This document shows positions 1 through 64,000 of a DNA stretch of 64,000 nucleotides, piece after piece. Position numbers and translations under genes: made by a program. Every line of letters begins with the position of its first letter. The stretch's first letter is position 1. The DNA comes from an uncultured bacterium (GTDB taxonomy: Bacteria > Bacillota > Clostridia > Oscillospirales > Oscillospiraceae). The stretch lies in assembly GCA_945873205.1 (NCBI GenBank), contig CAMCCC010000005.1:1-64000 (forward strand). Reading direction: 5' to 3'. A model generated the notes under the pieces. The model was given only the letters and a program-made list of their open reading frames with translations. It was not told where the DNA came from and ran no database searches.

Positions 1-346
1 AGGTCTTGAGCCGGGTTTGGAACTTCTCGTTCTGCCATTGCACCTTGATGGTCTGAAAACGCTTTGTTTTCCGTGTGCCGGTGAGGGACAGGCAGCCCTC
101 CTGGGCCTCGTAGGGGCCGGACTGCCTGACGATAACGGGGTTGAACATGACCGTATATTCACCCTCGTTGTCAAAGGCGATGATGCGCTTGTTGACGCCG
201 ATCATATTCGCCGCCATGCCCACGCAGCCCTCCTTGTGGGCGGCCAATGTTTCCAGCAGATCCTGCGCTACGGTCAGATCCTCTGCTGTGGCTGGCTCAG
301 CCTTCTGGGCGAGAAACGCTTCGTTTTTGCAAATTTCACGGATCAT
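1..346 (-). CDS. def: Peptide deformylase, 5' part only (runs off the left edge)
   Basis: About 115 N-terminal codons are present; the 3' end lies outside the window. Peptide deformylase removes the formyl group from the N-terminal methionine of new proteins in the cytoplasm. The first family motif (GxGxAAxQ) is represented by GCVGMAANMIG, and the second by EGCLS, whose cysteine binds the catalytic metal. The HExxH motif would lie beyond the edge. The start at 346 has an AAGGAG site directly upstream that overlaps the stop of the hxlR-type gene, so the two genes are probably co-transcribed. The Asn in place of the usual Gln in motif 1 suggests a divergent, secondary-type deformylase rather than the main housekeeping copy; this is inference. 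Confidence 0.85.
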   Translation of the reverse strand, partial: MIREICKNEAFLAQKAEPATAEDLTVAQDLLETLAAHKEGCVGMAANMIGVNKRIIAFDNEGEYTVMFNPVIVRQSGPYEAQEGCLSLTGTRKTKRFQTIKVQWQNEKFQTRLKT

Positions 347-357
347 TGTTCTTCTCC

Positions 358-672
358 TTATCCGTTCTTCCGTTTATAGTCCGTACCCCAGACTACCATA
401 GCGTCCAGGACTGGCTTCAGGCTGTAGCCGGTGTCGGTAAGGGTATATTCCACTCTCGGCGGCACCTCGGCATAGACCTTGCGCTTCAGCAGTCCCTTCT
501 CCTCCATGTCCCGCAGCTGGGCGGTCAGAACCTTCTGGGACACCGTGCCAATGGACTTTTTCAGTTCGCCGAAGCGCTTGGTGCCGTCCATCAGATCCCG
601 CAGGATCAGCACCTTCCATTTGTCCCCGATAAGCATCAAGGTGGTTTCCACCGGGCATGCGGGCAGTTCCAT
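358..672 (-). CDS. HxlR-family winged-helix transcriptional regulator
   Basis: The 104-residue protein has the whole HxlR fold: CPVETTLMLIGDKWKVLILRDL at the N-terminus, the recognition helix around SQKVLTAQLRDMEEKGLL, and the wing with PPRVEYTLTDTG. HxlR proteins are small DNA-binding regulators that often respond to electrophiles or redox stress, and the N-terminal cysteine seen here (ELPACP) is the usual sensing site. I chose the start at 672 because GGAGG lies six bases upstream; a start at 714 would have no such site. It is divergent from the flavin-type reductase gene at 807, the common target arrangement for this family, with a palindrome between them. Confidence 0.9.
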   Translation of the reverse strand: MELPACPVETTLMLIGDKWKVLILRDLMDGTKRFGELKKSIGTVSQKVLTAQLRDMEEKGLLKRKVYAEVPPRVEYTLTDTGYSLKPVLDAMVVWGTDYKRKNG

Positions 673-708
673 CTTATAACCTCCAATAGTTTCTTTTGGG
701 TAACTACG

Positions 709-722
709 GCACAATATTGTGC
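709..722. promoter_or_regulatory. Candidate HxlR operator: perfect 14-bp palindrome
   Basis: GCACAATATTGTGC is a perfect palindrome located midway between the divergent regulator (start 672) and reductase gene (start 807). It is flanked by GTAAC on the left and TTAC on the right, which extends the dyad imperfectly. HxlR-type dimers bind such sites between divergent genes. Binding is inferred. Confidence 0.5.
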
Positions 723-806
723 TTACTTTACAACTGATACTTTTAGCCTTATTCTAAAGCCAAGCGAGGCGTAAGTCAAGCTATAAAACACATTGGAGGT
801 ATTCCC

Positions 807-1202
807 ATGAAAAAAGTTATTGAATTCCTGACCGCCAACCCGGTTCAGTATCTGGCTACCGTGGGCCGTGACGGAAAGGCCAAGTGCCGCCCCTTTATGT
901 TCTGCTTTGAGCAGGGCGGCAAGCTGTGGTTCTGCACCAACAACCAGAAGGATGTCTATCAGGATATGCAGGCCAACCCCTATGTGGAGGTCTCCGTCTC
1001 CAGCCCCAGCTATGCCTGGATTCGCCTGCACGGCAAGGCGGTGTTTGAGAACAACATGACCGTCAAGGAGGGCTGCATGAATAACCCCATCGTCAAGGGC
1101 CAGTACCAGACTGCCGACAACCCCATCTTCGAGGTGTTCTATCTGGAAGAGCCCCACGGCGTGATTGCCGATTTCTCCGGCAATCCTCCTTACCAGTTCT
1201 AA
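807..1202 (+). CDS. PNPOx-fold flavin-dependent reductase-like protein
   Basis: The 131-residue protein belongs to the pyridoxamine 5'-phosphate oxidase-like split-barrel superfamily, whose small members bind FMN or F420 and reduce quinones or nitro compounds. Typical traits are the N-terminal FLTANPVQYLATVGRDGKAKCRPF strand pair, the LWFCTNNQKDVY segment and the WIRLHGKAVF segment. GGAGG lies upstream of the ATG. The gene is divergent from an HxlR regulator, a pairing commonly seen for redox-stress reductases. Its stop codon lies only about 20 bases before the FMN riboswitch, so read-through from this gene into the riboswitch leader is possible. The substrate is not deducible. Confidence 0.8.
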   Translation: MKKVIEFLTANPVQYLATVGRDGKAKCRPFMFCFEQGGKLWFCTNNQKDVYQDMQANPYVEVSVSSPSYAWIRLHGKAVFENNMTVKEGCMNNPIVKGQYQTADNPIFEVFYLEEPHGVIADFSGNPPYQF

Positions 1203-1221
1203 GAAGAACCGTCAAATAAAA

Positions 1222-1329
1222 GTCTTCGGGGCAAGGTGAAATCCCTGACCGGCAGTGACAGCCTGCGAGCGGAAACGCTGATGCGGTGAAATCCCGCAGC
1301 CGACGGTATAGTCCGGATGAAAGAAGATG
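1222..1329 (+). ncRNA. FMN riboswitch (RFN element)
   Basis: The segment has the conserved RFN layout: TCTTC at 1223-1227 pairs with GAAGA at 1324-1328 to close P1, with GGGGCAAGGTGAAATCCC, a CCGGCAGTGACAGCC-type arm, GATGCGGTGAAATCCCGC and the final AGTCCGGATG inside. It sits directly before ribU and is followed by an intrinsic terminator, as expected for FMN-controlled transcription attenuation: high FMN should stop expression of the downstream operon. Confidence 0.95.
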
Positions 1330-1342
1330 TGATAAGACCTGC

Positions 1343-1376
1343 CCCGCAGATGCAAAAAGCAATCTGCGGGGTTTTG
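1343..1376 (+). terminator. Riboswitch-controlled intrinsic terminator
   Basis: CCCCGCAGAT (1343-1352) pairs with ATCTGCGGGG (1363-1372) and is followed by TTTT. It lies between the FMN aptamer and ribU and is the likely expression platform. Confidence 0.85.
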
Positions 1377-1410
1377 TCTTAAATCCAAATCATATCTCAA
1401 AAGGAGAATT

Positions 1411-2010
1411 ATGCGTACTGTTTCCGCAACCAAAATTTCTGTCCGTACCATTACCATGACTGCGCTTCTATCCGCAATCGCTTATATTCTGGCGTTTGTA
1501 GAATTCCCGGTTCCGCTGTCGCCTGCTTTTGCCAGAATGGATCTTTCCGATTTTCCGGCTTTAATTGGAGCCTTTGCCTTTGGGCCGGTGTCTGGTATAT
1601 TGATTGAGCTTGTAAAGAATGCCTTGCAGCTTTTGTCCACCTCAACAGGCGGAGTCGGCGAACTGGCAAACTTCCTGATGGGTGCATCCTTTGTTTTTAT
1701 CGCCGGGCTGATTTATGGGTGTCATAAGACGAAAGAAACGGCATGGATTGCTGGAATTGTCGGCAGTATCGTGATGGGCATTGTTGCGGCTGTCGCGAAC
1801 TATTTCATTCTTCTGCCGCTGTTTGAACAGTTTATGCCTTTGGAACAACTGATCGCTTCCTTTGGAGAGTTCATCCCATTTATTCGTACAAAATTAGATG
1901 TAGTTCTTTACAATGCGTTCCCTTTCAATCTTTTGAAGGGACTTGTAATCAGCGGTGTTACGATGTTAGTCTATAAGCGACTGCGCCCGGTACTGAAAGG
2001 TGCCGCCTGA
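1411..2010 (+). CDS. ribU: Riboflavin ECF transporter S component RibU
   Basis: This 199-residue membrane protein is the substrate-binding subunit of an energy-coupling factor transporter for riboflavin; it works with the shared EcfA/A'/T module, which is not in this window. The sequence shows about six hydrophobic segments, an N-terminal stretch with TALLSAIAYILAFVEFPVPL, and the LSDFPALIGAFAFGPVSGILIELVKN segment typical of RibU. An FMN riboswitch with terminator precedes it, which strongly supports the substrate. An AGGAG site stands before the ATG. The next gene follows after 15 bases, so it heads an operon whose later genes concern flavin/iron-sulphur redox chemistry and ADP-ribosylation. 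Confidence 0.93.
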   Translation: MRTVSATKISVRTITMTALLSAIAYILAFVEFPVPLSPAFARMDLSDFPALIGAFAFGPVSGILIELVKNALQLLSTSTGGVGELANFLMGASFVFIAGLIYGCHKTKETAWIAGIVGSIVMGIVAAVANYFILLPLFEQFMPLEQLIASFGEFIPFIRTKLDVVLYNAFPFNLLKGLVISGVTMLVYKRLRPVLKGAA

Positions 2011-2025
2011 ATGGAGGACTCTCCC

Positions 2026-2649
2026 ATGGAAAACAAAGATTATTTATCCTATCTCGTCCGAGAAATACACACTACGGTAGTTGCAACAGTGGATGATGCC
2101 GGTTTGCCAGTTACGGCTGCCATCGACATGATGGACTACGATGAGGGCGGCCTGTACTTTCTGACCGCAAAAGGAAAAGACTTCTATGACCGTCTCAAAA
2201 AGCGGGGAACGCTGGCGCTGACCGGCATGAAAGGAACAGACACCATGCACTGTTCCGCCCTTTCCATTCGTGGGAAGGTGCGGGAGCTGGGCGGCGAACG
2301 GCTGCCCCGGCTGTTTGAAAAGAATCCCTACATGAACGAAATCTATCCGGACGCGGCATCCAGAAATGCGTTGACCGTCTTTGTCATCTATGAGGGCAGC
2401 GGTGAATGGTTTGACCTCTCCAAAAAGCCCATTGAGCGGGCCAGCTTTACCTTTGGCGGCGCGGAAGAAGTGCAGGAGGGTTACTTTGTCACGGATGCCT
2501 GCATCGGCTGCAAGCTCTGCTATTCCAAATGTCCGCAGAAGTGTATCGACATTTCCGGCAAGCCGGTGATCATTCAGCAGCAGAACTGCCTGCATTGCGG
2601 CAACTGCTATGAGATCTGTCCGGCCAGAGCCATTGTGAAGCGAGGTTAA
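2026..2649 (+). CDS. PNPOx-like flavin domain fused to a 2x[4Fe-4S] ferredoxin domain
   Basis: The 207-residue protein joins an N-terminal pyridoxamine-phosphate-oxidase-like split barrel (about residues 1-140) to a C-terminal bacterial ferredoxin domain with two cysteine clusters (CIGCKLCYSKCP and CLHCGNCYEICP). Such fusions are predicted FMN-dependent oxidoreductases that take electrons from iron-sulphur clusters. I chose the ATG at 2026 because GGAGG lies eight bases upstream; an ATG at 2011 overlaps the ribU stop region and has no good site. The gene lies in the FMN-riboswitch operon between ribU and the macrodomain gene, which begins one base after its stop. The substrate is unknown; a flavin-linked redox role fits the context. 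Confidence 0.85.
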   Translation: MENKDYLSYLVREIHTTVVATVDDAGLPVTAAIDMMDYDEGGLYFLTAKGKDFYDRLKKRGTLALTGMKGTDTMHCSALSIRGKVRELGGERLPRLFEKNPYMNEIYPDAASRNALTVFVIYEGSGEWFDLSKKPIERASFTFGGAEEVQEGYFVTDACIGCKLCYSKCPQKCIDISGKPVIIQQQNCLHCGNCYEICPARAIVKRG

Positions 2650-2650
2650 G

Positions 2651-3445
2651 ATGAACCAGGCTGAAAAAAGAGAATATCTCATCCGGCGGCTGCTGAATGA
2701 GGACAAGCGCTATGGCGGCGTGGAAGTCCCGGCGGGTGCCGTGGAGCAGAAGCGGATGCTGCGTTCTCTGATGAACCTCCGCCGCCCCAAAGCCATGGAC
2801 GCCGAATTCCTGGCCGTGCAGGACGAATATCTGCGTCAGGAGATTGAAGATACGGGCATCACCGATCTGGCCGATTTGGAGCCGGTTTGCGGCGATCTGT
2901 ACCTGTGGCAGGGGGACATCACCCGGCTCCGGTGCGGCGCCATCGTCAACGCCGCCAACAGCGGAATGACGGGCTGCTATGTGCCCTGTCACGCCTGCAT
3001 CGACAACTGCATCCACACCTTCGCGGGCATCCAGCTCCGGCTGGATTGCGCCCAGCTCATGGAGCGGCAGGGCCACGAAGAGCCCACCGGGCAGGCCAAA
3101 ATCACGAAAGCCTACAATCTGCCCTGCGACTATGTGCTGCATACCGTGGGCCCCATCATTGAGGGCCCTGTGACGGCGGAGGATGAGCGCCTGCTGGCCT
3201 CCTGCTACCGTTCCTGTCTGGAATTGGCGGAGGAAAACGGTGTGGACAGTATTGCGTTCTGCTGCATCTCCACCGGCGTGTTCCATTTCCCCAACCAGCG
3301 GGCGGCGGAGATCGCCGTGGAGACAGTGAAGCGGTATAAAGCGGAAACCCAAAGCGAAATGAAGGTGATTTTCAATGTTTTCAAAGACCTGGACTTCGAA
3401 ATCTACCGGCGGCTACTCACAGAAAATGGAGCGGCTGAAGGCTGA
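2651..3445 (+). CDS. Zinc-dependent macrodomain protein-ADP-ribose hydrolase (Zn-Macro)
   Basis: The 264-residue protein has an N-terminal helical region and a macrodomain from about residue 85 (GDLYLWQGDITRLRCGAIVNAANS). After this comes the insert GCYVPCHACIDNCIH, whose Cys/His residues match the zinc site of the Zn-Macro class, then [21 protein letters not shown] and the ISTGVFHFP loop. Zn-Macro enzymes remove ADP-ribose placed on proteins by class M sirtuins (SirTM) and are encoded beside them, as here: the next gene is a SirTM that overlaps the macrodomain gene's 3' end. In characterised Staphylococcus and Streptococcus operons the target is a lipoylated GcvH-L carrier. No GcvH-L or lipoate ligase gene is seen here, so the target may lie elsewhere or differ. 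Confidence 0.92.
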   Translation: MNQAEKREYLIRRLLNEDKRYGGVEVPAGAVEQKRMLRSLMNLRRPKAMDAEFLAVQDEYLRQEIEDTGITDLADLEPVCGDLYLWQGDITRLRCGAIVNAANSGMTGCYVPCHACIDNCIHTFAGIQLRLDCAQLMERQGHEEPTGQAKITKAYNLPCDYVLHTVGPIIEGPVTAEDERLLASCYRSCLELAEENGVDSIAFCCISTGVFHFPNQRAAEIAVETVKRYKAETQSEMKVIFNVFKDLDFEIYRRLLTENGAAEG

Positions 3446-4244
3446 GCTTCAAGGCGCAGATGCTATCCTCGTCGGCGCAGGCTCCGGCCTTTCCACCTCG
3501 GCTGGTCTGGCCTATGGCGGCGAGCGCTTTCTGAAATACTTCTCCGACTTCCATGAGAAGTACGGCATCACGGATATATACTCCGGCGGATTCTACCCGT
3601 TTCCCACCCCGGAGGAATACTGGGCCTGGTGGAGCCGGCATATCTACTATAACCGCTACGATCTGACACCCAGCAAGCCTTATACCGATTTGCTGGAGCT
3701 GGTCAGGGGCAGAAATTATTTCGTCCTGACCACCAATGTGGACCATCAATTCCAGCTGGCCGGGTTCGATAAAGCGCGGCTGTTCTACACCCAGGGCGAC
3801 TACGGCCTGTGGCAGTGCAGTAAGCCGTGCCATCAGGAGACGTATGATAACGAAGCTGTTGTCCGCCGGATGGTGGCGGAGCAAGCGGAAATGCGTGTCC
3901 CCACTGAGCTGATTCCCCGCTGCCCCAAGTGCGGCAGGCCTATGACCATGAACCTCCGCTGTGACGACAGCTTTGTCCAGGATGCGGGCTGGTATGCCGC
4001 GGCCCGGCGGTATGAGGCGTTTTTGCATCGGTACGGGAACGGCCGCATCCTGTTTCTGGAGCTGGGTGTGGGCGGCAACACCCCCGGCATCATCAAGGTG
4101 CCGTTCCTGCGCATGACAGCGCAGAATCCCAGGGCCACCTATGCCTGCGTCAATCTGGGCGAGGCCGTCACCATGAGAGGGCTGGAAGCTCAGTCCATTC
4201 TGTTCGATGCCGATATTGGTAAGGTGTTGAGCGAGTTGAGATAA
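3375..4244 (+). CDS. Class M sirtuin (SirTM), protein ADP-ribosyltransferase
   Basis: The 289-residue protein has the sirtuin NAD-binding elements GAGSGLSTSAGL near the N-terminus, TTNVDHQF (the catalytic-region motif, with Val-Asp in place of the deacetylase Gln-Asn and His), GDYGLWQC, and CP.CG zinc-type cysteines around RCPKCGRP. The SirTM family transfers ADP-ribose from NAD+ to proteins rather than deacylating them. The ATG at 3375 is preceded by GAAGGTG and gives the short N-terminal extension that I recall for family members; an ATG at 3426 is an alternative. Either way the gene overlaps the end of the Zn-Macro gene, implying translational coupling of the writer with its eraser. It is the last gene of the FMN-riboswitch operon and is followed by a strong terminator. 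Confidence 0.9.
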   Translation: MFSKTWTSKSTGGYSQKMERLKAELQGADAILVGAGSGLSTSAGLAYGGERFLKYFSDFHEKYGITDIYSGGFYPFPTPEEYWAWWSRHIYYNRYDLTPSKPYTDLLELVRGRNYFVLTTNVDHQFQLAGFDKARLFYTQGDYGLWQCSKPCHQETYDNEAVVRRMVAEQAEMRVPTELIPRCPKCGRPMTMNLRCDDSFVQDAGWYAAARRYEAFLHRYGNGRILFLELGVGGNTPGIIKVPFLRMTAQNPRATYACVNLGEAVTMRGLEAQSILFDADIGKVLSELR

Positions 4245-4262
4245 GCGAAGAGTATAGAACAC

Positions 4263-4313
4263 AAAGACGCATCCCCCAAGCGGATGATTCACCGGCTTGG
4301 GGGATGCGTCTTT
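4263..4313 (+). terminator. Intrinsic terminator after the SirTM gene
   Basis: A perfect 18-bp inverted repeat, with arms 4263-4280 and 4296-4313, is separated by 15 bases and ends in TTT. It closes the riboswitch operon. The following stretch to 4670 holds no convincing gene and is AT-rich; a 61-codon frame at 4297-4482 starts inside this hairpin and was not accepted. Confidence 0.8.
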
Positions 4314-4670
4314 GGCGGCTCATGGGAGCGCAAAATTTGCGTGGCAGCAAACAATGAAAGAGGGGGGCTACCCTTTAACTTGCGATCAATGCCCAGGCAT
4401 ACATGAAACTACAAGGCAGAATATTTTTTGCGGTCAGCTAAAGGATGCGTGTGAAATCAAACAAGGACTTAGTTTAAACTGAATTTGGCTTAACCTATGA
4501 AGTGTTCTACCGCATAGAAGCAGTAATCAAAATAATAATTAAAAAGACTAGATTTAGAGAACAAGCAGCACCAGAATCTTGCCTTCAATACCGAAAAATG
4601 ATAAACTGAATTTGAAGATTGGAAAATGTGAGGGTGCAGGATGATAGAATTTGGATAAGGAGGGTATTTC

Positions 4671-5399
4671 ATGACAGAACTCGAAAAAATTGAGCGTGCA
4701 AAAACATACATGGACAAGTTGGCGAATGGAATTAATCCTATCGATGATACCATGGTTCCTGATGAAGATATTATAAACAACGTTCGCTTATCAAGATGTT
4801 TTTTCTTTGTATCTGATGTGCTACGTCAGATAATGGAAAATGGCGGAATCACTTTTGTGGGTGTAGAAAAGAAGGCAAAAAAGCTTCCGCTTTCAATTCC
4901 ATTCGACAAGAGAAGTGAGTTCAACTATTCAGAAAAGCCAATCCCTGCCAGCGAGATTGCAAAACGGGTGAATGCTTTAGTTGATACGGAAAATATGAAA
5001 AAGCTTACTTATTCAGGTATCCTCACTTGGCTCACAGAGATTGGCATGATGGAATGGGCATTGACATTGGATGGTAAGCGCACGAAACGCCCAACTCAGA
5101 TCGGCAAAGAAAGTGGAATTTCTATCGAAAATCGTATAGGAAATAAAGGTCCATATCAGGTGGTCGTTTACAATAGCCAGGCACAGCACTTTATTGTAAA
5201 CAACCTGGATGCGATTCTTGCCACTGAAAATGCGCAGACAGAGATGCAGGGATCTCCATGGACAAAAGATCATGATGACTGTCTCATCGATCTTTATAAA
5301 AAGTCTGTGCCAACGAGTGAAATAGCAATTACCTTAAAACGCAGTACGTCCGCTATACGAGGAAGACTAAAGAAATTGGGCTTTATTGACGCACAGTGA
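4671..5399 (+). CDS. Uncharacterised protein with C-terminal Myb/SANT-like HTH
   Basis: The 242-residue protein is not recognised as a named family. Its last 45 residues (from about GSPWTKDHDDCLIDLYKK through STSAIRGRLKKLGF) resemble a Myb/SANT-type tri-helical DNA-binding domain of the kind found in phage and mobile-element proteins. The N-terminal 190 residues are mixed alpha/beta without clear catalytic motifs, and a segment around residues 95-130 (ASEIAKRVNALVDTENMKKLT) could be a second helical DNA-binding unit. AAGGAGG precedes the ATG. The DNA is clearly more AT-rich than the core genes, a sign of transfer. It heads a cluster with a MazG-like hydrolase, a nuclease-helicase and a macrodomain-HTH protein; a regulatory role for that cluster is inference. 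Confidence 0.6.
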   Translation: MTELEKIERAKTYMDKLANGINPIDDTMVPDEDIINNVRLSRCFFFVSDVLRQIMENGGITFVGVEKKAKKLPLSIPFDKRSEFNYSEKPIPASEIAKRVNALVDTENMKKLTYSGILTWLTEIGMMEWALTLDGKRTKRPTQIGKESGISIENRIGNKGPYQVVVYNSQAQHFIVNNLDAILATENAQTEMQGSPWTKDHDDCLIDLYKKSVPTSEIAITLKRSTSAIRGRLKKLGFIDAQ

Positions 5400-5424
5400 A
5401 CTTTTCAAATGACAGGAGGAAAAA

Positions 5425-5505
5425 ATGTACGAACATGGTACCGTTGGAAAATGGTCTGCCGCCGCTGCAAGGGAGATAAGCAATGAAACAGATATTTTAC
5501 AATAA
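5425..5505 (+). CDS. Possible 26-residue small ORF or gene remnant
   Basis: An ATG at 5425 follows a strong AGGAGG site and opens a 26-codon frame that ends in TAA inside the start of the next gene (5483). It begins MYEHGTVGKW. The overlap could couple translation to the MazG-like gene. It may equally be the truncated 5' end of a lost gene. Nothing in the sequence identifies a function. Confidence 0.3.
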   Translation: MYEHGTVGKWSAAAAREISNETDILQ

Positions 5506-5803
5506 GCTTGTTCGTGATCAAATTCCTGAGATTATCGAATCATCTGGCAAAAGATGCACAGTAGAAATCCTTTCTGACAAAGACCATCTCCGCATGGTAG
5601 ATGCTAAGTTGGATGAGGAGCTTGCTGAATATCACAAGGATCAGAACATTGAAGAGCTGGCTGATTTACTCGAAGTTATCTATGCAGCTACCAAGGCACG
5701 TGGCTACAGCATAGAACAACTGGAGGCTGTCCGAGCCGAAAAAGTAGCTAAGCGAGGTGCCTTTGACAAAAAGATTCTTCTGAAGGAAGTCATTGAGGAG
5801 TGA
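5483..5803 (+). CDS. MazG-like nucleotide pyrophosphohydrolase (phosphoribosyl-ATP pyrophosphohydrolase-like)
   Basis: This 106-residue all-alpha protein begins YNKLVRDQIPEII, the opening typical of the phosphoribosyl-ATP pyrophosphohydrolase-like group of the MazG superfamily. The metal-binding acidic helix pair is seen as DEELAEY followed by EELADLLEVI. Superfamily members hydrolyse nucleoside triphosphates to monophosphate and pyrophosphate, and stand-alone copies are frequent in defence islands and phages. A GGGAG site precedes the ATG. The helicase gene follows after nine bases, so the two are probably one operon. A role in histidine synthesis is unlikely because no his genes are near. 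The nucleotide substrate cannot be read from the sequence. Confidence 0.8.
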   Translation: MKQIFYNKLVRDQIPEIIESSGKRCTVEILSDKDHLRMVDAKLDEELAEYHKDQNIEELADLLEVIYAATKARGYSIEQLEAVRAEKVAKRGAFDKKILLKEVIEE

Positions 5804-5812
5804 GGTGAAAGT

Positions 5813-8119
5813 ATGCCGACCTATCATTCTGCTTCCGGCAGTGTTGCGGAAGACCTGTTCATAGAGCTGTTCAGTGAAACCTTCGGGGCGGAGAAGGCCG
5901 GATATCTCTATTCGCAGTACCATTTCTATGACATCTACCAGAACAGCCGGTATGCCGATTTTGTGTTGGAGAACGGTTCGCGCCGGGTTGCCATTGAAAT
6001 AGACGACGAAACTTCCCACAATAAAAGTCTCGTCGCCTCGAATAAATTCTATGATGATCTGCTGAAACAAAACAGCATGGTCTATTTGGGCTGGGATGTA
6101 TATCGCTGGGCCGTGCGACAGATGCAGATCCAGCCGGATGCCGTCAAGGACGAACTTCGTGTTTTCCTGGGAAGCCATCCACAATTCAAGGAGATTGAGG
6201 ACTACCTGCCCCAACAGCGCGGCAAAGCCTTGGACGGCATCAATTTGGAGCTGAAGAAACACCAGACGGAAGCGCTACAGGCCCTGCAGACCATGCGTGA
6301 AAATAACGAAACCATTGCTCTTCTGTACCATGCAACGGGTACCGGAAAGACAGTCACGGCGGTTCTGGATGCCAAAAGTTGTGGCGGCCGTGTTCTGTTT
6401 CTCGCCCATACACAGGAATTGATCAACCAGGCGGCTGAGACCTTTCATACGTTATGGCCCGATGTGACGGTCGGGCGGTATATGGAGGCAATGAAGCAGC
6501 CAGACGCACATGTTGTGTGCGGAAGCGTCCAAAGTGTGGCCTTGCATTTGGAGCAGTTCAGAGACAGCGATTTTGACTATCTTATCATTGATGAAGCCCA
6601 TCATGCTGCTGCCGATACATACCAAAAGGTGCTGGCCTATTTCAAGCCATCGTTTACGCTCGGCCTGACTGCAACGCCGGAACGCACCGATGACAACAAG
6701 GCTACTCTGGATATTTTCAAGAACACGGCTCATAAGCTGGATATCCAGACTGCTGTTGAAATTGGCGAGTTGGTGCCCATCCGCTGCATCCGTATCCATA
6801 CCAACATTGACCTGACCAAGGTGCGTTTCAACAGCGTACAGTACAACATCCGGGACTTGGAAAGCAAAATCTATGTCCCGGAGCGAAACCGCCTGATTGT
6901 GGATACCTGGCTGAAATACGTGCGAGATAAACGTACGGTGGTATTTTGCGCCTCGGTGAAGCACGCCGAGCAGATTGCTGGATTGTTCCGGGAATCGGGA
7001 ATCAAGGCGGCTTCTGTTTCTGGCGGCATGAAGCAGTCAGAACGTAAGGAGTTTCAGGATAAGTTTGTCAAAAGGGAAATTCAGGTGCTCTGTGCCTGCG
7101 ACTTGCTCAACGAGGGATGGGATTGCCCGGAAATAGAAGTCCTATTTATGGCCCGGCCAACAATGTCCAAGGTGCTGTATACTCAGCAGTTGGGGCGCGG
7201 AATGCGGCTGTATCCCGGAAAAGAAAGTTTGATGGTTTTTGACTTCGTTGACAATGCCAGCCAGTACAATATGCCCCAGTCGCTGCACCGACTGTTCAAG
7301 CTAAAGGAATACAGGCCAGGGCAGTTGGCTGTTGCCCCAGGTGCGCAGAAATCCGCTGAGGCGGCGCTTTACGCCAGAGGTGAGAAGCCAGAGACTTTGA
7401 TCGATTGGCCTGTGGATGCCACTGATTATGAGTTGGTGGATATCTTCAATTGGCAAGAGGAAGCAGAAGGCATGGTCTCACAGATGGAGTTTGTCCGCCG
7501 GGTAGATGTTCAGTCCGAAACCATCGAACGATACGTCCGAGAAGGGAAGTTGGTGCCTGATCTGGTTGTCCCTATGAGCGAGCATCGAACATTCAAGTAC
7601 TTCAAAGAGGATACACTGGAGAGGTATGCCCAGCAATACGGCTGGACACTCATTGATGACTCCAATCGCAAGGACATGTTCATGGATATGATCCGGCAAA
7701 TGGACATGAGTTACTCGTATAAACCGGTTCTGATTAAGGCGATTCTGCGCTATGCCGATGAGAAGGGACGCATCAAGCTGGATGATATTGTATCTTATTT
7801 CCGTGCTTACTACGAGGGGCGCCGAGCGTCCGGACTGACTGTGGAGAAGACAAACAGTATTTTTGCCAAGGGCGGTTATACCGATAAGGAAGCGGAACGC
7901 AATATTCTGTCCAATCCTTTCAAACGCTTTGAGGATATGCAGATGCTGCGGCATACCAAGACGCTGGGCATTGTCCAGATAGATGAGGCGGTATGGAAGC
8001 GGCTGTCAGAAGCGGAAAAAGACGAAATCCAGGCGATATGCGATGAGAAGCTTGCCAGTTACTACGCACGATTGATAGTAACAAAGTGCACCGACGAAGA
8101 TAACAGCAGATTAAAATAG
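5813..8119 (+). CDS. PD-(D/E)XK nuclease-SF2 helicase fusion, type III restriction-like
   Basis: The 768-residue protein starts with a restriction-endonuclease-like domain (about residues 1-125); the motif [20 protein letters not shown] carries the D-x(n)-E-x-D pattern of DUF559/Vsr-type nucleases. A superfamily 2 helicase follows: Walker [12 protein letters not shown], motif II DEAH (IIDEAHHAA), motif [13 protein letters not shown], and motif [11 protein letters not shown]. The C-terminal 270 residues are unassigned and include [23 protein letters not shown], a likely target-recognition part. Such proteins act on DNA in restriction or other anti-phage systems. The gene lies in an operon after a MazG-like gene and before a macrodomain-HTH gene (10-base gap). 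No methyltransferase is seen nearby, so it is not a conventional restriction-modification system. Confidence 0.85.
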
Positions 8120-8130
8120 GGGGATCAACC

Positions 8131-9147
8131 ATGCCTCTGGAGATCATTCGGAACGATATTACAAAAATGGCCGTGGACGCTATTGTTAACGCCGCCAAGG
8201 AGTCGCTTTTGGGCGGTGGCGGTGTGGACGGATGCATCCACCGAGCGGCGGGGCCGGAGCTGCTGGCTGAATGCAGGACCCTTGGCGGATGCAAAACAGG
8301 CCAGGCCAAGATCACGAAAGCCTATCGTCTGCCCTGCAAATATGTGATCCATACGGTGGGGCCGGTGTGGCAGGACGGGAAACAGGGCGAGCGGGAAAAG
8401 CTGGCTTCCTGTTATCGGACAAGCCTTGCGCTGGCAAAGGAGCATGGCTGCGAAACCGTCGCCTTTCCGCTGATTTCCTCCGGGGTTTACGGCTATCCCA
8501 AGGATCAGGCGCTGCGGGTGGCAGTGGACACCATCGGCCAGTTCCTGATGGAAAATGATATGACGGTCTATCTTGTCATCTTCGACCGGGCGGCCTATCA
8601 AATCAGCGGGAAGCTGTTTGCCGATATTGCTGAGTACATCGACGACCACTACGTGGACGAGCATACTGACTTCCGGCGGGGGCGGCTGCGCAGGATGAAC
8701 CGGCTCGAAATGGTGGAGAGTGCGATATGCGAAGAATCCGCAGCTCCTTGCGCTCCTATGGCGGTGGGCGCTGTCGGCGGCAGCCTGGATGATTTGCTGA
8801 AAGACCTGGACGCCGGATTCTCTGAGACCTTGTTAAAGCTCATTGACCGCACCGGAAAAAAGGATTCCGAGATTTACAAAAAGGCCAACGTGGACCGGAA
8901 GCTGTTTTCCAAAATCCGAAATAACCCGGGTTACAAGCCCTCCAAGACAACGGCGCTGGCTTTTGCCATTGCGCTGGAGCTGGACTTGGAGGAGACAAGG
9001 GACTTAATTGCCCGGGCCGGCTTTGCCCTGAGCCACAGCAGTAAGTTCGATGTGATTATCGAGTACTTCATTCAGCAGAAGAATTACGACATCTTTGCAA
9101 TCAACGAAGCCCTGTTTGCTTTCGACCAGAGCCTGCTGGGGGCATAA
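8131..9147 (+). CDS. Macrodomain fused to a C-terminal XRE-like HTH region
   Basis: The 338-residue protein has a MacroD-like domain in residues 1-170: [30 protein letters not shown] gives the adenosine/ribose-binding and catalytic GGGGVDG loop, and SSGVYGYP gives the diphosphate loop. Residues 225-338 form a separate helical unit ([30 protein letters not shown]) that looks like a lambda-repressor-type HTH domain, joined by a variable linker rich in Ala and Gly. Macrodomains bind or hydrolyse ADP-ribose on proteins or nucleic acids. It follows the nuclease-helicase by 11 bases with AGGGGG upstream. It may remove ADP-ribose from a target or sense NAD-derived signals; this is inference. It differs from the Zn-Macro at 2651, lacking the Cys/His zinc insert. 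Confidence 0.85.
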
Positions 9148-9200
9148 GTCAAGATGAAGCTGAAAGAGGAAGTGGTTTGTCCGCTTCCTCTTTTCAGATC

Positions 9201-9944
9201 TTATCTTTCAATATCCTGGCTCATCTCTTCGGGGAATATATCCTTGATATAGTCCTTTACTGTGCGATACACTTCCTCGAACGGCGGTTTATACACACCA
9301 CCATCAAAACGGAACTTCTCGTAGGAATGACGCAGATCTTCGGGCCTGTGGAGGAAACCTTGGAAAGAGTCCAATGCCCTGCCGTTATTCTTCAGCGTCA
9401 GAAGCACATCGGCCTTATTAAAGCGAAAGACCTTGGAAATATAATACAGATCTACAACATCCTTCACTCTGCGGAAGACCTTATCTGTAGAAATAGCGGC
9501 AACTTTGTCTGCAATCATCTGAGAGGAAGAGACACCGCAAAACCGTAGACCCTCCACTTCGTAGATCTTTGTGGGAGGAATGGGACGATTTACATCGACA
9601 TCCATGGAGAACAGAACCTCATCAGTATCTCTATCCTTCAAGTCAAATCCGGCAGAGCGGCCTTCTCCGTAAGGCCTGAAGATACTTACGTCCAAATCAA
9701 TGCCGCTCTTTTTTAATGCGCTTTGCAGAGACTCTGCCATCTGTTCCCCTGTGGGCGGAGTGTCAGAGTTCCAGTTGGCATCGATATCGACAGTATGGCG
9801 CGTGTCTTCGGTGTATCCGCCTTCCATAAGACAAGCCTTCAGCACCATGGAACCCTTAAAACTGATAGGAATACCACTGTCGTAGATTGCCTTCATTACG
9901 GAATACATCAGTTTTTCTTCTGCAGTAAGCTTCAAAACAATCAC
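9201..9944 (-). CDS. AbiEii-like nucleotidyltransferase toxin
   Basis: The 247-residue protein shows the polymerase-beta-type nucleotidyltransferase core of the AbiEii/MenT family: KGSMVLKAC (the GS motif), HTVDIDANW with the paired aspartates, and a later SMDVDVNRP. AbiEii toxins inhibit growth by adding nucleotides to tRNA or similar acceptors and provide abortive infection against phages. It is encoded one base after the end of an HTH-domain gene in the same direction, the order expected for an antitoxin-toxin operon. Codon and base composition are more AT-rich than the core genome. The real acceptor in this protein is unknown. Confidence 0.85.
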   Translation of the reverse strand: MIVLKLTAEEKLMYSVMKAIYDSGIPISFKGSMVLKACLMEGGYTEDTRHTVDIDANWNSDTPPTGEQMAESLQSALKKSGIDLDVSIFRPYGEGRSAGFDLKDRDTDEVLFSMDVDVNRPIPPTKIYEVEGLRFCGVSSSQMIADKVAAISTDKVFRRVKDVVDLYYISKVFRFNKADVLLTLKNNGRALDSFQGFLHRPEDLRHSYEKFRFDGGVYKPPFEEVYRTVKDYIKDIFPEEMSQDIER

Positions 9945-9945
9945 C

Positions 9946-10596
9946 TCAATTTCCGTAATACGTTATGGCTTCCATTGCCAAGCGGTCAAACTGATCCTGA
10001 TATTCAGGGGCAACAGAAATTCCGTCAAAGCTTTCGCCGTTGCGATAATAATACTTGCTGATTGCCTCGGTAATTCCCTGCATATCCAGAATCGATTCGT
10101 TGGCCAACGCATCTGTTATTGTTCTGCTGAAATCAGTAAAGCGTAATCCGTTCTTTTCCCTTACGCAATGAGCACTGATTCGGTTACCCAATACGACCAC
10201 GCCGTTAAAGCGGGAAAGGCTGTCATCTCCATAAACCCAAACCAGATATTCATCGCTGCGTCCGCCAAAGTTGCCCTGGCACATCAATGCAGCATCCAAA
10301 GCGAATACGGCTGGCTCTCCGATACAATCACGAACAGCTCTGAGCCATGCGGTTGCACCGACAAAGTCGCTTCGCTTGGGTAGATTGTTCTTTTGGGGAT
10401 CATACTTGGGGAGCACCTTTGTTTTCCGGTTTGTAAGATCTGACCGAATGCGGTCCTCCAACAGGCTTATCATATATTCCGGTGGTGTACGCACACCGGA
10501 TTCCCAATTTTGAACAGTACGAAAGGGAATATTATATCGCGCAGCGAATTCACTTTGGGTATCTCCCAACAGAGTCCTCATTTCACGAATGTTCAT
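9946..10596 (-). CDS. HTH antitoxin/regulator of the AbiE-like pair
   Basis: The 216-residue protein opens with an XRE-type HTH (REMRTLLGDTQSEFAARYNIPFRTVQNWESG). The rest (from about residue 70) is a helical domain with SDFVGATAWLRAVRDCIGEPAVFALDAALM, which I do not recognise by name. It ends one base before the nucleotidyltransferase toxin gene, so they form one unit. A perfect 23-bp dyad overlaps its own promoter about 20 bases upstream of the start, as expected for an autoregulating antitoxin. GAGGTGAG precedes the ATG. In type IV AbiE systems the antitoxin does not bind the toxin directly; whether that applies here is unknown. Confidence 0.8.
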   Translation of the reverse strand: MNIREMRTLLGDTQSEFAARYNIPFRTVQNWESGVRTPPEYMISLLEDRIRSDLTNRKTKVLPKYDPQKNNLPKRSDFVGATAWLRAVRDCIGEPAVFALDAALMCQGNFGGRSDEYLVWVYGDDSLSRFNGVVVLGNRISAHCVREKNGLRFTDFSRTITDALANESILDMQGITEAISKYYYRNGESFDGISVAPEYQDQFDRLAMEAITYYGN

Positions 10597-10613
10597 GTTC
10601 TCACCTCAACAAT

Positions 10614-10642
10614 ATAATACACCCAATGGGTGTATTAGTCAA
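10614..10642 (-). promoter_or_regulatory. Promoter with built-in operator for the AbiE-like operon
   Basis: On the minus strand TTGACT (10642-10637) and TATTAT (10619-10614) are spaced by 17 bases. A perfect dyad, arms TAATACACCCA (10615-10625) and TGGGTGTATTA (10627-10637) around one central base, fills the spacer and the -10 box. A dimer of the adjacent HTH protein bound here would block RNA polymerase. The elements are seen directly; the regulator assignment is inferred. Confidence 0.75.
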
Positions 10643-10787
10643 CCGCAATTCGGTGGATACCTGCAAGGGGTATTGTAAAAAGAATTCCCATATAAGATAA
10701 ACAAAAAAATGTCGTCTGTTATGCGACCAAACCCTCCGACCGATTCGCTATACTCAAAGCGTAATCAAACGAAGGAGGGTTTTTCTT

Positions 10788-11423
10788 ATGACAGAATTGG
10801 TTTTTATCCTGGATCGGAGCGGTTCCATGAGCGGGTTGGAGAAGGACACCATCGGGGGCTTTAACTCCATGATCGAAAAGCAGAAGCGGGAGGATGGTCA
10901 GGCACTGGTTTCCACGGTGCTGTTTGACAACGAGAGCGTGGTCATCCATGACCGGCTGCCCCTGGACAGGGTGTCGCCCCTGACCGAACGGGAGTACTAC
11001 ACCCGGGGCTGCACGGCCCTGCTGGATGCGGTGGGCGGGGCAATCCATCACATCGGCAACATCCACAAGTACGCGCGCAAAGAAGATGTGCCGGAAAAGA
11101 CCCTGTTCATCATCACCACCGACGGTTACGAGAATGCCAGCAGGCACTATGACTACGAAAAGGTGCGGAAGATGATTCAGCATGAAAAGGAAAAGTACGG
11201 CTGGGAGTTCCTGTTCCTGGGGGCCAATATCGACGCTGCTGCCGAGGCCAAACGATTCGGAATCAGCGAAGACCGGGCGGTGACGTACAAGTGCGACGCG
11301 GCAGGAACCGCGCTGAACTATGACGTCATCAGCGAAGCTGTGTGCAATGTGCGGGCGTCCCGACCCCTTAGCGCCGGCTGGAAATCGAGGATTGACGAGG
11401 ACGTCAAAAAGCGGGGAAGATAA
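10788..11423 (+). CDS. von Willebrand factor A domain protein
   Basis: The 211-residue protein is almost wholly a vWA domain with a complete metal-ion-dependent adhesion site: DRSGSMS near residue 9, the threonine in GCTALLDAV and the aspartate in TTDGYEN. There is no signal peptide or membrane segment, so it is cytoplasmic. Bacterial cytoplasmic vWA proteins act as metal-dependent protein-binding adaptors, for example with AAA ATPases or tellurite-resistance-type proteins; no such partner is adjacent. AAGGAGGG precedes the ATG. The upstream region carries a 9-bp inverted repeat, AAACCCTCC at 10729-10737 and GGAGGGTTT at 10774-10782, that would pair with the ribosome binding site if transcribed. 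The function is unknown. Confidence 0.8.
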   Translation: MTELVFILDRSGSMSGLEKDTIGGFNSMIEKQKREDGQALVSTVLFDNESVVIHDRLPLDRVSPLTEREYYTRGCTALLDAVGGAIHHIGNIHKYARKEDVPEKTLFIITTDGYENASRHYDYEKVRKMIQHEKEKYGWEFLFLGANIDAAAEAKRFGISEDRAVTYKCDAAGTALNYDVISEAVCNVRASRPLSAGWKSRIDEDVKKRGR

Positions 11424-11444
11424 GCCCAGCCCATAGCTTCACTG

Positions 11445-11504
11445 TGAACTGCACCCCACTTGTTGGATGGGCTTTGTGCTGTCCAACAGGTGGGGTGCAA
11501 TTCA
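11445..11504. repeat. 60-bp near-perfect palindrome resembling paired IS3-type ends (MITE-like) or a bidirectional hairpin
   Basis: Arms 11445-11467 and 11482-11504 are inverted copies of 23 bases with two mismatches, starting TGAACTGCACCCCAC and TGAATTGCACCCCAC, around a 14-base loop. The TGxACTGCACCCC start resembles the terminal repeats of IS3-family elements as I remember them. It lies between converging genes and has no U-tract on either side, so a plain intrinsic terminator is less likely. It may be a minimal non-autonomous repeat; a search for further copies would decide. Confidence 0.5.
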
Positions 11505-11523
11505 GTAGGTCAAGACTTTATGC

Positions 11524-12285
11524 TCACCGGTTTTCGTTGCACCAGCGGGCAATGTCAGTGATTAAGTCCAGGGGCAGGGGCTTACTGTAGGGCAGCTGGA
11601 TGGCACCCTTGCTGGTTTTGAAATCTTCCAGTCGCTGGGCAAATTCTATGATGGCATCCGGGCCGGGGTACAGGCCGATATGCTTTTTGAAGCAGGCAAA
11701 CTGGATCAGATTCTGCTTATCCCAGTACGTCGGCATGCTCCAGGAGATTTTCTCTTTCGCATCCGGCAGCGCGGCCTTGATGGCGGCGTTTACCCGACGC
11801 AAATAGGGCTGCGCTTCTTCCGGCTGACTGAGAATGTATTCTTCAATGGTCGCCGGCGCAGGCCCGCAGTAGTGGCTCTGATTCTGGCTCTTGAAGCTGC
11901 GCCCGCAGTTGGGGCAAGTCCACATTTCATCTGCCCCTCTTCGCAGAATTTTTTCCATCGGCTTGCCCTTGGCGAGCTCGTCGATCAACTTGTCCAGATA
12001 GCGGATTTCACGCATGAGGGGGTCTTCCACATCCTCGACCCGCACGCCGCAGACCGTGCCTTTGATCTGTTCCCGATTGGGATTCAGCCTGGGTGCCTTC
12101 TGGAAAAACTCTCCGTAGGTCACCGGCTCGTTCAGCATCCGCTCAATATCTGCTTTGCTGTACCCGGTGAGCCAGGTGACAACCTCCTGCACCTCTTCAC
12201 TGCTGCGCCCTTTCTTCAAGGCCTTGCTTTCCAGCAGGGGATATACCTTTGCAAACTGCATCTGAACCACTTGTTCGTTTGTCAT
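11524..12285 (-). CDS. DUF2200-DUF1801 fusion protein
   Basis: The 253-residue protein joins an N-terminal DUF2200 domain (residues 1-115, opening [21 protein letters not shown] and including [11 protein letters not shown]) to a C-terminal DUF1801/YdhG-like domain (about residues 150-250, with [22 protein letters not shown] and HIGLYPGP). Between them is a short Cys/His stretch, CPNCGRSF...HYC, that could bind zinc. DUF1801 proteins have a frataxin/YdhG-like fold and have been proposed as iron-binding or small-molecule binding proteins; no reaction is established. It has no signal peptide. It lies 120 bases downstream of the nuclease-like gene on the same strand. The biological role is unknown. 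Confidence 0.75.
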
Positions 12286-12405
12286 ATAGGGCTACCATCC
12301 TGACTTGTTTTATGTGTAGGTAATATCAAAGGAGAATACAACAACTTCTGGGGGGCACAGTCTGCCGTGCGCGTAACTCTGATGTACAGGGAAGCCAAGA
12401 GCGAC

Positions 12406-13158
12406 CTACTTCCTGAGGGCCTTTGAAAGAATGTCATCCAGATTCTTTATTTCATCGCCGAATATTTCCAGAAGGGAATATCCATTGTCCCTGTAGAATG
12501 CAGTCTTCCGCTTCCGCCTGGTTTCATAGGCACTGTCATTCATACCCCAAATCTCAATAAAAAGATTGTATCGGGGGAGAAAGAAATCGCTGCAATAAGT
12601 GATTTTTGCATCCTTGGAGAAAACGGCCTTTTCATAGGCGTGGCAAACATCGTGATGATACAGCCAGTTATCCACAAGGGCTTCATTTCTGGATCTGACA
12701 TAGTGCCCGTCTTCGCAGCGAAATTCGGCAGGCCACTTGAGACGGAAATCCAGCTCATTTTTGCCAGGCTCCTTTTCAACAACAGGAGCAGGCTGTGTGG
12801 TTCCTTTCTTTACTGGCTCACTTTGGGCGAGATCAAAAATCCGCATGGCACAGTAGACGGAAATTGCGGCAGAATTCTTTGCGCTGCCTCTCTGGGCAAC
12901 ACTGTCTGCAATGGATTTGAAAGCCGGGAAATCGAAGTAAACTTTATCTTCGTATAACTTGGTCTTGGCGATCTGTTTTATTTGTTCGATGGTTAGATTT
13001 GATTCTTCCGTTGGGCATTTGGCTTGAATCTTATGGATTTCCCTCATGAACGCAGAATCCGAGTAAAGCGATTCAAGCTGCTCGCCAAAATCCTTCAGAA
13101 AGCTCGACCCCCAAAGGAGCTGAGAACGGTACAGATCAATTATGCTTTCGGTGTTCAT
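12406..13158 (-). CDS. Putative PD-(D/E)XK nuclease-like protein
   Basis: The 250-residue protein has a helical N-terminal half of unknown type and a C-terminal restriction-endonuclease-like core (about residues 155-245): RSRNEALVDNWL gives the helix with the conserved Glu, YCSDFFLP the Asp strand and FIEIWGMND the Glu strand. The following KRKTAFYRDNGYSLLEIFGDE fits the last helix-strand of the fold. Similar cores occur in defence-island nucleases and DNA-repair factors. A 112-residue gene ends 16 bases upstream and shares one clear promoter, so the two likely act together. The DNA is AT-rich relative to the core genome. A defence role is inference. Confidence 0.65.
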   Translation of the reverse strand: MNTESIIDLYRSQLLWGSSFLKDFGEQLESLYSDSAFMREIHKIQAKCPTEESNLTIEQIKQIAKTKLYEDKVYFDFPAFKSIADSVAQRGSAKNSAAISVYCAMRIFDLAQSEPVKKGTTQPAPVVEKEPGKNELDFRLKWPAEFRCEDGHYVRSRNEALVDNWLYHHDVCHAYEKAVFSKDAKITYCSDFFLPRYNLFIEIWGMNDSAYETRRKRKTAFYRDNGYSLLEIFGDEIKNLDDILSKALRK

Positions 13159-13174
13159 CGTTTTTTTCTTCCAC

Positions 13175-13513
13175 TTATCGGGATAGAACCCAGTTCACAA
13201 AATTTGTTCGGGTATCCCGCTGGCTCGACTTCCCTTTGTAGTACCAGTCGTTGCAAAGAATATAACGAGTGCCAAATGCAGAGATAGGCTCCGGATAGTA
13301 TCGGCGGTTCCCTGCGGAGTCCATAAACATTTCTTTTGGGACAGAACCAACTTGGGGGACTTTTTGGAGAACAGGATAATTCATGTCAAATTTTGTTTTG
13401 CAGAAATTGGGGTCAGTCAAGAGTTGAAGATTTTGCGGTTGGTTTTTTCTTATCAGGAGAGTGATCATTTTAAATGCAAAGTCCTTATTTTTTAGGGTCA
13501 TGTACTGCTCCAT
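13175..13513 (-). CDS. Uncharacterised 112-residue protein paired with the nuclease-like gene
   Basis: I do not recognise this family. The start at 13513 is chosen because AAAGGGGGAAT lies just upstream; a longer frame to 13651 is open but has no ribosome binding site and would include the promoter. The protein is basic, without membrane segments. Features are an N-terminal helical part (TLKNKDFAFKMITLLIRKNQ) and a Trp/Tyr-rich C-terminus (ILCNDWYYKGKSS...TNFVNWVLS). It sits directly upstream of the nuclease-like gene and behind a 17-base-spaced promoter. It could be an immunity, antitoxin or targeting partner, but the sequence does not say which. Confidence 0.6.
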   Translation of the reverse strand: MEQYMTLKNKDFAFKMITLLIRKNQPQNLQLLTDPNFCKTKFDMNYPVLQKVPQVGSVPKEMFMDSAGNRRYYPEPISAFGTRYILCNDWYYKGKSSQRDTRTNFVNWVLSR

Positions 13514-13592
13514 AGAAATTCCCCCTTTCAATTTTTTGCCAGCGAACATGATGACGGATAGAAAAGATGTGATGGTTTGGATTTCTAAGACA

Positions 13593-13621
13593 ATTATAAA
13601 TGAAACAAAATAGGAATACAA
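13593..13621 (-). promoter_or_regulatory. Promoter of the small protein/nuclease operon
   Basis: On the minus strand TTGTAT (13621-13616) and TATAAT (13598-13593) are separated by 17 bases, 80 bases upstream of the 13513 start. This is the best promoter match between the operon and the DUF6076 gene. Confidence 0.6.
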
Positions 13622-13715
13622 GAGCGGCTGATGGTGACACAGAAGGCGCAAATCTTACATTGCCATAACCAAAGAAAAGGGGGCTGACCGGCAAGGGCGG
13701 CGCCCTTTTTGCTTC

Positions 13716-14681
13716 TCACGATTCCGCCAGCCAGCGCTTGAATTCCTCCAGCGTGATGAGGTCACGGTCACACTTCTTTTTCTGCTCCCGGGCTTGCTGG
13801 CTCCAGGCAGAGAATTCATCGTCGGTGATACGACCGGCCTTGATCCAGGCGAAGCGCTTCTTGTACTCCTTGCGGTAGGCCTTGAACACAGGGTCTTCCG
13901 CTTGTTTTTTTGTCCACTGTCGGAGCGCGCCGGCGTCACGGCAGGTCTGCCGGTCGCCGGATACCGGGCGCTCGCAGTACTCCGCACTGACACGGCCCGT
14001 CTGCGGAAAGTAACGCCCGCAGTTCTTACAGCGGCGAACGGTAACGCCACGCTCCACACAACTGCGCAGAGAGTAATCGATCATGTCGGCAATGTTCCCG
14101 GAATACAAAACCGGCGAACAGCGGCCCGGCTCAACCGGCTCAAAGCTGAGGGGGATGGGCCGGAAGGGAAACAGCTCCGGGTCCCGGGGCCCATCAAAAA
14201 GATAACACTTCGATGCCTGCTGCTGCGGATCACGCCCGGCTTTATCCACATCCAGAACCAGATCAAAAAAGCACTGTACCTGCTTCTGATAGATCGAAAG
14301 CTGCTCCGGCAGACACCGCAGCTCCTCCAGCATCTGCCTGTCCTCCGCGGTGCCAAGCGCACCGGAGCTGCCCACTCGGCAAAAACGATCATACCAGCGC
14401 ACATACAGAAGCTGAAAGTAGATGTGCCTGTGGGCAAGCTCACCCAGAGCCACCATGGCGGCCGTGCCGGCCTCCCGATCCTCCGCGGTAATCAGGCGCT
14501 CCCAGTTTTCCGCAATGCCCTGGAGAATCGGGGTCAGCGCCCCGCAGTCAAGCTCCTGGAAAGAAAGCAGACTTTCCAGAAAGGGGAGCTCCTGGTTGAC
14601 GGAAGGGGCGCCCTGCATGCCATAGGCGTCATATTGAAAAATCTCCTTCTTCCCGGAGAAATACATTTTGCCGTACCACAT
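13716..14681 (-). CDS. DUF6076-type protein with Cys-rich zinc-finger-like motif
   Basis: The 321-residue protein matches, as far as I can recall, the DUF6076 group that travels with clostridial integrative elements. Residues about 215-260 hold CKNCGRYFPQTGR, YCERP and a later Cys, a likely zinc-binding finger, followed by a Lys/Arg/Gln-rich helical tail (FKAYRKEYKKRFAWIK) that could bind nucleic acid. The N-terminal 200 residues are helical. The start at 14681 has GGAGG five bases upstream; TTG at 14693 is less likely. It is divergent from the excisionase-integrase module and separated by a repeat-rich control region. No function is known. Confidence 0.6.
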   Translation of the reverse strand: MWYGKMYFSGKKEIFQYDAYGMQGAPSVNQELPFLESLLSFQELDCGALTPILQGIAENWERLITAEDREAGTAAMVALGELAHRHIYFQLLYVRWYDRFCRVGSSGALGTAEDRQMLEELRCLPEQLSIYQKQVQCFFDLVLDVDKAGRDPQQQASKCYLFDGPRDPELFPFRPIPLSFEPVEPGRCSPVLYSGNIADMIDYSLRSCVERGVTVRRCKNCGRYFPQTGRVSAEYCERPVSGDRQTCRDAGALRQWTKKQAEDPVFKAYRKEYKKRFAWIKAGRITDDEFSAWSQQAREQKKKCDRDLITLEEFKRWLAES

Positions 14682-14694
14682 AGCGGCCTCCAAA

Positions 14695-14801
14695 TGTTAG
14701 ACAATTGTAAATTTTGCTTACGATAGACTTGACATGGGCAAAGGGGGACGTTAGGATGAAATTAAGGAAACTGTCAAAATTGACTTACGATTAGTCTAAC
14801 A
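14695..14801. promoter_or_regulatory. Divergent control region of the integrative module
   Basis: TGTTAGAC at 14695-14702 is mirrored by GTCTAACA at 14794-14801, and CTTACGAT occurs twice between them. On the plus strand TTGACA (14729-14734) and TAGGAT (14752-14757) are spaced by 17 bases and point at the excisionase-integrase genes. The repeats may bind the excisionase or a regulator. The stretch from 14815 to 15184 has only weak open frames and a 12-bp stem-loop with one mismatch near 15046-15076; I read it as an untranslated leader. Confidence 0.5.
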
Positions 14802-15184
14802 CCCCGAAAGTGCTTTGTCAACGGAAAGATGGTTTCAAACCAAAGGAACCTTGAAAAGGGAATACCCATCACCAGAGAGGATACTCACCGGCGAAGTATT
14901 GCCAGGACGCTGCCAACGGCTGGGGCGGCTGAGCGTACCAAGGGGAAAGAAAACGCAGTGCAGGTCAAACAAGGCCGCAGGGCAGGAACAGGTATGGTGT
15001 ATGGCCAAGACCAATTCAGAGAGGGGGAGATACAGAACAAAGAAAAGCCGCCGAACTGCTGCAACAGTTCAGCGGCACGTCACGTTTCGGAAAACGCAGA
15101 CGCCATCTGCAATCAGTCTAACAGAGAGGGCTCCGAAACGCAAGAATTTTTCTCTGAACGATAAATTTTATCGGAGGTACCTAT

Positions 15185-15394
15185 TTGATTCTTTCAGACT
15201 ATAAAAACTACGACGAGCTTCCGCTGTTTCTCAACGCGGAGCTCATCGCCAAAACCCTGGGCATCGCGCCCTCCAGCGCATACGAACTGATGCGGGAAAA
15301 AGACTTCCCGGCGCTGCATGTGGGCAAACGCATTGTGGTGCCCAAGGAACAATTCCGGCTGTGGGTGGAAAAGCAGACGGGAGGTGTGGAATGA
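15185..15394 (+). CDS. Excisionase-type small HTH protein
   Basis: The 69-residue protein is a MerR-like HTH_17 domain typical of excisionases: FLNAELIAKTLGIAPSSAYELMREKDFPALHVGKRIVVPKEQFRLWVEKQ. Such proteins bend DNA at attachment sites and bias tyrosine recombinases toward excision. The start is a TTG with GGAGG eight bases upstream; no ATG in frame keeps the domain intact. Its stop overlaps the start of the next gene (ATGA), so they are translationally coupled. It lies upstream of two integrase genes, the usual position. Confidence 0.85.
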   Translation: MILSDYKNYDELPLFLNAELIAKTLGIAPSSAYELMREKDFPALHVGKRIVVPKEQFRLWVEKQTGGVE

Positions 15395-15816
15395 AAAAGA
15401 GCTGGGCCAAGCGGGATCCCATCAAAAATTATTTTCCGCTGCCCAATGAGATCTATCACCTGGGGCTGTCCCACGGGGCAATCGCGGTCTACGGTTATCT
15501 GCTCAGCATTGAAGACCGCAGTACCTACCAGTGCTACCCCAGCTATGCCACCATCGGTCATGCGGTGGGCATGAGCCGCAACACGGTGCGGAAGTATGTG
15601 GCGGAGCTGGAGGAGCGCAGGCTCATCCGAACGGAGCAGACCACCATCACCACAGCGGATGGACGCAAACGCAACGGAAGTCTGCTCTACACAATTCTGC
15701 CGGTTCAGCTGGCCATCGAGCAGTTCTATGAGCGGCAGCTCAACGCGGCGGACCGGGAACGGCAGCGGCAGCGGGCGGCAAAAGCCTTGGAGAAGCGTGG
15801 TGGAGGGGTGCAGTAG
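15391..15816 (+). CDS. HTH replication-initiator-like protein of the integrative element
   Basis: The 141-residue protein has the winged-helix pattern of replication-initiation/RepA-N-like proteins of mobile elements: FPLPNEIYHLGLSHGAIAVYGYLLSIED, then CYPSYATIGHAVGMSRNTVRKYVAELEERRLI. The C-terminus is a charged helix (AADRERQRQRAAKALEKR). GGGAGGTG precedes the ATG, and the start overlaps the excisionase stop by four bases. The 302 bases after the stop, to 16118, show CAG/TAG-type low-complexity DNA and no acceptable frame on either strand; the two integrase genes follow. A role in element replication or control is likely by family. Confidence 0.7.
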   Translation: MKKSWAKRDPIKNYFPLPNEIYHLGLSHGAIAVYGYLLSIEDRSTYQCYPSYATIGHAVGMSRNTVRKYVAELEERRLIRTEQTTITTADGRKRNGSLLYTILPVQLAIEQFYERQLNAADRERQRQRAAKALEKRGGGVQ

Positions 15817-16118
15817 CAGCAGTAGCAGCAGGAGAAAAGCCCGGGGTCATGACGGCCCCGGCAGAGCCACTTCTGCCCGCAGTGCGGGCAGTTTCCGGCG
15901 GGAAAGAGGGCGTTCCAAAAGCACGGAAAATTGGCAAAAGGAGTCGTCAATGCCGGTTTTGCCCGGCGTTCCGGGGGTTTCTCCGGGGTCATGGCCGCCT
16001 TTGGCTGGGTTCTGCCCAATTCTTTCGGCGTTTTGCCAGGGAACTTCGTTGCTTCTGGATATGGATTGTTGAGGGGAAATATGGTACTTGTTTGTTCTGA
16101 AGCAGGGAGGTGACCCAA

Positions 16119-17321
16119 ATGGCAAAACGAAGACCCTCCGGCGACGGCATGGTGCGCAAGCGGGATGACGGCCGCTGGGAAGGCCGCATCGTCATCGGGC
16201 ACAAGAAAAACGGCGACCCCATCTTTCATCACGATTACGCCAACACTCAGAAGGAGCTGACGGACAAGCTCCACCGGAGCATGGAGCGCTACCAGGACGT
16301 GGAGCTGACTGAGGACAGCCGCATGACCCTGGGCCAGTGGCTGGACATCTGGCTGGAGGAGTACAAGGAAGGCACCATCCGCCCCAGCACCATGAAGAGC
16401 TACCGCCAGTTCGTCGATTGCTACATCAAACCCCAGCTCGGTCACAAGCAGATGTCTCTCATCACCAGTCAGGACATCCAGCGCATGTACCGCCGCCTGA
16501 AAAAAGAGGGCCGTATCCATGAGCACGCCGAAGATGGATACGGACTCTCCGAGGCCACCGTCAACCACATCCACACCATGCTCCACGGCGCCATGAAGGA
16601 CGCGGTACAGGCGCACATCATCCCGAAGAACCCCACAGAGGGGCCGACCGCACCCAGGCCAAACTACAAGCCCAAGCGCATTCTGAACGAGCAGGAGCTG
16701 GATACCTTCATGGAGACGATTCGGCAGGACGAGGTCTGGTATGAGTTCTTCTACACCGAGCTCATGACCGGACTGCGGCGGGGCGAGATCTGCGGTCTGA
16801 TGTGGAAGGACTTCGACGAGAAGAAAGGAACGCTGAAGGTGTGCCGCACCCTCCACAGCAAGAATATGGGCGTGTTCGCTCTGGGCGACACCAAGACCAG
16901 CAAGGGAATGCGCACCATCATCCTGCCCCAGAGTATCGTGGAGCTCTTGCGGCAGAGAAAGAAACGAGCAGTCAGTCAATGGATCTTCCCCCATCCCACC
17001 AGCCCGGAGCTGCCGGCGAATCCTGACTCGGCCTACCGCCGATTGAAGACGCTGCTCAAGCAGGCGGGGTTACCCGACATCCGATTCCATGACCTGCGGC
17101 ATACCTTCGCCACCCACGCTTTGTCTAGCGGCGTGGACGCCAAGACCCTGTCCGGCATCCTGGGCCACACCAACGCGTCCTTCACCCTGGACACCTACAC
17201 CCATGTGACTTCAGACATGCAGCGCCAGGCCAGCGGCATTGTGGGCGGCTTCATGGAAGATCTGTTTGGAAAGGAGTTGAAACCGTGGCAAAGAGAAGAA
17301 AGAGCGGAGAAGGAACCGTAA
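16119..17321 (+). CDS. Tyrosine recombinase (integrase) 1
   Basis: The 400-residue protein is a phage/ICE-type integrase: an N-terminal arm-binding (AP2-like) domain with GRWEGRIVIGHKKNGDPI (residues about 18-55), a SAM-like core-binding domain (about 68-170) and the catalytic domain with R220 (TGLRRGE), H324-x-x-R327 (HDLRH), H350 (LGH) and the nucleophile Y360 (DTYTH). All key residues are present. The ATG at 16119 follows GGGAGGTG. The next integrase gene starts 37 bases before this stop. Integrases of this class insert elements at tRNA genes; a tRNA-Pro lies 3.7 kb downstream at the probable element edge. Confidence 0.93.
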   Translation: MAKRRPSGDGMVRKRDDGRWEGRIVIGHKKNGDPIFHHDYANTQKELTDKLHRSMERYQDVELTEDSRMTLGQWLDIWLEEYKEGTIRPSTMKSYRQFVDCYIKPQLGHKQMSLITSQDIQRMYRRLKKEGRIHEHAEDGYGLSEATVNHIHTMLHGAMKDAVQAHIIPKNPTEGPTAPRPNYKPKRILNEQELDTFMETIRQDEVWYEFFYTELMTGLRRGEICGLMWKDFDEKKGTLKVCRTLHSKNMGVFALGDTKTSKGMRTIILPQSIVELLRQRKKRAVSQWIFPHPTSPELPANPDSAYRRLKTLLKQAGLPDIRFHDLRHTFATHALSSGVDAKTLSGILGHTNASFTLDTYTHVTSDMQRQASGIVGGFMEDLFGKELKPWQREERAEKEP

Positions 17322-18793
17322 GACAGCGGGCGGACGGTCGCTGGGAAGGCCGCTATGTCATCGGCTATGATGAACGGGGCTATCCCAAGACGAAAAGCGT
17401 CCTTGCCAAAACCAAACGGGAGTGTGCTGAGAAACTTCAGAAACTGAAAGAGGAGCTGGGCGGTATCAAGTCCGACAAGGTGAAGCCAGACATGCGGTTC
17501 GGGGATTGGCTGGAGTACTGGTATGAGACTCACTCCAAACCCAAGATCCGCCCCACTACCCAGCGGGGCTATGAAGACCGCATCCGCCTGCATATCGTCC
17601 CGGAGATTGGCAACATCCCGCTGAACAAGTTGACACAGAACGACCTGCAGCAGTTCTACGCACGGCTCAAAAAGAATGGCCGGAAGTCCCTCACCGAACG
17701 CTTCGGCGAGGGACTGTCCGACCGGATGGTGCGTATGTGCCATGCCACCTGCCGCACCGCACTGGAGAAGGCGGTGCAGGATGGGCTCATTCGCACCAAC
17801 CCGGCCATCGGCTGTAAGCTGCCGCCCAAGAAAGCGCGGGAGATGCAGGTGCTGGACCGGGACGAGCTTCAGCGCTTTCTCATCCAGGCCCAGGCCGAGG
17901 GCTACTACGAACTCTTCCTCCTGGACCTTGCCACCGGACTGCGTCGGGGTGAGCTGATGGCGCTCCAGTGGGATGACCTGGACTTTGAGAGTGGCGTGCT
18001 GAATGTGAACAAACAGGTCTATGCGGTCAATGGAGAGCTCCAGTTCAGCGAGCCGAAAACGAAAAACTCCATTCGAAAAATTGTTCTGCCGCCCTCGGTG
18101 GTGGAGGTGCTGAAGGAGTACAAGAAAACGGTGAACTCCCGCTGGATGTTCCCGTCTCCGGTGAAGGAGGACCGTCCGATCACCCCCGGCGTGGTGCGCA
18201 AACGGCTCCAGCTTATTCTGGAACACGCAGGGTGCAAGCATGTGCGCTTCCATGACTTGCGGCATACCTTCGCAACGCTGGCGCTGCAGAACGGTATGGA
18301 TGTGAAAACCCTCTCAGCCATGCTGGGGCATGTGTCGACGGCCACCACGCTGGACATCTACACCCACATCACCGACGATATGCAGCGCACAGCCGCCGCC
18401 AACATTGACCGCGGCATCGGCAAAGCAGCGCCGCCGGAGAGCGGTTCGGAGCCGGGGCAGGAAACTGCCCCGGCCTCGCCGGAAAAGCCGAGAATGACCG
18501 ATTTCCAACCCGTCCTGCCCAACCGCCGCAGGGCAGGGACCGGATGTATCTCATCCAAAGGACCAAACCTGTGGGAGGGCCGCTACTCGCCTATGTGGAT
18601 CGACGGCAAGAAGCATGCCCGCAATGTTTATGCCCACACCCGCGAGGAATGCGAGGAAAAACTGAAGGTGCTCATCGTGGAGATGAAGACTGAACTGGCG
18701 GAGCTGAAGCGGCAGAAGGCGGAGGGGACACTGACACCGCAGGAGGAGAAGAGCAAGAAAAAAGGCAGGAAGAAAACGAAGAAGGGAAAATAA
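17285..18793 (+). CDS. Tyrosine recombinase (integrase) 2 with a second, C-terminal arm-binding domain
   Basis: The 502-residue protein has the same plan as integrase 1: N-terminal arm-binding domain (residues 14-58, GRWEGRYVIGYDERGYPKT), core-binding domain, and a full catalytic set R220, H323-x-x-R326, H349 and Y359. Beyond the usual end (about residue 375) comes a Pro/Ser-rich linker and residues 427-470, NLWEGRYSPMWIDGKKH...YAHTREECEEKLK, which repeat the N-terminal arm-binding domain, followed by a Lys-rich tail. An extra DNA-binding domain at the C-terminus is unusual. The start is GTG at 17285 with AAGGAG upstream, overlapping integrase 1 by 37 bases. The two proteins are related but not identical, so they may act as a heteromeric pair. 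Confidence 0.93.
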   Translation: MAKRRKSGEGTVRQRADGRWEGRYVIGYDERGYPKTKSVLAKTKRECAEKLQKLKEELGGIKSDKVKPDMRFGDWLEYWYETHSKPKIRPTTQRGYEDRIRLHIVPEIGNIPLNKLTQNDLQQFYARLKKNGRKSLTERFGEGLSDRMVRMCHATCRTALEKAVQDGLIRTNPAIGCKLPPKKAREMQVLDRDELQRFLIQAQAEGYYELFLLDLATGLRRGELMALQWDDLDFESGVLNVNKQVYAVNGELQFSEPKTKNSIRKIVLPPSVVEVLKEYKKTVNSRWMFPSPVKEDRPITPGVVRKRLQLILEHAGCKHVRFHDLRHTFATLALQNGMDVKTLSAMLGHVSTATTLDIYTHITDDMQRTAAANIDRGIGKAAPPESGSEPGQETAPASPEKPRMTDFQPVLPNRRRAGTGCISSKGPNLWEGRYSPMWIDGKKHARNVYAHTREECEEKLKVLIVEMKTELAELKRQKAEGTLTPQEEKSKKKGRKKTKKGK

Positions 18794-18798
18794 GAAGA

Positions 18799-18846
18799 AT
18801 CACCGCCATGGGTACGGAGTAATCGGTACCCATGGCGGTGGTTTTA
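18799..18846 (+). terminator. Intrinsic terminator after the integrase pair
   Basis: CACCGCCATGGGTAC (18800-18814) pairs with GTACCCATGGCGGTG (18825-18839), followed by TTTT. It separates the integrases from the convergent HD-domain gene. Confidence 0.8.
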
Positions 18847-18868
18847 TCGTATCATGTAAAATGAATAG

Positions 18869-20200
18869 TTATAAATACAAAGTGAATGCGCCATCTCTTA
18901 ATTCAGTGCAGCGTACAGAAGTCCATTCTTCAAGTCCTTTGGCCTTTTGATAAAGGGTCCTAATATCCACAGCATTATTACTGCTTGAAAAAGTAAGCAT
19001 ACGAGTCCCAGGCAGATATTCCAAGTTGATTGATTCAGATACGATTTCCGGGTTTATTGTTGCATATGCTTTTATTGGCTCTAATGTATCTGTAATAGCA
19101 AGAATGTAAAGAAGTGGGTTATCTTTAATGGTAATGGTTTTGTATGCTTCACCTAAAGCCGTGTTCAAATTATAGCGTTCATACAACTCGCACGTGTCTT
19201 CCGATTGTTTCCAGATGTTGTGAACTAAGATGCAATCAGCAATATACGAAAATACCGGAAGCTGGTTTTCAGAAAAGTGCCTATCGCGGAAATAAAAATC
19301 ACTTAAAGATACCGGATATCGAGCCTCTCGCAGTGCAGACAAATATGCGGACAGGTAATTTTTAATTATCCGATCGTAAAACAGATAACCTCCGATGATT
19401 CCGTGATCCAATCGGTTACGCTCATTAATACAATAGTTAAAATATCGCGTCACTACAGTGCTTGTATACTGGTGGCCATGTATTTTCACACCAGTATTGA
19501 ACTGTAATTTCGAATGGCATGCTATTGTACACGACCGCTGCGTAAGTTCACGAAGTAACGCATTTTCCAAGCCTACTTTATGTCCATGTGATGCGTAACT
19601 GAACATACCGGGATAAGGAGAGAAAGGAGAAAGGCTAATCCCCAGCTCGGTCTTGACTTGGCGCAGCGCACGGTATTCTTCAAAGCGAATTTTAGAATTG
19701 CGCTGAAGATGAATGTCATTTGGAATAGGTGCTCTTGCTGGTATTGCAATGGGGGAATCTTCTCTTTCTGCTACACAATATCCATAATCATGGTATAGAA
19801 ACGTTAGAAACCAAAGGTATGAAAAAGGGAAATATTCTGGATATTCAATTGAAAGCAAGTTTTCACCATTCAAACAATTCTCGATTAACAGGCCTAAAAA
19901 GAAACCAGAAACTGTATGTATTGCGCGTTCGGCAGGAAGTGCATATTGCCTATCGAATTCAAAAGATATAACGCGCTCCTTACGTGCGGCTAAAAAGTAG
20001 TTTTCGAGAAATATTGCTGCATCTTCTGGGTTGAGCAGCAAAGGCAACTCCTTTTCGCCATTTTCAAAATATTGGTGAATAAATCTGCTTGATGTATCCG
20101 CCTGTAGAATGTTTTCTGCGTTGATATTTGCATGATAATAATTACAGGAAATGTCATTTTTTCCCAATAAACTGTCTTTTATAAAATCAGAGAAAAGCAT
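18869..20200 (-). CDS. Divergent HD-domain phosphohydrolase-like protein
   Basis: The 443-residue protein shows the metal-binding signature of the HD superfamily scattered over its length: H95 (IHTVSGFFLG), H137-D138 (LYHDYG), D265-H266-G267 (LDHGIIGGYLFYD), H327 (ILVHNIW) and D371 (AITDTLEP). HD proteins cleave phosphoester bonds in nucleotides or cyclic dinucleotides; dNTPase-type members serve in anti-phage defence. There are large inserts between motifs, and no close named family is recognised. The DNA is AT-rich. It lies 39 bases after a 216-residue gene with which it shares a promoter, at the edge of the integrative element, the usual place for cargo. Substrate and defence role are inference. 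Confidence 0.65.
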   Translation of the reverse strand: MLFSDFIKDSLLGKNDISCNYYHANINAENILQADTSSRFIHQYFENGEKELPLLLNPEDAAIFLENYFLAARKERVISFEFDRQYALPAERAIHTVSGFFLGLLIENCLNGENLLSIEYPEYFPFSYLWFLTFLYHDYGYCVAEREDSPIAIPARAPIPNDIHLQRNSKIRFEEYRALRQVKTELGISLSPFSPYPGMFSYASHGHKVGLENALLRELTQRSCTIACHSKLQFNTGVKIHGHQYTSTVVTRYFNYCINERNRLDHGIIGGYLFYDRIIKNYLSAYLSALREARYPVSLSDFYFRDRHFSENQLPVFSYIADCILVHNIWKQSEDTCELYERYNLNTALGEAYKTITIKDNPLLYILAITDTLEPIKAYATINPEIVSESINLEYLPGTRMLTFSSSNNAVDIRTLYQKAKGLEEWTSVRCTELRDGAFTLYL

Positions 20201-20239
20201 AGTCTCACCATATAAAATATTAATTTAGAACAACCATTA

Positions 20240-20890
20240 TTATCTTGAGTTAAATGATAATGCATTAATCTGTGCCGTCTGTAATTCCAACAATGTTTCC
20301 CTTGGTAGATTTACATATGCACGTTCAATCATCTTTCCAATAGTATCAATTTTCTGACAAAGGTGTTGCTGTACAAATAGCATTACTTCTTGTAACATTT
20401 GTCCAACGAGACAGTAATCAAGCTTGGCCCTGCGCCATACTACAGATGGAGGTCCTCCAAAAAGCCTTTCACCATCGCTACAAACGAGTAGGAAAGCAGT
20501 TGCTTGTAACATTCCATTCTCATCGTGATCATAATGTTTATCACGCATAGTTTCAAACATAATAAAATTATCATATAGCCGCTGATTATCGGAAAACACT
20601 TCAACTTTGTCTAATTTGGTTCTGGATTTGCTATATTTAAAACATTTCATGCAGTTGTTTAACCCAGCAACAAAAAGTGCCTCATTCAATGTAGTGTCAT
20701 TCACGGAGCAAATACATTGTAAAAAATCAATTCCTCTGTCAATATCAGCTTTATGAAGAAACAGATCTATAAAATCTTTTCTTTGCGGATTATCCATCGG
20801 GATCTCAACTGGAATAGCATTTTCTGCAAAGGGCCCTTCTACAAGAAATCTGTTGTTCTCTTTATCAAAAGTAACTTGGTAGTTTATCAT
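20240..20890 (-). CDS. Uncharacterised 216-residue partner of the HD-domain gene
   Basis: I do not recognise this protein. It has no signal peptide or membrane segment. It begins with a beta-rich part (INYQVTFDKENNRFLVEGPF), has a Cys pair around NNCMKCFKYSK, and a helical C-terminal half (DYCLVGQMLQEVMLFVQQHLCQKIDTIGKMIERAYVNLP). GAGGTGCAG precedes the ATG. It is the first gene of a two-gene AT-rich operon with the HD-domain protein, behind a strong promoter, and could be its regulator, sensor or substrate-specific partner. It resembles nothing else in the window. Confidence 0.5.
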   Translation of the reverse strand: MINYQVTFDKENNRFLVEGPFAENAIPVEIPMDNPQRKDFIDLFLHKADIDRGIDFLQCICSVNDTTLNEALFVAGLNNCMKCFKYSKSRTKLDKVEVFSDNQRLYDNFIMFETMRDKHYDHDENGMLQATAFLLVCSDGERLFGGPPSVVWRRAKLDYCLVGQMLQEVMLFVQQHLCQKIDTIGKMIERAYVNLPRETLLELQTAQINALSFNSR

Positions 20891-20918
20891 GGCTGCACCT
20901 CAAATAAATATATGATAA

Positions 20919-20947
20919 ATTATAGCATAACCTCCAGTGTTTGTCAT
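20919..20947 (-). promoter_or_regulatory. Strong promoter of the 216-aa/HD-domain operon
   Basis: On the minus strand ATGACA (20947-20942) and TATAAT (20924-20919) are spaced by 17 bases, and the -10 box is preceded by TGC, an extended -10 element. Confidence 0.65.
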
Positions 20948-21012
20948 TGAGAGGCAGAAAGACTGTTTTTAACCGCATGACTCTCAAATCCTGCGCCGCA
21001 ATAAACAAAGAA

Positions 21013-21045
21013 AACACCCCCAGGAGCGATACTCCTGGGGGTGTT
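21013..21045 (-). terminator. Intrinsic terminator directly after tRNA-Pro
   Basis: AACACCCCCAGGAG (21013-21026) pairs with CTCCTGGGGGTGTT (21032-21045); on the minus strand a T-rich run follows. The stem starts at the encoded CCA end of the tRNA. Confidence 0.85.
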
Positions 21046-21120
21046 GGTCCGAGTAGAGGGACTTGAACCCCCGACCTGATGGTCCCAAACCACCCGCGCT
21101 ACCAACTGCGCTATACCCGG
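21045..21120 (-). tRNA. tRNA-Pro(UGG)
   Basis: The minus strand folds as a full cloverleaf: acceptor CCGGGTA/TACTCGG with discriminator A and encoded CCA, D-arm GCGC-AGTTGGTA-GCGC, anticodon stem GGTGG/CCATC around TTTGGGA (anticodon TGG), and T-arm CGGGGGTTCAAGTCCC. The acceptor and anticodon stems each hold a G-U pair. It stands at the edge of the integrative element and is the likely integration target or the copy restored by it. Confidence 0.95.
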
Positions 21121-21269
21121 ATACGGTTATTTTGTTTTCTGCTGTCTGTGGTCATTTATGTGGTCAAAGCGGGTTTACTGCCCGGTTTTGCTGTCAGGGA
21201 AAATCCCGCAAGTGCCGGTGTTGCAAGGGGTTGTGCGGTTTGTCCGGGACTGTCGTGGATGAAGTCCAG

Positions 21270-21312
21270 CCTGCTCCCAAAGCAGGCGCGCTACCAACTG
21301 CGCTACACCCGG
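21270..21312 (-). pseudogene. 5' half of a second tRNA-Pro(UGG) gene
   Basis: The minus strand from 21312 gives acceptor 5' strand CCGGGTG, a D-arm identical to the intact gene, and a perfect anticodon arm CCTGC-TTTGGGA-GCAGG, then stops being tRNA-like at 21269: no variable loop, T-arm or acceptor 3' strand follows. Positions 21288-21312 and 21096-21120 are direct repeats of 25 bases with one mismatch, and the GGTTATTTTGTT flank is also shared. It is a broken tRNA gene, probably made by element insertion or recombination. The rest of 21121-21582 shows nothing else. Confidence 0.8.
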
Positions 21313-21582
21313 TTATTTTGTTGTTTTATTCAACTGGGCGGATACATGCCCAAATCGCTGGGACAGAAGGGATGCGGCGGAAACGGGCGGAGGTAATTCT
21401 TAATTTTTCTTAGGAAATCCCTGGGGCGGAAAATTGCCGAAAACAGCGGAAAACGCTGAAAAATAAGGCTTTGCAGACGGGGTAACGCAGGGTATTATAC
21501 AACAAAGTTTACATGAAAGCAAGTCATTTTTCATTGATGTTTTCCGCCGCTTGTGGTATGCTGAAAAAAGGAGTGTGATTGG

Positions 21583-22341
21583 ATGAGGATGAGAAAGCGG
21601 CCAAATCTTGCGCCGCGGATGGAAAAATGCGCGGAGCTGATGATCAGCCAGCCGGAGGAACAGAAGGGCCGGTGGAAGGACTCCGCTGAAAATAGAATGG
21701 GAAAGAAAGCAGAAAAGCTGTATCTGGAGCTGGGCTGCGGCAAGGGCCGCTTCACGGTGGACACAGCGGAAAGCCTGCCGGAGGTATTATACATCGCCAT
21801 CGAGAAGGTGCCGGACGCCATGATCATCGCCATGGAGCGGGCCAGAGACCGGGGCCTTCAGAACCTGCGCTTTATCGATGGGGACGCCGCCAGGCTGGGG
21901 GAGATGTTCGCCCCCGGCGAAGTGGACCGCATCTATATCAATTTCTGCGACCCCTGGCCCAAGAGCCGGGACGCCAAATTCCGCCTGACCTACCCCGGCT
22001 TCCTGCGCAGCTATGCGTTGCTGCTGCCGGTGGGCGGACAGATCCATTTCAAGACCGACAATCTGCCCCTGTTTCAATGGTCCATTGAACAGATGGAGGG
22101 GGAGGGCTGGGCCCTGTCGGAAGTGACCAACGACCTGCACACCGATGGGGGAGACTTCTTCATGACCGATTATGAAGCCAAGTTCACCGCCGAAGGCCTG
22201 AAGATCAACCGCCTGGTGGCCACGAAGACTGCCGCCACCCTGGACACCTCCGCTCCGGCGCTGCCAAGGATGCGGGGCGCGGCCCTGACCGACGCCAAGG
22301 GTTATGAGGAGAGCATGAGAGCGAGGGAAGAACAAGCATGA
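21583..22341 (+). CDS. trmB: tRNA (guanine-N7-)-methyltransferase
   Basis: The 252-residue enzyme methylates G46 in the tRNA variable loop using S-adenosylmethionine. It has the class I methyltransferase start [15 protein letters not shown], the [17 protein letters not shown] strand-helix, [25 protein letters not shown] (the TrmB hallmark PWPK) and HFKTDN. A C-terminal extension of about 30 residues after the core is rich in Ala and charged residues. AAGGAG precedes the ATG. The stop overlaps the exoA start by four bases, so trmB, exoA and dusB form an overlapping nucleic-acid-processing operon. Confidence 0.95.
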
Positions 22342-23093
22342 GATTCATTTCCTGGAACGTAAACGGCCTGCGGGCCGTCTGCAAAAAGGGCTTTGAAGAT
22401 ATATTCTGGAGTCTGGACGCGGATTTTTTCTGCCTCCAGGAGACGAAATTGCAGGCGGGACAGATCGAACTGGACCTGCCCGGCTATGAGAGCTACTGGT
22501 GCTATGCGGAGAAGAAAGGCTATTCCGGCACCGCTATCTTCACAAAACATACGCCGCTGTCTGTAAGCTACAACATCGGCGTGGAGGAGCACGGCAGCGA
22601 GGGGCGCAGCATCACCCTGGAATACGAGAACTTCTATCTGGTCTGCGTGTATACCCCCAACGCCCAGGACGAGCTGAAGCGTCTGGACTACCGGATGCGC
22701 TGGGAGGATGACTTCCGGGCCTATCTGACGGAGCTGGACAAGAAAAAGCCGGTGATCGTCTGCGGGGACATGAACGTGGCCCATGAGGAGATCGACCTGA
22801 AAAACCCCAAGACCAACCGGGGCAACCCCGGCTTCTCCGACGAGGAGCGGGAGAAGTTCACGGAGCTTTTGAACGCCGGGTTTACCGACAGCTTCCGCTA
22901 CCTCTACCCGGACAAGACCGACGCCTACTCCTGGTGGAGTTATCGTGCTGCCGCCCGGCAGCGGAACATCGGCTGGCGCATCGACTACTTCGTGGTGTCT
23001 GACCGGCTGCGGGAGAACATCAAGGACGCGTATATCCTGCCGGAATTGATGGGCTCTGACCATTGCCCGGTGGGACTGGATATGACATGGTAA
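22338..23093 (+). CDS. exoA: Exodeoxyribonuclease III / AP endonuclease
   Basis: The 251-residue enzyme is of the ExoIII/APE1 family, which cuts DNA at abasic sites and has 3' repair phosphodiesterase activity. Key motifs are present: [10 protein letters not shown] (Asn), LQETKLQ (metal-binding Glu), the catalytic Tyr in [21 protein letters not shown] (Asp/Asn), and the C-terminal GSDHCPV (Asp-His). Length is normal for the family. The start overlaps trmB and the end overlaps the start of dusB, so expression is likely coupled. Confidence 0.95.
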
Positions 23094-24058
23094 AGATTGG
23101 AAACGTAGAACTCCACGGCCGCCTGACCTTGGCCCCCATGGCGGGGGTGACGGATTTCGCCTTCCGCCGGGTGTGCCGGGAACTGGGGGCCGCCCTGACC
23201 ACCACGGAGATGGTCAGCGCCAAGGCCCTGGTGTATAAGGACGAAAAGACCAAATCCCTGCTGTACATCCCGGAAGGGGAGCAGCCCTGTGCGGCGCAGA
23301 TTTTCGGCCATGAGCCGGAGATCATGGCCGAGGCTGCACCCATGGCCCTGGAACTGTCCGGGGCGGATATTCTGGACATCAACATGGGCTGCCCGGTGGG
23401 GAAGATCGTCAAATCCGGGGACGGCTCTGCCCTGATGCGGGATATCGACCTGGCGGGGCGGATCATCGAGAACGTGAAAAAAGCGGTGGACAAGCCGGTG
23501 ACGGTGAAGTTCCGCAAAGGCTGGGACAATGGCAGTGTCAACGCGGTGGACTTTGCCAAAATGTGCCAGCAGGCGGGGGCGGACGCCATCGCCGTCCATG
23601 GCCGCACCCGGGCCCAGATGTATGCCGGCCGGGCGGATTGGGACATTATAAAAGAAGTGAAGCAGGCCGTGACCATCCCGGTGACGGCCAACGGCGATAT
23701 TTTTGAGCCGGAGGATGCGGAACACATCCTGCGCTATACCGGCTGCGACCTGGCCATGATCGGCCGGGGAAGCTTCGGTAATCCCTGGCTGTTCCAGCGG
23801 GCCAACGCCCTGCTGGAAGGGAAAGAAATCCCGGAACTGCCGCCCCTTCGGGAGCGGATCGACCTGGCTGTGGGGCAGATCGAGGAACTGAGCCAACACG
23901 CCGGGGAGCGGATCGCCTGCCTGGAAGCCCGGCACCAGCTGCCCTGGTACCTTCACGGCGTGGCCCACTCCGGCTGCTACAAGCAGGAGCTGGTGCATGT
24001 GGAGACCCTGGAGGAGCTGCGGCGCATTGCCGCGGGGATCAAGCGGGATCTGCAGTAA
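23087..24058 (+). CDS. dusB: tRNA-dihydrouridine synthase B
   Basis: The 323-residue FMN-dependent enzyme reduces uridine in the tRNA D-loop. The sequence has [21 protein letters not shown] at the start, [21 protein letters not shown] with the catalytic cysteine in the GCP motif, [27 protein letters not shown], and [13 protein letters not shown] start it at 23087, where [11 protein letters not shown] fits the family; the open frame extends eight codons further. It overlaps the exoA stop by seven bases. Confidence 0.95.
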
Positions 24059-24136
24059 CAGCATGAAAATCATAGTTCATCACAACATCATCACATAAAA
24101 CGCTTTGCCGGAAGGGCAAAGACAGGAGGTGGCGGC

Positions 24137-24757
24137 TTGACACGAGAGCAGGAGTACCTGATCGTACAGCGGGTACTGGAAGGGGACACCAATGCTTTTG
24201 AGGAGCTGGTACTGGAATACGAGAAAAAAGTGTATAATGTGGCGCTGCGGATGCTCAACAACAGCGAGGACGCGGCGGACATGACCCAGGAAGCCTTCAT
24301 CAAGGCTTACAATTCTCTGTCCGGCTTCCGGGGGGACAGCAAGTTTTCCGTGTGGCTGACCCGGATTGTGTCCAACCTGTGCCTGGACTTTTTGCGCAGC
24401 CGCAACCGGCGGCCCACGGTGTCCCTGTCCATGGAGGACGAGGACGGCGAAGATGTGCAGCTGGACATTGCGGATACCAGCCAGAGCCCGGAGCAGCTGC
24501 TGGAACGCAGCCTCACCCGGGAGAGCGTGCGCCGGGGCCTGCAGTCCCTGCCGGAGGATTACCGGGAGATCCTGCTGCTGCGGGAAATCCAGGGACTCAG
24601 CTACGATGAGATCGCCGCGGCGCTGGACATTGAGGTGGGCACAGTGAAGTCCCGCATTTTCCGGGGCCGGAAAAAGCTTTGCGATTATCTGATAAAAGAT
24701 GGGAACATTCCCGAATTTGTATCGTCAGGGAAAACGAGAGGAGGTGGACTGCCATGA
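24137..24757 (+). CDS. ECF-type RNA polymerase sigma factor
   Basis: The 206-residue protein has sigma region 2 (FEELVLEYEKKVYNVALRML...DAADMTQEAFIKAYNSL) and region 4 (LPEDYREILLLREIQGLSYDEIAAALDIEVGTVKSRIFRGRKKL), with an acidic linker (MEDEDGEDVQLDIADTSQSPE). It resembles SigW/RpoE-type factors that direct transcription of envelope-stress genes. The start is TTG at 24137 with AGGAGGTGG upstream. Its stop overlaps the start of the anti-sigma gene (ATGA), the normal arrangement for control by release from a membrane-bound anti-sigma factor. Confidence 0.93.
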   Translation: MTREQEYLIVQRVLEGDTNAFEELVLEYEKKVYNVALRMLNNSEDAADMTQEAFIKAYNSLSGFRGDSKFSVWLTRIVSNLCLDFLRSRNRRPTVSLSMEDEDGEDVQLDIADTSQSPEQLLERSLTRESVRRGLQSLPEDYREILLLREIQGLSYDEIAAALDIEVGTVKSRIFRGRKKLCDYLIKDGNIPEFVSSGKTRGGGLP

Positions 24758-26190
24758 AAAGTTGTGAATACTACGAAGAGCTGATCAGCCGCTCGCTGGA
24801 TGATGCGCTCAGTGTGGAGGAACGAAAAGAGCTGGCGGTTCATCTTGCAAACTGTCCTTCCTGCAGCCAGATGCGGCAGCTGATGGCCGATATTTCCGGA
24901 ATGATGGAAGAAGATATGGAAGAACTGCCCGCGGGGCTCCATGAGGACATCATGGCCGGCATCCGGCGGAGCGAGATGATAAAAGCCAACAGACCCGCCG
25001 GCAGCCCCGGCAAGCATTTTACCCCCAGAAAATTGACAATTACCAGGCCGGTGCGCAACCTGCTGGCCACCGCCGCCTGCATGGCCCTGGTGATTGCCGC
25101 GGCTTTGAGCCTGAACCCCGCCGGACGGGCGGAGGGAGTCATTGCCGCCAGAAGTGTGCCGGAAGTGACCGCCACCCAGGCACCCCAGGCCGCTGCGGCC
25201 GCCCCGGTCACGGCGGAGCCCAGTGCCGCGCCTGCCCCGACGCCTGCGTCCACGGCTGTTCCGGAGGAAAAGACCGCTGCTGCCGACCGTATTGTGACCA
25301 CGCCGGCCCCTACCCCGGACCTTTACCTGTCCACGCCGACGCCCAGACCCACCCAGACCCCGGCCCAAGTCATTACGGGTACCCCTATAAATAAGGTTAC
25401 CCCCACCCCGGTTCCCACACCGGAACCCATTGTCACCGAGGTACCTGCGCCTACCGAAGCACCTGCCGCTGCTGTGGAACCCAAGCCCACGGAAGCGCCT
25501 GCCATCCCGGCCGAGGAGGGGATGGGGGAAGTTGACAGCTTCGTGCAGGAGAATGATACCAGCGCAGAGGCTGCTATACCCCAGGAGGAGCTGCCCGTGG
25601 AGCTTCAGAAGGCGCCCCCTGTGCGCCTCTTCAGCATGATTCCCTCCCTGGCTGATCTGATCCCGGAAAAGGCCCCCGCTGAGGACGGCGCTGCGGATGA
25701 CACCCAGACTGCCCCGCCCACGGCGACGCCGGTTCCCACCCCTGCGCCTACGGACGCGCCGCAGCCGGTGGAGCTGAACCTGGTGGACCGTGAGAAAGCC
25801 GGGGAACTGGTTCTGCTGCTGGCAGGCACCCTGGACGAGAATGGCCAGCCGCCGGAGGAGGCGGAGCTGCCCGAAGGCGACTGGGATGAGAGCTTCGTTG
25901 TGGAAATGGTCTTTGACCAGATCCCCTGCGAGCTGACGGTGCGAATCTACGGCGAGGAGGTCTACTTCTCCCTGGCTGAGATTCTGATCGACCCTGCCGC
26001 TGTGGACAGCGCGGTGCAGGCACCCACATCCACCCCTGCTGTTACGGCTGCGCCTGTGGAGAGCATGGAGCCGGTTACCTGCAGCGGAGAGCCGGGAGAA
26101 GCCCCGGAGGAGGACTTTGAACCCCAGTGGCTGCTGGCAAAATGCGGCAGCGAAGTCTTTACCGCCCTTCTGAATGAGATCGTAAAATAA
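24754..26190 (+). CDS. Membrane anti-sigma factor with long Pro/Thr-rich stalk
   Basis: The 478-residue protein opens with a zinc-finger anti-sigma domain (YYEELISRSLDDALSVEERKELAVHLANCPSC, the H-x3-C-x2-C signature). One membrane segment follows near residue 100 (LLATAACMALVIAAALSL). The long outer part is low-complexity: repeated TP, PTP and APTPAP units and acidic stretches between about residues 135 and 350, with a small folded-looking domain around VEMVFDQIPCELTVRIYGEEVYFSLAEI and another disordered region after it. It starts inside the sigma stop codon and should hold the sigma factor at the membrane until a signal triggers its proteolysis. The stalk may span the cell wall; that is inference. 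Confidence 0.85.
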   Translation: MKSCEYYEELISRSLDDALSVEERKELAVHLANCPSCSQMRQLMADISGMMEEDMEELPAGLHEDIMAGIRRSEMIKANRPAGSPGKHFTPRKLTITRPVRNLLATAACMALVIAAALSLNPAGRAEGVIAARSVPEVTATQAPQAAAAAPVTAEPSAAPAPTPASTAVPEEKTAAADRIVTTPAPTPDLYLSTPTPRPTQTPAQVITGTPINKVTPTPVPTPEPIVTEVPAPTEAPAAAVEPKPTEAPAIPAEEGMGEVDSFVQENDTSAEAAIPQEELPVELQKAPPVRLFSMIPSLADLIPEKAPAEDGAADDTQTAPPTATPVPTPAPTDAPQPVELNLVDREKAGELVLLLAGTLDENGQPPEEAELPEGDWDESFVVEMVFDQIPCELTVRIYGEEVYFSLAEILIDPAAVDSAVQAPTSTPAVTAAPVESMEPVTCSGEPGEAPEEDFEPQWLLAKCGSEVFTALLNEIVK

Positions 26191-26193
26191 ACG

Positions 26194-26233
26194 AAAAAAG
26201 GAAGCCTGATTTGTGATCAGGCTTCCTTTTTTT
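26194..26233. terminator. Bidirectional intrinsic terminator
   Basis: GGAAGCCTGAT (26200-26210) pairs with ATCAGGCTTCC (26216-26226), flanked by A-run and T-run, between the anti-sigma gene and the convergent activase gene. Confidence 0.9.
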
Positions 26234-26242
26234 ATTTTCAGA

Positions 26243-29200
26243 TCATTTCCCTACCGGGCAGGCTTCTTTCTGCTGCTCCTCCTGCAGGTTCTTCACCGCG
26301 GCGGAGAGCATCAGCTTGATGCGGTTGAGCTGATTGACCTCGCTGGCGCCGGGGTCGTAGTCCACGGCGGCGATGTTGGCGTAGGGATAGGCCTTGCGCA
26401 GGGCCTTGATGACCCCCTTGCCCACAATGTGGTTGGGCAGGCAGGCGAAGGGCTGGATGCAGACAATGTTGGGCGTGCCGCTGCGCAGCAGCTCCACCAT
26501 TTCCCCGGTGAGGAACCAGCCCTCACCGTACTGGTTGCCAATGGACAGGAAGGGCTTTGCCAGGTCCGCGATATGCTCGATGGGCATGGGCGGCTCAAAG
26601 CGGCGGCTCTTCTCCAGAGCGTCCAGGGCCGGCTTGCGCAGGGCCCGGATGGCACCCACCCCCAGCTTCGCCGTGGCGGCGGAGGTCCAGCTCTTGCCCA
26701 AAAACTGGTGCTTATAGTCGTTGTTGTAGACGCAATAGTTCAGGAAATCCATCAGGTCCGGCACCACGGCCTCCGCACCCTCACTCTCCAGCAGGTCCAC
26801 CAGGTGGTTATTGGCCAGGGGCATATACTTCACCAGAATCTCCCCCACAACGCCCACCCGGGGCTTGCGGAGGCTCTCGTCAATGGGGAAGCGGTCAAAG
26901 GCGGCGACGATCTCCTGGCACAGCTCCTTGTACCCGGGGCCGGCACCCGGCTCCGTCAGGGAGCGGATGCATTTATCCCGAAGCTGGGCATAGAGGGCGT
27001 TGGCCGAACCGGGAGTCAGCTCATAGGGCCGCACCCGGTACAGACAGCGCATGAACAGATCGCCGTAGACCACCGCGTGGCCCGCGTCCAGAATCAGGGC
27101 GGGGGACAGCTTGAAGCCGGGGTTCTTTTCCATGCCGTTGGCGTTGATGGAGATCACCGGGATGTGGGACAGGCCCGCCTTGTCCAGGGCCCGGCGGATG
27201 AAGCCCACATAGTTGCTGGCCCTGCAGCAGCCGCCGGTCTGGGTCATGGCGATGGCCAGATGGTCCGTGTCATAGCGGCCGGAGAGCACCGCCTCCATGA
27301 TCTGGCCCACGGCGGTCATGGCGGGGAAGCAGGCATCGTTGTTCACATATTTCAGCCCCGTATCGATGGCAGAGCGGTTGTCGTTATCCAGGATCACCAC
27401 GTTGTAGCCGTGCTTTTTGAACACCGGCCCCAGCAGGTCAAAATGAATGGGGCTCATCTGGGGGGCAATGATGGTCCAGCCCTCTTTCCGCATCTGCTGG
27501 GTGAACACCGTCCGATGGTAGCCGCTGCTGACCGGGGCGGCGTGGATGCCCTGCTCCCGGCGCAGGTTCATGGCGGCAATCAGGCTGCGGATGCGGATGC
27601 GGGCGGCGCCCAGGTTGTTCACCTCGTCGATCTTCAGAACGGTGTACAGCTTGCCGGCTCCCTCCAGAATCTCCGCCACCTGGTCGGTGGTCACCGCATC
27701 CAGGCCGCAGCCGAAGGAGTTGAGCTGGATCAGCTCCAGGTCGTCCCGGTGGGAGACAAACTCCGCCGCGGTGTACAGCCGGGAGTGATAGACCCACTGG
27801 TCGTTGGCCCGCACCGGCCGGCCCGGCACAAAGTCGATGGGCAGGCTGTCCTCGGTGAACACCGTCAGCCCGTAGGAGGCGATCAGCTCCGGGATGCCGT
27901 GATTGATCTCCGGGTCAATGTGGTAGGGCCGGCCGGCCAGCACGATGCCCCGGCCGCCGGCGGCCTCCATCTCACGGAGCAATTTGGCACCCTGGGCGCG
28001 CACATCATCCTTGGCCCGCTGCTGCTCGGCCCAGGCCAGCTTCACCGCCTGGCGCACCTCCTGCTCGGGAATATCCCATTCCTCTTTGCACAGGCGCACC
28101 AGCCGGTCGGCGGCCACCCGCTCACAGGTGAAGGCGATGAAGGGCCGGATATAACGGACGTCCCCGTCGGCCACGGCCTCCACGTTGTTCTTCAGATTCT
28201 CCGGGTAGGAAACCACCACCGGGCAGTTATAATGGTTCTGAGCCCCCGGCGTCTCCTGATGCTCATAGAACACGCAGGGGTGGAAAATGGTTTTAACCCC
28301 CTGGTCAATGAGCCACTGCACATGGCCGTGGGCCAGCTTGGCCGGGTAACACTCCGACTCGCTGGGGATGGACTCCATGCCCAGCTGATACAGCTTGCGG
28401 GAGGAGAAGGGGGACAGCTCCACCCGGAAGCCCAGGGCCTGGAAGAAGGTGGCCCAGAAGGGGTAGTTTTCGCACATATTCAGCACCCGGGGGATGCCGA
28501 TGACGCCCCGGGGGGCGTTTTCCAACGGCGGATAATCGAACATCCGCTGCTGCTTGTATTCCACCATGCTGGGGGCTCGCTCCGTACCGGCGCCGCCCAG
28601 GCCCCGCTCGCAGCGGTTGCCGGTGACGTGCCGCCGGCCGCCGGGGAACTTGTTCACCGTCAGCAGGCAGTTGTTGCTGCAGCGGCCGCAGCGGGCGGTG
28701 GCGGTGGTATAGCTGAGATGCACGATCTCCTCCAGGGGCAGCATACTGCTCTCCTGGCCCTTGTACCGCTGCCGGGCGATCAGCGCCGCGCCGAAGGCCC
28801 CCATGATGCCGGAAATATCCGGGCAGGTGACCTCCACCCCGGCGATCTGTTCCAGGGCCCGCAGCACTGCTTTATTATAGAAGGTACCGCCCTGCACCAC
28901 GATGTGCCGCCCCAGCTGGGCCGGGTCGGTCAGCTTGATGACCTTATAGAGGGCGTTTTTGATAACGGAGTAGGCGAGGCCGGCGGAGATGTCTGAAACG
29001 CTGGCTCCTTCCTTCTGGGCCTGCTTCACATTGGAGTTCATGAACACGGTGCAACGGGTGCCCAGGTCCACCGGGTTCTGGGCATAGAGCGCCTCCTGGG
29101 CAAAGCCCTCGGCGCTGTAGCCCAGGGAGTTGGCGAAGTTCTCGATGAAGGAGCCACAGCCGGAGGAACAGGCCTCGTTCAAAAGCACGGTGTCCACCGA

Positions 29201-30496
29201 GTGGTTTTTCAGCTTGATGCATTTCATGTCCTGCCCGCCAATGTCCAGCACGCAGTCCACCTGGGGGTCAAAGAAGGCCGCCGCCGTGCAGTGGGCGATG
29301 GTCTCCACCTCCCCCTCGTCCAGGGCGAAGGCGGATTTCAGCAGGGCTTCGCCGTAGCCGGTGGAGCAGGAGCGGGCGATGCGCAGCCCTTCCGGCAGCC
29401 GGGCCCGCAGGGCATCCACCGCCTCCATGGCGGTCTTTACCGGGTTGCCCTGATTGTTGGCGTAGAAGGACCACAGCAGCTGGCCATCCTCACCGATCAG
29501 CGCCAGCTTCGTGGTGGTGGAACCGGCGTCAATGCCCAGAAAGCAATTGCCGCTGTAGTCCTCCACCGGCTGCTTATGTACCACCGCCTGCTCATGGCGT
29601 TGGCAGAACTGCTCGTACTCTGCCTGGGAGGCAAACAGAGGCGGCAGGCGCTTGAGCTCGAAATTCATCTCCACCCCGCTTTGCAGCCGGCGGATCAGCT
29701 CATCTATATCCTGGCAGCGGGCGTCCTCCGCCTCCAGCGCCGCGCCCATGGCGGCAAAGAGATGGGAATTTTCCGGGTCTACGGTGGTCTCATCGGTGAG
29801 CTTCAGGGTGCGGATAAAGGCTTTTTTCAGCTCCGGCAGAAAGTGCAGCGGCCCGCCCAGAAAGGCCACGCAGCCCCGGATGGGCTTGCCGCAGGCAAGG
29901 CCCGAAATGGTCTGGTTCACCACCGCCTGGAAGATGGAGGCGGCCAGGTCCGCCTTGGTGGCGCCCTCGTTGATCAGCGGCTGGATATCCGTCTTGGCAA
30001 AGACGCCGCAGCGGGCGGCGATGGGGTAGATCTGCTGATAGTTGGCCGCCTCGGCGTTGAGCCCGGCGGCGTCAGTCTGTAAAAGCGAGGCCATCTGGTC
30101 AATGAAAGAGCCGGTGCCCCCGGCGCAGACGCCGTTCATCCGCTCCTCCAGGCCGCCGGTGAAATAAATGATCTTGGCATCCTCGCCGCCCAGTTCAATG
30201 GCCACATCGGTCTGGGGGGCGGTATGCTGCAAAGCCGTGGCCACCGCCACGACCTCCTGCACAAATTTGATGTCCAGCGCCTTGCCCAGATTGATGGAGC
30301 CGGAGCCGGTGATGCCGCAGAGCAGCTCACAGTCCCCAGTGATCTGCCTGGCATCCTGCAAAAGCTCTGCCAACGTTTCCTGGGTGTGGGCCCGGTGGCG
30401 GCGGTAATCGCTGAACACGATGCCGTCGTTTTCGTCAAGAATTACGAGTTTAACCGTGGTTGAGCCGATGTCTATCCCGGCCCTGTAGCGCAACAT
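26243..30496 (-). CDS. 2-hydroxyacyl-CoA dehydratase activase-type protein (BadF/BcrA ATPase duplication + DUF2229)
   Basis: The 1417-residue protein contains two ASKHA ATPase domains: AGIDIGSTTVKLVILDE at the N-terminus and CFLGIDAGSTTTKLALIGE near residue 330, each with the later GGEDAKI or GGQDMKCI phosphate-binding motif and cysteines (CAGGTGSF, CSSGCGSF) that ligate a bridging [4Fe-4S] cluster. The C-terminal half is the DUF2229-type activase-related region with IGIPRVLNMCENYPFW and CQPFACLPNHIVGKG-type motifs. Activases use ATP to inject an electron into 2-hydroxyacyl-CoA dehydratases or related enzymes; these giant fused forms are common in Clostridia and their partner is not defined. 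Start 30496 is chosen by GGGAGG upstream. No dehydratase subunits lie nearby. It is divergent from a TetR regulator. Confidence 0.85.
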   Translation of the reverse strand: MLRYRAGIDIGSTTVKLVILDENDGIVFSDYRRHRAHTQETLAELLQDARQITGDCELLCGITGSGSINLGKALDIKFVQEVVAVATALQHTAPQTDVAIELGGEDAKIIYFTGGLEERMNGVCAGGTGSFIDQMASLLQTDAAGLNAEAANYQQIYPIAARCGVFAKTDIQPLINEGATKADLAASIFQAVVNQTISGLACGKPIRGCVAFLGGPLHFLPELKKAFIRTLKLTDETTVDPENSHLFAAMGAALEAEDARCQDIDELIRRLQSGVEMNFELKRLPPLFASQAEYEQFCQRHEQAVVHKQPVEDYSGNCFLGIDAGSTTTKLALIGEDGQLLWSFYANNQGNPVKTAMEAVDALRARLPEGLRIARSCSTGYGEALLKSAFALDEGEVETIAHCTAAAFFDPQVDCVLDIGGQDMKCIKLKNHSVDTVLLNEACSSGCGSFIENFANSLGYSAEGFAQEALYAQNPVDLGTRCTVFMNSNVKQAQKEGASVSDISAGLAYSVIKNALYKVIKLTDPAQLGRHIVVQGGTFYNKAVLRALEQIAGVEVTCPDISGIMGAFGAALIARQRYKGQESSMLPLEEIVHLSYTTATARCGRCSNNCLLTVNKFPGGRRHVTGNRCERGLGGAGTERAPSMVEYKQQRMFDYPPLENAPRGVIGIPRVLNMCENYPFWATFFQALGFRVELSPFSSRKLYQLGMESIPSESECYPAKLAHGHVQWLIDQGVKTIFHPCVFYEHQETPGAQNHYNCPVVVSYPENLKNNVEAVADGDVRYIRPFIAFTCERVAADRLVRLCKEEWDIPEQEVRQAVKLAWAEQQRAKDDVRAQGAKLLREMEAAGGRGIVLAGRPYHIDPEINHGIPELIASYGLTVFTEDSLPIDFVPGRPVRANDQWVYHSRLYTAAEFVSHRDDLELIQLNSFGCGLDAVTTDQVAEILEGAGKLYTVLKIDEVNNLGAARIRIRSLIAAMNLRREQGIHAAPVSSGYHRTVFTQQMRKEGWTIIAPQMSPIHFDLLGPVFKKHGYNVVILDNDNRSAIDTGLKYVNNDACFPAMTAVGQIMEAVLSGRYDTDHLAIAMTQTGGCCRASNYVGFIRRALDKAGLSHIPVISINANGMEKNPGFKLSPALILDAGHAVVYGDLFMRCLYRVRPYELTPGSANALYAQLRDKCIRSLTEPGAGPGYKELCQEIVAAFDRFPIDESLRKPRVGVVGEILVKYMPLANNHLVDLLESEGAEAVVPDLMDFLNYCVYNNDYKHQFLGKSWTSAATAKLGVGAIRALRKPALDALEKSRRFEPPMPIEHIADLAKPFLSIGNQYGEGWFLTGEMVELLRSGTPNIVCIQPFACLPNHIVGKGVIKALRKAYPYANIAAVDYDPGASEVNQLNRIKLMLSAAVKNLQEEQQKEACPVGK

Positions 30497-30646
30497 GATA
30501 TGGTCATCCTCCCGAAACAGAAACAATACAATATATGATTCAAAGACTTGAATCATCCGACACACTGCCGTATAATAAATTTTAGCATTTTGCATGGGGC
30601 TTATCAACCAACAAAAAATGAACTTTTGTCGGATGGAGGAAAGGGC

Positions 30647-31225
30647 ATGAACAAACAGCCGGAATTGACGGAGAGAACCCGCCGGTGCATCATCGACGCC
30701 TACTGGAAACTGCTGATGGACAAGGAAAAACTCAGTGTTATCAGCGTCTCCCGGGCTGCCGCGGTGAACCGCAGCACCTTTTACCAGTACTTTCTGGATA
30801 TGGACGATCTGCGGGAACAGGCGGAGACACAGATGCTGGAAGATGTTAAGAACAAAATATCCGAAGTCTTCCCCCAGGGCTTCCCTGTGAGCCTGAAAGC
30901 CTTTGCCATCCAATACGCGGCCATTCTGGAGGACGAGGGTGAGAAGCTGTTCTTTATTATTTCCAGCGGCTCCAACCCCGGCTTCGTGGAAAAGCTGACC
31001 GAGTTTTTTTCGCCCATTTTCTGCCGCCTGTTCGGTCTGAGCCCGGAAATGCCCGGCTATGAATACACCCTGGCCTTCGGCGTTTCCGCCATCAGTGGAA
31101 TCCTGGCCAAATGGTATAAGGACGGCAAGCCTGTCAGCCTGGATGAACTGCTCTACAACTGCTACTGGCTGGTATCCTCCGGCGTTTTCGGCTTCGTACA
31201 GAGGAAGCCCTATGATGAGGCATAA
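30647..31225 (+). CDS. TetR/AcrR-family transcriptional regulator
   Basis: The 192-residue protein has an N-terminal TetR HTH (RTRRCIIDAYWKLLMDKEKLSVISVSRAAAVNRSTFYQYFLDMDDL) and a helical C-terminal ligand-binding domain with the TetR_C-like WYKDGKPVSLDELLYNCYWLV segment. It is divergent from the dehydratase activase gene, with about 150 bases between them, so that gene is its likeliest target. GGAGGAAAGGGC precedes the ATG. The ligand is unknown. Confidence 0.88.
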   Translation: MNKQPELTERTRRCIIDAYWKLLMDKEKLSVISVSRAAAVNRSTFYQYFLDMDDLREQAETQMLEDVKNKISEVFPQGFPVSLKAFAIQYAAILEDEGEKLFFIISSGSNPGFVEKLTEFFSPIFCRLFGLSPEMPGYEYTLAFGVSAISGILAKWYKDGKPVSLDELLYNCYWLVSSGVFGFVQRKPYDEA

Positions 31226-31260
31226 AAGAAGAACAGGCTCCCCGGAGCCTGTTCTTCTTT
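31225..31260. terminator. Bidirectional intrinsic terminator
   Basis: AAAGAAGAACAGGCTCC pairs with GGAGCCTGTTCTTCTTT across a two-base turn; it overlaps the stop codons of both converging genes. Confidence 0.88.
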
Positions 31261-31475
31261 TATGCCTTCTGGACTTTTTCTTTAAGACCGTACAGCTCGT
31301 AGAGGGAAAGCATGTCCTTGTACATCAATTTGTTCCCCATGAGCTGGCGGTAGGTGGCGCTCTTTTCCCGGCCCTGGGCTTTCAGCGCATCCATCTTACT
31401 CACGATCCCGGCGTAGTTTTCCTCAATGGCAGAGAGCATCTTTTCAAAGGCTTCCAGCCGTTGTTCCTTGTCCAT
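31260..31475 (-). CDS. Small conserved-type helical protein, 71 residues
   Basis: I do not recognise a named family. The protein is predicted all-helical and charged, with heptad-like spacing (EQRLEAFEKMLSAIEENYAGIVSKMDALKAQG) suggesting a coiled coil, and no membrane segment. AAGGAGAGGAC precedes the ATG. It follows the SpoU methyltransferase gene by 12 bases on the same strand and is probably co-transcribed with it. Confidence 0.65.
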   Translation of the reverse strand: MDKEQRLEAFEKMLSAIEENYAGIVSKMDALKAQGREKSATYRQLMGNKLMYKDMLSLYELYGLKEKVQKA

Positions 31476-31487
31476 CCTGTCCTCTCC

Positions 31488-32306
31488 TTATCGGTTCATT
31501 GTTCCCAACTGATAAAAGGCCACGGCACTGGCGGCGGCCACGTTCAGGGAGTCCACCCCGTGGGCCATGGGGATGCAGACGGTGTAATCGCAGTGGGCAA
31601 TGGTGCTGCCGGCCAGACCGTCCCCCTCGGTGCCCAGCACAATGGCCAGTTTCTCCTCCCGGTTCAAAGCCGGGTCATTGAGACGCACCGAATCCTGCCG
31701 CAGGGCCATGGCCGCCGTCTTGAAGCCCAAGACCCTTAGGGCAGCAACCCAGTCTTCTTCCTCCGGCAGATAGGCCCAGGGCACCTGAAACACCGTCCCC
31801 ATGCTGACCCGGATGGCCCGGCGGTACAGCGGGTCGGAACCGGCGGCGGTCAGCAGCACCGCGTCCATGCCCAGGGCGGCGGCGGAGCGGAAGATGGCCC
31901 CGATGTTGGTGGGGTTCATCACATTCTCCAGCACGGCAATCCGGCTGGCCCCGGCGCAGACTTCCCGGTAATCCGGCAGACGGGGCCGCCGCATGGCGCA
32001 GAGCATCCCCCGGGTCAGATGAAAGCCGGTGAGTTGGGTGAGGGTTTCCAGACTGGCCGTGTATACCGGCACATCGCCGCAGCGCTCAATCAGCGCCCGG
32101 CCCTTGCCCTCCACATGTTTCTCCTCCATAAGAAAGGACACCGGCACGCAGCCCGCGTCCAGCGCCCGCTCAATGACCACCGGGCTTTCCGCGATGAACA
32201 GGGCGTTTTCCGGGTCTGCCCGATTTACCAGCTGGTTCTCCGTCAAGCGGGCATAGATATCCAGCTCCGGGGCTGCAAAATCCCGGATGGCGTGTATGTC
32301 AGCCAT
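31488..32306 (-). CDS. TrmH/SpoU-family RNA 2'-O-methyltransferase
   Basis: The 272-residue protein has the SPOUT knot motifs: VLENVMNPTNIGAIFRSAAALGMDAVLL (motif 1), LAIVLGTEGDGL (motif 2) and IPMAHGVDSLNVAAASAVAFYQ (motif 3). It methylates a ribose in rRNA or tRNA using S-adenosylmethionine; the exact nucleotide is not deducible. The N-terminal 100 residues form a substrate-binding domain (LFIAESPVVIERALDAGC). Start 32306 follows GGAGACAG. A second, distinct family member (rlmB) lies at 60.5 kb. The 332 bases upstream, to 32638, contain a GC-rich hairpin near 32348-32368 and the promoter of the mgl operon but no gene. Confidence 0.88.
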   Translation of the reverse strand: MADIHAIRDFAAPELDIYARLTENQLVNRADPENALFIAESPVVIERALDAGCVPVSFLMEEKHVEGKGRALIERCGDVPVYTASLETLTQLTGFHLTRGMLCAMRRPRLPDYREVCAGASRIAVLENVMNPTNIGAIFRSAAALGMDAVLLTAAGSDPLYRRAIRVSMGTVFQVPWAYLPEEEDWVAALRVLGFKTAAMALRQDSVRLNDPALNREEKLAIVLGTEGDGLAGSTIAHCDYTVCIPMAHGVDSLNVAAASAVAFYQLGTMNR

Positions 32307-32551
32307 AGGCCTGTCTCCTCCTGCTTTGCGTTTACACTGCGCACTTGCCCCGGCGTCACCCGGGGCAGACGCATAATAGACGCCATCTATTATAACTGTG
32401 CCGCCGGCAAATTTCAAATGCATATTGTATGCGGAACCAACTTATGGTAAAAAACATGACTGTTGTGTATTTTCCATAAAAATTAAAATGATTTTTAGTG
32501 CAAAAAGACGTCACGACGAAAAATTTTACAAAAAAATCGTGCATATGGATA

Positions 32552-32579
32552 TTGCAATTTGGAGCAGATTTGGTACAAT
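32552..32579 (+). promoter_or_regulatory. Promoter of the mgl operon
   Basis: TTGCAA (32552-32557) and TACAAT (32574-32579) are separated by 16 bases, 60 bases upstream of the mglB start, in an AT-rich stretch. Confidence 0.65.
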
Positions 32580-32638
32580 CTCTTCATGAGGCTGAAAAAG
32601 CCCATACCCCAAAAATCTTTAATGGAGGAACTTGCACA

Positions 32639-33796
32639 ATGAAAAAAGTACTTGCACTGCTTCTGGCTCTGACCATGGTGTTCGCTCTGGCCGCTTGCGG
32701 CGGCTCCAGCGCACCTGCCGCCACCCAGGCTCCCGCCGCTGAGGCTCCCGCTGCCGAGGCTCCCGCAGAGGCCGCTGCCCTGAACGTGGGCGTGTTCTAC
32801 TACACCTACGCTGACACCTACATCTCTTCCGTCCGCACCGCTCTGGACGCTGAGCTGACTGCCCTGGGCATCAACTTCACCGACTATGACGGCAACAACA
32901 GCCAGACCACCCAGAACGAGACCATCAACACCGCTCTGCAGAACGGCTGCAACCTGCTGATCGTCAACATGGTCACCTCCGGCTCCACCGACGTTGCCAA
33001 CGAGATCATCTCCATGGCCGGCGACGTCCCCGTGATCTTCTTCAACCGCGCCGTTGAGAACGACGGCGAGGAAGGCACCGTTCTCGGCGCCCACGACAGC
33101 ATCTGCTTCATCGGTACCGACGCTCCCGAGGCAGGTCACCTGCAGGGCAAGATGGTCGGCGACTACGTTGTTGCCAACTACGACGCTGTTGACCTCAACG
33201 GCGACGGCGTGATCTCCTACGCCATGTTCAAGGGCGACGAGGCCAACGTGGAAGCCATCTACCGCACCCAGTACGGCGTTGAGGACGCTGACGCTGTCCT
33301 GACCGCTGCCGGCAAGCCCGCTCTGGAGTACTTTGACGCTGCCAACAGCTCCAAGTACCAGGTAGACCTGCAGGGTGCATGGTCCGCTCAGGCCGCCACT
33401 GACTACATGAACACCAACCTGGCCCAGTACAATGAGGCCAACGGCAACATGATCGAGCTGATCATCTGCAACAACGACAACATGGCTGAGGGCTGCATCT
33501 CCGCTCTGGAGACCGCCGGCTTCAACCTGGGCGATGGCGGCAAGACCATCCCCGTCTTCGGCGTTGACGCCACCGCTTCCGCACAGGATCTGATCGCCGC
33601 CGGCAAGATGACCGGTACCGTCAAGCAGGACGCCGAGGGCATGGCCAAGGCCATTGCTGAGGTCGCCGCTGCTGTGGGTGAAGGCACCGCTATGACCGAC
33701 GCCATCGCTGCTGTGGCCGGCTCTGCCGAGATGTACACCGTGGCTGACGGCATCGCCAACAAGCTCTTCGTGGCCTACGCTCCTTTCACCGCATAA
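32639..33796 (+). CDS. mglB: Sugar ABC transporter substrate-binding lipoprotein (MglB-like)
   Basis: The 385-residue lipoprotein has a signal peptide ending in LAAC (lipidated C20), an Ala/Pro-rich linker and a type I periplasmic-binding fold beginning LNVGVFYYTYADTYIS. The DLNGDGVIS loop matches the calcium-binding loop of galactose/glucose-binding protein MglB, and NRAVEND, IGTDAPEAGHLQGKM and NNDNMAEG are typical of that group. It captures galactose, glucose or related sugars outside the membrane for the following mglA and mglC proteins. The codon choice is strongly biased (CTG, GGC, ACC), suggesting high expression. GGAGG precedes the ATG. Confidence 0.9.
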   Translation: MKKVLALLLALTMVFALAACGGSSAPAATQAPAAEAPAAEAPAEAAALNVGVFYYTYADTYISSVRTALDAELTALGINFTDYDGNNSQTTQNETINTALQNGCNLLIVNMVTSGSTDVANEIISMAGDVPVIFFNRAVENDGEEGTVLGAHDSICFIGTDAPEAGHLQGKMVGDYVVANYDAVDLNGDGVISYAMFKGDEANVEAIYRTQYGVEDADAVLTAAGKPALEYFDAANSSKYQVDLQGAWSAQAATDYMNTNLAQYNEANGNMIELIICNNDNMAEGCISALETAGFNLGDGGKTIPVFGVDATASAQDLIAAGKMTGTVKQDAEGMAKAIAEVAAAVGEGTAMTDAIAAVAGSAEMYTVADGIANKLFVAYAPFTA

Positions 33797-33818
33797 TCCA
33801 TATTCAGCAACGATAAAA

Positions 33819-33844
33819 GGGGCAGCCGCGTCAGCGGCTGCCCC
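33819..33844 (+). terminator. Intra-operon hairpin between mglB and mglA
   Basis: GGGGCAGCCGC pairs with GCGGCTGCCCC around a short loop; no U-run follows. Such hairpins stabilise the upstream binding-protein mRNA or lower downstream expression rather than ending transcription fully. Confidence 0.65.
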
Positions 33845-33873
33845 ATCACTAAGTATTACGGGAGGGAAAAGGT

Positions 33874-35373
33874 ATGGAGCAGGATATCCTCCTGAGGATG
33901 ACGGATATCACCAAGACATTTCCCGGCGTCAAGGCCCTGGACGGGGTCTCCTTTGAACTGAAAAAGGGCACCGTCCATGCGCTGATGGGAGAAAACGGCG
34001 CCGGCAAGTCCACCCTTATGAAATGCCTTTTCGGCATTTACACGAAGGACAGCGGACAGATATTTCTGGAAGGCAAAGAGGTCAACTTCAAAAACAGCAA
34101 GGAGGCGCTGAATAACGGCGTCGCCATGGTGCATCAGGAGCTGAACCAGGCTCTCAAACGCTCAGTCATGGACAACCTCTGGCTGGGCCGTTACCCCATG
34201 ATCGGCGGCGTCATGGTCAACGAAAGAAAAATGCTGCAGGATACCAAGGCCATCTTTGAAGAGCTGGAGATCGACGTGGATCCCCATCGGATCATGAGCA
34301 CCATGCCCGTCTCCCAGCGCCAGATGGTGGAGATCGCCAAGGCTGTCTCCTACAATTCCAAAGTCATTGTGTTTGACGAGCCCACTTCGTCCCTCACCGA
34401 GGAAGAAGTGGAGCACCTGTTTAAGATCATCAACATGCTCCGTGACCGGGGCATGGGCATCATATACATCTCCCATAAGATGGCGGAGATCAAGCGCATC
34501 TCCGACTACATCACCGTCATGCGCGACGGCACCCATGTGGCCACCAAGCCCGCCGCCGAGCTGGAGATGAACGACATCATCCGCCTGATGGTGGGCCGTG
34601 AGCTGAACAATCAGTTCCCGCCCAAGACCAACAAGCCCGGCGACGTCTATCTCAAGGTGGAAAATCTCACCGCCCAGTATTCCCTGCTGAAGGACGTGTC
34701 CTTTGAGGCACGCCGGGGTGAGGTGCTGGGTCTGGCCGGTCTGGACGGCAGCGGCCGTACCGAGACCCTGGAAAACATCTTCGGCGAGGCCACCAGAAAA
34801 TCCGGCACCATCACCCTGGACGGCAAGCCCTGTCTGAACCGCAACCCCGGGGAGTCCATTAAAAACGGCTTTGCCCTTCTGACCGAGGAACGCCGCGCCA
34901 CCGGCATCTTCTCCATCCTGGATATCCGGGAGAACACCGTCATATCCAGCCTGAAAAAGCACCTGCGCTTTGGCCTCTGGCTCAGCAGCAAGTCCATGAA
35001 GAAGGACACCCAGTGGTCTATCGACTCCATGCGCACCAAGACCCCGTCCCAGAGCACCAAGATCCGCAGCCTCTCCGGCGGCAACCAGCAGAAGGTCATC
35101 ATCGGCCGCTGGCTGCTGACAGAGCCTGAGGTGCTCCTGCTGGACGAGCCTACCCGCGGTATCGACGTGGGCGCCAAATATGAGATCTACCAGCTGATCC
35201 TTGACCTTGCCTGCAAGGGCAAGACCGTGCTGGTGGTATCCTCCGAAATGCCGGAGCTGCTGGGTATCTGTGACCGTATTCTGGTCATGTCCGGCGGCCG
35301 TCTGGCCGGAGAGGTGGATGCCAGAACCACCACCCAGGAAGAGATAATGACTCTGGCAGCGAAATATGTATAA
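33874..35373 (+). CDS. mglA: Sugar ABC transporter ATP-binding protein (MglA-like)
   Basis: The 499-residue cytoplasmic protein has the double ATPase plan of carbohydrate uptake transporter 2 family. The first domain has Walker [10 protein letters not shown], a signature and [10 protein letters not shown] (Walker B). The second has the usual degenerate Walker [10 protein letters not shown], the signature LSGGNQQKV and [11 protein letters not shown]. It powers import of the sugar bound by mglB through the mglC permease. GGAGGG precedes the ATG and mglC follows after 15 bases. Confidence 0.95.
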
Positions 35374-35388
35374 TGGGAGGGCCGAAGC

Positions 35389-36486
35389 ATGAATAACCCT
35401 GTAGCAAAACTTCAGCGCACGGCCGAGGAATACAGAAAGCTGGACAGCAAAGATAAGCGCCGCTTCTGGTCCGACGGTCTGCTCAACAACGCGCTTTACA
35501 TACTGATGGTGATTTTCATCATCTACACCGCAGTCAAGAACAGCAACTTCGTAAAACCCGGCTCCATCATCAACATCGTCTCTCTGGCCGCCGCCTCTCT
35601 GCCCATGGCACTGGGTATCGGCGGATGTATCGTCCTCACCGGCACGGACCTTTCCGCCGGCCGCGTGGTTGGTCTTACCGCCGCCATCGCCGGTACCATG
35701 CTCCAGAGCCGTGAGATCTCCCGCAGAATGTTCCAGAGCCTGCCGGCCATTACCCCGGGCTGGATTCTGCTGGTGGTTCTGATGGTCCTGGTGGTGGGCG
35801 CCATCATCGGCTTTATCAACGGCTTTTTCGTTGCCAAGTTCAGCCTCCACCCCTTCATCGTCACCCTGGCCACCCAGCTGATCACCTACGGTCTGATCCT
35901 GCTGTTCTTCATGCTCAACGGCAACAACGGCCAGCCTGTCTCCGGCCTGTCCGATGAGTACAAGGCCATCGTCTCTTCCCCGTTCCTGAAATTTGAGACC
36001 GCCAAGTACGGCACCATCTCCATCCCCTGGTACGTGTTCTATGCCATCCTGCTGACCGCTCTGATGTGGTTCGTCTGGAACAAGACCACCTTCGGCAAGA
36101 ACATGTTCGCCGTCGGCTCCAATGCCGAGGCTGCCCGTGTCTCCGGCGTCAACGTGTTCTGGACCACCGTTCTGGTCCACACCCTGGCCGGCGCTCTCTA
36201 CGGCTTCACCGGCTTCATCGAAGGCGCCCGTATCAGCTCCATCACCCAGGCCACCGGCCTGAACTACGAGTGTGACGCCATCGCGGCCTGCGTCATCGGC
36301 GGCGTCTCCTTCGTGGGCGGCACCGGTAAGATCAGCGGCATCGTGCTGGGCGTGTTCGTCCTGCGTATCATCTTCGTTGCCCTGAACATGCTGGGCATCG
36401 ACCCCAGCCTGCAGTATATCATCAAGGGCGGCATCATCTTGGCTGCCTGCTCTCTGGATATGCGCAAGTATCTGGTCCGCAAGTAA
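35389..36486 (+). CDS. mglC: Sugar ABC transporter permease (MglC-like)
   Basis: The 365-residue membrane protein has 8-10 hydrophobic segments and the BPD_transp_2 features of ribose/galactose permeases: VSLAAASLPMALGIGGCIVLTGTDLSAGRVVGL, FVAKFSLHPFIVTLATQLI, NKTTFGKNMFAVGSNAEAARVSGVNV (the ATPase-contact EAA-like loop) and GGVSFVGGTGKISG. The N-terminus is a charged cytoplasmic leader of about 40 residues. It forms the channel for the mglB/mglA system and ends the operon before a terminator. Confidence 0.95.
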   Translation: MNNPVAKLQRTAEEYRKLDSKDKRRFWSDGLLNNALYILMVIFIIYTAVKNSNFVKPGSIINIVSLAAASLPMALGIGGCIVLTGTDLSAGRVVGLTAAIAGTMLQSREISRRMFQSLPAITPGWILLVVLMVLVVGAIIGFINGFFVAKFSLHPFIVTLATQLITYGLILLFFMLNGNNGQPVSGLSDEYKAIVSSPFLKFETAKYGTISIPWYVFYAILLTALMWFVWNKTTFGKNMFAVGSNAEAARVSGVNVFWTTVLVHTLAGALYGFTGFIEGARISSITQATGLNYECDAIAACVIGGVSFVGGTGKISGIVLGVFVLRIIFVALNMLGIDPSLQYIIKGGIILAACSLDMRKYLVRK

Positions 36487-36498
36487 TTTTTCTTTCCC

Positions 36499-36531
36499 AA
36501 AAAGGTCAGGCGAAAAGCCTGACCTTTTTTT
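36499..36531 (+). terminator. Intrinsic terminator of the mgl operon
   Basis: AAAGGTCAGGC (36501-36511) pairs with GCCTGACCTTT (36517-36527) and continues into a seven-base T-run. Confidence 0.92.
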
Positions 36532-36618
36532 GTCTATGGTTGCAAATGCCGGGGAAAAATGCTACTATACACAAAGGGTGTTCTGTAGTAAAAAACCCGC
36601 TTTGATGGGGGAGATGGG

Positions 36619-37548
36619 ATGCGCTTTTTTGTCACCGGCGCCGGCGGCCAGCTGGGCCACGACGTCATGAACGAAGTGAATCAACGGGGCCATGAGGCCA
36701 TCGGCTCCGGCTCCAAGCCAGCCTATAGCGGTGTACAGGACGGCAGCGCTGTCTGCTCCCTGCCCTATGTGCAGCTGGATATCCGGGACAGGGCCGCCGT
36801 GACGGAAATCATCGCTGCCGCCCGGCCGGATGTGGTGATCCACTGCGCCGCCTGGACGGCGGTGGACGCGGCGGAGGCGCCGGAGAACAGGGAAGCGGTG
36901 CAGGCCGTCAACGCCCTGGGCACCCGCTACGTGGCGGAAGCCTGCAAGGCCCTGGACTGCAAAATGATCTACATCAGCACCGACTATGTGTTCCCCGGCG
37001 GGGGGGCCAGACCCTGGCAGCCGGATGAAGGGGGCTATGCCCCGCTGAATGCCTATGGCCGCAGCAAGCTGGCAGGGGAGCTGGCAGTGGATGAACTGCT
37101 GGAAAAGTTCTTCATCGTCCGCACCGCCTGGGTTTTTGGCCGCAGCGGCGGCAACTTCGTGAAAACCATGCTGCGCCTGGGCAAGACCCTTGAGGAGCTT
37201 CGGGTGGTGAATGACCAGATCGGCACCCCCACTTATACCCGGGATCTGGCCCGCCTCCTGGTGGATATGAGCCTGACAGAGCAATACGGCCGCTACCACG
37301 CCACCAATGAGGGCGGCTATATCAGCTGGTATGACTTCGCCTGCGAAATATTCCGCCAGGCGGGAATGGATGTGCGGGTGCAGCCGGTGAGCACCGCGGA
37401 ATACGGCCTGAGCAAGGCCGCACGGCCCTTCAATAGCCGCTTGGATAAAAGCAAGCTTGGAGAAAAAGGCTTTGCGCCCCTGCCGGACTGGCGGGACGCG
37501 TTGCAAAGATACATGAAAGAGATAGAGACAGAGGGAGCATATGGGTAA
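36619..37548 (+). CDS. rmlD: dTDP-4-dehydrorhamnose reductase
   Basis: The 309-residue enzyme makes dTDP-L-rhamnose, the last step of the Rml pathway, using NADPH. It is an extended short-chain dehydrogenase: FVTGAGGQLGHDVM (dinucleotide-binding loop), VIHCAAWTAVDAAE, YISTDYVFPG and the catalytic Y-x3-K in NAYGRSKLAGE. GGGGGAGATGG precedes the ATG. It overlaps rmlC by eight bases. rmlA and rmlB are not in the window. Rhamnose would serve cell-wall or capsule polymers. Confidence 0.93.
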   Translation: MRFFVTGAGGQLGHDVMNEVNQRGHEAIGSGSKPAYSGVQDGSAVCSLPYVQLDIRDRAAVTEIIAAARPDVVIHCAAWTAVDAAEAPENREAVQAVNALGTRYVAEACKALDCKMIYISTDYVFPGGGARPWQPDEGGYAPLNAYGRSKLAGELAVDELLEKFFIVRTAWVFGRSGGNFVKTMLRLGKTLEELRVVNDQIGTPTYTRDLARLLVDMSLTEQYGRYHATNEGGYISWYDFACEIFRQAGMDVRVQPVSTAEYGLSKAARPFNSRLDKSKLGEKGFAPLPDWRDALQRYMKEIETEGAYG

Positions 37549-38143
37549 GATCAAAGTGAGCGAAACGCCCATGGAAGGGCTGTACATCATTGAGCCTACC
37601 GTCTTTGGCGACAGCCGGGGCTATTTTGTGGAGACTTATAACCAGCGGGACATGGAGGAAGCGGGCTTTACCATGGACTTCGTCCAGGACAGCCAGAGCA
37701 TGAGCGTCAAGGGCGTGCTCCGGGGTCTGCACTTTCAGAAGCAGCACCCCCAGGCCAAGATCGTCCGGGTGATCCAGGGCGCAGTCTATGACGTGGCCGT
37801 GGATCTGCGCTCCGGCAGCGCCAGCTTCGGCCAATGGTTCGGCATAGAGCTCAGCGCCGAAAACCATAAGCAGCTGCTGATTGGGGAGGGCTTTGCCCAT
37901 GGCTTCCTGGTGCTGTCCGATACTGCCACCGTCTGTTATAAGGCCGGCGACTTCTATCATCCAGGGGACGAGGGCGGCATCGCCTGGAACGACCCGACCC
38001 TGGGCATCCAGTGGCCCGGCGTGAAAGGCGCCTATGCCGGCACCGCCTCCGCCGAGGGCTATACCCTGACCGACGGAAGCCCCCTGATCCTCAGCGAGAA
38101 GGACCAGAAGTGGCCCCTCTTGCAGGATGCTTTTCGCTTTTAA
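37541..38143 (+). CDS. rmlC: dTDP-4-dehydrorhamnose 3,5-epimerase
   Basis: The 200-residue cupin enzyme epimerises dTDP-4-keto-6-deoxyglucose, the step before RmlD. Signature parts are VFGDSRGYFVETYNQRDM, FVQDSQSMSVKGVLRGLHFQ with the catalytic His region, KIVRVIQGAVYDVAVDLR, and GFAHGFLVLSDTATVCYKAGDFY. It overlaps rmlD and is followed by a terminator shared with alr. Confidence 0.93.
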   Translation: MGKIKVSETPMEGLYIIEPTVFGDSRGYFVETYNQRDMEEAGFTMDFVQDSQSMSVKGVLRGLHFQKQHPQAKIVRVIQGAVYDVAVDLRSGSASFGQWFGIELSAENHKQLLIGEGFAHGFLVLSDTATVCYKAGDFYHPGDEGGIAWNDPTLGIQWPGVKGAYAGTASAEGYTLTDGSPLILSEKDQKWPLLQDAFRF

Positions 38144-38159
38144 GGACATACTATGAAAC

Positions 38160-38200
38160 GAAAACGACCGCCCGGAAATTCTCCCGGGCGGTCATTGTTA
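38160..38200. terminator. Bidirectional terminator between rmlC and alr
   Basis: GACCGCCCGG (38166-38175) pairs with CCGGGCGGTC (38184-38193), with A-rich DNA on the left and T-rich DNA on the right. Confidence 0.8.
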
Positions 38201-38205
38201 TATTT

Positions 38206-39330
38206 TCAGAAATACACTCTGGGGACTCGCTTGGACACGGCGCAGAGCAGCTCATAGGGGATGGTGCCGGCGGCGTCGGAAAGCTGGTAGATGCTGCACT
38301 TTGGCCCAAACAGCTCCACCTGGCTGCCCACATCCACCTCCGGCCGCTCCGTCAGGTCCACCATGCACATATCCATGCAGATGCTGCCCCGCTGGGGGGC
38401 AAAGCCGTCCCCGGCGGCAAAGCTGCACTGGTTCCCGGCGGCCCGGGGCAGCCCGTCGGCATAGCCGATGGCCAGCACGCCCATGCGGGTGCGCCGCTCG
38501 GTTACAAAGCGGCGGCCATAGCTGACGGCGGTGCCCGGCTCATAGAACTTGATGGTGCTCACCGTGGTTACAAGACGCATGCAGGGCCGCAGCCCCAGCT
38601 TCCCGCCGTCGCCATAGCCGTAGAGCAGCAGGCCCGGGCGCACCATGTCCAGCGCCATCTCCGGGTAGTTTGCCACCGCGCCGCTGTTGGCGCAGTGGCG
38701 GATGGCAAATTCAATGCCGCCCCGCTCCTTCACCGCGCGGATCATATCCATGAACAGCCGGAACTGCCCTAGGGTATAGTCCCGGCAGTCCTCTCCCGGC
38801 TCATCGGAGACGGCGAAGTGGGTGTAAACCCCCTCGGGAATCAAACCGGGCAGACGGCAGGAATCGATCACGTTCTGCACGCCCTCGTCAAAATACCCCC
38901 CGGCGCAGAGAAAGCCCAGCCGGGACATGCCGGTGTCCAGCTTGATGTGAATTTTCAGGTCACGGCCCAGCTTCACCGCTTCGGCGGAATACTCCACCGC
39001 CTTGGCAAGACAGGTGACGGTCTGGGTGATGTCCATGGCGATCAGGGTGCCGGTGTACTCCGGCGGCGTGTGACCCAGGATCAGGATGGGCATGGTGACG
39101 CCGCCCTGCCGCAGCTCCAGGGCCTCATCCAGGCAGGAAACGGCCAGGTAATCGGCCCCTTCCTCCTGCAAAAGCCGGGAAACCGTCAAGGCACCGTGGC
39201 CGTAGGCATCGGCCTTCACGATCCCCAGAAAACGGCAGCCCGCCGGCAGGGAGGCCCGGATGGCCCGGTAGTTATGGCGGATGTTGTCCAGACTGATCTC
39301 AGCCCAGGTTCTCTTTTGTAAGTCGTTCAT
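38206..39330 (-). CDS. alr: Alanine racemase
   Basis: The 374-residue PLP enzyme interconverts L- and D-alanine for peptidoglycan. It has the cofactor lysine motif FLGIVKADAYGHGA, the substrate-domain HIKLDTGMSRLGF, the ALDMVRPGLLLYGY segment, and the second-domain YADGLPR and CMDMCMVDL. Start 39330 is preceded by GGAG that overlaps the end of the lipoprotein gene upstream, so the two are co-transcribed. In Clostridioides difficile a gerS-alr2 operon has the same order and serves spore germination, so this may be the sporulation-linked racemase; only context supports that. Confidence 0.95.
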   Translation of the reverse strand: MNDLQKRTWAEISLDNIRHNYRAIRASLPAGCRFLGIVKADAYGHGALTVSRLLQEEGADYLAVSCLDEALELRQGGVTMPILILGHTPPEYTGTLIAMDITQTVTCLAKAVEYSAEAVKLGRDLKIHIKLDTGMSRLGFLCAGGYFDEGVQNVIDSCRLPGLIPEGVYTHFAVSDEPGEDCRDYTLGQFRLFMDMIRAVKERGGIEFAIRHCANSGAVANYPEMALDMVRPGLLLYGYGDGGKLGLRPCMRLVTTVSTIKFYEPGTAVSYGRRFVTERRTRMGVLAIGYADGLPRAAGNQCSFAAGDGFAPQRGSICMDMCMVDLTERPEVDVGSQVELFGPKCSIYQLSDAAGTIPYELLCAVSKRVPRVYF

Positions 39331-39337
39331 AGTTTTT

Positions 39338-39925
39338 TTACTCCGTTGTTTCCTCTGGGGCAGCGGGGGCAAAGCCCTCCTGCCAGTCGCTGATCTCCGC
39401 AAAGACCTTCACCCGGCCGTCGCTGCGAAGCTCCGCCTGCCGGGGCGTCATGTCCTCCGGCGAGAACCAGACCGTGCAGACCAGTTCATCGGTGCTTTGC
39501 AGTTCCAGCACGGTGCAGCCGCCCTCGCTCCAGACGGCGTTCACATCGCCGTCTTTCAGCGCCTGCACCAGCATGGGCAGGGCGGACATGGGGGACAGGC
39601 CGAAATCATCCAGCTCCCCGGTGCCCAGACACACCCCGTCATATTCCAGACTGGTGCTGCCCGGTTCAATCCTGGCACTCACCCCGGCGATCAGCTGGGG
39701 GGCCAGCACCGTCACCTTGCCGCCCTGGGCGTCCTCATAATAGCTGAGGGTGAAGCGGGCGGTCTTGTGTTCATACTCGGCCCGGATGTTGGCGGTGAAG
39801 CTGAGGCACTCCGCCTCATCCAGCCGCTGGACCAAATCGTCCCTGGCCCTGGCGAGCTCCCGCCCGCCGCAGCCGCTCATCAAAAGGCATAGACACAGGG
39901 TCAAACTCAAGCAAAATTTTTTCAT
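39338..39925 (-). CDS. GerS-like lipoprotein (LolA-like fold) upstream of alr
   Basis: The 195-residue protein has a lipoprotein signal peptide (LMSGC, lipidated C19) and a beta-rich domain resembling LolA/GerS outer-surface proteins (LSFTANIRAEYEHKTARFTLSYYEDAQGGKVTVLAP, PRQAELRSDGRVKVFAEI). In C. difficile, GerS binds the amidase CwlD so that cortex-specific muramic-delta-lactam is formed, and its gene is next to alr2. The same gene order is seen here. Start 39925 has GGAGGAG upstream. The assignment to GerS function rests on fold impression and neighbour, not on clear sequence identity. Confidence 0.65.
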   Translation of the reverse strand: MKKFCLSLTLCLCLLMSGCGGRELARARDDLVQRLDEAECLSFTANIRAEYEHKTARFTLSYYEDAQGGKVTVLAPQLIAGVSARIEPGSTSLEYDGVCLGTGELDDFGLSPMSALPMLVQALKDGDVNAVWSEGGCTVLELQSTDELVCTVWFSPEDMTPRQAELRSDGRVKVFAEISDWQEGFAPAAPEETTE

Positions 39926-39973
39926 AGTCTCCTCCGAAATCATTCTGCTTGAATCTATGCTTTGTCCGCTTAC

Positions 39974-40002
39974 ATTATAATCACATGCCGGGAAATAGTC
40001 AA
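39974..40002 (-). promoter_or_regulatory. Promoter of the gerS-like/alr operon
   Basis: On the minus strand TTGACT (40002-39997) and TATAAT (39979-39974) are spaced by 17 bases, 50 bases upstream of the 39925 start. Confidence 0.75.
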
Positions 40003-40009
40003 ATTCCTC

Positions 40010-40038
40010 TTGAAAAAAACAGGCAACTGTGTTACATT
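40010..40038 (+). promoter_or_regulatory. Promoter of the T-box-pheST operon
   Basis: TTGAAA (40010-40015) and TACATT (40033-40038) are spaced by 17 bases. It is back to back with the gerS/alr promoter and lies just upstream of the T-box leader. Confidence 0.7.
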
Positions 40039-40045
40039 GAATGAG

Positions 40046-40282
40046 TTATTGCTGTGAACGGGAAAATAGCGAGTTTTTTGCCTGCCAGAGAATGAGGGTC
40101 ACCGGCTGTAAGCCCTCTAAGGCGATGTCGCTTGGTTCGCCCGGGAGCACCGGCCAATCCCCGGCGTGGGGCGCGCGTTAAGCGCCAAGAGTGCGGCAGC
40201 GCGTCAGCGGTGCCGAATGTGGGTGGTACCACGGAAGTTTTGCTTTCGTCCCTGAGGATTCAGAGACGGGAGCTTATTTTTT
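40046..40282 (+). ncRNA. T-box leader (tRNA-Phe-sensing) of pheST
   Basis: The conserved T-box TGGGTGGTACCACGG lies at 40220-40234; the GGTG would pair with the uncharged tRNA acceptor end. A long GC-rich stem I region runs from about 40050 to 40145, with TTC at 40136-40138 as a candidate Phe specifier codon. The terminator stem CGTCCCTGA/TCAGAGACG (one mismatch) with a following T-run at 40275-40282 overlaps the 3' side of the antiterminator. Uncharged tRNA-Phe should allow read-through into pheS. Confidence 0.9.
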
Positions 40283-40298
40283 TACAGGAGAATGAGAC

Positions 40299-41324
40299 AT
40301 GAAACAACAGATGCAGGCATTGAGAGCGTCTTCCATCCAGACCATCCTGGACTGTGACAACGCGGAGCGGCTGGAAGCGCTGCGGGTGAAGTACCTGGGC
40401 AAAAAGGGTGAGCTGACCGGCATCCTCCGCCAGATGGGCGGCCTTTCCGCCGAGGAGCGGCCGGCCATGGGCCAGCTGGCAAACCAGCTGAGAAGCGACA
40501 TTGAAGCCGCCATTGAAAAGCGCAAGGGCGAGCTGTCCTCCGCCATGATGGAGCAGAAGCTGAAAAGCGAGGCCTTGGACGTGACCCTGCCCGGCGAGCC
40601 GGTGCACCTGGGCCATAAGCACCCCATGTACAACGTGCTGGACCAGATCAAGGACATTTTTGTGGGCATGGGCTTTGAAATTGTGGACGGCCCGGAGGTG
40701 GAGCTGGCGGAGTATAACTTCACCAAGCTGAACATCGACGAGGGCCACCCCTCCCGGGACTGGACCGACACCTTCTATTTCAGCGAGGATGGCAAGATTC
40801 TTCTCCGTACCCAGACCTCTCCCATGCAGGTCCACGCCATGGAGCAGAAGAGCCTGCCCATCCGCATGATCGCCCCCGGCCGGGTCTACCGGAAGGACGA
40901 GGTGGACGCCACCCATTCTCCCATGTTCCACCAGATCGAGGGCATGGTCATCGACAAGGGCATCACCATGGCCGACCTGAAGGCAACCCTGAACCTGGTG
41001 GTGGAGAAGATCTACGGCGAGGGCACCGTCACCCGCTTCCGCCCCCATCACTTCCCCTTTACGGAGCCCAGCTGTGAAATGGATATCCAGTGCCACAAGT
41101 GCGGCGGTAAGGGCTGCCCCACCTGCAAGGGCGAGGGCTGGATCGAGGTGCTGGGCGCCGGCATGGTGCACCCCAAGGTGCTCTCCGGCTGCGGCATCGA
41201 CCCGGATGTGTATTCCGGCTGGGCCTTTGGTATGGGCCTGGAGCGGCTGGCCATGGGCGAGTATAAGATCAACGACCTGCGCCTGATCTTCGAGAACGAC
41301 ATCCGCTTCCTGGAGCAGTTTTAA
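40299..41324 (+). CDS. pheS: Phenylalanyl-tRNA synthetase alpha subunit
   Basis: The 341-residue class II synthetase subunit carries the active site that attaches phenylalanine to tRNA-Phe. The N-terminal coiled-coil (residues 1-85) binds tRNA; motif 2 is RMIAPGRVYRKDEVDATHSPMFHQIEG; motif 3 is YSGWAFGMGLERLAMGEY. The CHKCGGKGCPTCKGEGW insertion around residue 265 is a Cys-rich turn seen in many PheS proteins. AGGAG precedes the ATG, and a T-box precedes the operon. Confidence 0.97.
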   Translation: MKQQMQALRASSIQTILDCDNAERLEALRVKYLGKKGELTGILRQMGGLSAEERPAMGQLANQLRSDIEAAIEKRKGELSSAMMEQKLKSEALDVTLPGEPVHLGHKHPMYNVLDQIKDIFVGMGFEIVDGPEVELAEYNFTKLNIDEGHPSRDWTDTFYFSEDGKILLRTQTSPMQVHAMEQKSLPIRMIAPGRVYRKDEVDATHSPMFHQIEGMVIDKGITMADLKATLNLVVEKIYGEGTVTRFRPHHFPFTEPSCEMDIQCHKCGGKGCPTCKGEGWIEVLGAGMVHPKVLSGCGIDPDVYSGWAFGMGLERLAMGEYKINDLRLIFENDIRFLEQF

Positions 41325-41339
41325 GGAGGGCAATGCAAC

Positions 41340-44033
41340 ATGAATCTTTCCAGAAAATGGCTCAACGAGTTTGTGGACCTGAGCCTGAACGAATATGACG
41401 ATAAGGCCTTTGCCGAGGCCATGACCATCTCCGGCTCCAAGGTGGAGGTCACCGAGGACCTGAGCCAGAACATCCATAACGTGAAGGTGGGCCGCATTGT
41501 GGCCCTGGAGAAGCACCCCAATTCCGACCATATGCTGGTCTGCCAGATCGACATCGGCGAGAGTGAGCCGGTGCAGATCTGCACCGGGGCCTGGAACGTC
41601 CATGTGGGCGACCTGGTGCCTGCCGCCCTGCACAACTCCCTGCTGCCCGGCGGCGTGAAGATCACCAAGGGCAAGCTGCGGGGCGTGCCCTCCAACGGTA
41701 TGCTCTGCTCCCTGAAGGAGCTGAACGTCACCACCCATGACTTCCCCTATGCTGAAATCAAGGCTGCCGCCATCCTGGGGGACTATCACCCCATCGACCC
41801 GGCCAAGCCCTCCATCTCCGCCGACATCCAGGCCGGGGACAAAATTTTCGGCAAGGTGGTGGCCGCTCAGGTCACCGCCCTGGAGACCGTGAGCTACGGG
41901 CAGTACAAGCTGCGTCTGAACACCGGCGCTGCCGCTGTGGAGACCAGGACCGACTGCCAGAACATCCATGTGGGGGACCTGCTGGCCTACGACACCGGCA
42001 AGGACCATGTCTGCACCCTGGATGACCTGCGGGCCGAGCAGCGGGAGTTCCCCCACTGCATTCCCGACGGCATCTTCATCATCAACGAGGACTGCAAGCC
42101 CGGCGACGATGTGGCCGTGCTGCTGGGCATGGATGACCATGTGGTGGAGTTTGAAATCACCCCCAACCGGCCGGACTGCCTGTGCATGATCGGCCTGGCC
42201 CGGGAGGCCGCCGTCACCTTCGGCAAGGAGCTGAAGCTCCATGAGCCGGTGGTAAAGGCCACCGCCGGCGGCAACATTGCCGACATGGTGAAGATCGTGG
42301 TGGAGGAGCCGGAGCTGTGCCCCCGCTACACCGCCCGCATGGTGAAGAATGTAAAGATCGCCCCCTCTCCCGCCTGGATGCGGGAGCGCATCCGAAACGC
42401 CGGCATGCGCCCCATCAACAACGTGGTTGACATCACCAACTACGTCATGCTGGAGTATGGCCAGCCCATGCACGCCTTTGACTTCAGCTGCGTCAACAAT
42501 CAGGAAATCCATGTCCGCCTGGCCAAAGAGGGCGAGACCATCCAGACCCTGGACGGCAACGAGCGCAAGCTCTCTCCCTCCATGCTCTGCATCTGCGACA
42601 CCGATAAGCCGGTGGGCGTGGCCGGCGTCATGGGCGGCGCCAACAGCGAGATCGAGGGCGACACCGCCATGGTGCTCTTTGAAAGCGCCAACTTCAACGG
42701 CACCTCCATCCGCCGCACCGCCACAGCCCTGGGTATGCGCACCGACGCCTCCTCTCGCTACGAGAAGGGTCTGGACGTGCAGAACACCTACAAGGCCGTG
42801 GAGCGGGCCTGTGAGCTGATCGAGCTGCTGGGCTGCGGCGAAGTGGTGGAGGGCGTCATCGACGTGGTGCCCAAGGCCCTGCAGGAGACCACCCTGAAGC
42901 TGGAGCCGGAGAAGATCAACGCTCTGCTGGGCACTGACATTGACGAGGCCACCATGCGCAGAATCCTGCTGGAGCTGGGCTTCACGCTGGACGGCGACAT
43001 CATCCATGTGCCCTCCTGGCGCGGCGATGTGGAGCATTATTCCGACATTGCCGAGGAAGTGGCCCGCTTCTATGGCTACAACGAGATTCCCACCTGCTTT
43101 GCCGGCGGCAACACCACCAGCGGCGGCTTCACCCCGGTGCAGCAGTGCGAGCGCCAGATCGGCCAGACCTGCCGCAGCCTGGGCATGGACGAGATCATCA
43201 CCTACTCCTTCATCAGCCCCAGCTATTACGACAAGATTCGCATGCCGGCGGATTCCCCTCTGCGTGACAGCCTGCGCATCCTCAACCCCCTGGGGGAAGA
43301 CACGTCCATCATGCGCACCACCGTGCTGCCCTCCATGCTGGAGATTCTCAGCCGCAACTACAACTACCGCAACCGTTCCGCCGCCCTGTATGAGATCGGC
43401 AAAATCTATCTCAAGCGGCCCGACGGCATGGCCGATGAGCCCAAGATCGTCTCCCTGGGCGCCTACGGGCCGGAGATGAACTTCTTCCGTCTGAAGGGCT
43501 GGGTGGAGGCTCTGCTGAATGACCTGGACGTGGGTAAGCTCACCTTCGAGGCGGAGCCGGCCAACCCCTCCTACCATCCCGGCCGCTGCGCCAGGGTGTA
43601 CGCCGGCGGAACCGAGATCGGCGTTCTGGGCCAGATCCATCCCGAAGTGGCCAAGAACTACGGCGTGGACGCGGAGTTGTACTGCGCGGAGCTGCGCTTC
43701 GAGGCCATGTTTGCCCTGAAGGGCGGTATCCCGGTGTATGTGCCCCTGCCCAAATTCCCCTCCGTCACCCGGGACATAGCCGTGGTCTGTGACAGCGACA
43801 TTCCCGTTGGCAAGCTGAGCGACTGCATCCTGGCAAACGGCGGGCAGTACCTCAAGGGCTGCGACATCTTTGACGTCTACACCGGCCACCATATCGCCCA
43901 GGGCAAGAAGTCCGTGGCTTTCTCCCTGACCATGCGCTCCGACGACCAGACCCTCACCGACGACCATGCCGAGGAGACCGTCAAGGCCGTGCTGGCCGCC
44001 CTGGAGAGAGACTTCGGCGCTGTCATGCGGTGA
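41340..44033 (+). CDS. pheT: Phenylalanyl-tRNA synthetase beta subunit, with an internal extension
   Basis: The 897-residue subunit has the EMAP/OB tRNA-binding domain at the N-terminus (GRIVALEKHPNSDHMLVCQIDIG), the B3/B4 editing domain (FEITPNRPDCLCMIGLAREAA...PAWMRERIRNAGMRPINNVVDITNYVM), B5 and the C-terminal RNA-binding domain (SVTRDIAVVCDSDIPV). It forms the alpha2-beta2 enzyme with PheS. It is about 100 residues longer than the usual ~800: residues about 137-240, between the SLKELNV segment and IPDGIFIINED, form an extra domain not seen in standard bacterial PheT. AAGGAGG precedes the ATG, 15 bases after pheS. Confidence 0.95.
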   Translation: MNLSRKWLNEFVDLSLNEYDDKAFAEAMTISGSKVEVTEDLSQNIHNVKVGRIVALEKHPNSDHMLVCQIDIGESEPVQICTGAWNVHVGDLVPAALHNSLLPGGVKITKGKLRGVPSNGMLCSLKELNVTTHDFPYAEIKAAAILGDYHPIDPAKPSISADIQAGDKIFGKVVAAQVTALETVSYGQYKLRLNTGAAAVETRTDCQNIHVGDLLAYDTGKDHVCTLDDLRAEQREFPHCIPDGIFIINEDCKPGDDVAVLLGMDDHVVEFEITPNRPDCLCMIGLAREAAVTFGKELKLHEPVVKATAGGNIADMVKIVVEEPELCPRYTARMVKNVKIAPSPAWMRERIRNAGMRPINNVVDITNYVMLEYGQPMHAFDFSCVNNQEIHVRLAKEGETIQTLDGNERKLSPSMLCICDTDKPVGVAGVMGGANSEIEGDTAMVLFESANFNGTSIRRTATALGMRTDASSRYEKGLDVQNTYKAVERACELIELLGCGEVVEGVIDVVPKALQETTLKLEPEKINALLGTDIDEATMRRILLELGFTLDGDIIHVPSWRGDVEHYSDIAEEVARFYGYNEIPTCFAGGNTTSGGFTPVQQCERQIGQTCRSLGMDEIITYSFISPSYYDKIRMPADSPLRDSLRILNPLGEDTSIMRTTVLPSMLEILSRNYNYRNRSAALYEIGKIYLKRPDGMADEPKIVSLGAYGPEMNFFRLKGWVEALLNDLDVGKLTFEAEPANPSYHPGRCARVYAGGTEIGVLGQIHPEVAKNYGVDAELYCAELRFEAMFALKGGIPVYVPLPKFPSVTRDIAVVCDSDIPVGKLSDCILANGGQYLKGCDIFDVYTGHHIAQGKKSVAFSLTMRSDDQTLTDDHAEETVKAVLAALERDFGAVMR

Positions 44034-44127
44034 GCGGTTCTTGAATAAATCAACAGATTTGGCGAAAATTTAATAATTCTTAACTTTTTTCCCCGCAGTT
44101 TCGACTTTACTTGCCGGCAGAATTTGG

Positions 44128-44133
44128 TATAAT
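44128..44133 (+). promoter_or_regulatory. -10 box of the ireB promoter
   Basis: A consensus TATAAT stands 35 bases before the ireB start, preceded by AT-rich DNA; the -35 box is not clear. Confidence 0.5.
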
Positions 44134-44167
44134 AGGTTCAACAGAGAAAAAAGAAGGAGGGGAAGTC

Positions 44168-44410
44168 ATGGAGGATGCAACCAGAAAATTTGCGGCTGTA
44201 GACAACAAAGCTGAGATGCGAGAGATTTTGTCGTCCGTGTATAACTCCCTCATGGTAAAAGGCTATAACCCCATCAACCAGATCGTGGGCTATATCCTTT
44301 CCGAGGACCCGACCTATATCACCAACTACAACAATGCCCGCACCCTCATCTGCCGTATCGACCGGGACGAGCTTCTGCAGGAACTGCTGAAGTGCTATCT
44401 CAATAAGTAA
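44168..44410 (+). CDS. ireB: IreB family regulatory phosphoprotein (UPF0297)
   Basis: The 80-residue protein matches the UPF0297/IreB family, small cytoplasmic proteins phosphorylated by the PASTA kinase IreK in Enterococcus and linked to cell-wall stress tolerance. Hallmarks are the [39 protein letters not shown] segment and [29 protein letters not shown] precedes the ATG. Often a RuvX/UPF0473 pair follows this gene; it does not here. Confidence 0.92.
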
Positions 44411-44414
44411 AAAT

Positions 44415-44446
44415 AAAAACCGCAGGCAACCGCCTGCGGTTTTTAT
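44415..44446 (+). terminator. Intrinsic terminator after ireB
   Basis: AAACCGCAGGC pairs with GCCTGCGGTTT around a four-base loop and runs into TTTTT. Confidence 0.9.
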
Positions 44447-44463
44447 GTGAAAGGATGTTCCTT

Positions 44464-44922
44464 ATGAACGACATTTATGAAATTCAAAAGCTGCTCTATT
44501 CCTACTGCTGGCTCATTGACAGCGGGGACTTTGACGGCGTGTGTGAACTGCTGAAGGATGCGGATATCTCCTATTCCGGCAAGCTGACCTACCACAAGGA
44601 CCCCAAGGGCTATATGAACACCCTCAAGCCCATCGTCCGCTATGAGGACGGCACTCCCAAGACCAGCCACATGTGCATCGACCCCATCATCGAGGTGGCG
44701 CCCGACGGCCTTACCGCCACCGCCAAATCCTACACCGTGGTGGTGCAGGGCATCACCGGCCAGATGCTGCCCCAGATCATCTGGGTGGACCGGAAGCTGG
44801 ACACCTTCCAGAAGGTGGAGGGCCGCTGGCGTTTTAAGTCCCGGGATTTCATCACCCGGGCCGAAGGGGACACGGCAAGGCATATCGATATGAGTGTCTT
44901 TGCCAGGAAAAAGAAAAAGTGA
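44464..44922 (+). CDS. SnoaL/NTF2-like domain protein
   Basis: The 152-residue protein has the NTF2-like cone fold: IYEIQKLLYSYCWLIDSGDFDGVCELLKDADISYSG at the start, a middle MCIDPIIEVAPDGLTATAKSYTVVVQG and a final WRFKSRDFITR strand. Such proteins include polyketide cyclases and ring-hydroxylating dioxygenase beta subunits as well as proteins of unknown role. The ATG at 44464 has AAGGA eight bases upstream; an ATG at 44455 lies too close to that site. No partner gene suggests a substrate. Confidence 0.75.
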   Translation: MNDIYEIQKLLYSYCWLIDSGDFDGVCELLKDADISYSGKLTYHKDPKGYMNTLKPIVRYEDGTPKTSHMCIDPIIEVAPDGLTATAKSYTVVVQGITGQMLPQIIWVDRKLDTFQKVEGRWRFKSRDFITRAEGDTARHIDMSVFARKKKK

Positions 44923-44932
44923 CCATATAAAG

Positions 44933-44963
44933 AAACTCGCGGGGAGGCCCCGCGAGTTTTTTA
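44933..44963. terminator. Bidirectional intrinsic terminator
   Basis: AAACTCGCGGGG pairs with CCCCGCGAGTTT around three bases, between the SnoaL-like gene and the convergent S24-like gene. Confidence 0.88.
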
Positions 44964-45278
44964 TATCAGCACCTTTCCCAGGCATAAACAGCGCCTGCGC
45001 TGCTCCCGGTCCAGATAGAGGCAATCTTTTTCGTCCCCGCCCAGCAGCACCAGTGCACCGTTATAATCCTCGCACCAGCGGCGGCAGAACACCTGCCCCT
45101 CGACCAAAAACAGACCTATGTCCCGTTCCTGCAGCGCTGTCCGGCAGCTGACATACACCGTCTGCCCCGGATGCAGCAGCGGCTCCATGGCACCGTCACG
45201 CAGCACCACAGAGAAGTCCGCCTCTGCGGGAATGTCCTTGCCTCTCTTGATCAGCCTGAAATCCTCTGTCAAACCCAT
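44961..45278 (-). CDS. S24/LexA-type peptidase-fold protein lacking the catalytic serine
   Basis: The 105-residue protein is a stand-alone domain resembling the C-terminal half of LexA/CI repressors: DFSVVLRDGAMEPLLHPGQTVYVSCRTALQERDIGLFLVEGQVFCRRW. In active S24/S26 peptidases the GxSM motif holds the nucleophile; here the equivalent is GAM, with alanine. The lysine of the dyad is also not evident, its place near VFCRRW being occupied by arginines. There is no HTH domain. It is therefore probably a non-peptidase regulatory or binding protein. It is a single-gene unit convergent with the SnoaL-like gene. The function is unknown. Confidence 0.7.
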   Translation of the reverse strand: MGLTEDFRLIKRGKDIPAEADFSVVLRDGAMEPLLHPGQTVYVSCRTALQERDIGLFLVEGQVFCRRWCEDYNGALVLLGGDEKDCLYLDREQRRRCLCLGKVLI

Positions 45279-45360
45279 CGCCCCTTACCGGGATTATACC
45301 GCATCCGCACCCACCGTCAAGCAGATTTGTAAATTTTCCATCAAAAAATGAAAATAAGTC

Positions 45361-45388
45361 TTGGAAATTATTTCTGTAGTGGTACAAT
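45361..45388 (+). promoter_or_regulatory. Promoter of plsC-fabG
   Basis: TTGGAA (45361-45366) and TACAAT (45383-45388) are spaced by 16 bases, 31 bases before the plsC start. Confidence 0.65.
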
Positions 45389-45419
45389 ATAAAAGTATTT
45401 TTTCTAAGGAGTTGTGGTC

Positions 45420-46226
45420 ATGCTGATTCTGGCCTTCCTGCTGCTGGCCCTTGGGGCGGCAGTTATTTATGTGCGCTGCTGTGGATTCGTGGTGTGGAAA
45501 ACCGCGCTGCTCTTTGCCGGCTGTTTCATTGCGCTGAACCTGTTCTATCTTGTGGTGGCCTGGGTTGCCTCCTGGTTTGTCAACCCCTCCAAGCCCCTTT
45601 CCCGCCAGAACAGCCTGTGCCGCAGCGCCTGTGTCTATGCTTCCATGATCGTCACCGGCTACTGCTGGGTCAGGACCCATGTCCGCGGGGCGGAGAAGCT
45701 GCCGGAGGCGGAGCGTTTTCTGATGGTCAGCAACCATCGCTCCGGCTTTGACCCCATTGTCGTCACCCAGCTGCTGCGCCGGTTCAATATTTCCTTTGTG
45801 TCCAAGCCCTCCAATATGGAGATGCCTGTGTTGGGGCGTATTGGCTACGGCGCGGGCTGCCTGCCCATCGACCGGGAGAATGACCGCAAGGCCCTCACCA
45901 CCATCCTCACCGCTGCCGATTACCTGAAGCGGGGCCTCTGCTCCATGGCCATCTACCCCGAAGGGACCCGCAGCCGGGGCAGCGAGCTGCTGCCCTTCCA
46001 TGCCGGCTCCTTCAAGATCGCCCAGAAGGCCAATGTGCCCCTGGTCATCACCTCCATCAGCGGGACAGAGAAGGTGGGAAAAAATGTGCTGCGCCGCCCC
46101 ACCGATGTGTATCTGGACATTCTGGAGGTCATCCCGGCGGAAAAGGTAAAGAGCATGAGCACCAGAGAGCTGGCGGAGTACAGCAGCCGCATCATCGCCG
46201 AGAATCTGAAAACCATCCCTGCATGA
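45420..46226 (+). CDS. plsC: 1-acyl-sn-glycerol-3-phosphate acyltransferase
   Basis: The 268-residue membrane enzyme adds the second acyl chain to make phosphatidic acid. Two N-terminal hydrophobic segments (LILAFLLLALGAAVIYV and TALLFAGCFIALNLFYLVV) anchor it; the catalytic HX4D motif is NHRSGFDP, followed by KPSNMEMPVLGRIGYG and YPEGTRSRG. The ATG at 45420 follows AAGGAG. The fabG gene begins 21 bases after the stop, a lipid-synthesis pair. Confidence 0.92.
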   Translation: MLILAFLLLALGAAVIYVRCCGFVVWKTALLFAGCFIALNLFYLVVAWVASWFVNPSKPLSRQNSLCRSACVYASMIVTGYCWVRTHVRGAEKLPEAERFLMVSNHRSGFDPIVVTQLLRRFNISFVSKPSNMEMPVLGRIGYGAGCLPIDRENDRKALTTILTAADYLKRGLCSMAIYPEGTRSRGSELLPFHAGSFKIAQKANVPLVITSISGTEKVGKNVLRRPTDVYLDILEVIPAEKVKSMSTRELAEYSSRIIAENLKTIPA

Positions 46227-46247
46227 TTACAATTGCCTGAGGTAAAA

Positions 46248-46979
46248 ATGATGAGTGTTGCCCTTGTTACAGGCTCCTCCCGGGGCATCGGCGCCGCCTG
46301 CGCCCAGGCCCTGGCCAGGAGTGGCTATAAAGTATGTATCAACTGCATTGAGCGCATGGACCTGGCCCAGGCCCTGGCTGACCGGCTGCGGGAAGAAGGC
46401 TGCCAGGTCATCTGCCACCAGGCCGACGTGGCCGACAGCCAGGCCGTGAACGAAATGGTCCGCCGCATTGAGCGGGAGCTGGGCCCGGTGGACCTGCTGG
46501 TGAATAACGCGGGCATTGCCCGGCCGGAACAGTTTCAGGACATTGCGCCGGAAACCTGGAAGCGGCTGTTCGACGTGAACCTGGGGGGCTGCTTCAACAC
46601 CATTCAGGCGGTTCTGCCCCATATGCTCCATGAGCACGCCGGCTGCATTGTGAACATGTCCTCCATCTGGGGCCAGCATGGCGCCTCCTGCGAGGTGGCC
46701 TATGCCTCCACCAAGCACGCCATCATCGGCTTGAGCCGCTCCCTGGCGGCGGAGCTGGCGCCCTCCGGCATCCGGGTCAACTGCGTCGCCCCCGGCGTCA
46801 TCGATACCGATATGGTGCAGGTGCTGGGGCAGGAGACGCTGGACAATCTGGCCCAGGAACAGATTCCTCTTGGTCGCCTGGGCAAAACCGAGGAGATCGC
46901 CGAGACGGTTCTCTATCTGGCCAAGGCCGGCTACACTACCGGCCAGGTCATCACCGTGGACGGCGGCTTCATCATCTGA
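46248..46979 (+). CDS. fabG: 3-oxoacyl-ACP reductase-type short-chain dehydrogenase
   Basis: The 243-residue protein has the SDR pattern: VTGSSRGIGAACAQALA, NNAGIA, the catalytic S-Y-K set (NMSSIWG...YASTKHAIIGLSRSLAAELAPSGIRVN) and the C-terminal TTGQVITVDGGF. FabG reduces 3-oxoacyl-ACP with NADPH in fatty-acid elongation. No other fab genes are near, so it may serve another ketone reduction. GAGG lies five bases before the first of two adjacent ATG codons at 46248. It follows plsC in one operon and precedes a terminator. Confidence 0.85.
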   Translation: MMSVALVTGSSRGIGAACAQALARSGYKVCINCIERMDLAQALADRLREEGCQVICHQADVADSQAVNEMVRRIERELGPVDLLVNNAGIARPEQFQDIAPETWKRLFDVNLGGCFNTIQAVLPHMLHEHAGCIVNMSSIWGQHGASCEVAYASTKHAIIGLSRSLAAELAPSGIRVNCVAPGVIDTDMVQVLGQETLDNLAQEQIPLGRLGKTEEIAETVLYLAKAGYTTGQVITVDGGFII

Positions 46980-46990
46980 AATCGGATTTT

Positions 46991-47024
46991 ATATACACGG
47001 GCTTCGGTCCGTGTATATTTTTTG
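46991..47024 (+). terminator. Intrinsic terminator after fabG
   Basis: ATATACACGG (46991-47000) pairs with CCGTGTATAT, followed by TTTTT. Confidence 0.88.
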
Positions 47025-47101
47025 CCTTCTCTGGTGAGACTATTTACTGTTCACTACATAGTATGTAATGGGCGACTATTCAGGCGGAGTGTGAATCAAC
47101 A

Positions 47102-47446
47102 ATGGTCAAACGCGGAGATATCTATTACGCCGACCTCAGCCCGGTGGTCGGCAGCGAGCAGGGAGGCATGCGCCCGGTGCTCATCGTCCAGAACGACACC
47201 GGCAACCGGCACAGCCCCACCGTAATCGCAGCGGCCATCACCAGCCAGATCGGCAAGGCCAGACTGCCCACCCACATCGAGCTCTCCGCCCAGAGCGTGG
47301 GATTGAACAGAGACAGCGTCATCCTTTTGGAGCAGATCCGTACGCTGGACAAATCCCGCCTGCGGGAGCGGATGGGGAAGCTGGACGAGAACACCATGAC
47401 AGCCGTGGACAATGCCCTGGCCGTCAGCTTTGGACTGCACAACTGA
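47102..47446 (+). CDS. mazF: Type II toxin-antitoxin endoribonuclease MazF/NdoA, without a visible antitoxin
   Basis: The 114-residue protein is a typical MazF/PemK mRNA interferase: [55 protein letters not shown] and [20 protein letters not shown]. It cuts single-stranded RNA at short motifs. In Bacillus the antitoxin gene precedes it, with alr further upstream. Here the 122 bases before it have no MazE-like frame, and alr is 8 kb away, so the antitoxin is either elsewhere or very small. The ribosome binding site is weak (GGCGGAG at long spacing). Confidence 0.9.
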
Positions 47447-47456
47447 ATAATTCCAG

Positions 47457-47489
47457 TCTCCTGCCCATATATTTGGGCAGGAGATTTTT
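47457..47489 (+). terminator. Intrinsic terminator after mazF
   Basis: TCTCCTGCCC (47457-47466) pairs with GGGCAGGAGA (47475-47484), followed by TTTTT. Confidence 0.88.
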
Positions 47490-47508
47490 GCGTGAAGGAG
47501 GCGCGGAC

Positions 47509-48060
47509 ATGGACTATCCGCTGCTGCTGGGCGGGGAAAAGGCCGGGACGCTGCGCATAGAGCGGCAGGGGCTTTATACCTGCATGGAAGTCACCGCCGA
47601 AGCAAGGGAAGGCCTGCTGCGCATCTGGGTGCAGGGCGGCGGCCGGGAGGCCTACCTGGGCGTTTTGCAGCCCGGGGAGGAGGGCTTATATTTGCGCCGC
47701 CGGCTGAGCCGCCGGGAGCTGGCGGCCTTTCCCCAGGTGATCGAACAGGCCTCCGACCAGCAATTGCCGCCCCAAGAGGTTAACATAACGCAAGAACCAC
47801 AAGCGCTGGCCCCGGCGCCGCAGCCAGAACCAGAACCCCAGCCGGAACCCGAACCTGCGCCGCAGCCCGAACCTGAACCTCAAGTGGCAAGTACCGTGGA
47901 GCTGCCCACCCTTATCTGGCAGGAGCGCCGGGACGGCAGCCTGGTGGCAAAGGAGGGGGGCCATACCCTGCTGGCCTTGCCGGCCCGGCTGCGCCGCGCG
48001 CCCCAGGGGGCCGACCTGCGCCGTATCGGCGGCAGGGAATATTTGGTCTTCCGCTATTGA
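47509..48060 (+). CDS. Uncharacterised protein with a Glu-Pro-Gln repeat linker
   Basis: The 183-residue protein has two small beta-rich parts (residues 1-75, MDYPLLLGGEKAGTLRIERQGLYTCMEV, and residues 130-183, ELPTLIWQERRDGSLVAKEG) joined by a linker of repeated PEPEPQ/APQPEPEP units. There is no signal peptide or membrane segment, so it is cytoplasmic. The linker resembles rigid spacers of multi-domain adaptor proteins. AAGGAGGCG precedes the ATG. I do not recognise a family. Confidence 0.7.
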   Translation: MDYPLLLGGEKAGTLRIERQGLYTCMEVTAEAREGLLRIWVQGGGREAYLGVLQPGEEGLYLRRRLSRRELAAFPQVIEQASDQQLPPQEVNITQEPQALAPAPQPEPEPQPEPEPAPQPEPEPQVASTVELPTLIWQERRDGSLVAKEGGHTLLALPARLRRAPQGADLRRIGGREYLVFRY

Positions 48061-48085
48061 GAACTAGGCCGGAAAGGTGTATAAT
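48057..48085 (+). promoter_or_regulatory. Promoter of the nucleoside phosphorylase gene
   Basis: TTGAGA (48057-48062) and TATAAT (48080-48085) are spaced by 17 bases; the -35 box overlaps the previous stop codon. Confidence 0.65.
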
Positions 48086-48111
48086 TAGAAAAAAACCTGG
48101 AGGACACTGCC

Positions 48112-49416
48112 ATGCTGATGACCGATCTTATTGTAAAAAAACGTGACGGGGGCGAACTCAGCCACGAGGAAATCAACTTCATGATCGACGGCTATACCCA
48201 GGGCCAGATCCCGGATTACCAGATGTCCGCCATGTGCATGGCCATCCTGCTGCGGGGCATGACGGACCGGGAGACCCTGGACATGACCATGGCCATGGTC
48301 CATTCCGGGGAGACCCTGGATCTCAGCCCCATTCAGGGCGTCAAGGCGGATAAGCACTCCACCGGCGGCGTGGGGGATAAGACCAGTCTGGTGCTGTGCC
48401 CCATGGTGGCGGCCTGCGGCTTGAAGGTGGCGAAAATGTCCGGCCGGGGCCTGGGCCATACCGGCGGCACCATAGACAAGCTGGAGAGCTTTCCCGGCTT
48501 CACCACCGGCATCAGTGAGGAGACTTTTTTCAAAAACGTCAATGAGATCGGCATCGCCATCGCCGGGCAGACCGCCGATCTGGTGCCTGCGGATAAAAAG
48601 CTGTACGCCCTGCGGGACGTCACCGGCACCGTCCCCAGCATCCCGCTGATCGTCAGCTCCATCATGTCCAAGAAGCTGGCCTCCGGCGCGGATGTGATCG
48701 TGCTGGACGTGAAATGCGGCAGCGGCGCCTTCATGAAAACGGAGCAGGAGGCCCGCACCCTGGCCCAGGGCCTGACCCGCATCGGCCGCCTGGCCGGGCG
48801 GAAATGCGCCGCCGTCATTACCGATATGGACCAGCCTTTGGGCTGGGCTGTGGGCAACGCCCTGGAGGTGAAGGAGGCCATCTCTGTGCTGAAAGGGGAG
48901 AAGGGCGGCGACCTGCTGGAGCTGTGCCTGACGCTGGGCAGCTGCATGCTCACGGAGGCGGGCCTTGCCGGCAGCATTGAGGAAGCCCGGACCATGATGG
49001 AAAAGACCATTCAGGACGGCACGGCCCTGGAGAAGCTGAGCCAGATGGTGACCGCCCAGCAGGGCGACGGCCGGGACGTGTATGACACCTCCCGGCTGCC
49101 CCTGGCCCTGGTGCAGCTGGAGGTACCGGCCCTGGAGGGCGGCTATGTCCGCCGTATTGAGGCGGAGCAGGTGGGCCTTGTGAGTATGCACCTGGGGGGA
49201 GGCCGGGCCACCAAGGACAGCGAGATCGACCTGTCCGTGGGCCTGGTGCTCCACAAAAAGGTGGGGGACCGGGTGGAAGCAGGGGAGAGCCTGGCCACCA
49301 TCCACGCCCCCAGCCGGGAGAAAGCGGCGGAAGCGGCGGAACTGCTGCGCGCCTGCTACAGCTTCAGTCCAGACCCGGTGCAGCGCAGCCCCTTCATCAA
49401 GGATATCATCCGCTGA
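48112..49416 (+). CDS. pdp: Pyrimidine-nucleoside phosphorylase
   Basis: The 434-residue enzyme splits uridine, thymidine or deoxyuridine with phosphate to base and (deoxy)ribose-1-phosphate. Conserved parts are LIVKKRDGGELSHEEINFMIDGYTQGQIPDYQMSA, the phosphate-binding KHSTGGVGDKTSL, KMSGRGLGHTGGTIDKLES, and VLDVKCGSGAFMK. The C-terminal domain with GGGRATKDSEIDLSVG is intact. GGAGG precedes the ATG. It is a single-gene unit between a promoter and a terminator-like hairpin. Confidence 0.95.
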   Translation: MLMTDLIVKKRDGGELSHEEINFMIDGYTQGQIPDYQMSAMCMAILLRGMTDRETLDMTMAMVHSGETLDLSPIQGVKADKHSTGGVGDKTSLVLCPMVAACGLKVAKMSGRGLGHTGGTIDKLESFPGFTTGISEETFFKNVNEIGIAIAGQTADLVPADKKLYALRDVTGTVPSIPLIVSSIMSKKLASGADVIVLDVKCGSGAFMKTEQEARTLAQGLTRIGRLAGRKCAAVITDMDQPLGWAVGNALEVKEAISVLKGEKGGDLLELCLTLGSCMLTEAGLAGSIEEARTMMEKTIQDGTALEKLSQMVTAQQGDGRDVYDTSRLPLALVQLEVPALEGGYVRRIEAEQVGLVSMHLGGGRATKDSEIDLSVGLVLHKKVGDRVEAGESLATIHAPSREKAAEAAELLRACYSFSPDPVQRSPFIKDIIR

Positions 49417-49438
49417 AACGGCAACAAAATTGTCAGAT

Positions 49439-49478
49439 AATCAGCAATAGAGCAAATTGCCCTATTGCTGATTTTTTA
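49439..49478 (+). terminator. Intrinsic terminator after pdp
   Basis: AATCAGCAATAG (49439-49450) pairs with CTATTGCTGATT (49462-49473), followed by TTTT. Confidence 0.85.
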
Positions 49479-49590
49479 TTTCATCAAATTTCGTCAAAAT
49501 GTTAATTGTATTCCTGAGCGGCATATGTTAAACTGTCTCAGCAAGGAAAACAAGTGTCCTTAAAATACGGACACAGACATGGAGGACAAA

Positions 49591-50739
49591 ATGAAAGTTG
49601 CTGTTTTGGGTTTCGGCACTGTTGGAGCCGGAATTTATGAGATGCTTGCAAATGCAAAAGGCTTGGAGCAGGGGCCGGTTCTGGTGCGGCCCGGGAAGGA
49701 TGACGCTCCCTTTAAGCGCACCAGTATAGAGGCCATCCTGGCGGAGCCGGGGGTGGAAGCTGTGGCGGAGGCCATGGGCGGCATTGAGCCTGCCTTCAGC
49801 TATGCCATGGCGGCCCTGAAAGCCGGCAAGCACTTTGTCACCTCCAATAAGGCTCTGGTGGCGGCCCATGGGATTGAGCTGGCTACCGCAGCCAGAGAAA
49901 AGGGAGTGGGCTTCCTGTTCAGCGCTGCCTGCGGCGGCGGGATGCCCTTCCTGCATAATCTGAGCATCGCCGTGGAGAGCGACCTCATCGTCTCCCTGGG
50001 CGGCATCCTCAACGGCACCACCAACTATATGCTGGATGCCATGCAGCGCCGCTCCCTGGGCTATGACGAGGCTTTGCGCGATGCCCAGCGCCTGGGCTAT
50101 GCGGAGGCGGACCCCAGCGCCGATGTCTCCGGCCTGGACGCCCTGCGCAAGATTGTCCTCAGCTCCGCGGTGGCCTACGATCTGCTGCCGGTGGCGGGCC
50201 TGTGCCATGAGGGCATTGAGAGCATCACCGCCGAGGACGTGAAGCGCATTCAGGCCAGGGGCCTCAGCTGCCGCCTGATGGCCAAGTGCGGCCCTGCCGC
50301 CGGCGGCAAGGTCTACGCCTATGTGGAGCCGGTGCTGTTTCCTGCCTCCGCCCCGGAGTGCAGCGTCCTGGATAACTACAACATGGCCCGGTATGAAGGC
50401 AAGTGCGCCGGCCCCATGGTGTTCATGGGCCAGGGCGCGGGCCGCTGGCCCACCGCCTCTGCCGTGCTGCGGGACCTGGATTGCATCCTGAAAGGCCGGC
50501 TGCAGATGCTCTCCCCCGCCTGTCATGAGGGCAGCGCCGACAACGCCGCCTGCTGCCACAGCTACTATGTGCGCCTGCCCAGCAGCCTGTCCGGCTGCTT
50601 CGAGGCCAAGAGCTACAGCGAGGCGGACGGCGTCAGCGAGCTGCTCACCAAGCCCATGTCCGTCAAGGCCATGCATGAGATGGCCGCCCGGCTGCGCGGC
50701 GAGGGGGCATCCCTGTTCTTCGCCGCTGTGGAGGACTGA
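49591..50739 (+). CDS. hom: Homoserine dehydrogenase
   Basis: The 382-residue enzyme reduces aspartate semialdehyde to homoserine for threonine and methionine. It has the NAD(P)-binding VAVLGFGTVGAG, SNKALVAAHG, LGGILNGTTNYML and EADPSADVSGLDALRKI (substrate-binding Glu/Asp/Lys). It lacks an obvious C-terminal ACT domain, and the C-terminal part differs from the common 430-residue form, so feedback control by threonine may be weaker or absent. Start 49591 follows GGAGG; an upstream frame start at 49579 overlaps that site. lysC follows after three bases. Confidence 0.92.
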   Translation: MKVAVLGFGTVGAGIYEMLANAKGLEQGPVLVRPGKDDAPFKRTSIEAILAEPGVEAVAEAMGGIEPAFSYAMAALKAGKHFVTSNKALVAAHGIELATAAREKGVGFLFSAACGGGMPFLHNLSIAVESDLIVSLGGILNGTTNYMLDAMQRRSLGYDEALRDAQRLGYAEADPSADVSGLDALRKIVLSSAVAYDLLPVAGLCHEGIESITAEDVKRIQARGLSCRLMAKCGPAAGGKVYAYVEPVLFPASAPECSVLDNYNMARYEGKCAGPMVFMGQGAGRWPTASAVLRDLDCILKGRLQMLSPACHEGSADNAACCHSYYVRLPSSLSGCFEAKSYSEADGVSELLTKPMSVKAMHEMAARLRGEGASLFFAAVED

Positions 50740-50742
50740 GCC

Positions 50743-52056
50743 ATGGTAAAGGTTGCAAAATTCGGCGGTTCCTCCGTGGCCGGGGCCCAGCAGTTTGAAA
50801 AAGTCAAGGCCATCGTGGAGGCGGACCCGGCCCGGAAGGTGGTGGTGGTCTCCGCCGCCGGCAAGCGCAGTAGCGGCGACCATAAGCTCACCGATCTGTT
50901 GTATCTCTGCCATGCCCACCTGACCTATGGGGTATCATGCGACGACATTGTTCATACAATAGAGCAGCGCCTGTGCGAGATTCGGGACGAGTTGGGCCTT
51001 GGATTCGATGTGGGGGCGGAAATGGCCAAGCTGGAGCAGAGCCTCAGCAAGGATATGTCCGCCGATGAGCTGGTGTCCCGGGGCGAGTACCTGACCTCCC
51101 GGCTCATGGCCGATTACCTGGGCTATCAGTTTGTGGACGCGGCGGACTGTGTTTTCTTCGCCTATGACGGTCAGGTGGACCGGGAGAAAACCTACGCCGC
51201 CATCAAGGCCGCCTATGAGCAGTACGACCGCATCGTGATTCCCGGCTTCTATGGGAAGCTGCCCAACGGCCGCATCAAGGTGATGACCCGGGGCGGCAGC
51301 GACATCAGCGGCGCCCTGGCCGCGGCGGCCATCGACGCCGACGTGTACGAGAACTGGACGGACGTGTCCGGCATCCTGATGGCGGACCCCCGCATTGTGA
51401 AAGACCCCAAGCCCATCGGCCGCATCACCTACGCCGAGCTGCGGGAGCTGGCCTTCATGGGGGCCTCCGTTCTCCATGAGGAATCGGTGCAGCCGGTGAA
51501 GGAGAAGGGGATCGCCCTCAACATCCGCAACACCAACTGCCCGGAGCATCCCGGCACCATCATCGTGGATAAGATCGAAAAGGAGGAGCGGGATGAACGC
51601 TTCCTCACCGGTATCGCCGGGCGGAAGAATTTCACCATCCTCACCGTCAATAAGCGGAACATGAACGCCAGCCAGACCCTGCGCCAGACCCTGGAGATCT
51701 TTGACCACTACCATGCCAATGTGGAGCATATCACCCTGGGGCTGGACTCCTTCGCCCTGGTCACCTCCACCGCCGCCCTGGGGGATGCGCTTTACAGCCT
51801 CATGGGAGACATCGAGAAGCAGTGCCACCCGGAGGACCTGCGGGTGCAGGACGGCATCGCCCTGGTGGCTGCCGTAGGCCGCAAAATGACCTTCCGCCCC
51901 GGCATCTCCGGCAAAATCTTCAAGGCGCTGGGCGAAGAGGGCATCAATATCCGCACCATTGCCCAGGGCGCGGATGAGCTTTCCATCATCGTGGGCGTGG
52001 ACAACAAGAATTACGAGGCGGCGGTACAGGTGCTGTACGACAGCTTCGCTGGTTAA
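50743..52056 (+). CDS. lysC: Aspartate kinase
   Basis: The 437-residue enzyme phosphorylates aspartate, the first step to lysine, threonine and methionine. Hallmarks are VAKFGGSSVAGAQQFEKV, the substrate-binding RGEYLTSRLMADYLG, RGGSDISGALAAAAI and the C-terminal ACT domains (FTILTVNKRNMNASQTLRQ and IALVAAVGRKMTFRPGISGKIFKAL) that bind inhibitory amino acids. It is closely packed between hom and asd, so the three enzymes form one aspartate-pathway operon. Confidence 0.96.
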   Translation: MVKVAKFGGSSVAGAQQFEKVKAIVEADPARKVVVVSAAGKRSSGDHKLTDLLYLCHAHLTYGVSCDDIVHTIEQRLCEIRDELGLGFDVGAEMAKLEQSLSKDMSADELVSRGEYLTSRLMADYLGYQFVDAADCVFFAYDGQVDREKTYAAIKAAYEQYDRIVIPGFYGKLPNGRIKVMTRGGSDISGALAAAAIDADVYENWTDVSGILMADPRIVKDPKPIGRITYAELRELAFMGASVLHEESVQPVKEKGIALNIRNTNCPEHPGTIIVDKIEKEERDERFLTGIAGRKNFTILTVNKRNMNASQTLRQTLEIFDHYHANVEHITLGLDSFALVTSTAALGDALYSLMGDIEKQCHPEDLRVQDGIALVAAVGRKMTFRPGISGKIFKALGEEGINIRTIAQGADELSIIVGVDNKNYEAAVQVLYDSFAG

Positions 52057-52081
52057 CATAATGTAATGGAGGAGAAGAAAA

Positions 52082-53089
52082 ATGAAGAAATATAATGTTG
52101 CCATTCTGGGTGCTTCCGGCGCCGTGGGCCAGCAGATGCTGCAGGTCCTGGAAGAGTATCAGATCCCTGTGGACACCCTGCTGCCCCTGGCCAGCGCCCG
52201 CAGCGCCGGGGAAAAGGTGCTGTTCAACGGCCGGGAAGTGGAGATTCAGGAAGCCACCGAGGACAGCTTCCAGGGCATGGATTTTGTCCTGGGCGCGGTG
52301 AAAAACGGCATGTCCAGAAAGTTTGCCCCCGCCATCGTGAAAAGCGGCGCGGTGTACATCGATAACAGCTCCGCCTTCCGCCTTGACCCGGAGGTGCCCC
52401 TCATCGTGCCGGAAATCAACGGCGCCGACGCCCTGAACAACAAGGGCATCATCGCAAACCCCAACTGCTCCACCATCATCACCCTGATGGCTGTGGCCGC
52501 CCTGGCGAAGATTTCTCCCATCCGTTCCATGGTGGCCTGCACCTATCAGGCTGTCTCCGGCGCCGGCAAGGCCGGCTTTGACGAGCTGGAGGGCCAGATG
52601 GCCGCCGCCGTCAACGGCGGGGAGATGGAGTGCAAGGTGTTCCCCACCCAGATCGCCCTCAACGTCATCCCGCACATCGGTGACGAGCTGGAGAACCTCT
52701 ACACCGACGAGGAGATGAAGATGCAGAACGAGGGCCAGCGCATCCTCCACCTGCCGGAGCTGAAGGTGAACTGCACCTGCGTCCGGGTGCCCGTCATGCG
52801 CTCTCACTCCATCGCTGTCACCGTCCGCACGGAGGAGAAGATTTCCGTGGAGCAGGCCAAGGCCGCCATTGCCGCCTTCCCTGGCTGCCGCCTGATCGAG
52901 GATTATCAGGGCCGCAACTATCCCACGCCCCTGGACACCAGCAACCAGGACCTGGTCTGGGTGGGCCGCATCCGTGAGGACCTGACCGACGACAAGGGCC
53001 TGACCCTCTGGTGCTGCGGCGATCAGATCCGCAAGGGCGCCGCCAGCAACGCCGTGCAGATTCTGAAATACCTGATCGAGAACCGGTAA
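52082..53089 (+). CDS. asd: Aspartate-semialdehyde dehydrogenase
   Basis: The 335-residue enzyme makes aspartate semialdehyde from aspartyl phosphate with NADPH. It has VAILGASGAVGQQML, the catalytic cysteine in ANPNCSTI, QAVSGAGKAG, and the C-terminal RVPVMRSHS with the active-site His/Arg region. AGGAGAAG precedes the ATG. It ends the hom-lysC-asd operon before a terminator. Confidence 0.96.
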   Translation: MKKYNVAILGASGAVGQQMLQVLEEYQIPVDTLLPLASARSAGEKVLFNGREVEIQEATEDSFQGMDFVLGAVKNGMSRKFAPAIVKSGAVYIDNSSAFRLDPEVPLIVPEINGADALNNKGIIANPNCSTIITLMAVAALAKISPIRSMVACTYQAVSGAGKAGFDELEGQMAAAVNGGEMECKVFPTQIALNVIPHIGDELENLYTDEEMKMQNEGQRILHLPELKVNCTCVRVPVMRSHSIAVTVRTEEKISVEQAKAAIAAFPGCRLIEDYQGRNYPTPLDTSNQDLVWVGRIREDLTDDKGLTLWCCGDQIRKGAASNAVQILKYLIENR

Positions 53090-53105
53090 ATTTTACTGCA
53101 TATCA

Positions 53106-53134
53106 AAAGCGCCCGCCTTATGGCGGGCGCTTTG
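53106..53134. terminator. Intrinsic terminator after asd
   Basis: AAAGCGCCCGCC pairs with GGCGGGCGCTTT around a four-base loop. It also serves the convergent lipoprotein gene. Confidence 0.82.
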
Positions 53135-53138
53135 CGTA

Positions 53139-54386
53139 TTATTTGAGATCATAAAGGTAGAAGTTTCCGTCTCCGGGCTGCTCCAGCACCGTGTCGCTGT
53201 CAAACCAAATCAGCCTTTCGGCGTTCTGGATATCCAGCCGCACCATGGTGCAGTCCCGGTAATCCAGCACAGCGGCCTTGTTGCTGCCGGTGTCCTTCAG
53301 CAGCAGGCGCTGGCCGTCCAGGCTGCCGGTGCTGCTCAGGTTGGAGGCGGGCAGGGTATAGCCATCCACGGCCCGCAGGGACCAGTCCTCCAGGTCCAGC
53401 ACATAGGTCTGGCCGCTGCCGTCGGTACACAGGGCGTAGTGGCTGCCGGAGAACATGCTGCCCTGCCGCAGCTGACTGTCGAACCCGGCCAGATGGGCAA
53501 AGCGCAGGCTGCCGGTGTCCCCTTCGGTTTGTAAAGAGGGCATTTCCTGCCGCTTAAAGTTGGAGAGACTGATGCTCCAGAAATGATAGTCCCCCAGAAC
53601 ACCGCTGCCCTCGCTGCCCTGGCTCCAGCAGATGATTTTATCGCCGGTGACGGTGCAGGCCTTCACCGGTTCGCCGGAGAGCTCGTCCAGGCTGTAAATG
53701 GTACTGGTTTTCAGATCGCAGTAGTAGATTGCGCCGCCCTCCCGGGCCAGCAGCAAACCGCTGTGATCCGGGCTGAACGCGGCGTTGCAGATGTGGGAAA
53801 GGCTACCCATGCGGCAGTTGGCAAGCAGATCCGTCAGCTCTCCGCTTTCCAGATCCAGCAGCACCGGGTAGTAGCTGTAAACGGTGTCGTCCTCCTCAAT
53901 GTGCCAGCGCAGCAGGAACAGATTTTTACTGCCCTGGTCAGACAGAGTCAGCATGCTGGCTGCCATATCCGCCGGGACGTAGGTCAGCGTCCTGACGCCG
54001 TTGTGCTCTGCCCAGTCAAAGTTCAGGTGATAGCGGCTGCCGTCCAGGGTGTAGGCATTGTTGAACTGGGTCTCCTCCAGCTGCTCCAGCGCCCCATCGG
54101 CGTTAACGGCGAAGGCGTCATAGTGGCTGCCCTGATTCATCTCCACCGGGTCGGCGCAGAGATGGAACACGCCGCAGTTTTCCACAGGCCGCAGCTGCTT
54201 GTCCTTATAGACTTCCGGGATAACGGCGCTGGCTTTTATCAGGGGGAGAGCCGGTCCGTTGGCGCTGACCGATGCCGCCCGTACTGCCGGGGCCGCCGAT
54301 GCGCTGGCGGGCGCCTGCGCCTCCGCCTTGCCGCAGGCGCTGATCAGGCAGCACAGGACCAATAGTAGCAAGATGATTCTTTTCAT
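53139..54386 (-). CDS. Lipoprotein with beta-propeller-like repeats
   Basis: The 415-residue protein has a lipoprotein signal (LISAC, lipidated C18), an Ala/Ser-rich spacer and a large beta-rich domain with repeated blade-like strands (LSHICNAAFSPDHSGLLLAREGGAIYYCDLKTSTIYSL, SGSHYALCTDGSGQTYVLDLEDWSLRAVDGY, DGQRLLLKDTGSNKAAVLDYRDCTMVRLD). This resembles TolB/WD-type propellers on the outer face of the membrane. Start 54386 is set by GGAGG upstream; a frame to 54479 would bury the signal peptide. The binding partner is unknown. Confidence 0.75.
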   Translation of the reverse strand: MKRIILLLLVLCCLISACGKAEAQAPASASAAPAVRAASVSANGPALPLIKASAVIPEVYKDKQLRPVENCGVFHLCADPVEMNQGSHYDAFAVNADGALEQLEETQFNNAYTLDGSRYHLNFDWAEHNGVRTLTYVPADMAASMLTLSDQGSKNLFLLRWHIEEDDTVYSYYPVLLDLESGELTDLLANCRMGSLSHICNAAFSPDHSGLLLAREGGAIYYCDLKTSTIYSLDELSGEPVKACTVTGDKIICWSQGSEGSGVLGDYHFWSISLSNFKRQEMPSLQTEGDTGSLRFAHLAGFDSQLRQGSMFSGSHYALCTDGSGQTYVLDLEDWSLRAVDGYTLPASNLSSTGSLDGQRLLLKDTGSNKAAVLDYRDCTMVRLDIQNAERLIWFDSDTVLEQPGDGNFYLYDLK

Positions 54387-54494
54387 GCCGACCTCCAGTG
54401 ATTCGTTTACCATAACTCTGACGAGGACATTTCTATTTTGTTCCAGCATATCATAGAAACCAGAAAATTTTTTAGACAAACAATAAACTTTGGA

Positions 54495-54530
54495 AAAATA
54501 AAACAGGGCCGCCTTTTGAGCGGCCCTGTC
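54495..54530 (-). terminator. Terminator of the SGNH-like gene
   Basis: ACAGGGCCGC (54503-54512) pairs with GCGGCCCTGT (54520-54529); on the minus strand it runs into TTTTATTTTT. Confidence 0.85.
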
Positions 54531-54541
54531 TGATTGAAAGA

Positions 54542-55381
54542 TCAGATTCCATGCATACGGAAGTATTCCATGATCTTGCTGATGCCGGCAGAACTGATGC
54601 TGCGGCCATCCGTGGCAGCGTATTCGGCACTGAGAGCGCCGCTGGTGTCGTTCAGGATAGCCCCCAGGTCCGCATAGTAGACGCCGGTGTCAGCGCAGAC
54701 CTGCTGAATCCACTGGTTGGCCTGGGCAATCCGTTCCGCTGTCAGCCCGTCGGTGCCGGTGTAGGCGGCGGTGACGGAGCCGATGGAGCAGCAGATGATC
54801 CGCGTCTCCGGGCTTGCCGACTGGATGCCCTTCACAAGGGAACTGTACCCGGCAATGAAGCTGTCCCGATCAGTGCTTCCCAGACTGTCGCCGCCCAGGT
54901 AGATCACCAGCCGGGCCGGCTGATACAGACCGGCGGCGTCCGCCGGGGTTTTCTCCGTGCCGTCGTTGGGGTAGATGATTTTGGTACTGGCAGCGTTGGC
55001 GGCGGGGAGGCTTCCCCCGGCGGGCAGCCATACCTGGGCGGAAGCGGTGCTGCCGTAGTTGGCGCCGAAGCTGCCCACGGCGGAAAAGCTTTCATCGCAC
55101 AGGAAGGTCAGGTTGAAAAGGTATTCCAGCCCTGTGTCCTGAGAGCCGGGCAGGGCCATGGCGCCGGCACCGCCGTCCAGGCCGCCGTCCACTCCGCTGC
55201 TGCCGGAGGAACTGCCGGAGGAAAGAGCGCTGCTCTCCCCCAGATACAGGGTACCGTCCTGCCGCTGGCCGCCGAAGCCCAGCACCATGGTGATGATCAG
55301 GCCGACCAGCACCGCCGCCAGGGCGACCACGATGGCCAGGGCCCAGATGATGTTTTTGATTCCTGATAATCCGTTATTCAT
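54542..55381 (-). CDS. Membrane-anchored SGNH-hydrolase-like protein
   Basis: The 279-residue protein has one N-terminal membrane segment (IIWALAIVVALAAVLVGLIITMVLG), a Gly/Ser-rich linker and an outer domain that looks like a divergent SGNH/GDSL esterase: FLCDESFSAVG in place of the GDS-type block 1, LVIYLGGDSLGS in place of the GxN region, and ISSAGISKIMEYFR near the C-terminus in place of the DGxH block. Such proteins often trim acetyl or acyl groups from cell-wall polymers. The catalytic residues are not clear, so activity is uncertain. It lies between the EF-G paralogue and the propeller lipoprotein, with its own terminator. Confidence 0.65.
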   Translation of the reverse strand: MNNGLSGIKNIIWALAIVVALAAVLVGLIITMVLGFGGQRQDGTLYLGESSALSSGSSSGSSGVDGGLDGGAGAMALPGSQDTGLEYLFNLTFLCDESFSAVGSFGANYGSTASAQVWLPAGGSLPAANAASTKIIYPNDGTEKTPADAAGLYQPARLVIYLGGDSLGSTDRDSFIAGYSSLVKGIQSASPETRIICCSIGSVTAAYTGTDGLTAERIAQANQWIQQVCADTGVYYADLGAILNDTSGALSAEYAATDGRSISSAGISKIMEYFRMHGI

Positions 55382-55394
55382 AGTCCTCTTGGTT

Positions 55395-55425
55395 TAAAAA
55401 CTGGCGGCCTGTTACAGCCGCCAGT
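55395..55425 (-). terminator. Terminator of the EF-G paralogue gene
   Basis: ACTGGCGGC (55400-55408) pairs with GCCGCCAGT (55417-55425); on the minus strand TTTTT follows. Confidence 0.8.
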
Positions 55426-55441
55426 CACTGTTATTTTATGC

Positions 55442-57460
55442 TTACTCCTGCTCGGCCAGAGCCTTGGCTTCCTCAATGACCTTCTGCTGGACATTGCCGG
55501 GAGCTTCCTCATAGCGGATGAACTTGCAGGTGAAGGAACCACGGCCCTGGGTCATGGACCGCAGGTCGATGGTGTAGGAGCTCATCTCTGCCATGGGAAC
55601 CTCGGCCTCCACGGTCTGCATGCCGTCCTCGGCGTTCATGCCCAGCACGGTGCCGCGGCGCTTGGAGCTGATGTCGCTCATGATGTCGCCCAGGTTCTCA
55701 TCGGGGATGGTGACCTGCAGCAGGCCGATGGGCTCAAGAATGGTGGGCTTGGCCTTGGGGATGCCGTCCTGGTAGGCCAGGCGGGCAGCGGTCTGGAAGG
55801 CCATATCGTTGGAGTCCACCGGGTGGTAGGAGCCATCGTACAGGGTGGCCTTCAGGCCAACCAGGGGATAACCGGCCAGAACGCCCTTCACAACGGCGTT
55901 GCGCAGGCCCTTTTCCACAGAGGGGAAGAAGTTCTTGGGAACGGAGCCGCCGAAGACCTCCTCGGCGAAGATCATATCGTCCTGCTCGTCCTGGGGCTCA
56001 AAGCGAATCCAGACATCACCGAACTGGCCGGAACCGCCGGACTGCTTCTTGTGACGGCCATGGGCTTCCACACGGCCCTTGATCTTCTCGCGGTAAGCCA
56101 CGCGGGCGGGCTTCAGCTCGGTCTCCACGCCGAAGCGGCTCTTCAGCTTGGCGCAGAGCACGTCCAGCTGAATGTCGCCCAGGCCGGAGAGCACCTGCTG
56201 GCGGGTCTCGGCGTTGTTGAACAGATTGAAGGAGATGTCCTCCTCGTTGAGTCTTGCAAGGCCTGCGGCAACCTTGTCGTCCTGGCCCTTGGTCTTGGGG
56301 GAGATGGCCATGGAGTAGCAGGGTTCGGGCATCTGGATGGCGGGCAGCTCTACCTCGTTCTTGGGGTCGCACACGGTGTCGCCGGTTTTCCAGTCCATCT
56401 TGCCAACGGCCACGATGTCGCCGCAGCAGGCTTCCTTCACCTCGGTGGTCTTCTTGCCGCAAATGGTGTACAGACGGCCCAGCTTATCGGTGCTGGAGGC
56501 GCGGACGTTGCGCAGGGACATATCGGCAGTGATCTTGCCCTGCATGACCTTCACGAAGCTGTATTTACCGAACTGGTCGGAAATGGTCTTGAACACGAAG
56601 CCAACGGTGCTGCCGGCGGGCTGGATGCCCTCCATCTCGGCGGGGTTGGGAACGTAGTCCACAACGCCGTGCAGCAGGGCCTCGGTGCCGATACCGGCCA
56701 TGGCGGCGCTGGCGAACACGGGCACCACGCTGCGGTCCTTCAGACCGGCGCGGATGCCGGTGACCATCTCGGCCTCGGTCAGCTCCATTGTGTCGAAGTA
56801 CTTCTCCATCAGCTCCTCGGTGGCGCCGGCGGCGGTCTCCATCAGGGCCTCCCGCAGCTCTTCCACCTTGTCCGCGTCGGCGGCGGGGACAGCGACCTTG
56901 GTGGTCTTGCCGCCCTTGGTCTGGTAAGCGGTGTTATGCACAATATCAATGACGCCGGTGCCGTCGGAGGTGGGGATGGTGACGGCGCAGACGATGCTGC
57001 CATACTTGGCCTTCAGGGCGTCCAGCACCTTGAAGTAATCGCCGTGCTCCTCATCGCACTTGGAGATGCAGAAAGCAGCGGGGACGCTGGCGGCCTTCAG
57101 GTATTTCCATGCCCGCTCAGCGCCGACGGACAGTCCGTCCTTGGCGGAGCAGAGGATGATGCCGGTCTCGGCAGCACGGATGGCAGCCAGGGCCTCGCCC
57201 ACAAAGTCAAAGAAGCCGGGGCAGTCCAGCACATTGATCTTGCAGCCGCCGAAGTTGACAGGGGCCACAGCGGTGGAAATGGTGATCTGGCGCTTGATTT
57301 CCTCCGCGTCATAGTCGCAGACGGTGTTGCCGTCGCTGACCTTACCCATACGGTCGATGGCGCCGGTGCTGAACAGCATGCTCTCAGCAAGGCTGGTCTT
57401 GCCGCTGTTGCCATGGCCCAGCAGGCAGATGTTGCGGATGTTTTTGGTTTCGTAGCTCAT
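55442..57460 (-). CDS. Elongation factor G-like GTPase (EF-G paralogue)
   Basis: The 672-residue protein has all EF-G domains: GTPase domain with GHGNSGKTS (G1), DCPGFFDF (G3) and the G4 position SKCD, where the canonical first Asn is Ser; then domains II-V with REKIKGRVEAHGRHKKQSGGSGQFGDVWIRFEP and RRGTVLGMNAEDGMQTVEAEVPMAEM. It matches the shorter EF-G II type paralogues of Firmicutes rather than the main fusA, which would sit in the str operon with rpsL, rpsG and tuf. Paralogues act in ribosome recycling or in still undefined translation steps. No ribosomal genes are near. Confidence 0.88.
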   Translation of the reverse strand: MSYETKNIRNICLLGHGNSGKTSLAESMLFSTGAIDRMGKVSDGNTVCDYDAEEIKRQITISTAVAPVNFGGCKINVLDCPGFFDFVGEALAAIRAAETGIILCSAKDGLSVGAERAWKYLKAASVPAAFCISKCDEEHGDYFKVLDALKAKYGSIVCAVTIPTSDGTGVIDIVHNTAYQTKGGKTTKVAVPAADADKVEELREALMETAAGATEELMEKYFDTMELTEAEMVTGIRAGLKDRSVVPVFASAAMAGIGTEALLHGVVDYVPNPAEMEGIQPAGSTVGFVFKTISDQFGKYSFVKVMQGKITADMSLRNVRASSTDKLGRLYTICGKKTTEVKEACCGDIVAVGKMDWKTGDTVCDPKNEVELPAIQMPEPCYSMAISPKTKGQDDKVAAGLARLNEEDISFNLFNNAETRQQVLSGLGDIQLDVLCAKLKSRFGVETELKPARVAYREKIKGRVEAHGRHKKQSGGSGQFGDVWIRFEPQDEQDDMIFAEEVFGGSVPKNFFPSVEKGLRNAVVKGVLAGYPLVGLKATLYDGSYHPVDSNDMAFQTAARLAYQDGIPKAKPTILEPIGLLQVTIPDENLGDIMSDISSKRRGTVLGMNAEDGMQTVEAEVPMAEMSSYTIDLRSMTQGRGSFTCKFIRYEEAPGNVQQKVIEEAKALAEQE

Positions 57461-57610
57461 GTGTTGCTTCCTCTCTTGGTTTGATTTGTATAATTAATTA
57501 TGAAATTCCATCACATCATTCAGCTTATTATACACGATGTACAGGGGATTGGCAACAAAAATTTGTGGACAATTATGGATTCTGCCGATTTTCCTCCGCC
57601 CCGGGGAAAT

Positions 57611-57639
57611 AAAAATCAGCCGGTGCAGGCACCGGCTGA
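57611..57639 (-). terminator. Terminator of the pseudo-P-type ATPase gene
   Basis: TCAGCCGGTG (57616-57625) pairs with CACCGGCTGA (57630-57639); on the minus strand TTTTTATTT follows. Confidence 0.85.
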
Positions 57640-57660
57640 GGAAACGGATATATATTCTTT

Positions 57661-60426
57661 TCAGGGTTTAGCGCCAACAAAGAGACTGGAGAGCACCATG
57701 GGGATGGCCCAGGCCAGCTGCAGCAGGAGCAGGAAGCCCAGGGTGACGCTTCCGGCGGTCAGCAGCTTTACGAAAACCACCATGCTGCCCAGCACTGCCG
57801 CCAGTACCGCCGCTGCCAGATTGACCCGGACGGCCAGATACATGCTGCGGCCCACATCGGCCACCTCTGTCAGGGGCCCCAGCCCCTCGTTGCAGATCAC
57901 CGCGGCGATCTTGCTTTTCTCCGGGGACGGCTCCGACATGGTGAAGCGCTCCACATAGGGCGGGAAGTCATAGCCGTCGGTGGCCAGGTCAAAGGTGTTG
58001 TGCAGCATTTCCGGGTTCACGTTGAAATCCCGCACGGCGAACACCGGGTGACGCCCTGAGCGCACCAGCTCCACCAGTGCCCGGCGAACCTGGGGCAGGG
58101 GGGTGTAGTTCAGGCTGAAAATGCCGTAAAGGATGCCGTCAATGGCCAGCAGCACCGAGGTCTTATCCGTAAGCCGGTAGGGGATGCGCACATTCATCAG
58201 GCGCATCAGCTCCGTCCCGCCGCAGAGGACCACATGGCCCTCAATGATGCCTTTCAGGCCGCCGCCGGAGAGGAACTCAAAATTCTCCACCTGGCGGGGA
58301 GAGCAGCGGTTCTCCTCCATCAGCCTGGCAAAACAGCCGCTGATGCTGGAACCGGAGGCGGTCACCAGGGTGCCGGCGTAGGCAATCACCTTCTCCGTGG
58401 ATTCGTCGGAGAAGATACGCACCGTGCCCATTTCAATGCTGCTCTCGGGGAACAGGTCCCGGTCGGTGACGATCAGGTTCCGGCTGGCGCCGATGTCACA
58501 AAGGCCGGACCAGCCGGCAATGGCGGCGCCGCTTTTGAAGATGCGCACCGAGCCTACAAAGAAGGGCAGGGCAAAGGCCAGAAGCCCACAGAAGGGGACC
58601 GCCGGGACCAGAATGGCGGAAAAGATGAACACAAAATCCGCAAAGGTCTTTTTCACCGCGGCGATCACCAGGCTCAGTATCAGCGCCAGCACAATCAGCA
58701 CCGGCCCCAGCTTGATAAACAGGGTCTCGTCCGGGGCGGCTTCCTCCGTGCGGCGGACAAAGCCCTTGGCAGAGCGCAGGGATTTCAGCAGCGTCAATTC
58801 ATCCTTACGCAGCTTGGTCTCGCCGGTGACGGCGTAAAAGTGCTTGCCGATGGCCGGCACCCGCAGGGCCTTGCGGATGCCCCGGGTGCTGAGGGAGGAG
58901 GAGAGCATCACGCCGATCACCGACAGGCTGGACACGGCGCACAGCGGGGTGTGCAGCGCCGCCGAATCGGACAGGGCCACGATCAGCCCGTCCAGACTGG
59001 TGAGCAGGCAGGCCAGCACCGCCAGGGCGTCCACGCCCACTTTGCCTCTGGCGGCGTTCAGGATGCCGCCGGTGACCACGTCCAGGCACAGCAGCATGAT
59101 GGCAAACTGCAAGGCGCAGCAGGCCGCCGCCGTCACCGGCAGATGCTGCAGCATCCCCGTCAGGGGCAGGCCCAGGGACAGATAGCACAGCAGCACTTCC
59201 AGAAGCACCGCCAGCCGCAGCCGCAGCCGCTGGGACCGCATGAAGGAGCCGTAGTAGCGGCAGGCACCGACGGGAGTCAGCTCCGGCCCCAGGTCCTCCT
59301 CGCTGTCGCTCATGGTGCTGGTGGTCACAGTGCGGTTGGTGCCCCGCAGGCGGAGGAAAGCGGAAGCCACCAGGGAGGCCACATACTCCCGGAAGCTGGG
59401 CAGGTCGTCCTCCAGGTCCAGCTCCCTGTCCCTGGCGGAACGGCGGCCGAAGCCCGCTTCTTCCTCGTCATAATCGTCGTAACGGTCGTCCTCGGCATAG
59501 CTGCCGCCGGGCACGGCCTGATAGTCCCGGAAGCTGCCGGCATAGCTGGCGTATTCCGCCGCCTGGCTCTCCCGGGGTTCCTCCGGCTGGGTTTCATAGT
59601 CGGAGGCATAGCCCTCCTCCGTCTTGTCCTTCCGGTGTTTTTTGAAGATTCCTTTCCTGCGCCCGGTACCGGCGTCCTCGTCCTCCGGGACGTCGCTTTC
59701 CGCTTCCGGCGCCCAGTGGCGCAGGTCGTGCTCCGGCTGGACGGAGGGACTGTAGCCCTGATCGGCGCTCATATCGATGGCGCGGCTGCCGAAAACAAAG
59801 CCCTCCTGCTTCTTCTTCCCGCTGAGATTGAAGCGGCTGTCGATGTCCGCTTCCGGCTCCGGCTCTTGCCGCGGGGAGCGGTCCACCGGCGGGCGGTAAG
59901 GCCGCTCGTCCTCGCCGATGGGGGCGTAAAGATCCACTTCTTCTCTTTTGGGCGCGGCCTGGGCCGCCTCCTGGCGGAGCCGGGCGATGGTGTCCAGTGC
60001 ATCCTGCTCCATGGCGCCCAGATTGCCGGTGTGAAGCTCCGCCGGAGCCTGGCCGTAGATGCGCACATCCTCGTCACCGGCAAAGCTCTGGGGTGCCGGG
60101 ACCTCCGCCGGCTCGTCATAGTATTGGGAGAAGATCTTGTCAAATACCGCGTCAAAATCCGACTCGGGGCTGCTGTCCGGGCTGTAGTATGCCTCCTCCG
60201 GCTGCCTGCCGGCATCGTCCGGCTCGTAGACCTCGGAGTCGTAGTAGTCCTCGGCCCCGCCCTGGGAGGAGCTGTAGTATTCGCCCCGGCCATCCGGCTC
60301 CGGGCTATAGCGGGATTGCATCCGTTCCTCCGCCTGATACTCGGCCAGAATGTCCTCTACGGAAAGTTCTTCTTCAGATTCAGTTTTCAGTTCACGCGGC
60401 TTCTGCTTATGACTGAAAAGTTTCAT
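57661..60426 (-). CDS. P-type ATPase-like membrane protein with lost catalytic motifs and a long acidic N-terminal tail
   Basis: The 921-residue protein starts with about 390 disordered residues rich in Asp, Glu, Tyr, Ser and Pro. Membrane helices follow (about 402-425, 431-452, 464-480, 493-511, 571-592, 597-625 and a last pair 866-885, 893-916), in the order of a P1B-type ATPase. FFVGSVRIFKSGAAIAGWSGLCDIGASRNLIVTDRDLFPE (617-661 region) occupies the place of the CPC helix and the DKTGT phosphorylation site, which here reads D655-R-D-L-F. VENFEFLSGGGLKGIIEGHVVLCGG matches the N-domain, FAVRDFN replaces the TGDN loop, and ICNEGLGPLTEVADVGRSM replaces the GDGxNDxxAL hinge while keeping ADVG. 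The A domain is cut to a short VTGET stretch. Transport activity is therefore unlikely; a scaffold, sensor or regulator role is inference. AGGAAAT precedes the ATG. Confidence 0.7.
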   Translation of the reverse strand: MKLFSHKQKPRELKTESEEELSVEDILAEYQAEERMQSRYSPEPDGRGEYYSSSQGGAEDYYDSEVYEPDDAGRQPEEAYYSPDSSPESDFDAVFDKIFSQYYDEPAEVPAPQSFAGDEDVRIYGQAPAELHTGNLGAMEQDALDTIARLRQEAAQAAPKREEVDLYAPIGEDERPYRPPVDRSPRQEPEPEADIDSRFNLSGKKKQEGFVFGSRAIDMSADQGYSPSVQPEHDLRHWAPEAESDVPEDEDAGTGRRKGIFKKHRKDKTEEGYASDYETQPEEPRESQAAEYASYAGSFRDYQAVPGGSYAEDDRYDDYDEEEAGFGRRSARDRELDLEDDLPSFREYVASLVASAFLRLRGTNRTVTTSTMSDSEEDLGPELTPVGACRYYGSFMRSQRLRLRLAVLLEVLLCYLSLGLPLTGMLQHLPVTAAACCALQFAIMLLCLDVVTGGILNAARGKVGVDALAVLACLLTSLDGLIVALSDSAALHTPLCAVSSLSVIGVMLSSSLSTRGIRKALRVPAIGKHFYAVTGETKLRKDELTLLKSLRSAKGFVRRTEEAAPDETLFIKLGPVLIVLALILSLVIAAVKKTFADFVFIFSAILVPAVPFCGLLAFALPFFVGSVRIFKSGAAIAGWSGLCDIGASRNLIVTDRDLFPESSIEMGTVRIFSDESTEKVIAYAGTLVTASGSSISGCFARLMEENRCSPRQVENFEFLSGGGLKGIIEGHVVLCGGTELMRLMNVRIPYRLTDKTSVLLAIDGILYGIFSLNYTPLPQVRRALVELVRSGRHPVFAVRDFNVNPEMLHNTFDLATDGYDFPPYVERFTMSEPSPEKSKIAAVICNEGLGPLTEVADVGRSMYLAVRVNLAAAVLAAVLGSMVVFVKLLTAGSVTLGFLLLLQLAWAIPMVLSSLFVGAKP

Positions 60427-60460
60427 GGCAATTTCCTATCGATTGTTTTTTTCTGCCCTG

Positions 60461-61222
60461 TCAGCAGCCGCTGCGCTGCCGCAGGACCTCATACATGGTG
60501 ACCGCCGCTGCCGCGGAGGCGTTGAGGGAGCTGACCTTGCCCTTCATGGGCAGGCTCACCACAAAGTCGCAGTTCTCCTTTACCAGCCGGCCCATGCCGT
60601 CTCCTTCGGAACCGATCACCAGGGCCATGGCCCCGGTAAAGTCCGTGTGCCACAGGTCGCTCTGGCCGTCGGCCGCCGTGCCGTAGACCCAAAGCCCCTG
60701 CTCCTTCAGCTCCTTGATAGCGGCGGAGATGTTGGGCACCCGGGCGATCAGCGCGTGCTCCGCCGCCCCGGCGGAAGCCTTGTCCACAATGGCGGTGAGC
60801 CCGGCGCTGCGGCGCTTGGGGATGATGATGCCGTGAGCACCGGCGCACTCGGCAGAGCGGATGATGGCCCCTAGGTTGTGGGGGTCGCTGATCTCGTCGC
60901 AGACGATGACGAAGGGCGGCTCCTGCCGCTGCTCCGCCAGGGCCAGAATATCGCTGATCTGGCAGTATTCCCGCACACCGGCCAGGGCGATGACCCCCTG
61001 GTGAGCGTGGGTCTGACTCATGAAGTCCAGCTTGCGCCGGTCGGCCTCCACCACCACAACGCCCTTCTCCCGGGCCTTGGAGGCGATGTGCCCCAGGGTC
61101 TTGTCCACATCGCCCTTGGCGATGAAGATTTTGTCAATGGCCCGCCCGGCCCGCAGGGCCTCAATGACCGCGTTGCGGCCTTCGATGATATCGTTTTTGA
61201 TCTCGTTTTCTCTTTCCACCAT
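60461..61222 (-). CDS. rlmB: 23S rRNA (guanosine-2'-O-)-methyltransferase RlmB-type
   Basis: The 253-residue TrmH-family enzyme has the RNA-binding domain opening IIEGRNAVIEALRAGRAIDKIFIAKG and the knot motifs VCDEISDPHNLGAIIRSAECAGAHGIII, LVIGSEGDGMGRL and SLPMKGKVSSLNASAAAAVTMYE. RlmB methylates G2251 in the peptidyl-transferase centre region of 23S rRNA. Start 61222 fits the family; ATG at 61240 is a possible alternative. The gene ends 35 bases before the start of the pseudo-P-type ATPase gene and may be co-transcribed with it. Confidence 0.92.
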   Translation of the reverse strand: MVERENEIKNDIIEGRNAVIEALRAGRAIDKIFIAKGDVDKTLGHIASKAREKGVVVVEADRRKLDFMSQTHAHQGVIALAGVREYCQISDILALAEQRQEPPFVIVCDEISDPHNLGAIIRSAECAGAHGIIIPKRRSAGLTAIVDKASAGAAEHALIARVPNISAAIKELKEQGLWVYGTAADGQSDLWHTDFTGAMALVIGSEGDGMGRLVKENCDFVVSLPMKGKVSSLNASAAAAVTMYEVLRQRSGC

Positions 61223-61390
61223 GTATATCGTAAGCTCCATTTCGCTGTCAGCATAATATATCAGCCTACATAGTAACACAGACCGGCGGATATGGAAAGC
61301 CCCAGTTTTTTGAATTTACAAAATTTTATAGACTTTGGCAGAAAGACAGGGTATATTATAGTGTAAAGATTTACCAGAATGGAGAATCCT

Positions 61391-62224
61391 ATGAGAAATC
61401 CCATGAACCGTATCGAGCGCTTCTGCTATAACCACCCCGGCTTCGGCATCCGAAACCTGATGATGTACATCAGCATTGCCAACGTGGCCTTCTGGGTATT
61501 GGGCGCCATCAACCGGCCCTTTTTGTCCTACCTGAGCTTTGACGCCGCCGCCATCCTCCATGGCCAGGTCTGGCGGCTGGTCACCTTCATGCTCTATCCC
61601 CCCAGCACGGGGCTGCTGGCCTTCATCGCCTTTTACTTTTATTATTGGATCGGCTCCACCCTGGAGCAGTATTGGGGCAGCGGTCAGTTCACCATCTATT
61701 TCTTCTCCGGCGTCATCCTCACCATCCTCTACGGCTTCCTGATCTATTTCATCACCGGCAGCAACGTGCGGCTGGACTCCCAGTATATCTACCTGTCAAT
61801 GTTCTTCTCCTTCGCCGCCCTGTTCCCGGATATGCAGGTGCTGTTTATGTACATCATCCCCATCAAGATGAAGTACCTGGCCATTGTGGACGCGGTGTTC
61901 TTCGCCCTGGCCGTCATCACCAACCCCTTCCCGGTGAACCTGCTGCCCATCGTGGCGGTGCTGAACTTCTTCATCTTCTGCGGCGGCGATCTGCTGCGCC
62001 ATATCCGCCCCAACCGGGCCAGCCGGAGCACCGTGAACTTCCGCAAGGAATCCCGCCGTATCCGCCGGGAGCAGCAGTCCAAACTCTACACCCATAAGTG
62101 CGCCGTCTGCGGCCGCACCGATGTGGACTATCCGGACCTGGAGTTCCGCTATTGCTCCCGCTGCCAGGGCTATCACTGCTTCTGCATCGACCATATCAAT
62201 AACCACATCCACTTTACCGAGTAA
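61391..62224 (+). CDS. Rhomboid-like membrane protein without protease residues, with C-terminal zinc ribbon
   Basis: The 277-residue protein follows the rhomboid six-helix plan: the loop motif GQVWRLVTFMLYPPSTG matches the conserved WR, helix 2 has EQYWGSGQFTIYFFSG, and later helices follow with IPIKMKYLAIVDAVFF. The GxSx nucleophile site is replaced by YLSMFFSFAALFPD and the catalytic His in the last helix is not seen, so it is a pseudoprotease. The C-terminal 60 residues hold CAVCGRTD...YCSRCQGYHCFCIDH, a cytoplasmic zinc ribbon. The ATG at 61391 follows GGAG. It is divergent from rlmB. Role unknown; family members of this type bind rather than cut membrane proteins. Confidence 0.75.
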   Translation: MRNPMNRIERFCYNHPGFGIRNLMMYISIANVAFWVLGAINRPFLSYLSFDAAAILHGQVWRLVTFMLYPPSTGLLAFIAFYFYYWIGSTLEQYWGSGQFTIYFFSGVILTILYGFLIYFITGSNVRLDSQYIYLSMFFSFAALFPDMQVLFMYIIPIKMKYLAIVDAVFFALAVITNPFPVNLLPIVAVLNFFIFCGGDLLRHIRPNRASRSTVNFRKESRRIRREQQSKLYTHKCAVCGRTDVDYPDLEFRYCSRCQGYHCFCIDHINNHIHFTE

Positions 62225-62233
62225 GCGATTTTG

Positions 62234-62270
62234 AAAAAACGGCGCGGCCCGACAGACCGCGCCGTTTTTT
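62234..62270 (+). terminator. Intrinsic terminator after the rhomboid-like gene
   Basis: AACGGCGCGG (62238-62247) pairs with CCGCGCCGTT (62257-62266), followed by TTTT. Confidence 0.88.
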
Positions 62271-62393
62271 AGCGTCTATAAAAACAACACAATCTCCTGA
62301 AAAAACGCGCTATCGAAGGAAAAGGCTTTGCGGTAAAATACAGGCACAGAGAAAAACAACGCCTGCCCGGCGCTTTGAAAAGGAGATACGAAC

Positions 62394-63281
62394 ATGAACA
62401 AATCCGCTTCCCTCACCCTGGCCCTGACCCTCTGCGCCCTGCTGCTCAGCGGCTGCGGCCTGCATATGCGGCCCTCCCTGGGGCTCAGCGGCATAAACTA
62501 TGAGCACCCGGAGAAATACACCGTGGGCGGCGCCGCTTTTACCGATAAGGTGGAGCAGGTGGAAATCCATTGGCTCAGCGGCAGCGTCACCGTCACCGGC
62601 CACAAAGGGAATGAAATCCGCTTTTCCGAAAGGGCCAACCGTAACCTGACCAATGACCTGAGCCTGCACTACTGGCTGGACGGCAGCACCCTGCGCATCC
62701 AGTTCTGCCGCAGCGGAAAGTGGAACCTGAACGGCCTGGAAAAGGACCTGACTCTCCAGCTGCCGGAGCGGCTGCTGCAGAGCCTGACAGTTGACACCGT
62801 CTCCGCCCGGGTCAACCTGGAGGACCTTGCCATGGAAGACCTGGAGCTGGACAGCGTTTCCGGGGCGGTCCGTCTCCGGGACTGCCAGGTCAGTGACCGG
62901 GCCAGAGTGGATACCACCTCCGGCTCCGTAAAGGCGGAGCTTACCGCTGCGCTGCGGGAGTGGAAAGCCGACACCGTTTCCGGCAGCGTGGAACTGACGG
63001 TGCCGGCAGTGGGGGATTTTGATGTGAACACCACCAGCGGCTCCGTCAGCCTGACGGCGGAGAAAGCGCCGAAGGACTTGGACGTGGACACGGTCTCCGG
63101 CTCCGTCACCCTGTGCCTGCCGGCAGATGCGGACTTCACCCTGGACTTTGACACGGTCAGCGGCAGCTTCTCCTCGGCGCTGGCCTGCAAAACCGAAAAC
63201 AGCCGCCGCATTTTCGGCAACGGCAGCGGAGATTACAGCATTGATACCACCAGCGGCAGCGTGAGAATTGAGAAGAACTGA
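62394..63281 (+). CDS. DUF4097-type lipoprotein with repeated DTVSGSV units
   Basis: The 295-residue lipoprotein has the lipobox LLSGC (C21) and a right-handed beta-helix-like domain in which DTVSGSV or DTTSGSV-like units recur about eight times (VDTVSARVNL, LDSVSGAVRL, VDTTSGSVKAEL, ADTVSGSVEL, VNTTSGSVSL, VDTVSGSVTL). DUF4097 proteins are extracytoplasmic and linked to envelope-stress regulons in Firmicutes. AAGGAG precedes the ATG. The acetyltransferase gene follows after 17 bases and is probably co-transcribed. Confidence 0.85.
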   Translation: MNKSASLTLALTLCALLLSGCGLHMRPSLGLSGINYEHPEKYTVGGAAFTDKVEQVEIHWLSGSVTVTGHKGNEIRFSERANRNLTNDLSLHYWLDGSTLRIQFCRSGKWNLNGLEKDLTLQLPERLLQSLTVDTVSARVNLEDLAMEDLELDSVSGAVRLRDCQVSDRARVDTTSGSVKAELTAALREWKADTVSGSVELTVPAVGDFDVNTTSGSVSLTAEKAPKDLDVDTVSGSVTLCLPADADFTLDFDTVSGSFSSALACKTENSRRIFGNGSGDYSIDTTSGSVRIEKN

Positions 63282-63298
63282 AAATCGGAGGTGTAGAC

Positions 63299-63748
63299 AT
63301 GAATTGCACAATCAGGAAATGGCGCCTGTCCGACGCCGGGGACCTGGCCGCCGCCTGCGAGCTGGTCTGGCAGGTGTTCTGCCGCTTTGAAGCGCCGGAA
63401 TATTCCCAGGAGGGAATTGCGGAGTTCCAGAGGACCCTGGAAAATATAGAGGCCCTGCGGCATATGCCCTTCTACGGCGCTTTTCACGAGGGAGAGCTGG
63501 TGGGCGTGCTGGCCATGCGCCAGGTGCAGCATATCAGCCTGTTCTTCGTGAAGGAGGCTTGGCACCGCCAGGGGGTGGGCCGCCTGTTGTTCGACGCCAT
63601 GCGCCGGGACTATACCGACCAGGTCTTTACCGTCAATTCCTCTCCCTATGCCGTGGAGGTCTACCGGCACCTGGGCTTTGTCCCCACGGACACGGAGCAG
63701 CTTACCAACGGCATCCGTTATACCCCCATGCGCTTTGAACAGAAGTAA
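63299..63748 (+). CDS. GNAT-family N-acetyltransferase
   Basis: The 149-residue enzyme has the GNAT fold: YGAFHEGELVGVLAMRQVQHISLFFVKEAWHRQGVGRLLFDAM contains beta-4 and the acetyl-CoA pyrophosphate loop HRQGVGRLL; the C-terminus has AVEVYRHLGFVPTD, the usual Tyr-containing motif B. It transfers an acetyl group from acetyl-CoA to an unidentified amine. GGAGGTG precedes the ATG. It follows the DUF4097 lipoprotein gene. Confidence 0.9.
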   Translation: MNCTIRKWRLSDAGDLAAACELVWQVFCRFEAPEYSQEGIAEFQRTLENIEALRHMPFYGAFHEGELVGVLAMRQVQHISLFFVKEAWHRQGVGRLLFDAMRRDYTDQVFTVNSSPYAVEVYRHLGFVPTDTEQLTNGIRYTPMRFEQK

Positions 63749-63756
63749 GAAGAAAT

Positions 63757-63794
63757 AAACAGCCTCCGGAGAATGTTTCTCTGAAGGCTGTTTG
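63757..63794. terminator. Hairpin between the GNAT gene and birA
   Basis: AAACAGCCT (63757-63765) pairs with AGGCTGTTT (63785-63793), with an imperfect inner stem; both flanks are AT-rich. It probably ends both converging genes. Confidence 0.7.
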
Positions 63795-63802
63795 ACCTTA
63801 TT

Positions 63803-64000
63803 TCACGTTTTGGCGCCCCGCAGGCTGATCTCCCCGGCGTTGACCCGCTGCACCTGGCCGTCTGCCGTTCTCACCACCAGGGCGAAATCCTCATCGATAT
63901 CCAGCACTCTGGCAGAGAGGGCCTCTCTGCCGGGGCTCAGCAGCTGCACGTCCTTCCCCAGAACCACCGAGCGGCTTTTATAGGCCTCATAGCAGGCCCG
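63803..64000 (-). CDS. birA: Biotin-[acetyl-CoA-carboxylase] ligase, C-terminal part (runs off the right edge)
   Basis: The last 65 codons and the TGA stop of a minus-strand gene are present. The peptide YKSRSVVLGKDVQLL, followed by ARVLDIDEDFALVVRTADGQ and INAGEIS-type VNAGEISLRGAK, matches the small SH3-like C-terminal domain of BirA-type biotin protein ligases. The enzyme attaches biotin to carboxylase carrier proteins. The catalytic domain and any N-terminal HTH lie beyond the window, so regulatory ability cannot be judged. Confidence 0.8.
   Translation of the reverse strand, partial: RACYEAYKSRSVVLGKDVQLLSPGREALSARVLDIDEDFALVVRTADGQVQRVNAGEISLRGAKT

What the first reader, a model, noticed from the sequence alone, without database searches (positions are those of the whole stretch)
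57661..60426. A P-type ATPase that has lost its pump chemistry and gained a 390-residue acidic tail
The order of membrane helices, P-domain, N-domain (VENFEFLSGGGLKG) and hinge (ADVGRSM) follows P1B-type ATPases closely, yet DKTGT is DRDLF, TGDN is VRDFN, GDGxND is CNEGLGP, the CPC metal site is absent and the A domain is a stub. The fold seems kept while catalysis is gone, and the tail is full of Asp/Glu/Tyr. I know of no described system built on such a pseudoenzyme. It sits after rlmB in an otherwise plain core region, so it may be a conserved regulator of membrane physiology in this lineage.
Basis: partly seen in the sequence, partly recalled or inferred. Interest (0 to 1): 0.75.

Follow-up and report, generated by a model that had tools for sequence, protein, structure and literature searches.

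The report
Order-wide dead metal-pump membrane protein
Nearly all sampled members of one order of bacteria keep, next to an rRNA-methylase gene, a membrane protein that is predicted to fold like a copper pump but has lost the parts needed to pump, and that often carries an end-peptide also found on other cell-envelope proteins.

Summary

It is not a decaying pump. 290 of 297 order genomes score better than any of 141 sampled genomes outside the order, and rlmB lies directly upstream in 56 of 59 loci. Replacement motifs (Dx[DE]xFP, DxN[IV]T, a nearly invariant Tyr) are conserved.

I add a new element. The N-terminus carries a short predicted helix, LSVEDILAEY. A close variant ends the tail of LspA in the same genome and opens some other envelope membrane proteins of the lineage; about half the distant orthologues lack it. 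My best reading is a pseudo-P1B membrane scaffold docked by a shared terminal peptide. The pseudoenzyme family is well supported; docking is inferred and the partner unknown.

The parts
57661..60426 (-). pseudo-P1B protein gene, 921 aa
   Evidence: ORF; family score in 290 of 297 order genomes; NG86 dN/dS of the core 0.17-0.44 against four relatives, dS 0.65-0.93 so rough
60337..60366 (-). N-terminal docking-like peptide, residues 21-30 LSVEDILAEY
   Evidence: strict form in 24 of 56 orthologues against a mean of 0.018 in 500 shuffles; helix 23-37 in the full-length model at pLDDT about 55-67
59275..60426 (-). acidic, mostly disordered N-terminal arm, residues 1-384
   Evidence: pLDDT under 50 over most of it; helices at 23-37, 90-103, 136-156 and 345-363
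57664..59241 (-). membrane and P/N core, residues 396-921; eight membrane helices inferred from the model and P1B topology
58747..58848 (-). A-domain stub, residues 527-560; TGES loop absent
   Evidence: strands 531-540 and 543-550; alignment with own-genome pumps
58585..58602 (-). position of the M4 CPx metal site, residues 609-614, no CPx
   Evidence: CPx in 0 of 59 orthologues; alignment
58447..58464 (-). P-domain motif I position, residues 655-660 DRDLFP in place of DKTGT
   Evidence: D655 43, D or E657 55, F659 52, P660 48 of 59
58015..58035 (-). P-domain motif II position, residues 798-804 VRDFNVN in place of TGDN
   Evidence: D800 57, N802 51, T or S at 798 in 41 of 59
57889..57915 (-). 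approximate site of the deleted GDGxND hairpin, residues 838-846
   Evidence: gap in the family against own-genome pumps; motif in 0 of 59
60461..61279 (-). rlmB, upstream neighbour
   Evidence: same strand upstream in 57 of 59 loci, gap -205 to +135 bp in 56 (overlaps may partly come from taking the first possible start)

Best explanation
The gene encodes a P1B-ATPase-fold membrane protein that has lost its catalytic motifs (a pseudo-P1B). It was fixed early in its GTDB order and kept as the neighbour of rlmB. It no longer phosphorylates itself or moves metal. The membrane body with its P and N domains serves as a fixed platform. Its disordered acidic N-terminal arm ends, in this genus and in roughly half of the distant orthologues, in a small amphipathic helix, about [FYL]x[LIV][DE][DE][IL]Lx E[FY]. 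This helix is a docking peptide read by an unidentified cytosolic hub. The same hub gathers other envelope proteins that carry the peptide at a free cytoplasmic end: LspA at its C-terminus, and a phosphodiester glycosidase, some VanW-type proteins and an ABC-2 permease at their N-termini. Shown here: the motif loss, the conservation, the gene pair and the recurrence of the peptide; the fold is predicted. Inferred: that the protein is inactive, that the peptide docks, that a common hub exists, and that the role is envelope assembly.
For: Fold. Motif loss: DKTG, CPx and GDGxND each 0 of 59. Replacement positions fixed: G736 59, G723 58, Y774 57, D800 57, W906 55, F659 52 of 59. Conservation: 290 of 297 order genomes with best E below 1e-40, none of 141 class genomes outside the order better than 7e-37. 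Gene pair: 56 of 59. Peptide: strict form in 24 of 56 orthologues against a shuffle mean of 0.018; in loci fetched after the pattern had been seen, 17 of 39. Own LspA ends FDLDDILNEFK. Own phosphodiester glycosidase has MDREYDLEELLREF. An ABC-2 permease begins LSDKFSIDDILAE. In 40 genomes the DNA pattern gave 70 matches against 5 for the reversed control, and in the own genome only this gene and LspA. Precedent: GpsB reads terminal peptides of cell-wall enzymes (PMC6335420, passages read).
Against: No partner was found and no interaction tested. 32 of 56 orthologues lack the strict peptide and 24 of 56 lack even the loose form, so it cannot be the only conserved function. Carriers other than LspA are patchy: 3 of 20 resolved VanW frames, not the own-genome one; many NAGPA frames lack it. 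LspA carries it only in family f1 (0 of 19 other-family loci). About 22 of the 70 pattern matches are internal, unrelated or unread. rlmB points to ribosomes rather than to the envelope. D655 and D800 survive in this copy, so phosphate or Mg binding is not excluded.
Confidence: 0.45

Rival explanations
1. Regulatory partner of a real P1B pump: the dead protein pairs or competes with a genuine copper or zinc pump of the same cell and tunes it.
For: The genome holds three P1B matches over the family cut-off; the predicted fold is the same.
Against: Its constant neighbour is rlmB, and no second P-type-like frame clustered with it in the 19 loci examined (only frames similar by BLAST would have shown). 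No CPx.
Confidence: 0.15
2. Membrane tether of ribosome or rRNA maturation: the protein works with RlmB, its neighbour, and brings the methylase or young ribosomes to the membrane.
For: rlmB directly upstream in 56 of 59 loci; an EF-G-like gene also nearby in 5 of 19 clustered loci.
Against: The arm is acidic, unlike an RNA-binding tail; rlmB occurs in many bacteria outside this order (recalled); the end-peptide is shared with envelope proteins.
Confidence: 0.13
3. Still an enzyme: DxDxF is a HAD-phosphatase-like motif I, and the P domain binds or hydrolyses a phosphate ligand without the P-type cycle.
For: D or E at 657 in 55 of 59, T or S at 798 in 41 of 59, D800 in 57 of 59.
Against: The GDGxND hairpin is deleted; residue 655 is not Asp in 16 of 59; HP is absent in 57 of 59.
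Confidence: 0.12
4. Passive transporter or channel: the helix bundle passes an ion or lipid, gated by the soluble domains without ATP.
For: The membrane part is kept and confidently predicted; conserved Pro and Trp in membrane helices.
Against: No CPx and few polar positions conserved in the membrane part.
Confidence: 0.1
5. A decaying or pseudogenised pump.
For: Two relatives show an in-frame TGA or split frame (G016, G057; assembly error not excluded).
Against: The same motifs are missing in 59 of 59 orthologues, the replacements are conserved, and the core is under purifying selection.
Confidence: 0.01

Closest known systems
P1B-type (heavy-metal) ATPases, CopA/ZntA (TIGR01525; LpCopA 3rfu, 4bbj)
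   Same: predicted fold and topology with the P/N insert between M4 and M5; weak sequence homology
   Different: no DKTGT, CPx or GDGxND; TGES and HP nearly always absent; A domain reduced to a hairpin; acidic disordered arm in place of metal-binding domains; conserved motifs of its own
Degenerate P4-ATPase-like domain of apicomplexan guanylate cyclases (PfGC-beta; PMC6592433, passages read)
   Same: a P-type ATPase-like domain in which the paper could not identify most signature residues; a regulatory role of such domains on the cyclase is discussed there
   Different: eukaryotic, P4 class, fused to a cyclase; here a stand-alone bacterial P1B-class protein
GpsB adaptor with SRxxR(R/K) peptides of peptidoglycan synthases (PMC6335420, passages read)
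   Same: the way of working proposed here: a short helical peptide in the cytoplasmic part of envelope membrane proteins, bound by a shared cytosolic adaptor
   Different: this peptide is acidic-hydrophobic rather than basic and far from the membrane; the hub is unknown; it also sits at the C-terminus of LspA

Membership tests
P1B-type ATPase (as an active pump) | P-type fold with P1B topology | tested here: met
P1B-type ATPase (as an active pump) | DKTGT phosphorylation motif | tested here: not met
   DKTG in 0 of 59 orthologues; DRDLF in the window
P1B-type ATPase (as an active pump) | A domain with TGES | tested here: not met
   two-strand stub; TGE[SA] anywhere in the core in 2 of 59, not examined further
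P1B-type ATPase (as an active pump) | CPx metal site in M4 | tested here: not met
   0 of 59
P1B-type ATPase (as an active pump) | GDGxND motif | tested here: not met
   0 of 59; segment deleted
P1B-type ATPase (as an active pump) | HP motif of the nucleotide-binding domain | tested here: not met
   2 of 59, not in the window; the glycines G723 and G736 are kept
P1B-type ATPase (as an active pump) | metal-stimulated ATP hydrolysis and transport | not testable with these tools
   needs purified protein
HAD phosphatase | DxDx(T/V) motif I (recalled) | tested here: inconclusive
   DRDLF in the window; D655 43 of 59, D or E657 55 of 59
HAD phosphatase | motif IV acidic residues (recalled) | tested here: not met
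   the hairpin that carries them in P-type ATPases is deleted
GpsB client | SRxxR(R/K) peptide close to the membrane | tested here: not met
   the conserved terminal peptide is LSVEDILAEY-like at residues 21-30, with the first membrane helix near residue 397; other SRxxR sites were not searched for

The most novel reading that the evidence does not exclude
The order has an undescribed terminal docking-peptide code, about [FY]x[LIV][DE][DE][IL]LxE[FY] at free cytoplasmic ends of disordered tails, that recruits envelope-assembly membrane proteins to one cytosolic hub. A pseudo-P1B ATPase, an ancient metal pump turned into a non-catalytic membrane platform, is its most widely conserved client or its anchor.
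Probability: 0.35. Interest if true: 0.85.

Novelty: new variant of a known kind. Interest (0 to 1): 0.72.

Why it matters
In my searches of an open-access library I met no described bacterial family in which a P-type ATPase fold is kept across an order with its chemistry gone. It is a near-universal gene of its order, and none of 30 members matches Pfam. If it is a scaffold, the shared end-peptide makes its function testable: one peptide pull-down could reveal a hub of envelope assembly in bacteria that are hard to grow.

Tried and rejected
Decaying pump: rejected (0 of 59 with DKTG; order-wide conservation). 'GDGxND mutated to CNEGLGP': rejected by alignment.

Peptide as chance: rejected for the pseudo-P1B and LspA, but many pattern matches elsewhere are unrelated; 3 matches in the own genome; the two besides this gene are internal to a SecA-like and a CBS-domain-like protein (names recalled from sequence); 18 matches in 6 of 8 genomes, reversed control 2; five are pseudo-P1B N-termini, one an ABC-2 permease N-terminus, the rest internal or unrelated; 30 matches in 25 of 98 genomes, control 1; one search resolved 28 of the 30: 16 pseudo-P1B N-termini (some by position only), 1 LspA C-terminus, 1 ABC-2 N-terminus, 10 internal or unrelated; 70 matches, control 5. 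By coordinates or reading I place 17 at pseudo-P1B N-termini, 16 at LspA ends, 3 at contig-cut C-terminal tails that look like LspA, 8 at phosphodiester-glycosidase-like N-termini, 3 at VanW or PG-binding-like N-termini, and 1 at an unnamed membrane protein; 22 are internal, unrelated or unread.

VanW as a general carrier: not supported (3 of 20 resolved frames out of 26 loci, own genome none). LspA outside family f1: 0 of 19 distinct loci. Within f1 (13 loci of the window's genus, one of another), 11 of 14 distinct loci end in the peptide, two are cut by the end of the stretch and one stops without it; three more carriers.

Seven of 297 order genomes gave only pump-like scores and still gave no clear full-length match with alignment A4.

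Literature: searches listed nothing on such a protein or peptide; I saw listings only, apart from passages of PMC6335420 and PMC6592433. No bioRxiv papers are held. Full-length AF2 returns no coordinates, so I could not see whether the peptide folds back on the core.

Mended: families 24 to 23; wording, of which rows below about 1e-22 were not listed; the neighbour claim; the place of L034.

Full report
What is there. The ORF at 57661-60426 (-) is intact and encodes 921 residues. Residues 1 to about 385 are acidic and mostly disordered; residues 396-921 form a membrane core. Pfam gives nothing for it or for any of 30 family members. NCBIfam gives heavy-metal P-type ATPase at 1.8e-7, far under its cut-off; of 30 members, 24 match the CopA model and 20 match TIGR01525 at E 0.01 or better. 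Among PDB sequences LpCopA is best at 1.4e-4.

Catalytic residues. I aligned 45 family members with P1B proteins of the same genome. Of these, L031 and L032 are canonical, L033 and L034 atypical, and two spurious antisense frames in the input were ignored. One search shows 27 members with the four P1B proteins. In 59 orthologue frames (the window, 18 loci, 40 loci; identified; 23 families of the order) DKTG, CPx and GDGxND occur in none, TGE[SA] in 2, TGD in 3 and HP in 2. L046, L048 and L140 are short or split. What replaces the motifs is itself conserved (of 59): Asp655 43, Asp or Glu657 55, Phe659 52, Pro660 48, Gly723 58, Gly736 59, Tyr774 57, Thr or Ser798 41, Asp800 57, Asn802 51, Trp906 55. 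GDGxND is deleted with its hairpin, and CNEGLGP pairs with what follows it. From general knowledge of P-type ATPases, losing KTGT, TGES and the GDGxND aspartates should abolish phosphorylation, dephosphorylation and proper Mg binding. Inactivity was not measured.

Selection. Against four relatives the core has dN/dS 0.17-0.44 and the arm 0.35-0.82 (NG86; dS is high, so the values are rough).

Distribution. The first search hit 58 of 60 relatives, but its weak hits include true pumps. With model A2, 297 of 297 order genomes hit. In 290 the best E is below 1e-40; in seven (G062, G092, G115, G127, G150, G248, G334) it is pump-like, also on a second look. This is my reading of the table; only about 150 rows with coverage were listed, and those span nearly the whole model. 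Of 147 class genomes, six are from the order and 141 are not. 142 of the 147 hit. The five order genomes other than the window's own, and the window's own, match at full length. Outside the order the best E is 7e-37, and the listed rows cover only about model positions 150-480, as true pumps would; rows weaker than about 1e-22 were not listed. So as far as sampled the family is confined to one GTDB order. Record titles of close relatives read Candidatus Limivicinus, uncultured Oscillospiraceae, Ruminococcaceae or Clostridiales, mostly MAGs; NCBI places Limivicinus in Clostridia, Eubacteriales. That the GTDB order is Oscillospirales is my inference.

Gene pair. rlmB was found upstream on the same strand in 57 of 59 loci, with a gap of -205 to +135 bp in 56. 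In L046 the orthologue frame is split, giving a larger gap; L038 showed no rlmB in the stretch; L140 is at a contig end. Large overlaps may come from taking the first possible start codon. An EF-G-like gene is also nearby in 5 of 19 loci clustered.

The terminal peptide. N-termini of distant orthologues share S[VIL][DE][DE]IL[AR]E. The strict form [VILF][DE][DE]IL.E occurs in the first 120 residues of 24 of 56 orthologues with enough N-terminus, against a mean of 0.018 and a maximum of 1 in 500 within-sequence shuffles; a looser form in 32 of 56 against 0.3. The pattern was framed after seeing part of these; in loci fetched later it holds in 17 of 39, in the earlier ones in 7 of 17. In A4, which I chose to be rich in the motif, Ile26 and Glu29 are invariant.

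Other carriers. In the own genome the DNA pattern for h[DE][DE]I(L/I/M/F)xE[FY] matches twice: here and at the end of LspA. The own LspA has a long Pro/Ala-rich tail ending FDLDDILNEFK. In family f1, 11 of 14 distinct LspA loci end so, 2 are cut and 1 lacks it; of 19 loci from other families none do. Phosphodiester-glycosidase-like proteins with a disordered N-terminal arm begin with it (two of three tested match Pfam NAGPA). The own copy, matched by NAGPA, has the variant YDLEELLREF if it starts at the second Met, and NAGPA frames without an arm lack it. Three of 20 resolved VanW frames have it, not the own one. One ABC-2 permease has it at its N-terminus. Over 40 genomes the pattern gave 70 matches against 5 for the reversed control; I place 48 at protein ends of these groups and 22 as internal, unrelated or unread. 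That LspA's C-terminus and the glycosidase arm face the cytoplasm is recalled or inferred.

Mechanism. Shown: motif loss, order-wide conservation, gene pair, shared peptide; the fold is predicted. Inferred: no ATPase or transport activity; the peptide is a helical docking element; a common cytosolic hub reads it, as GpsB reads peptides of peptidoglycan synthases in Bacillus, Listeria and Streptococcus (PMC6335420, passages); the pseudo-P1B is a scaffold or anchor. The rlmB pairing is not explained by this model and supports a rival, a membrane tether of rRNA maturation.

Known relatives. The nearest degenerate P-type ATPase domain I met is in apicomplexan guanylate cyclases (PMC6592433, passages). 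Searches for a bacterial pseudo-P-type ATPase or for this peptide listed nothing relevant (open-access library only).

Noticed in passing
L034:1057-2748 (+), own genome G000:C1 about 147296-148987: A second, different P1B-like protein with lost motifs (DKGGIF, LLTEDS, no TGES, no CPx, no GDGxND), 563 aa by my frame, between an aldolase-like and a recombinase-like gene (neighbour names recalled from sequence).
   Followed up: partly
L033:1468-3477 (-), own genome G000:C1: A P1B protein over the family cut-off with intact DKTGT and GDGIND but without TGES or CPC.
   Followed up: no
L256:828-1850 (-), own genome G000:C36: LspA with a disordered Pro/Ala-rich C-terminal extension ending FDLDDILNEFK; a like end in 11 of 14 distinct f1 loci.
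   Followed up: yes
L341, own genome G000:C9:7800-10300: A phosphodiester glycosidase (NAGPA) with an N-terminal arm that has MDREYDLEELLREF, a variant of the shared peptide.
   Followed up: partly
window 55442-57460 (-): An EF-G-like gene lies downstream of the pseudo-P1B gene; similar genes are nearby in 5 of 19 loci, this one included.
   Followed up: no
L305:1025-1543 (-): A 173-aa membrane-like protein without a Pfam match that begins MNKDNEFSLEDILAEY, a further carrier of the peptide.
   Followed up: no
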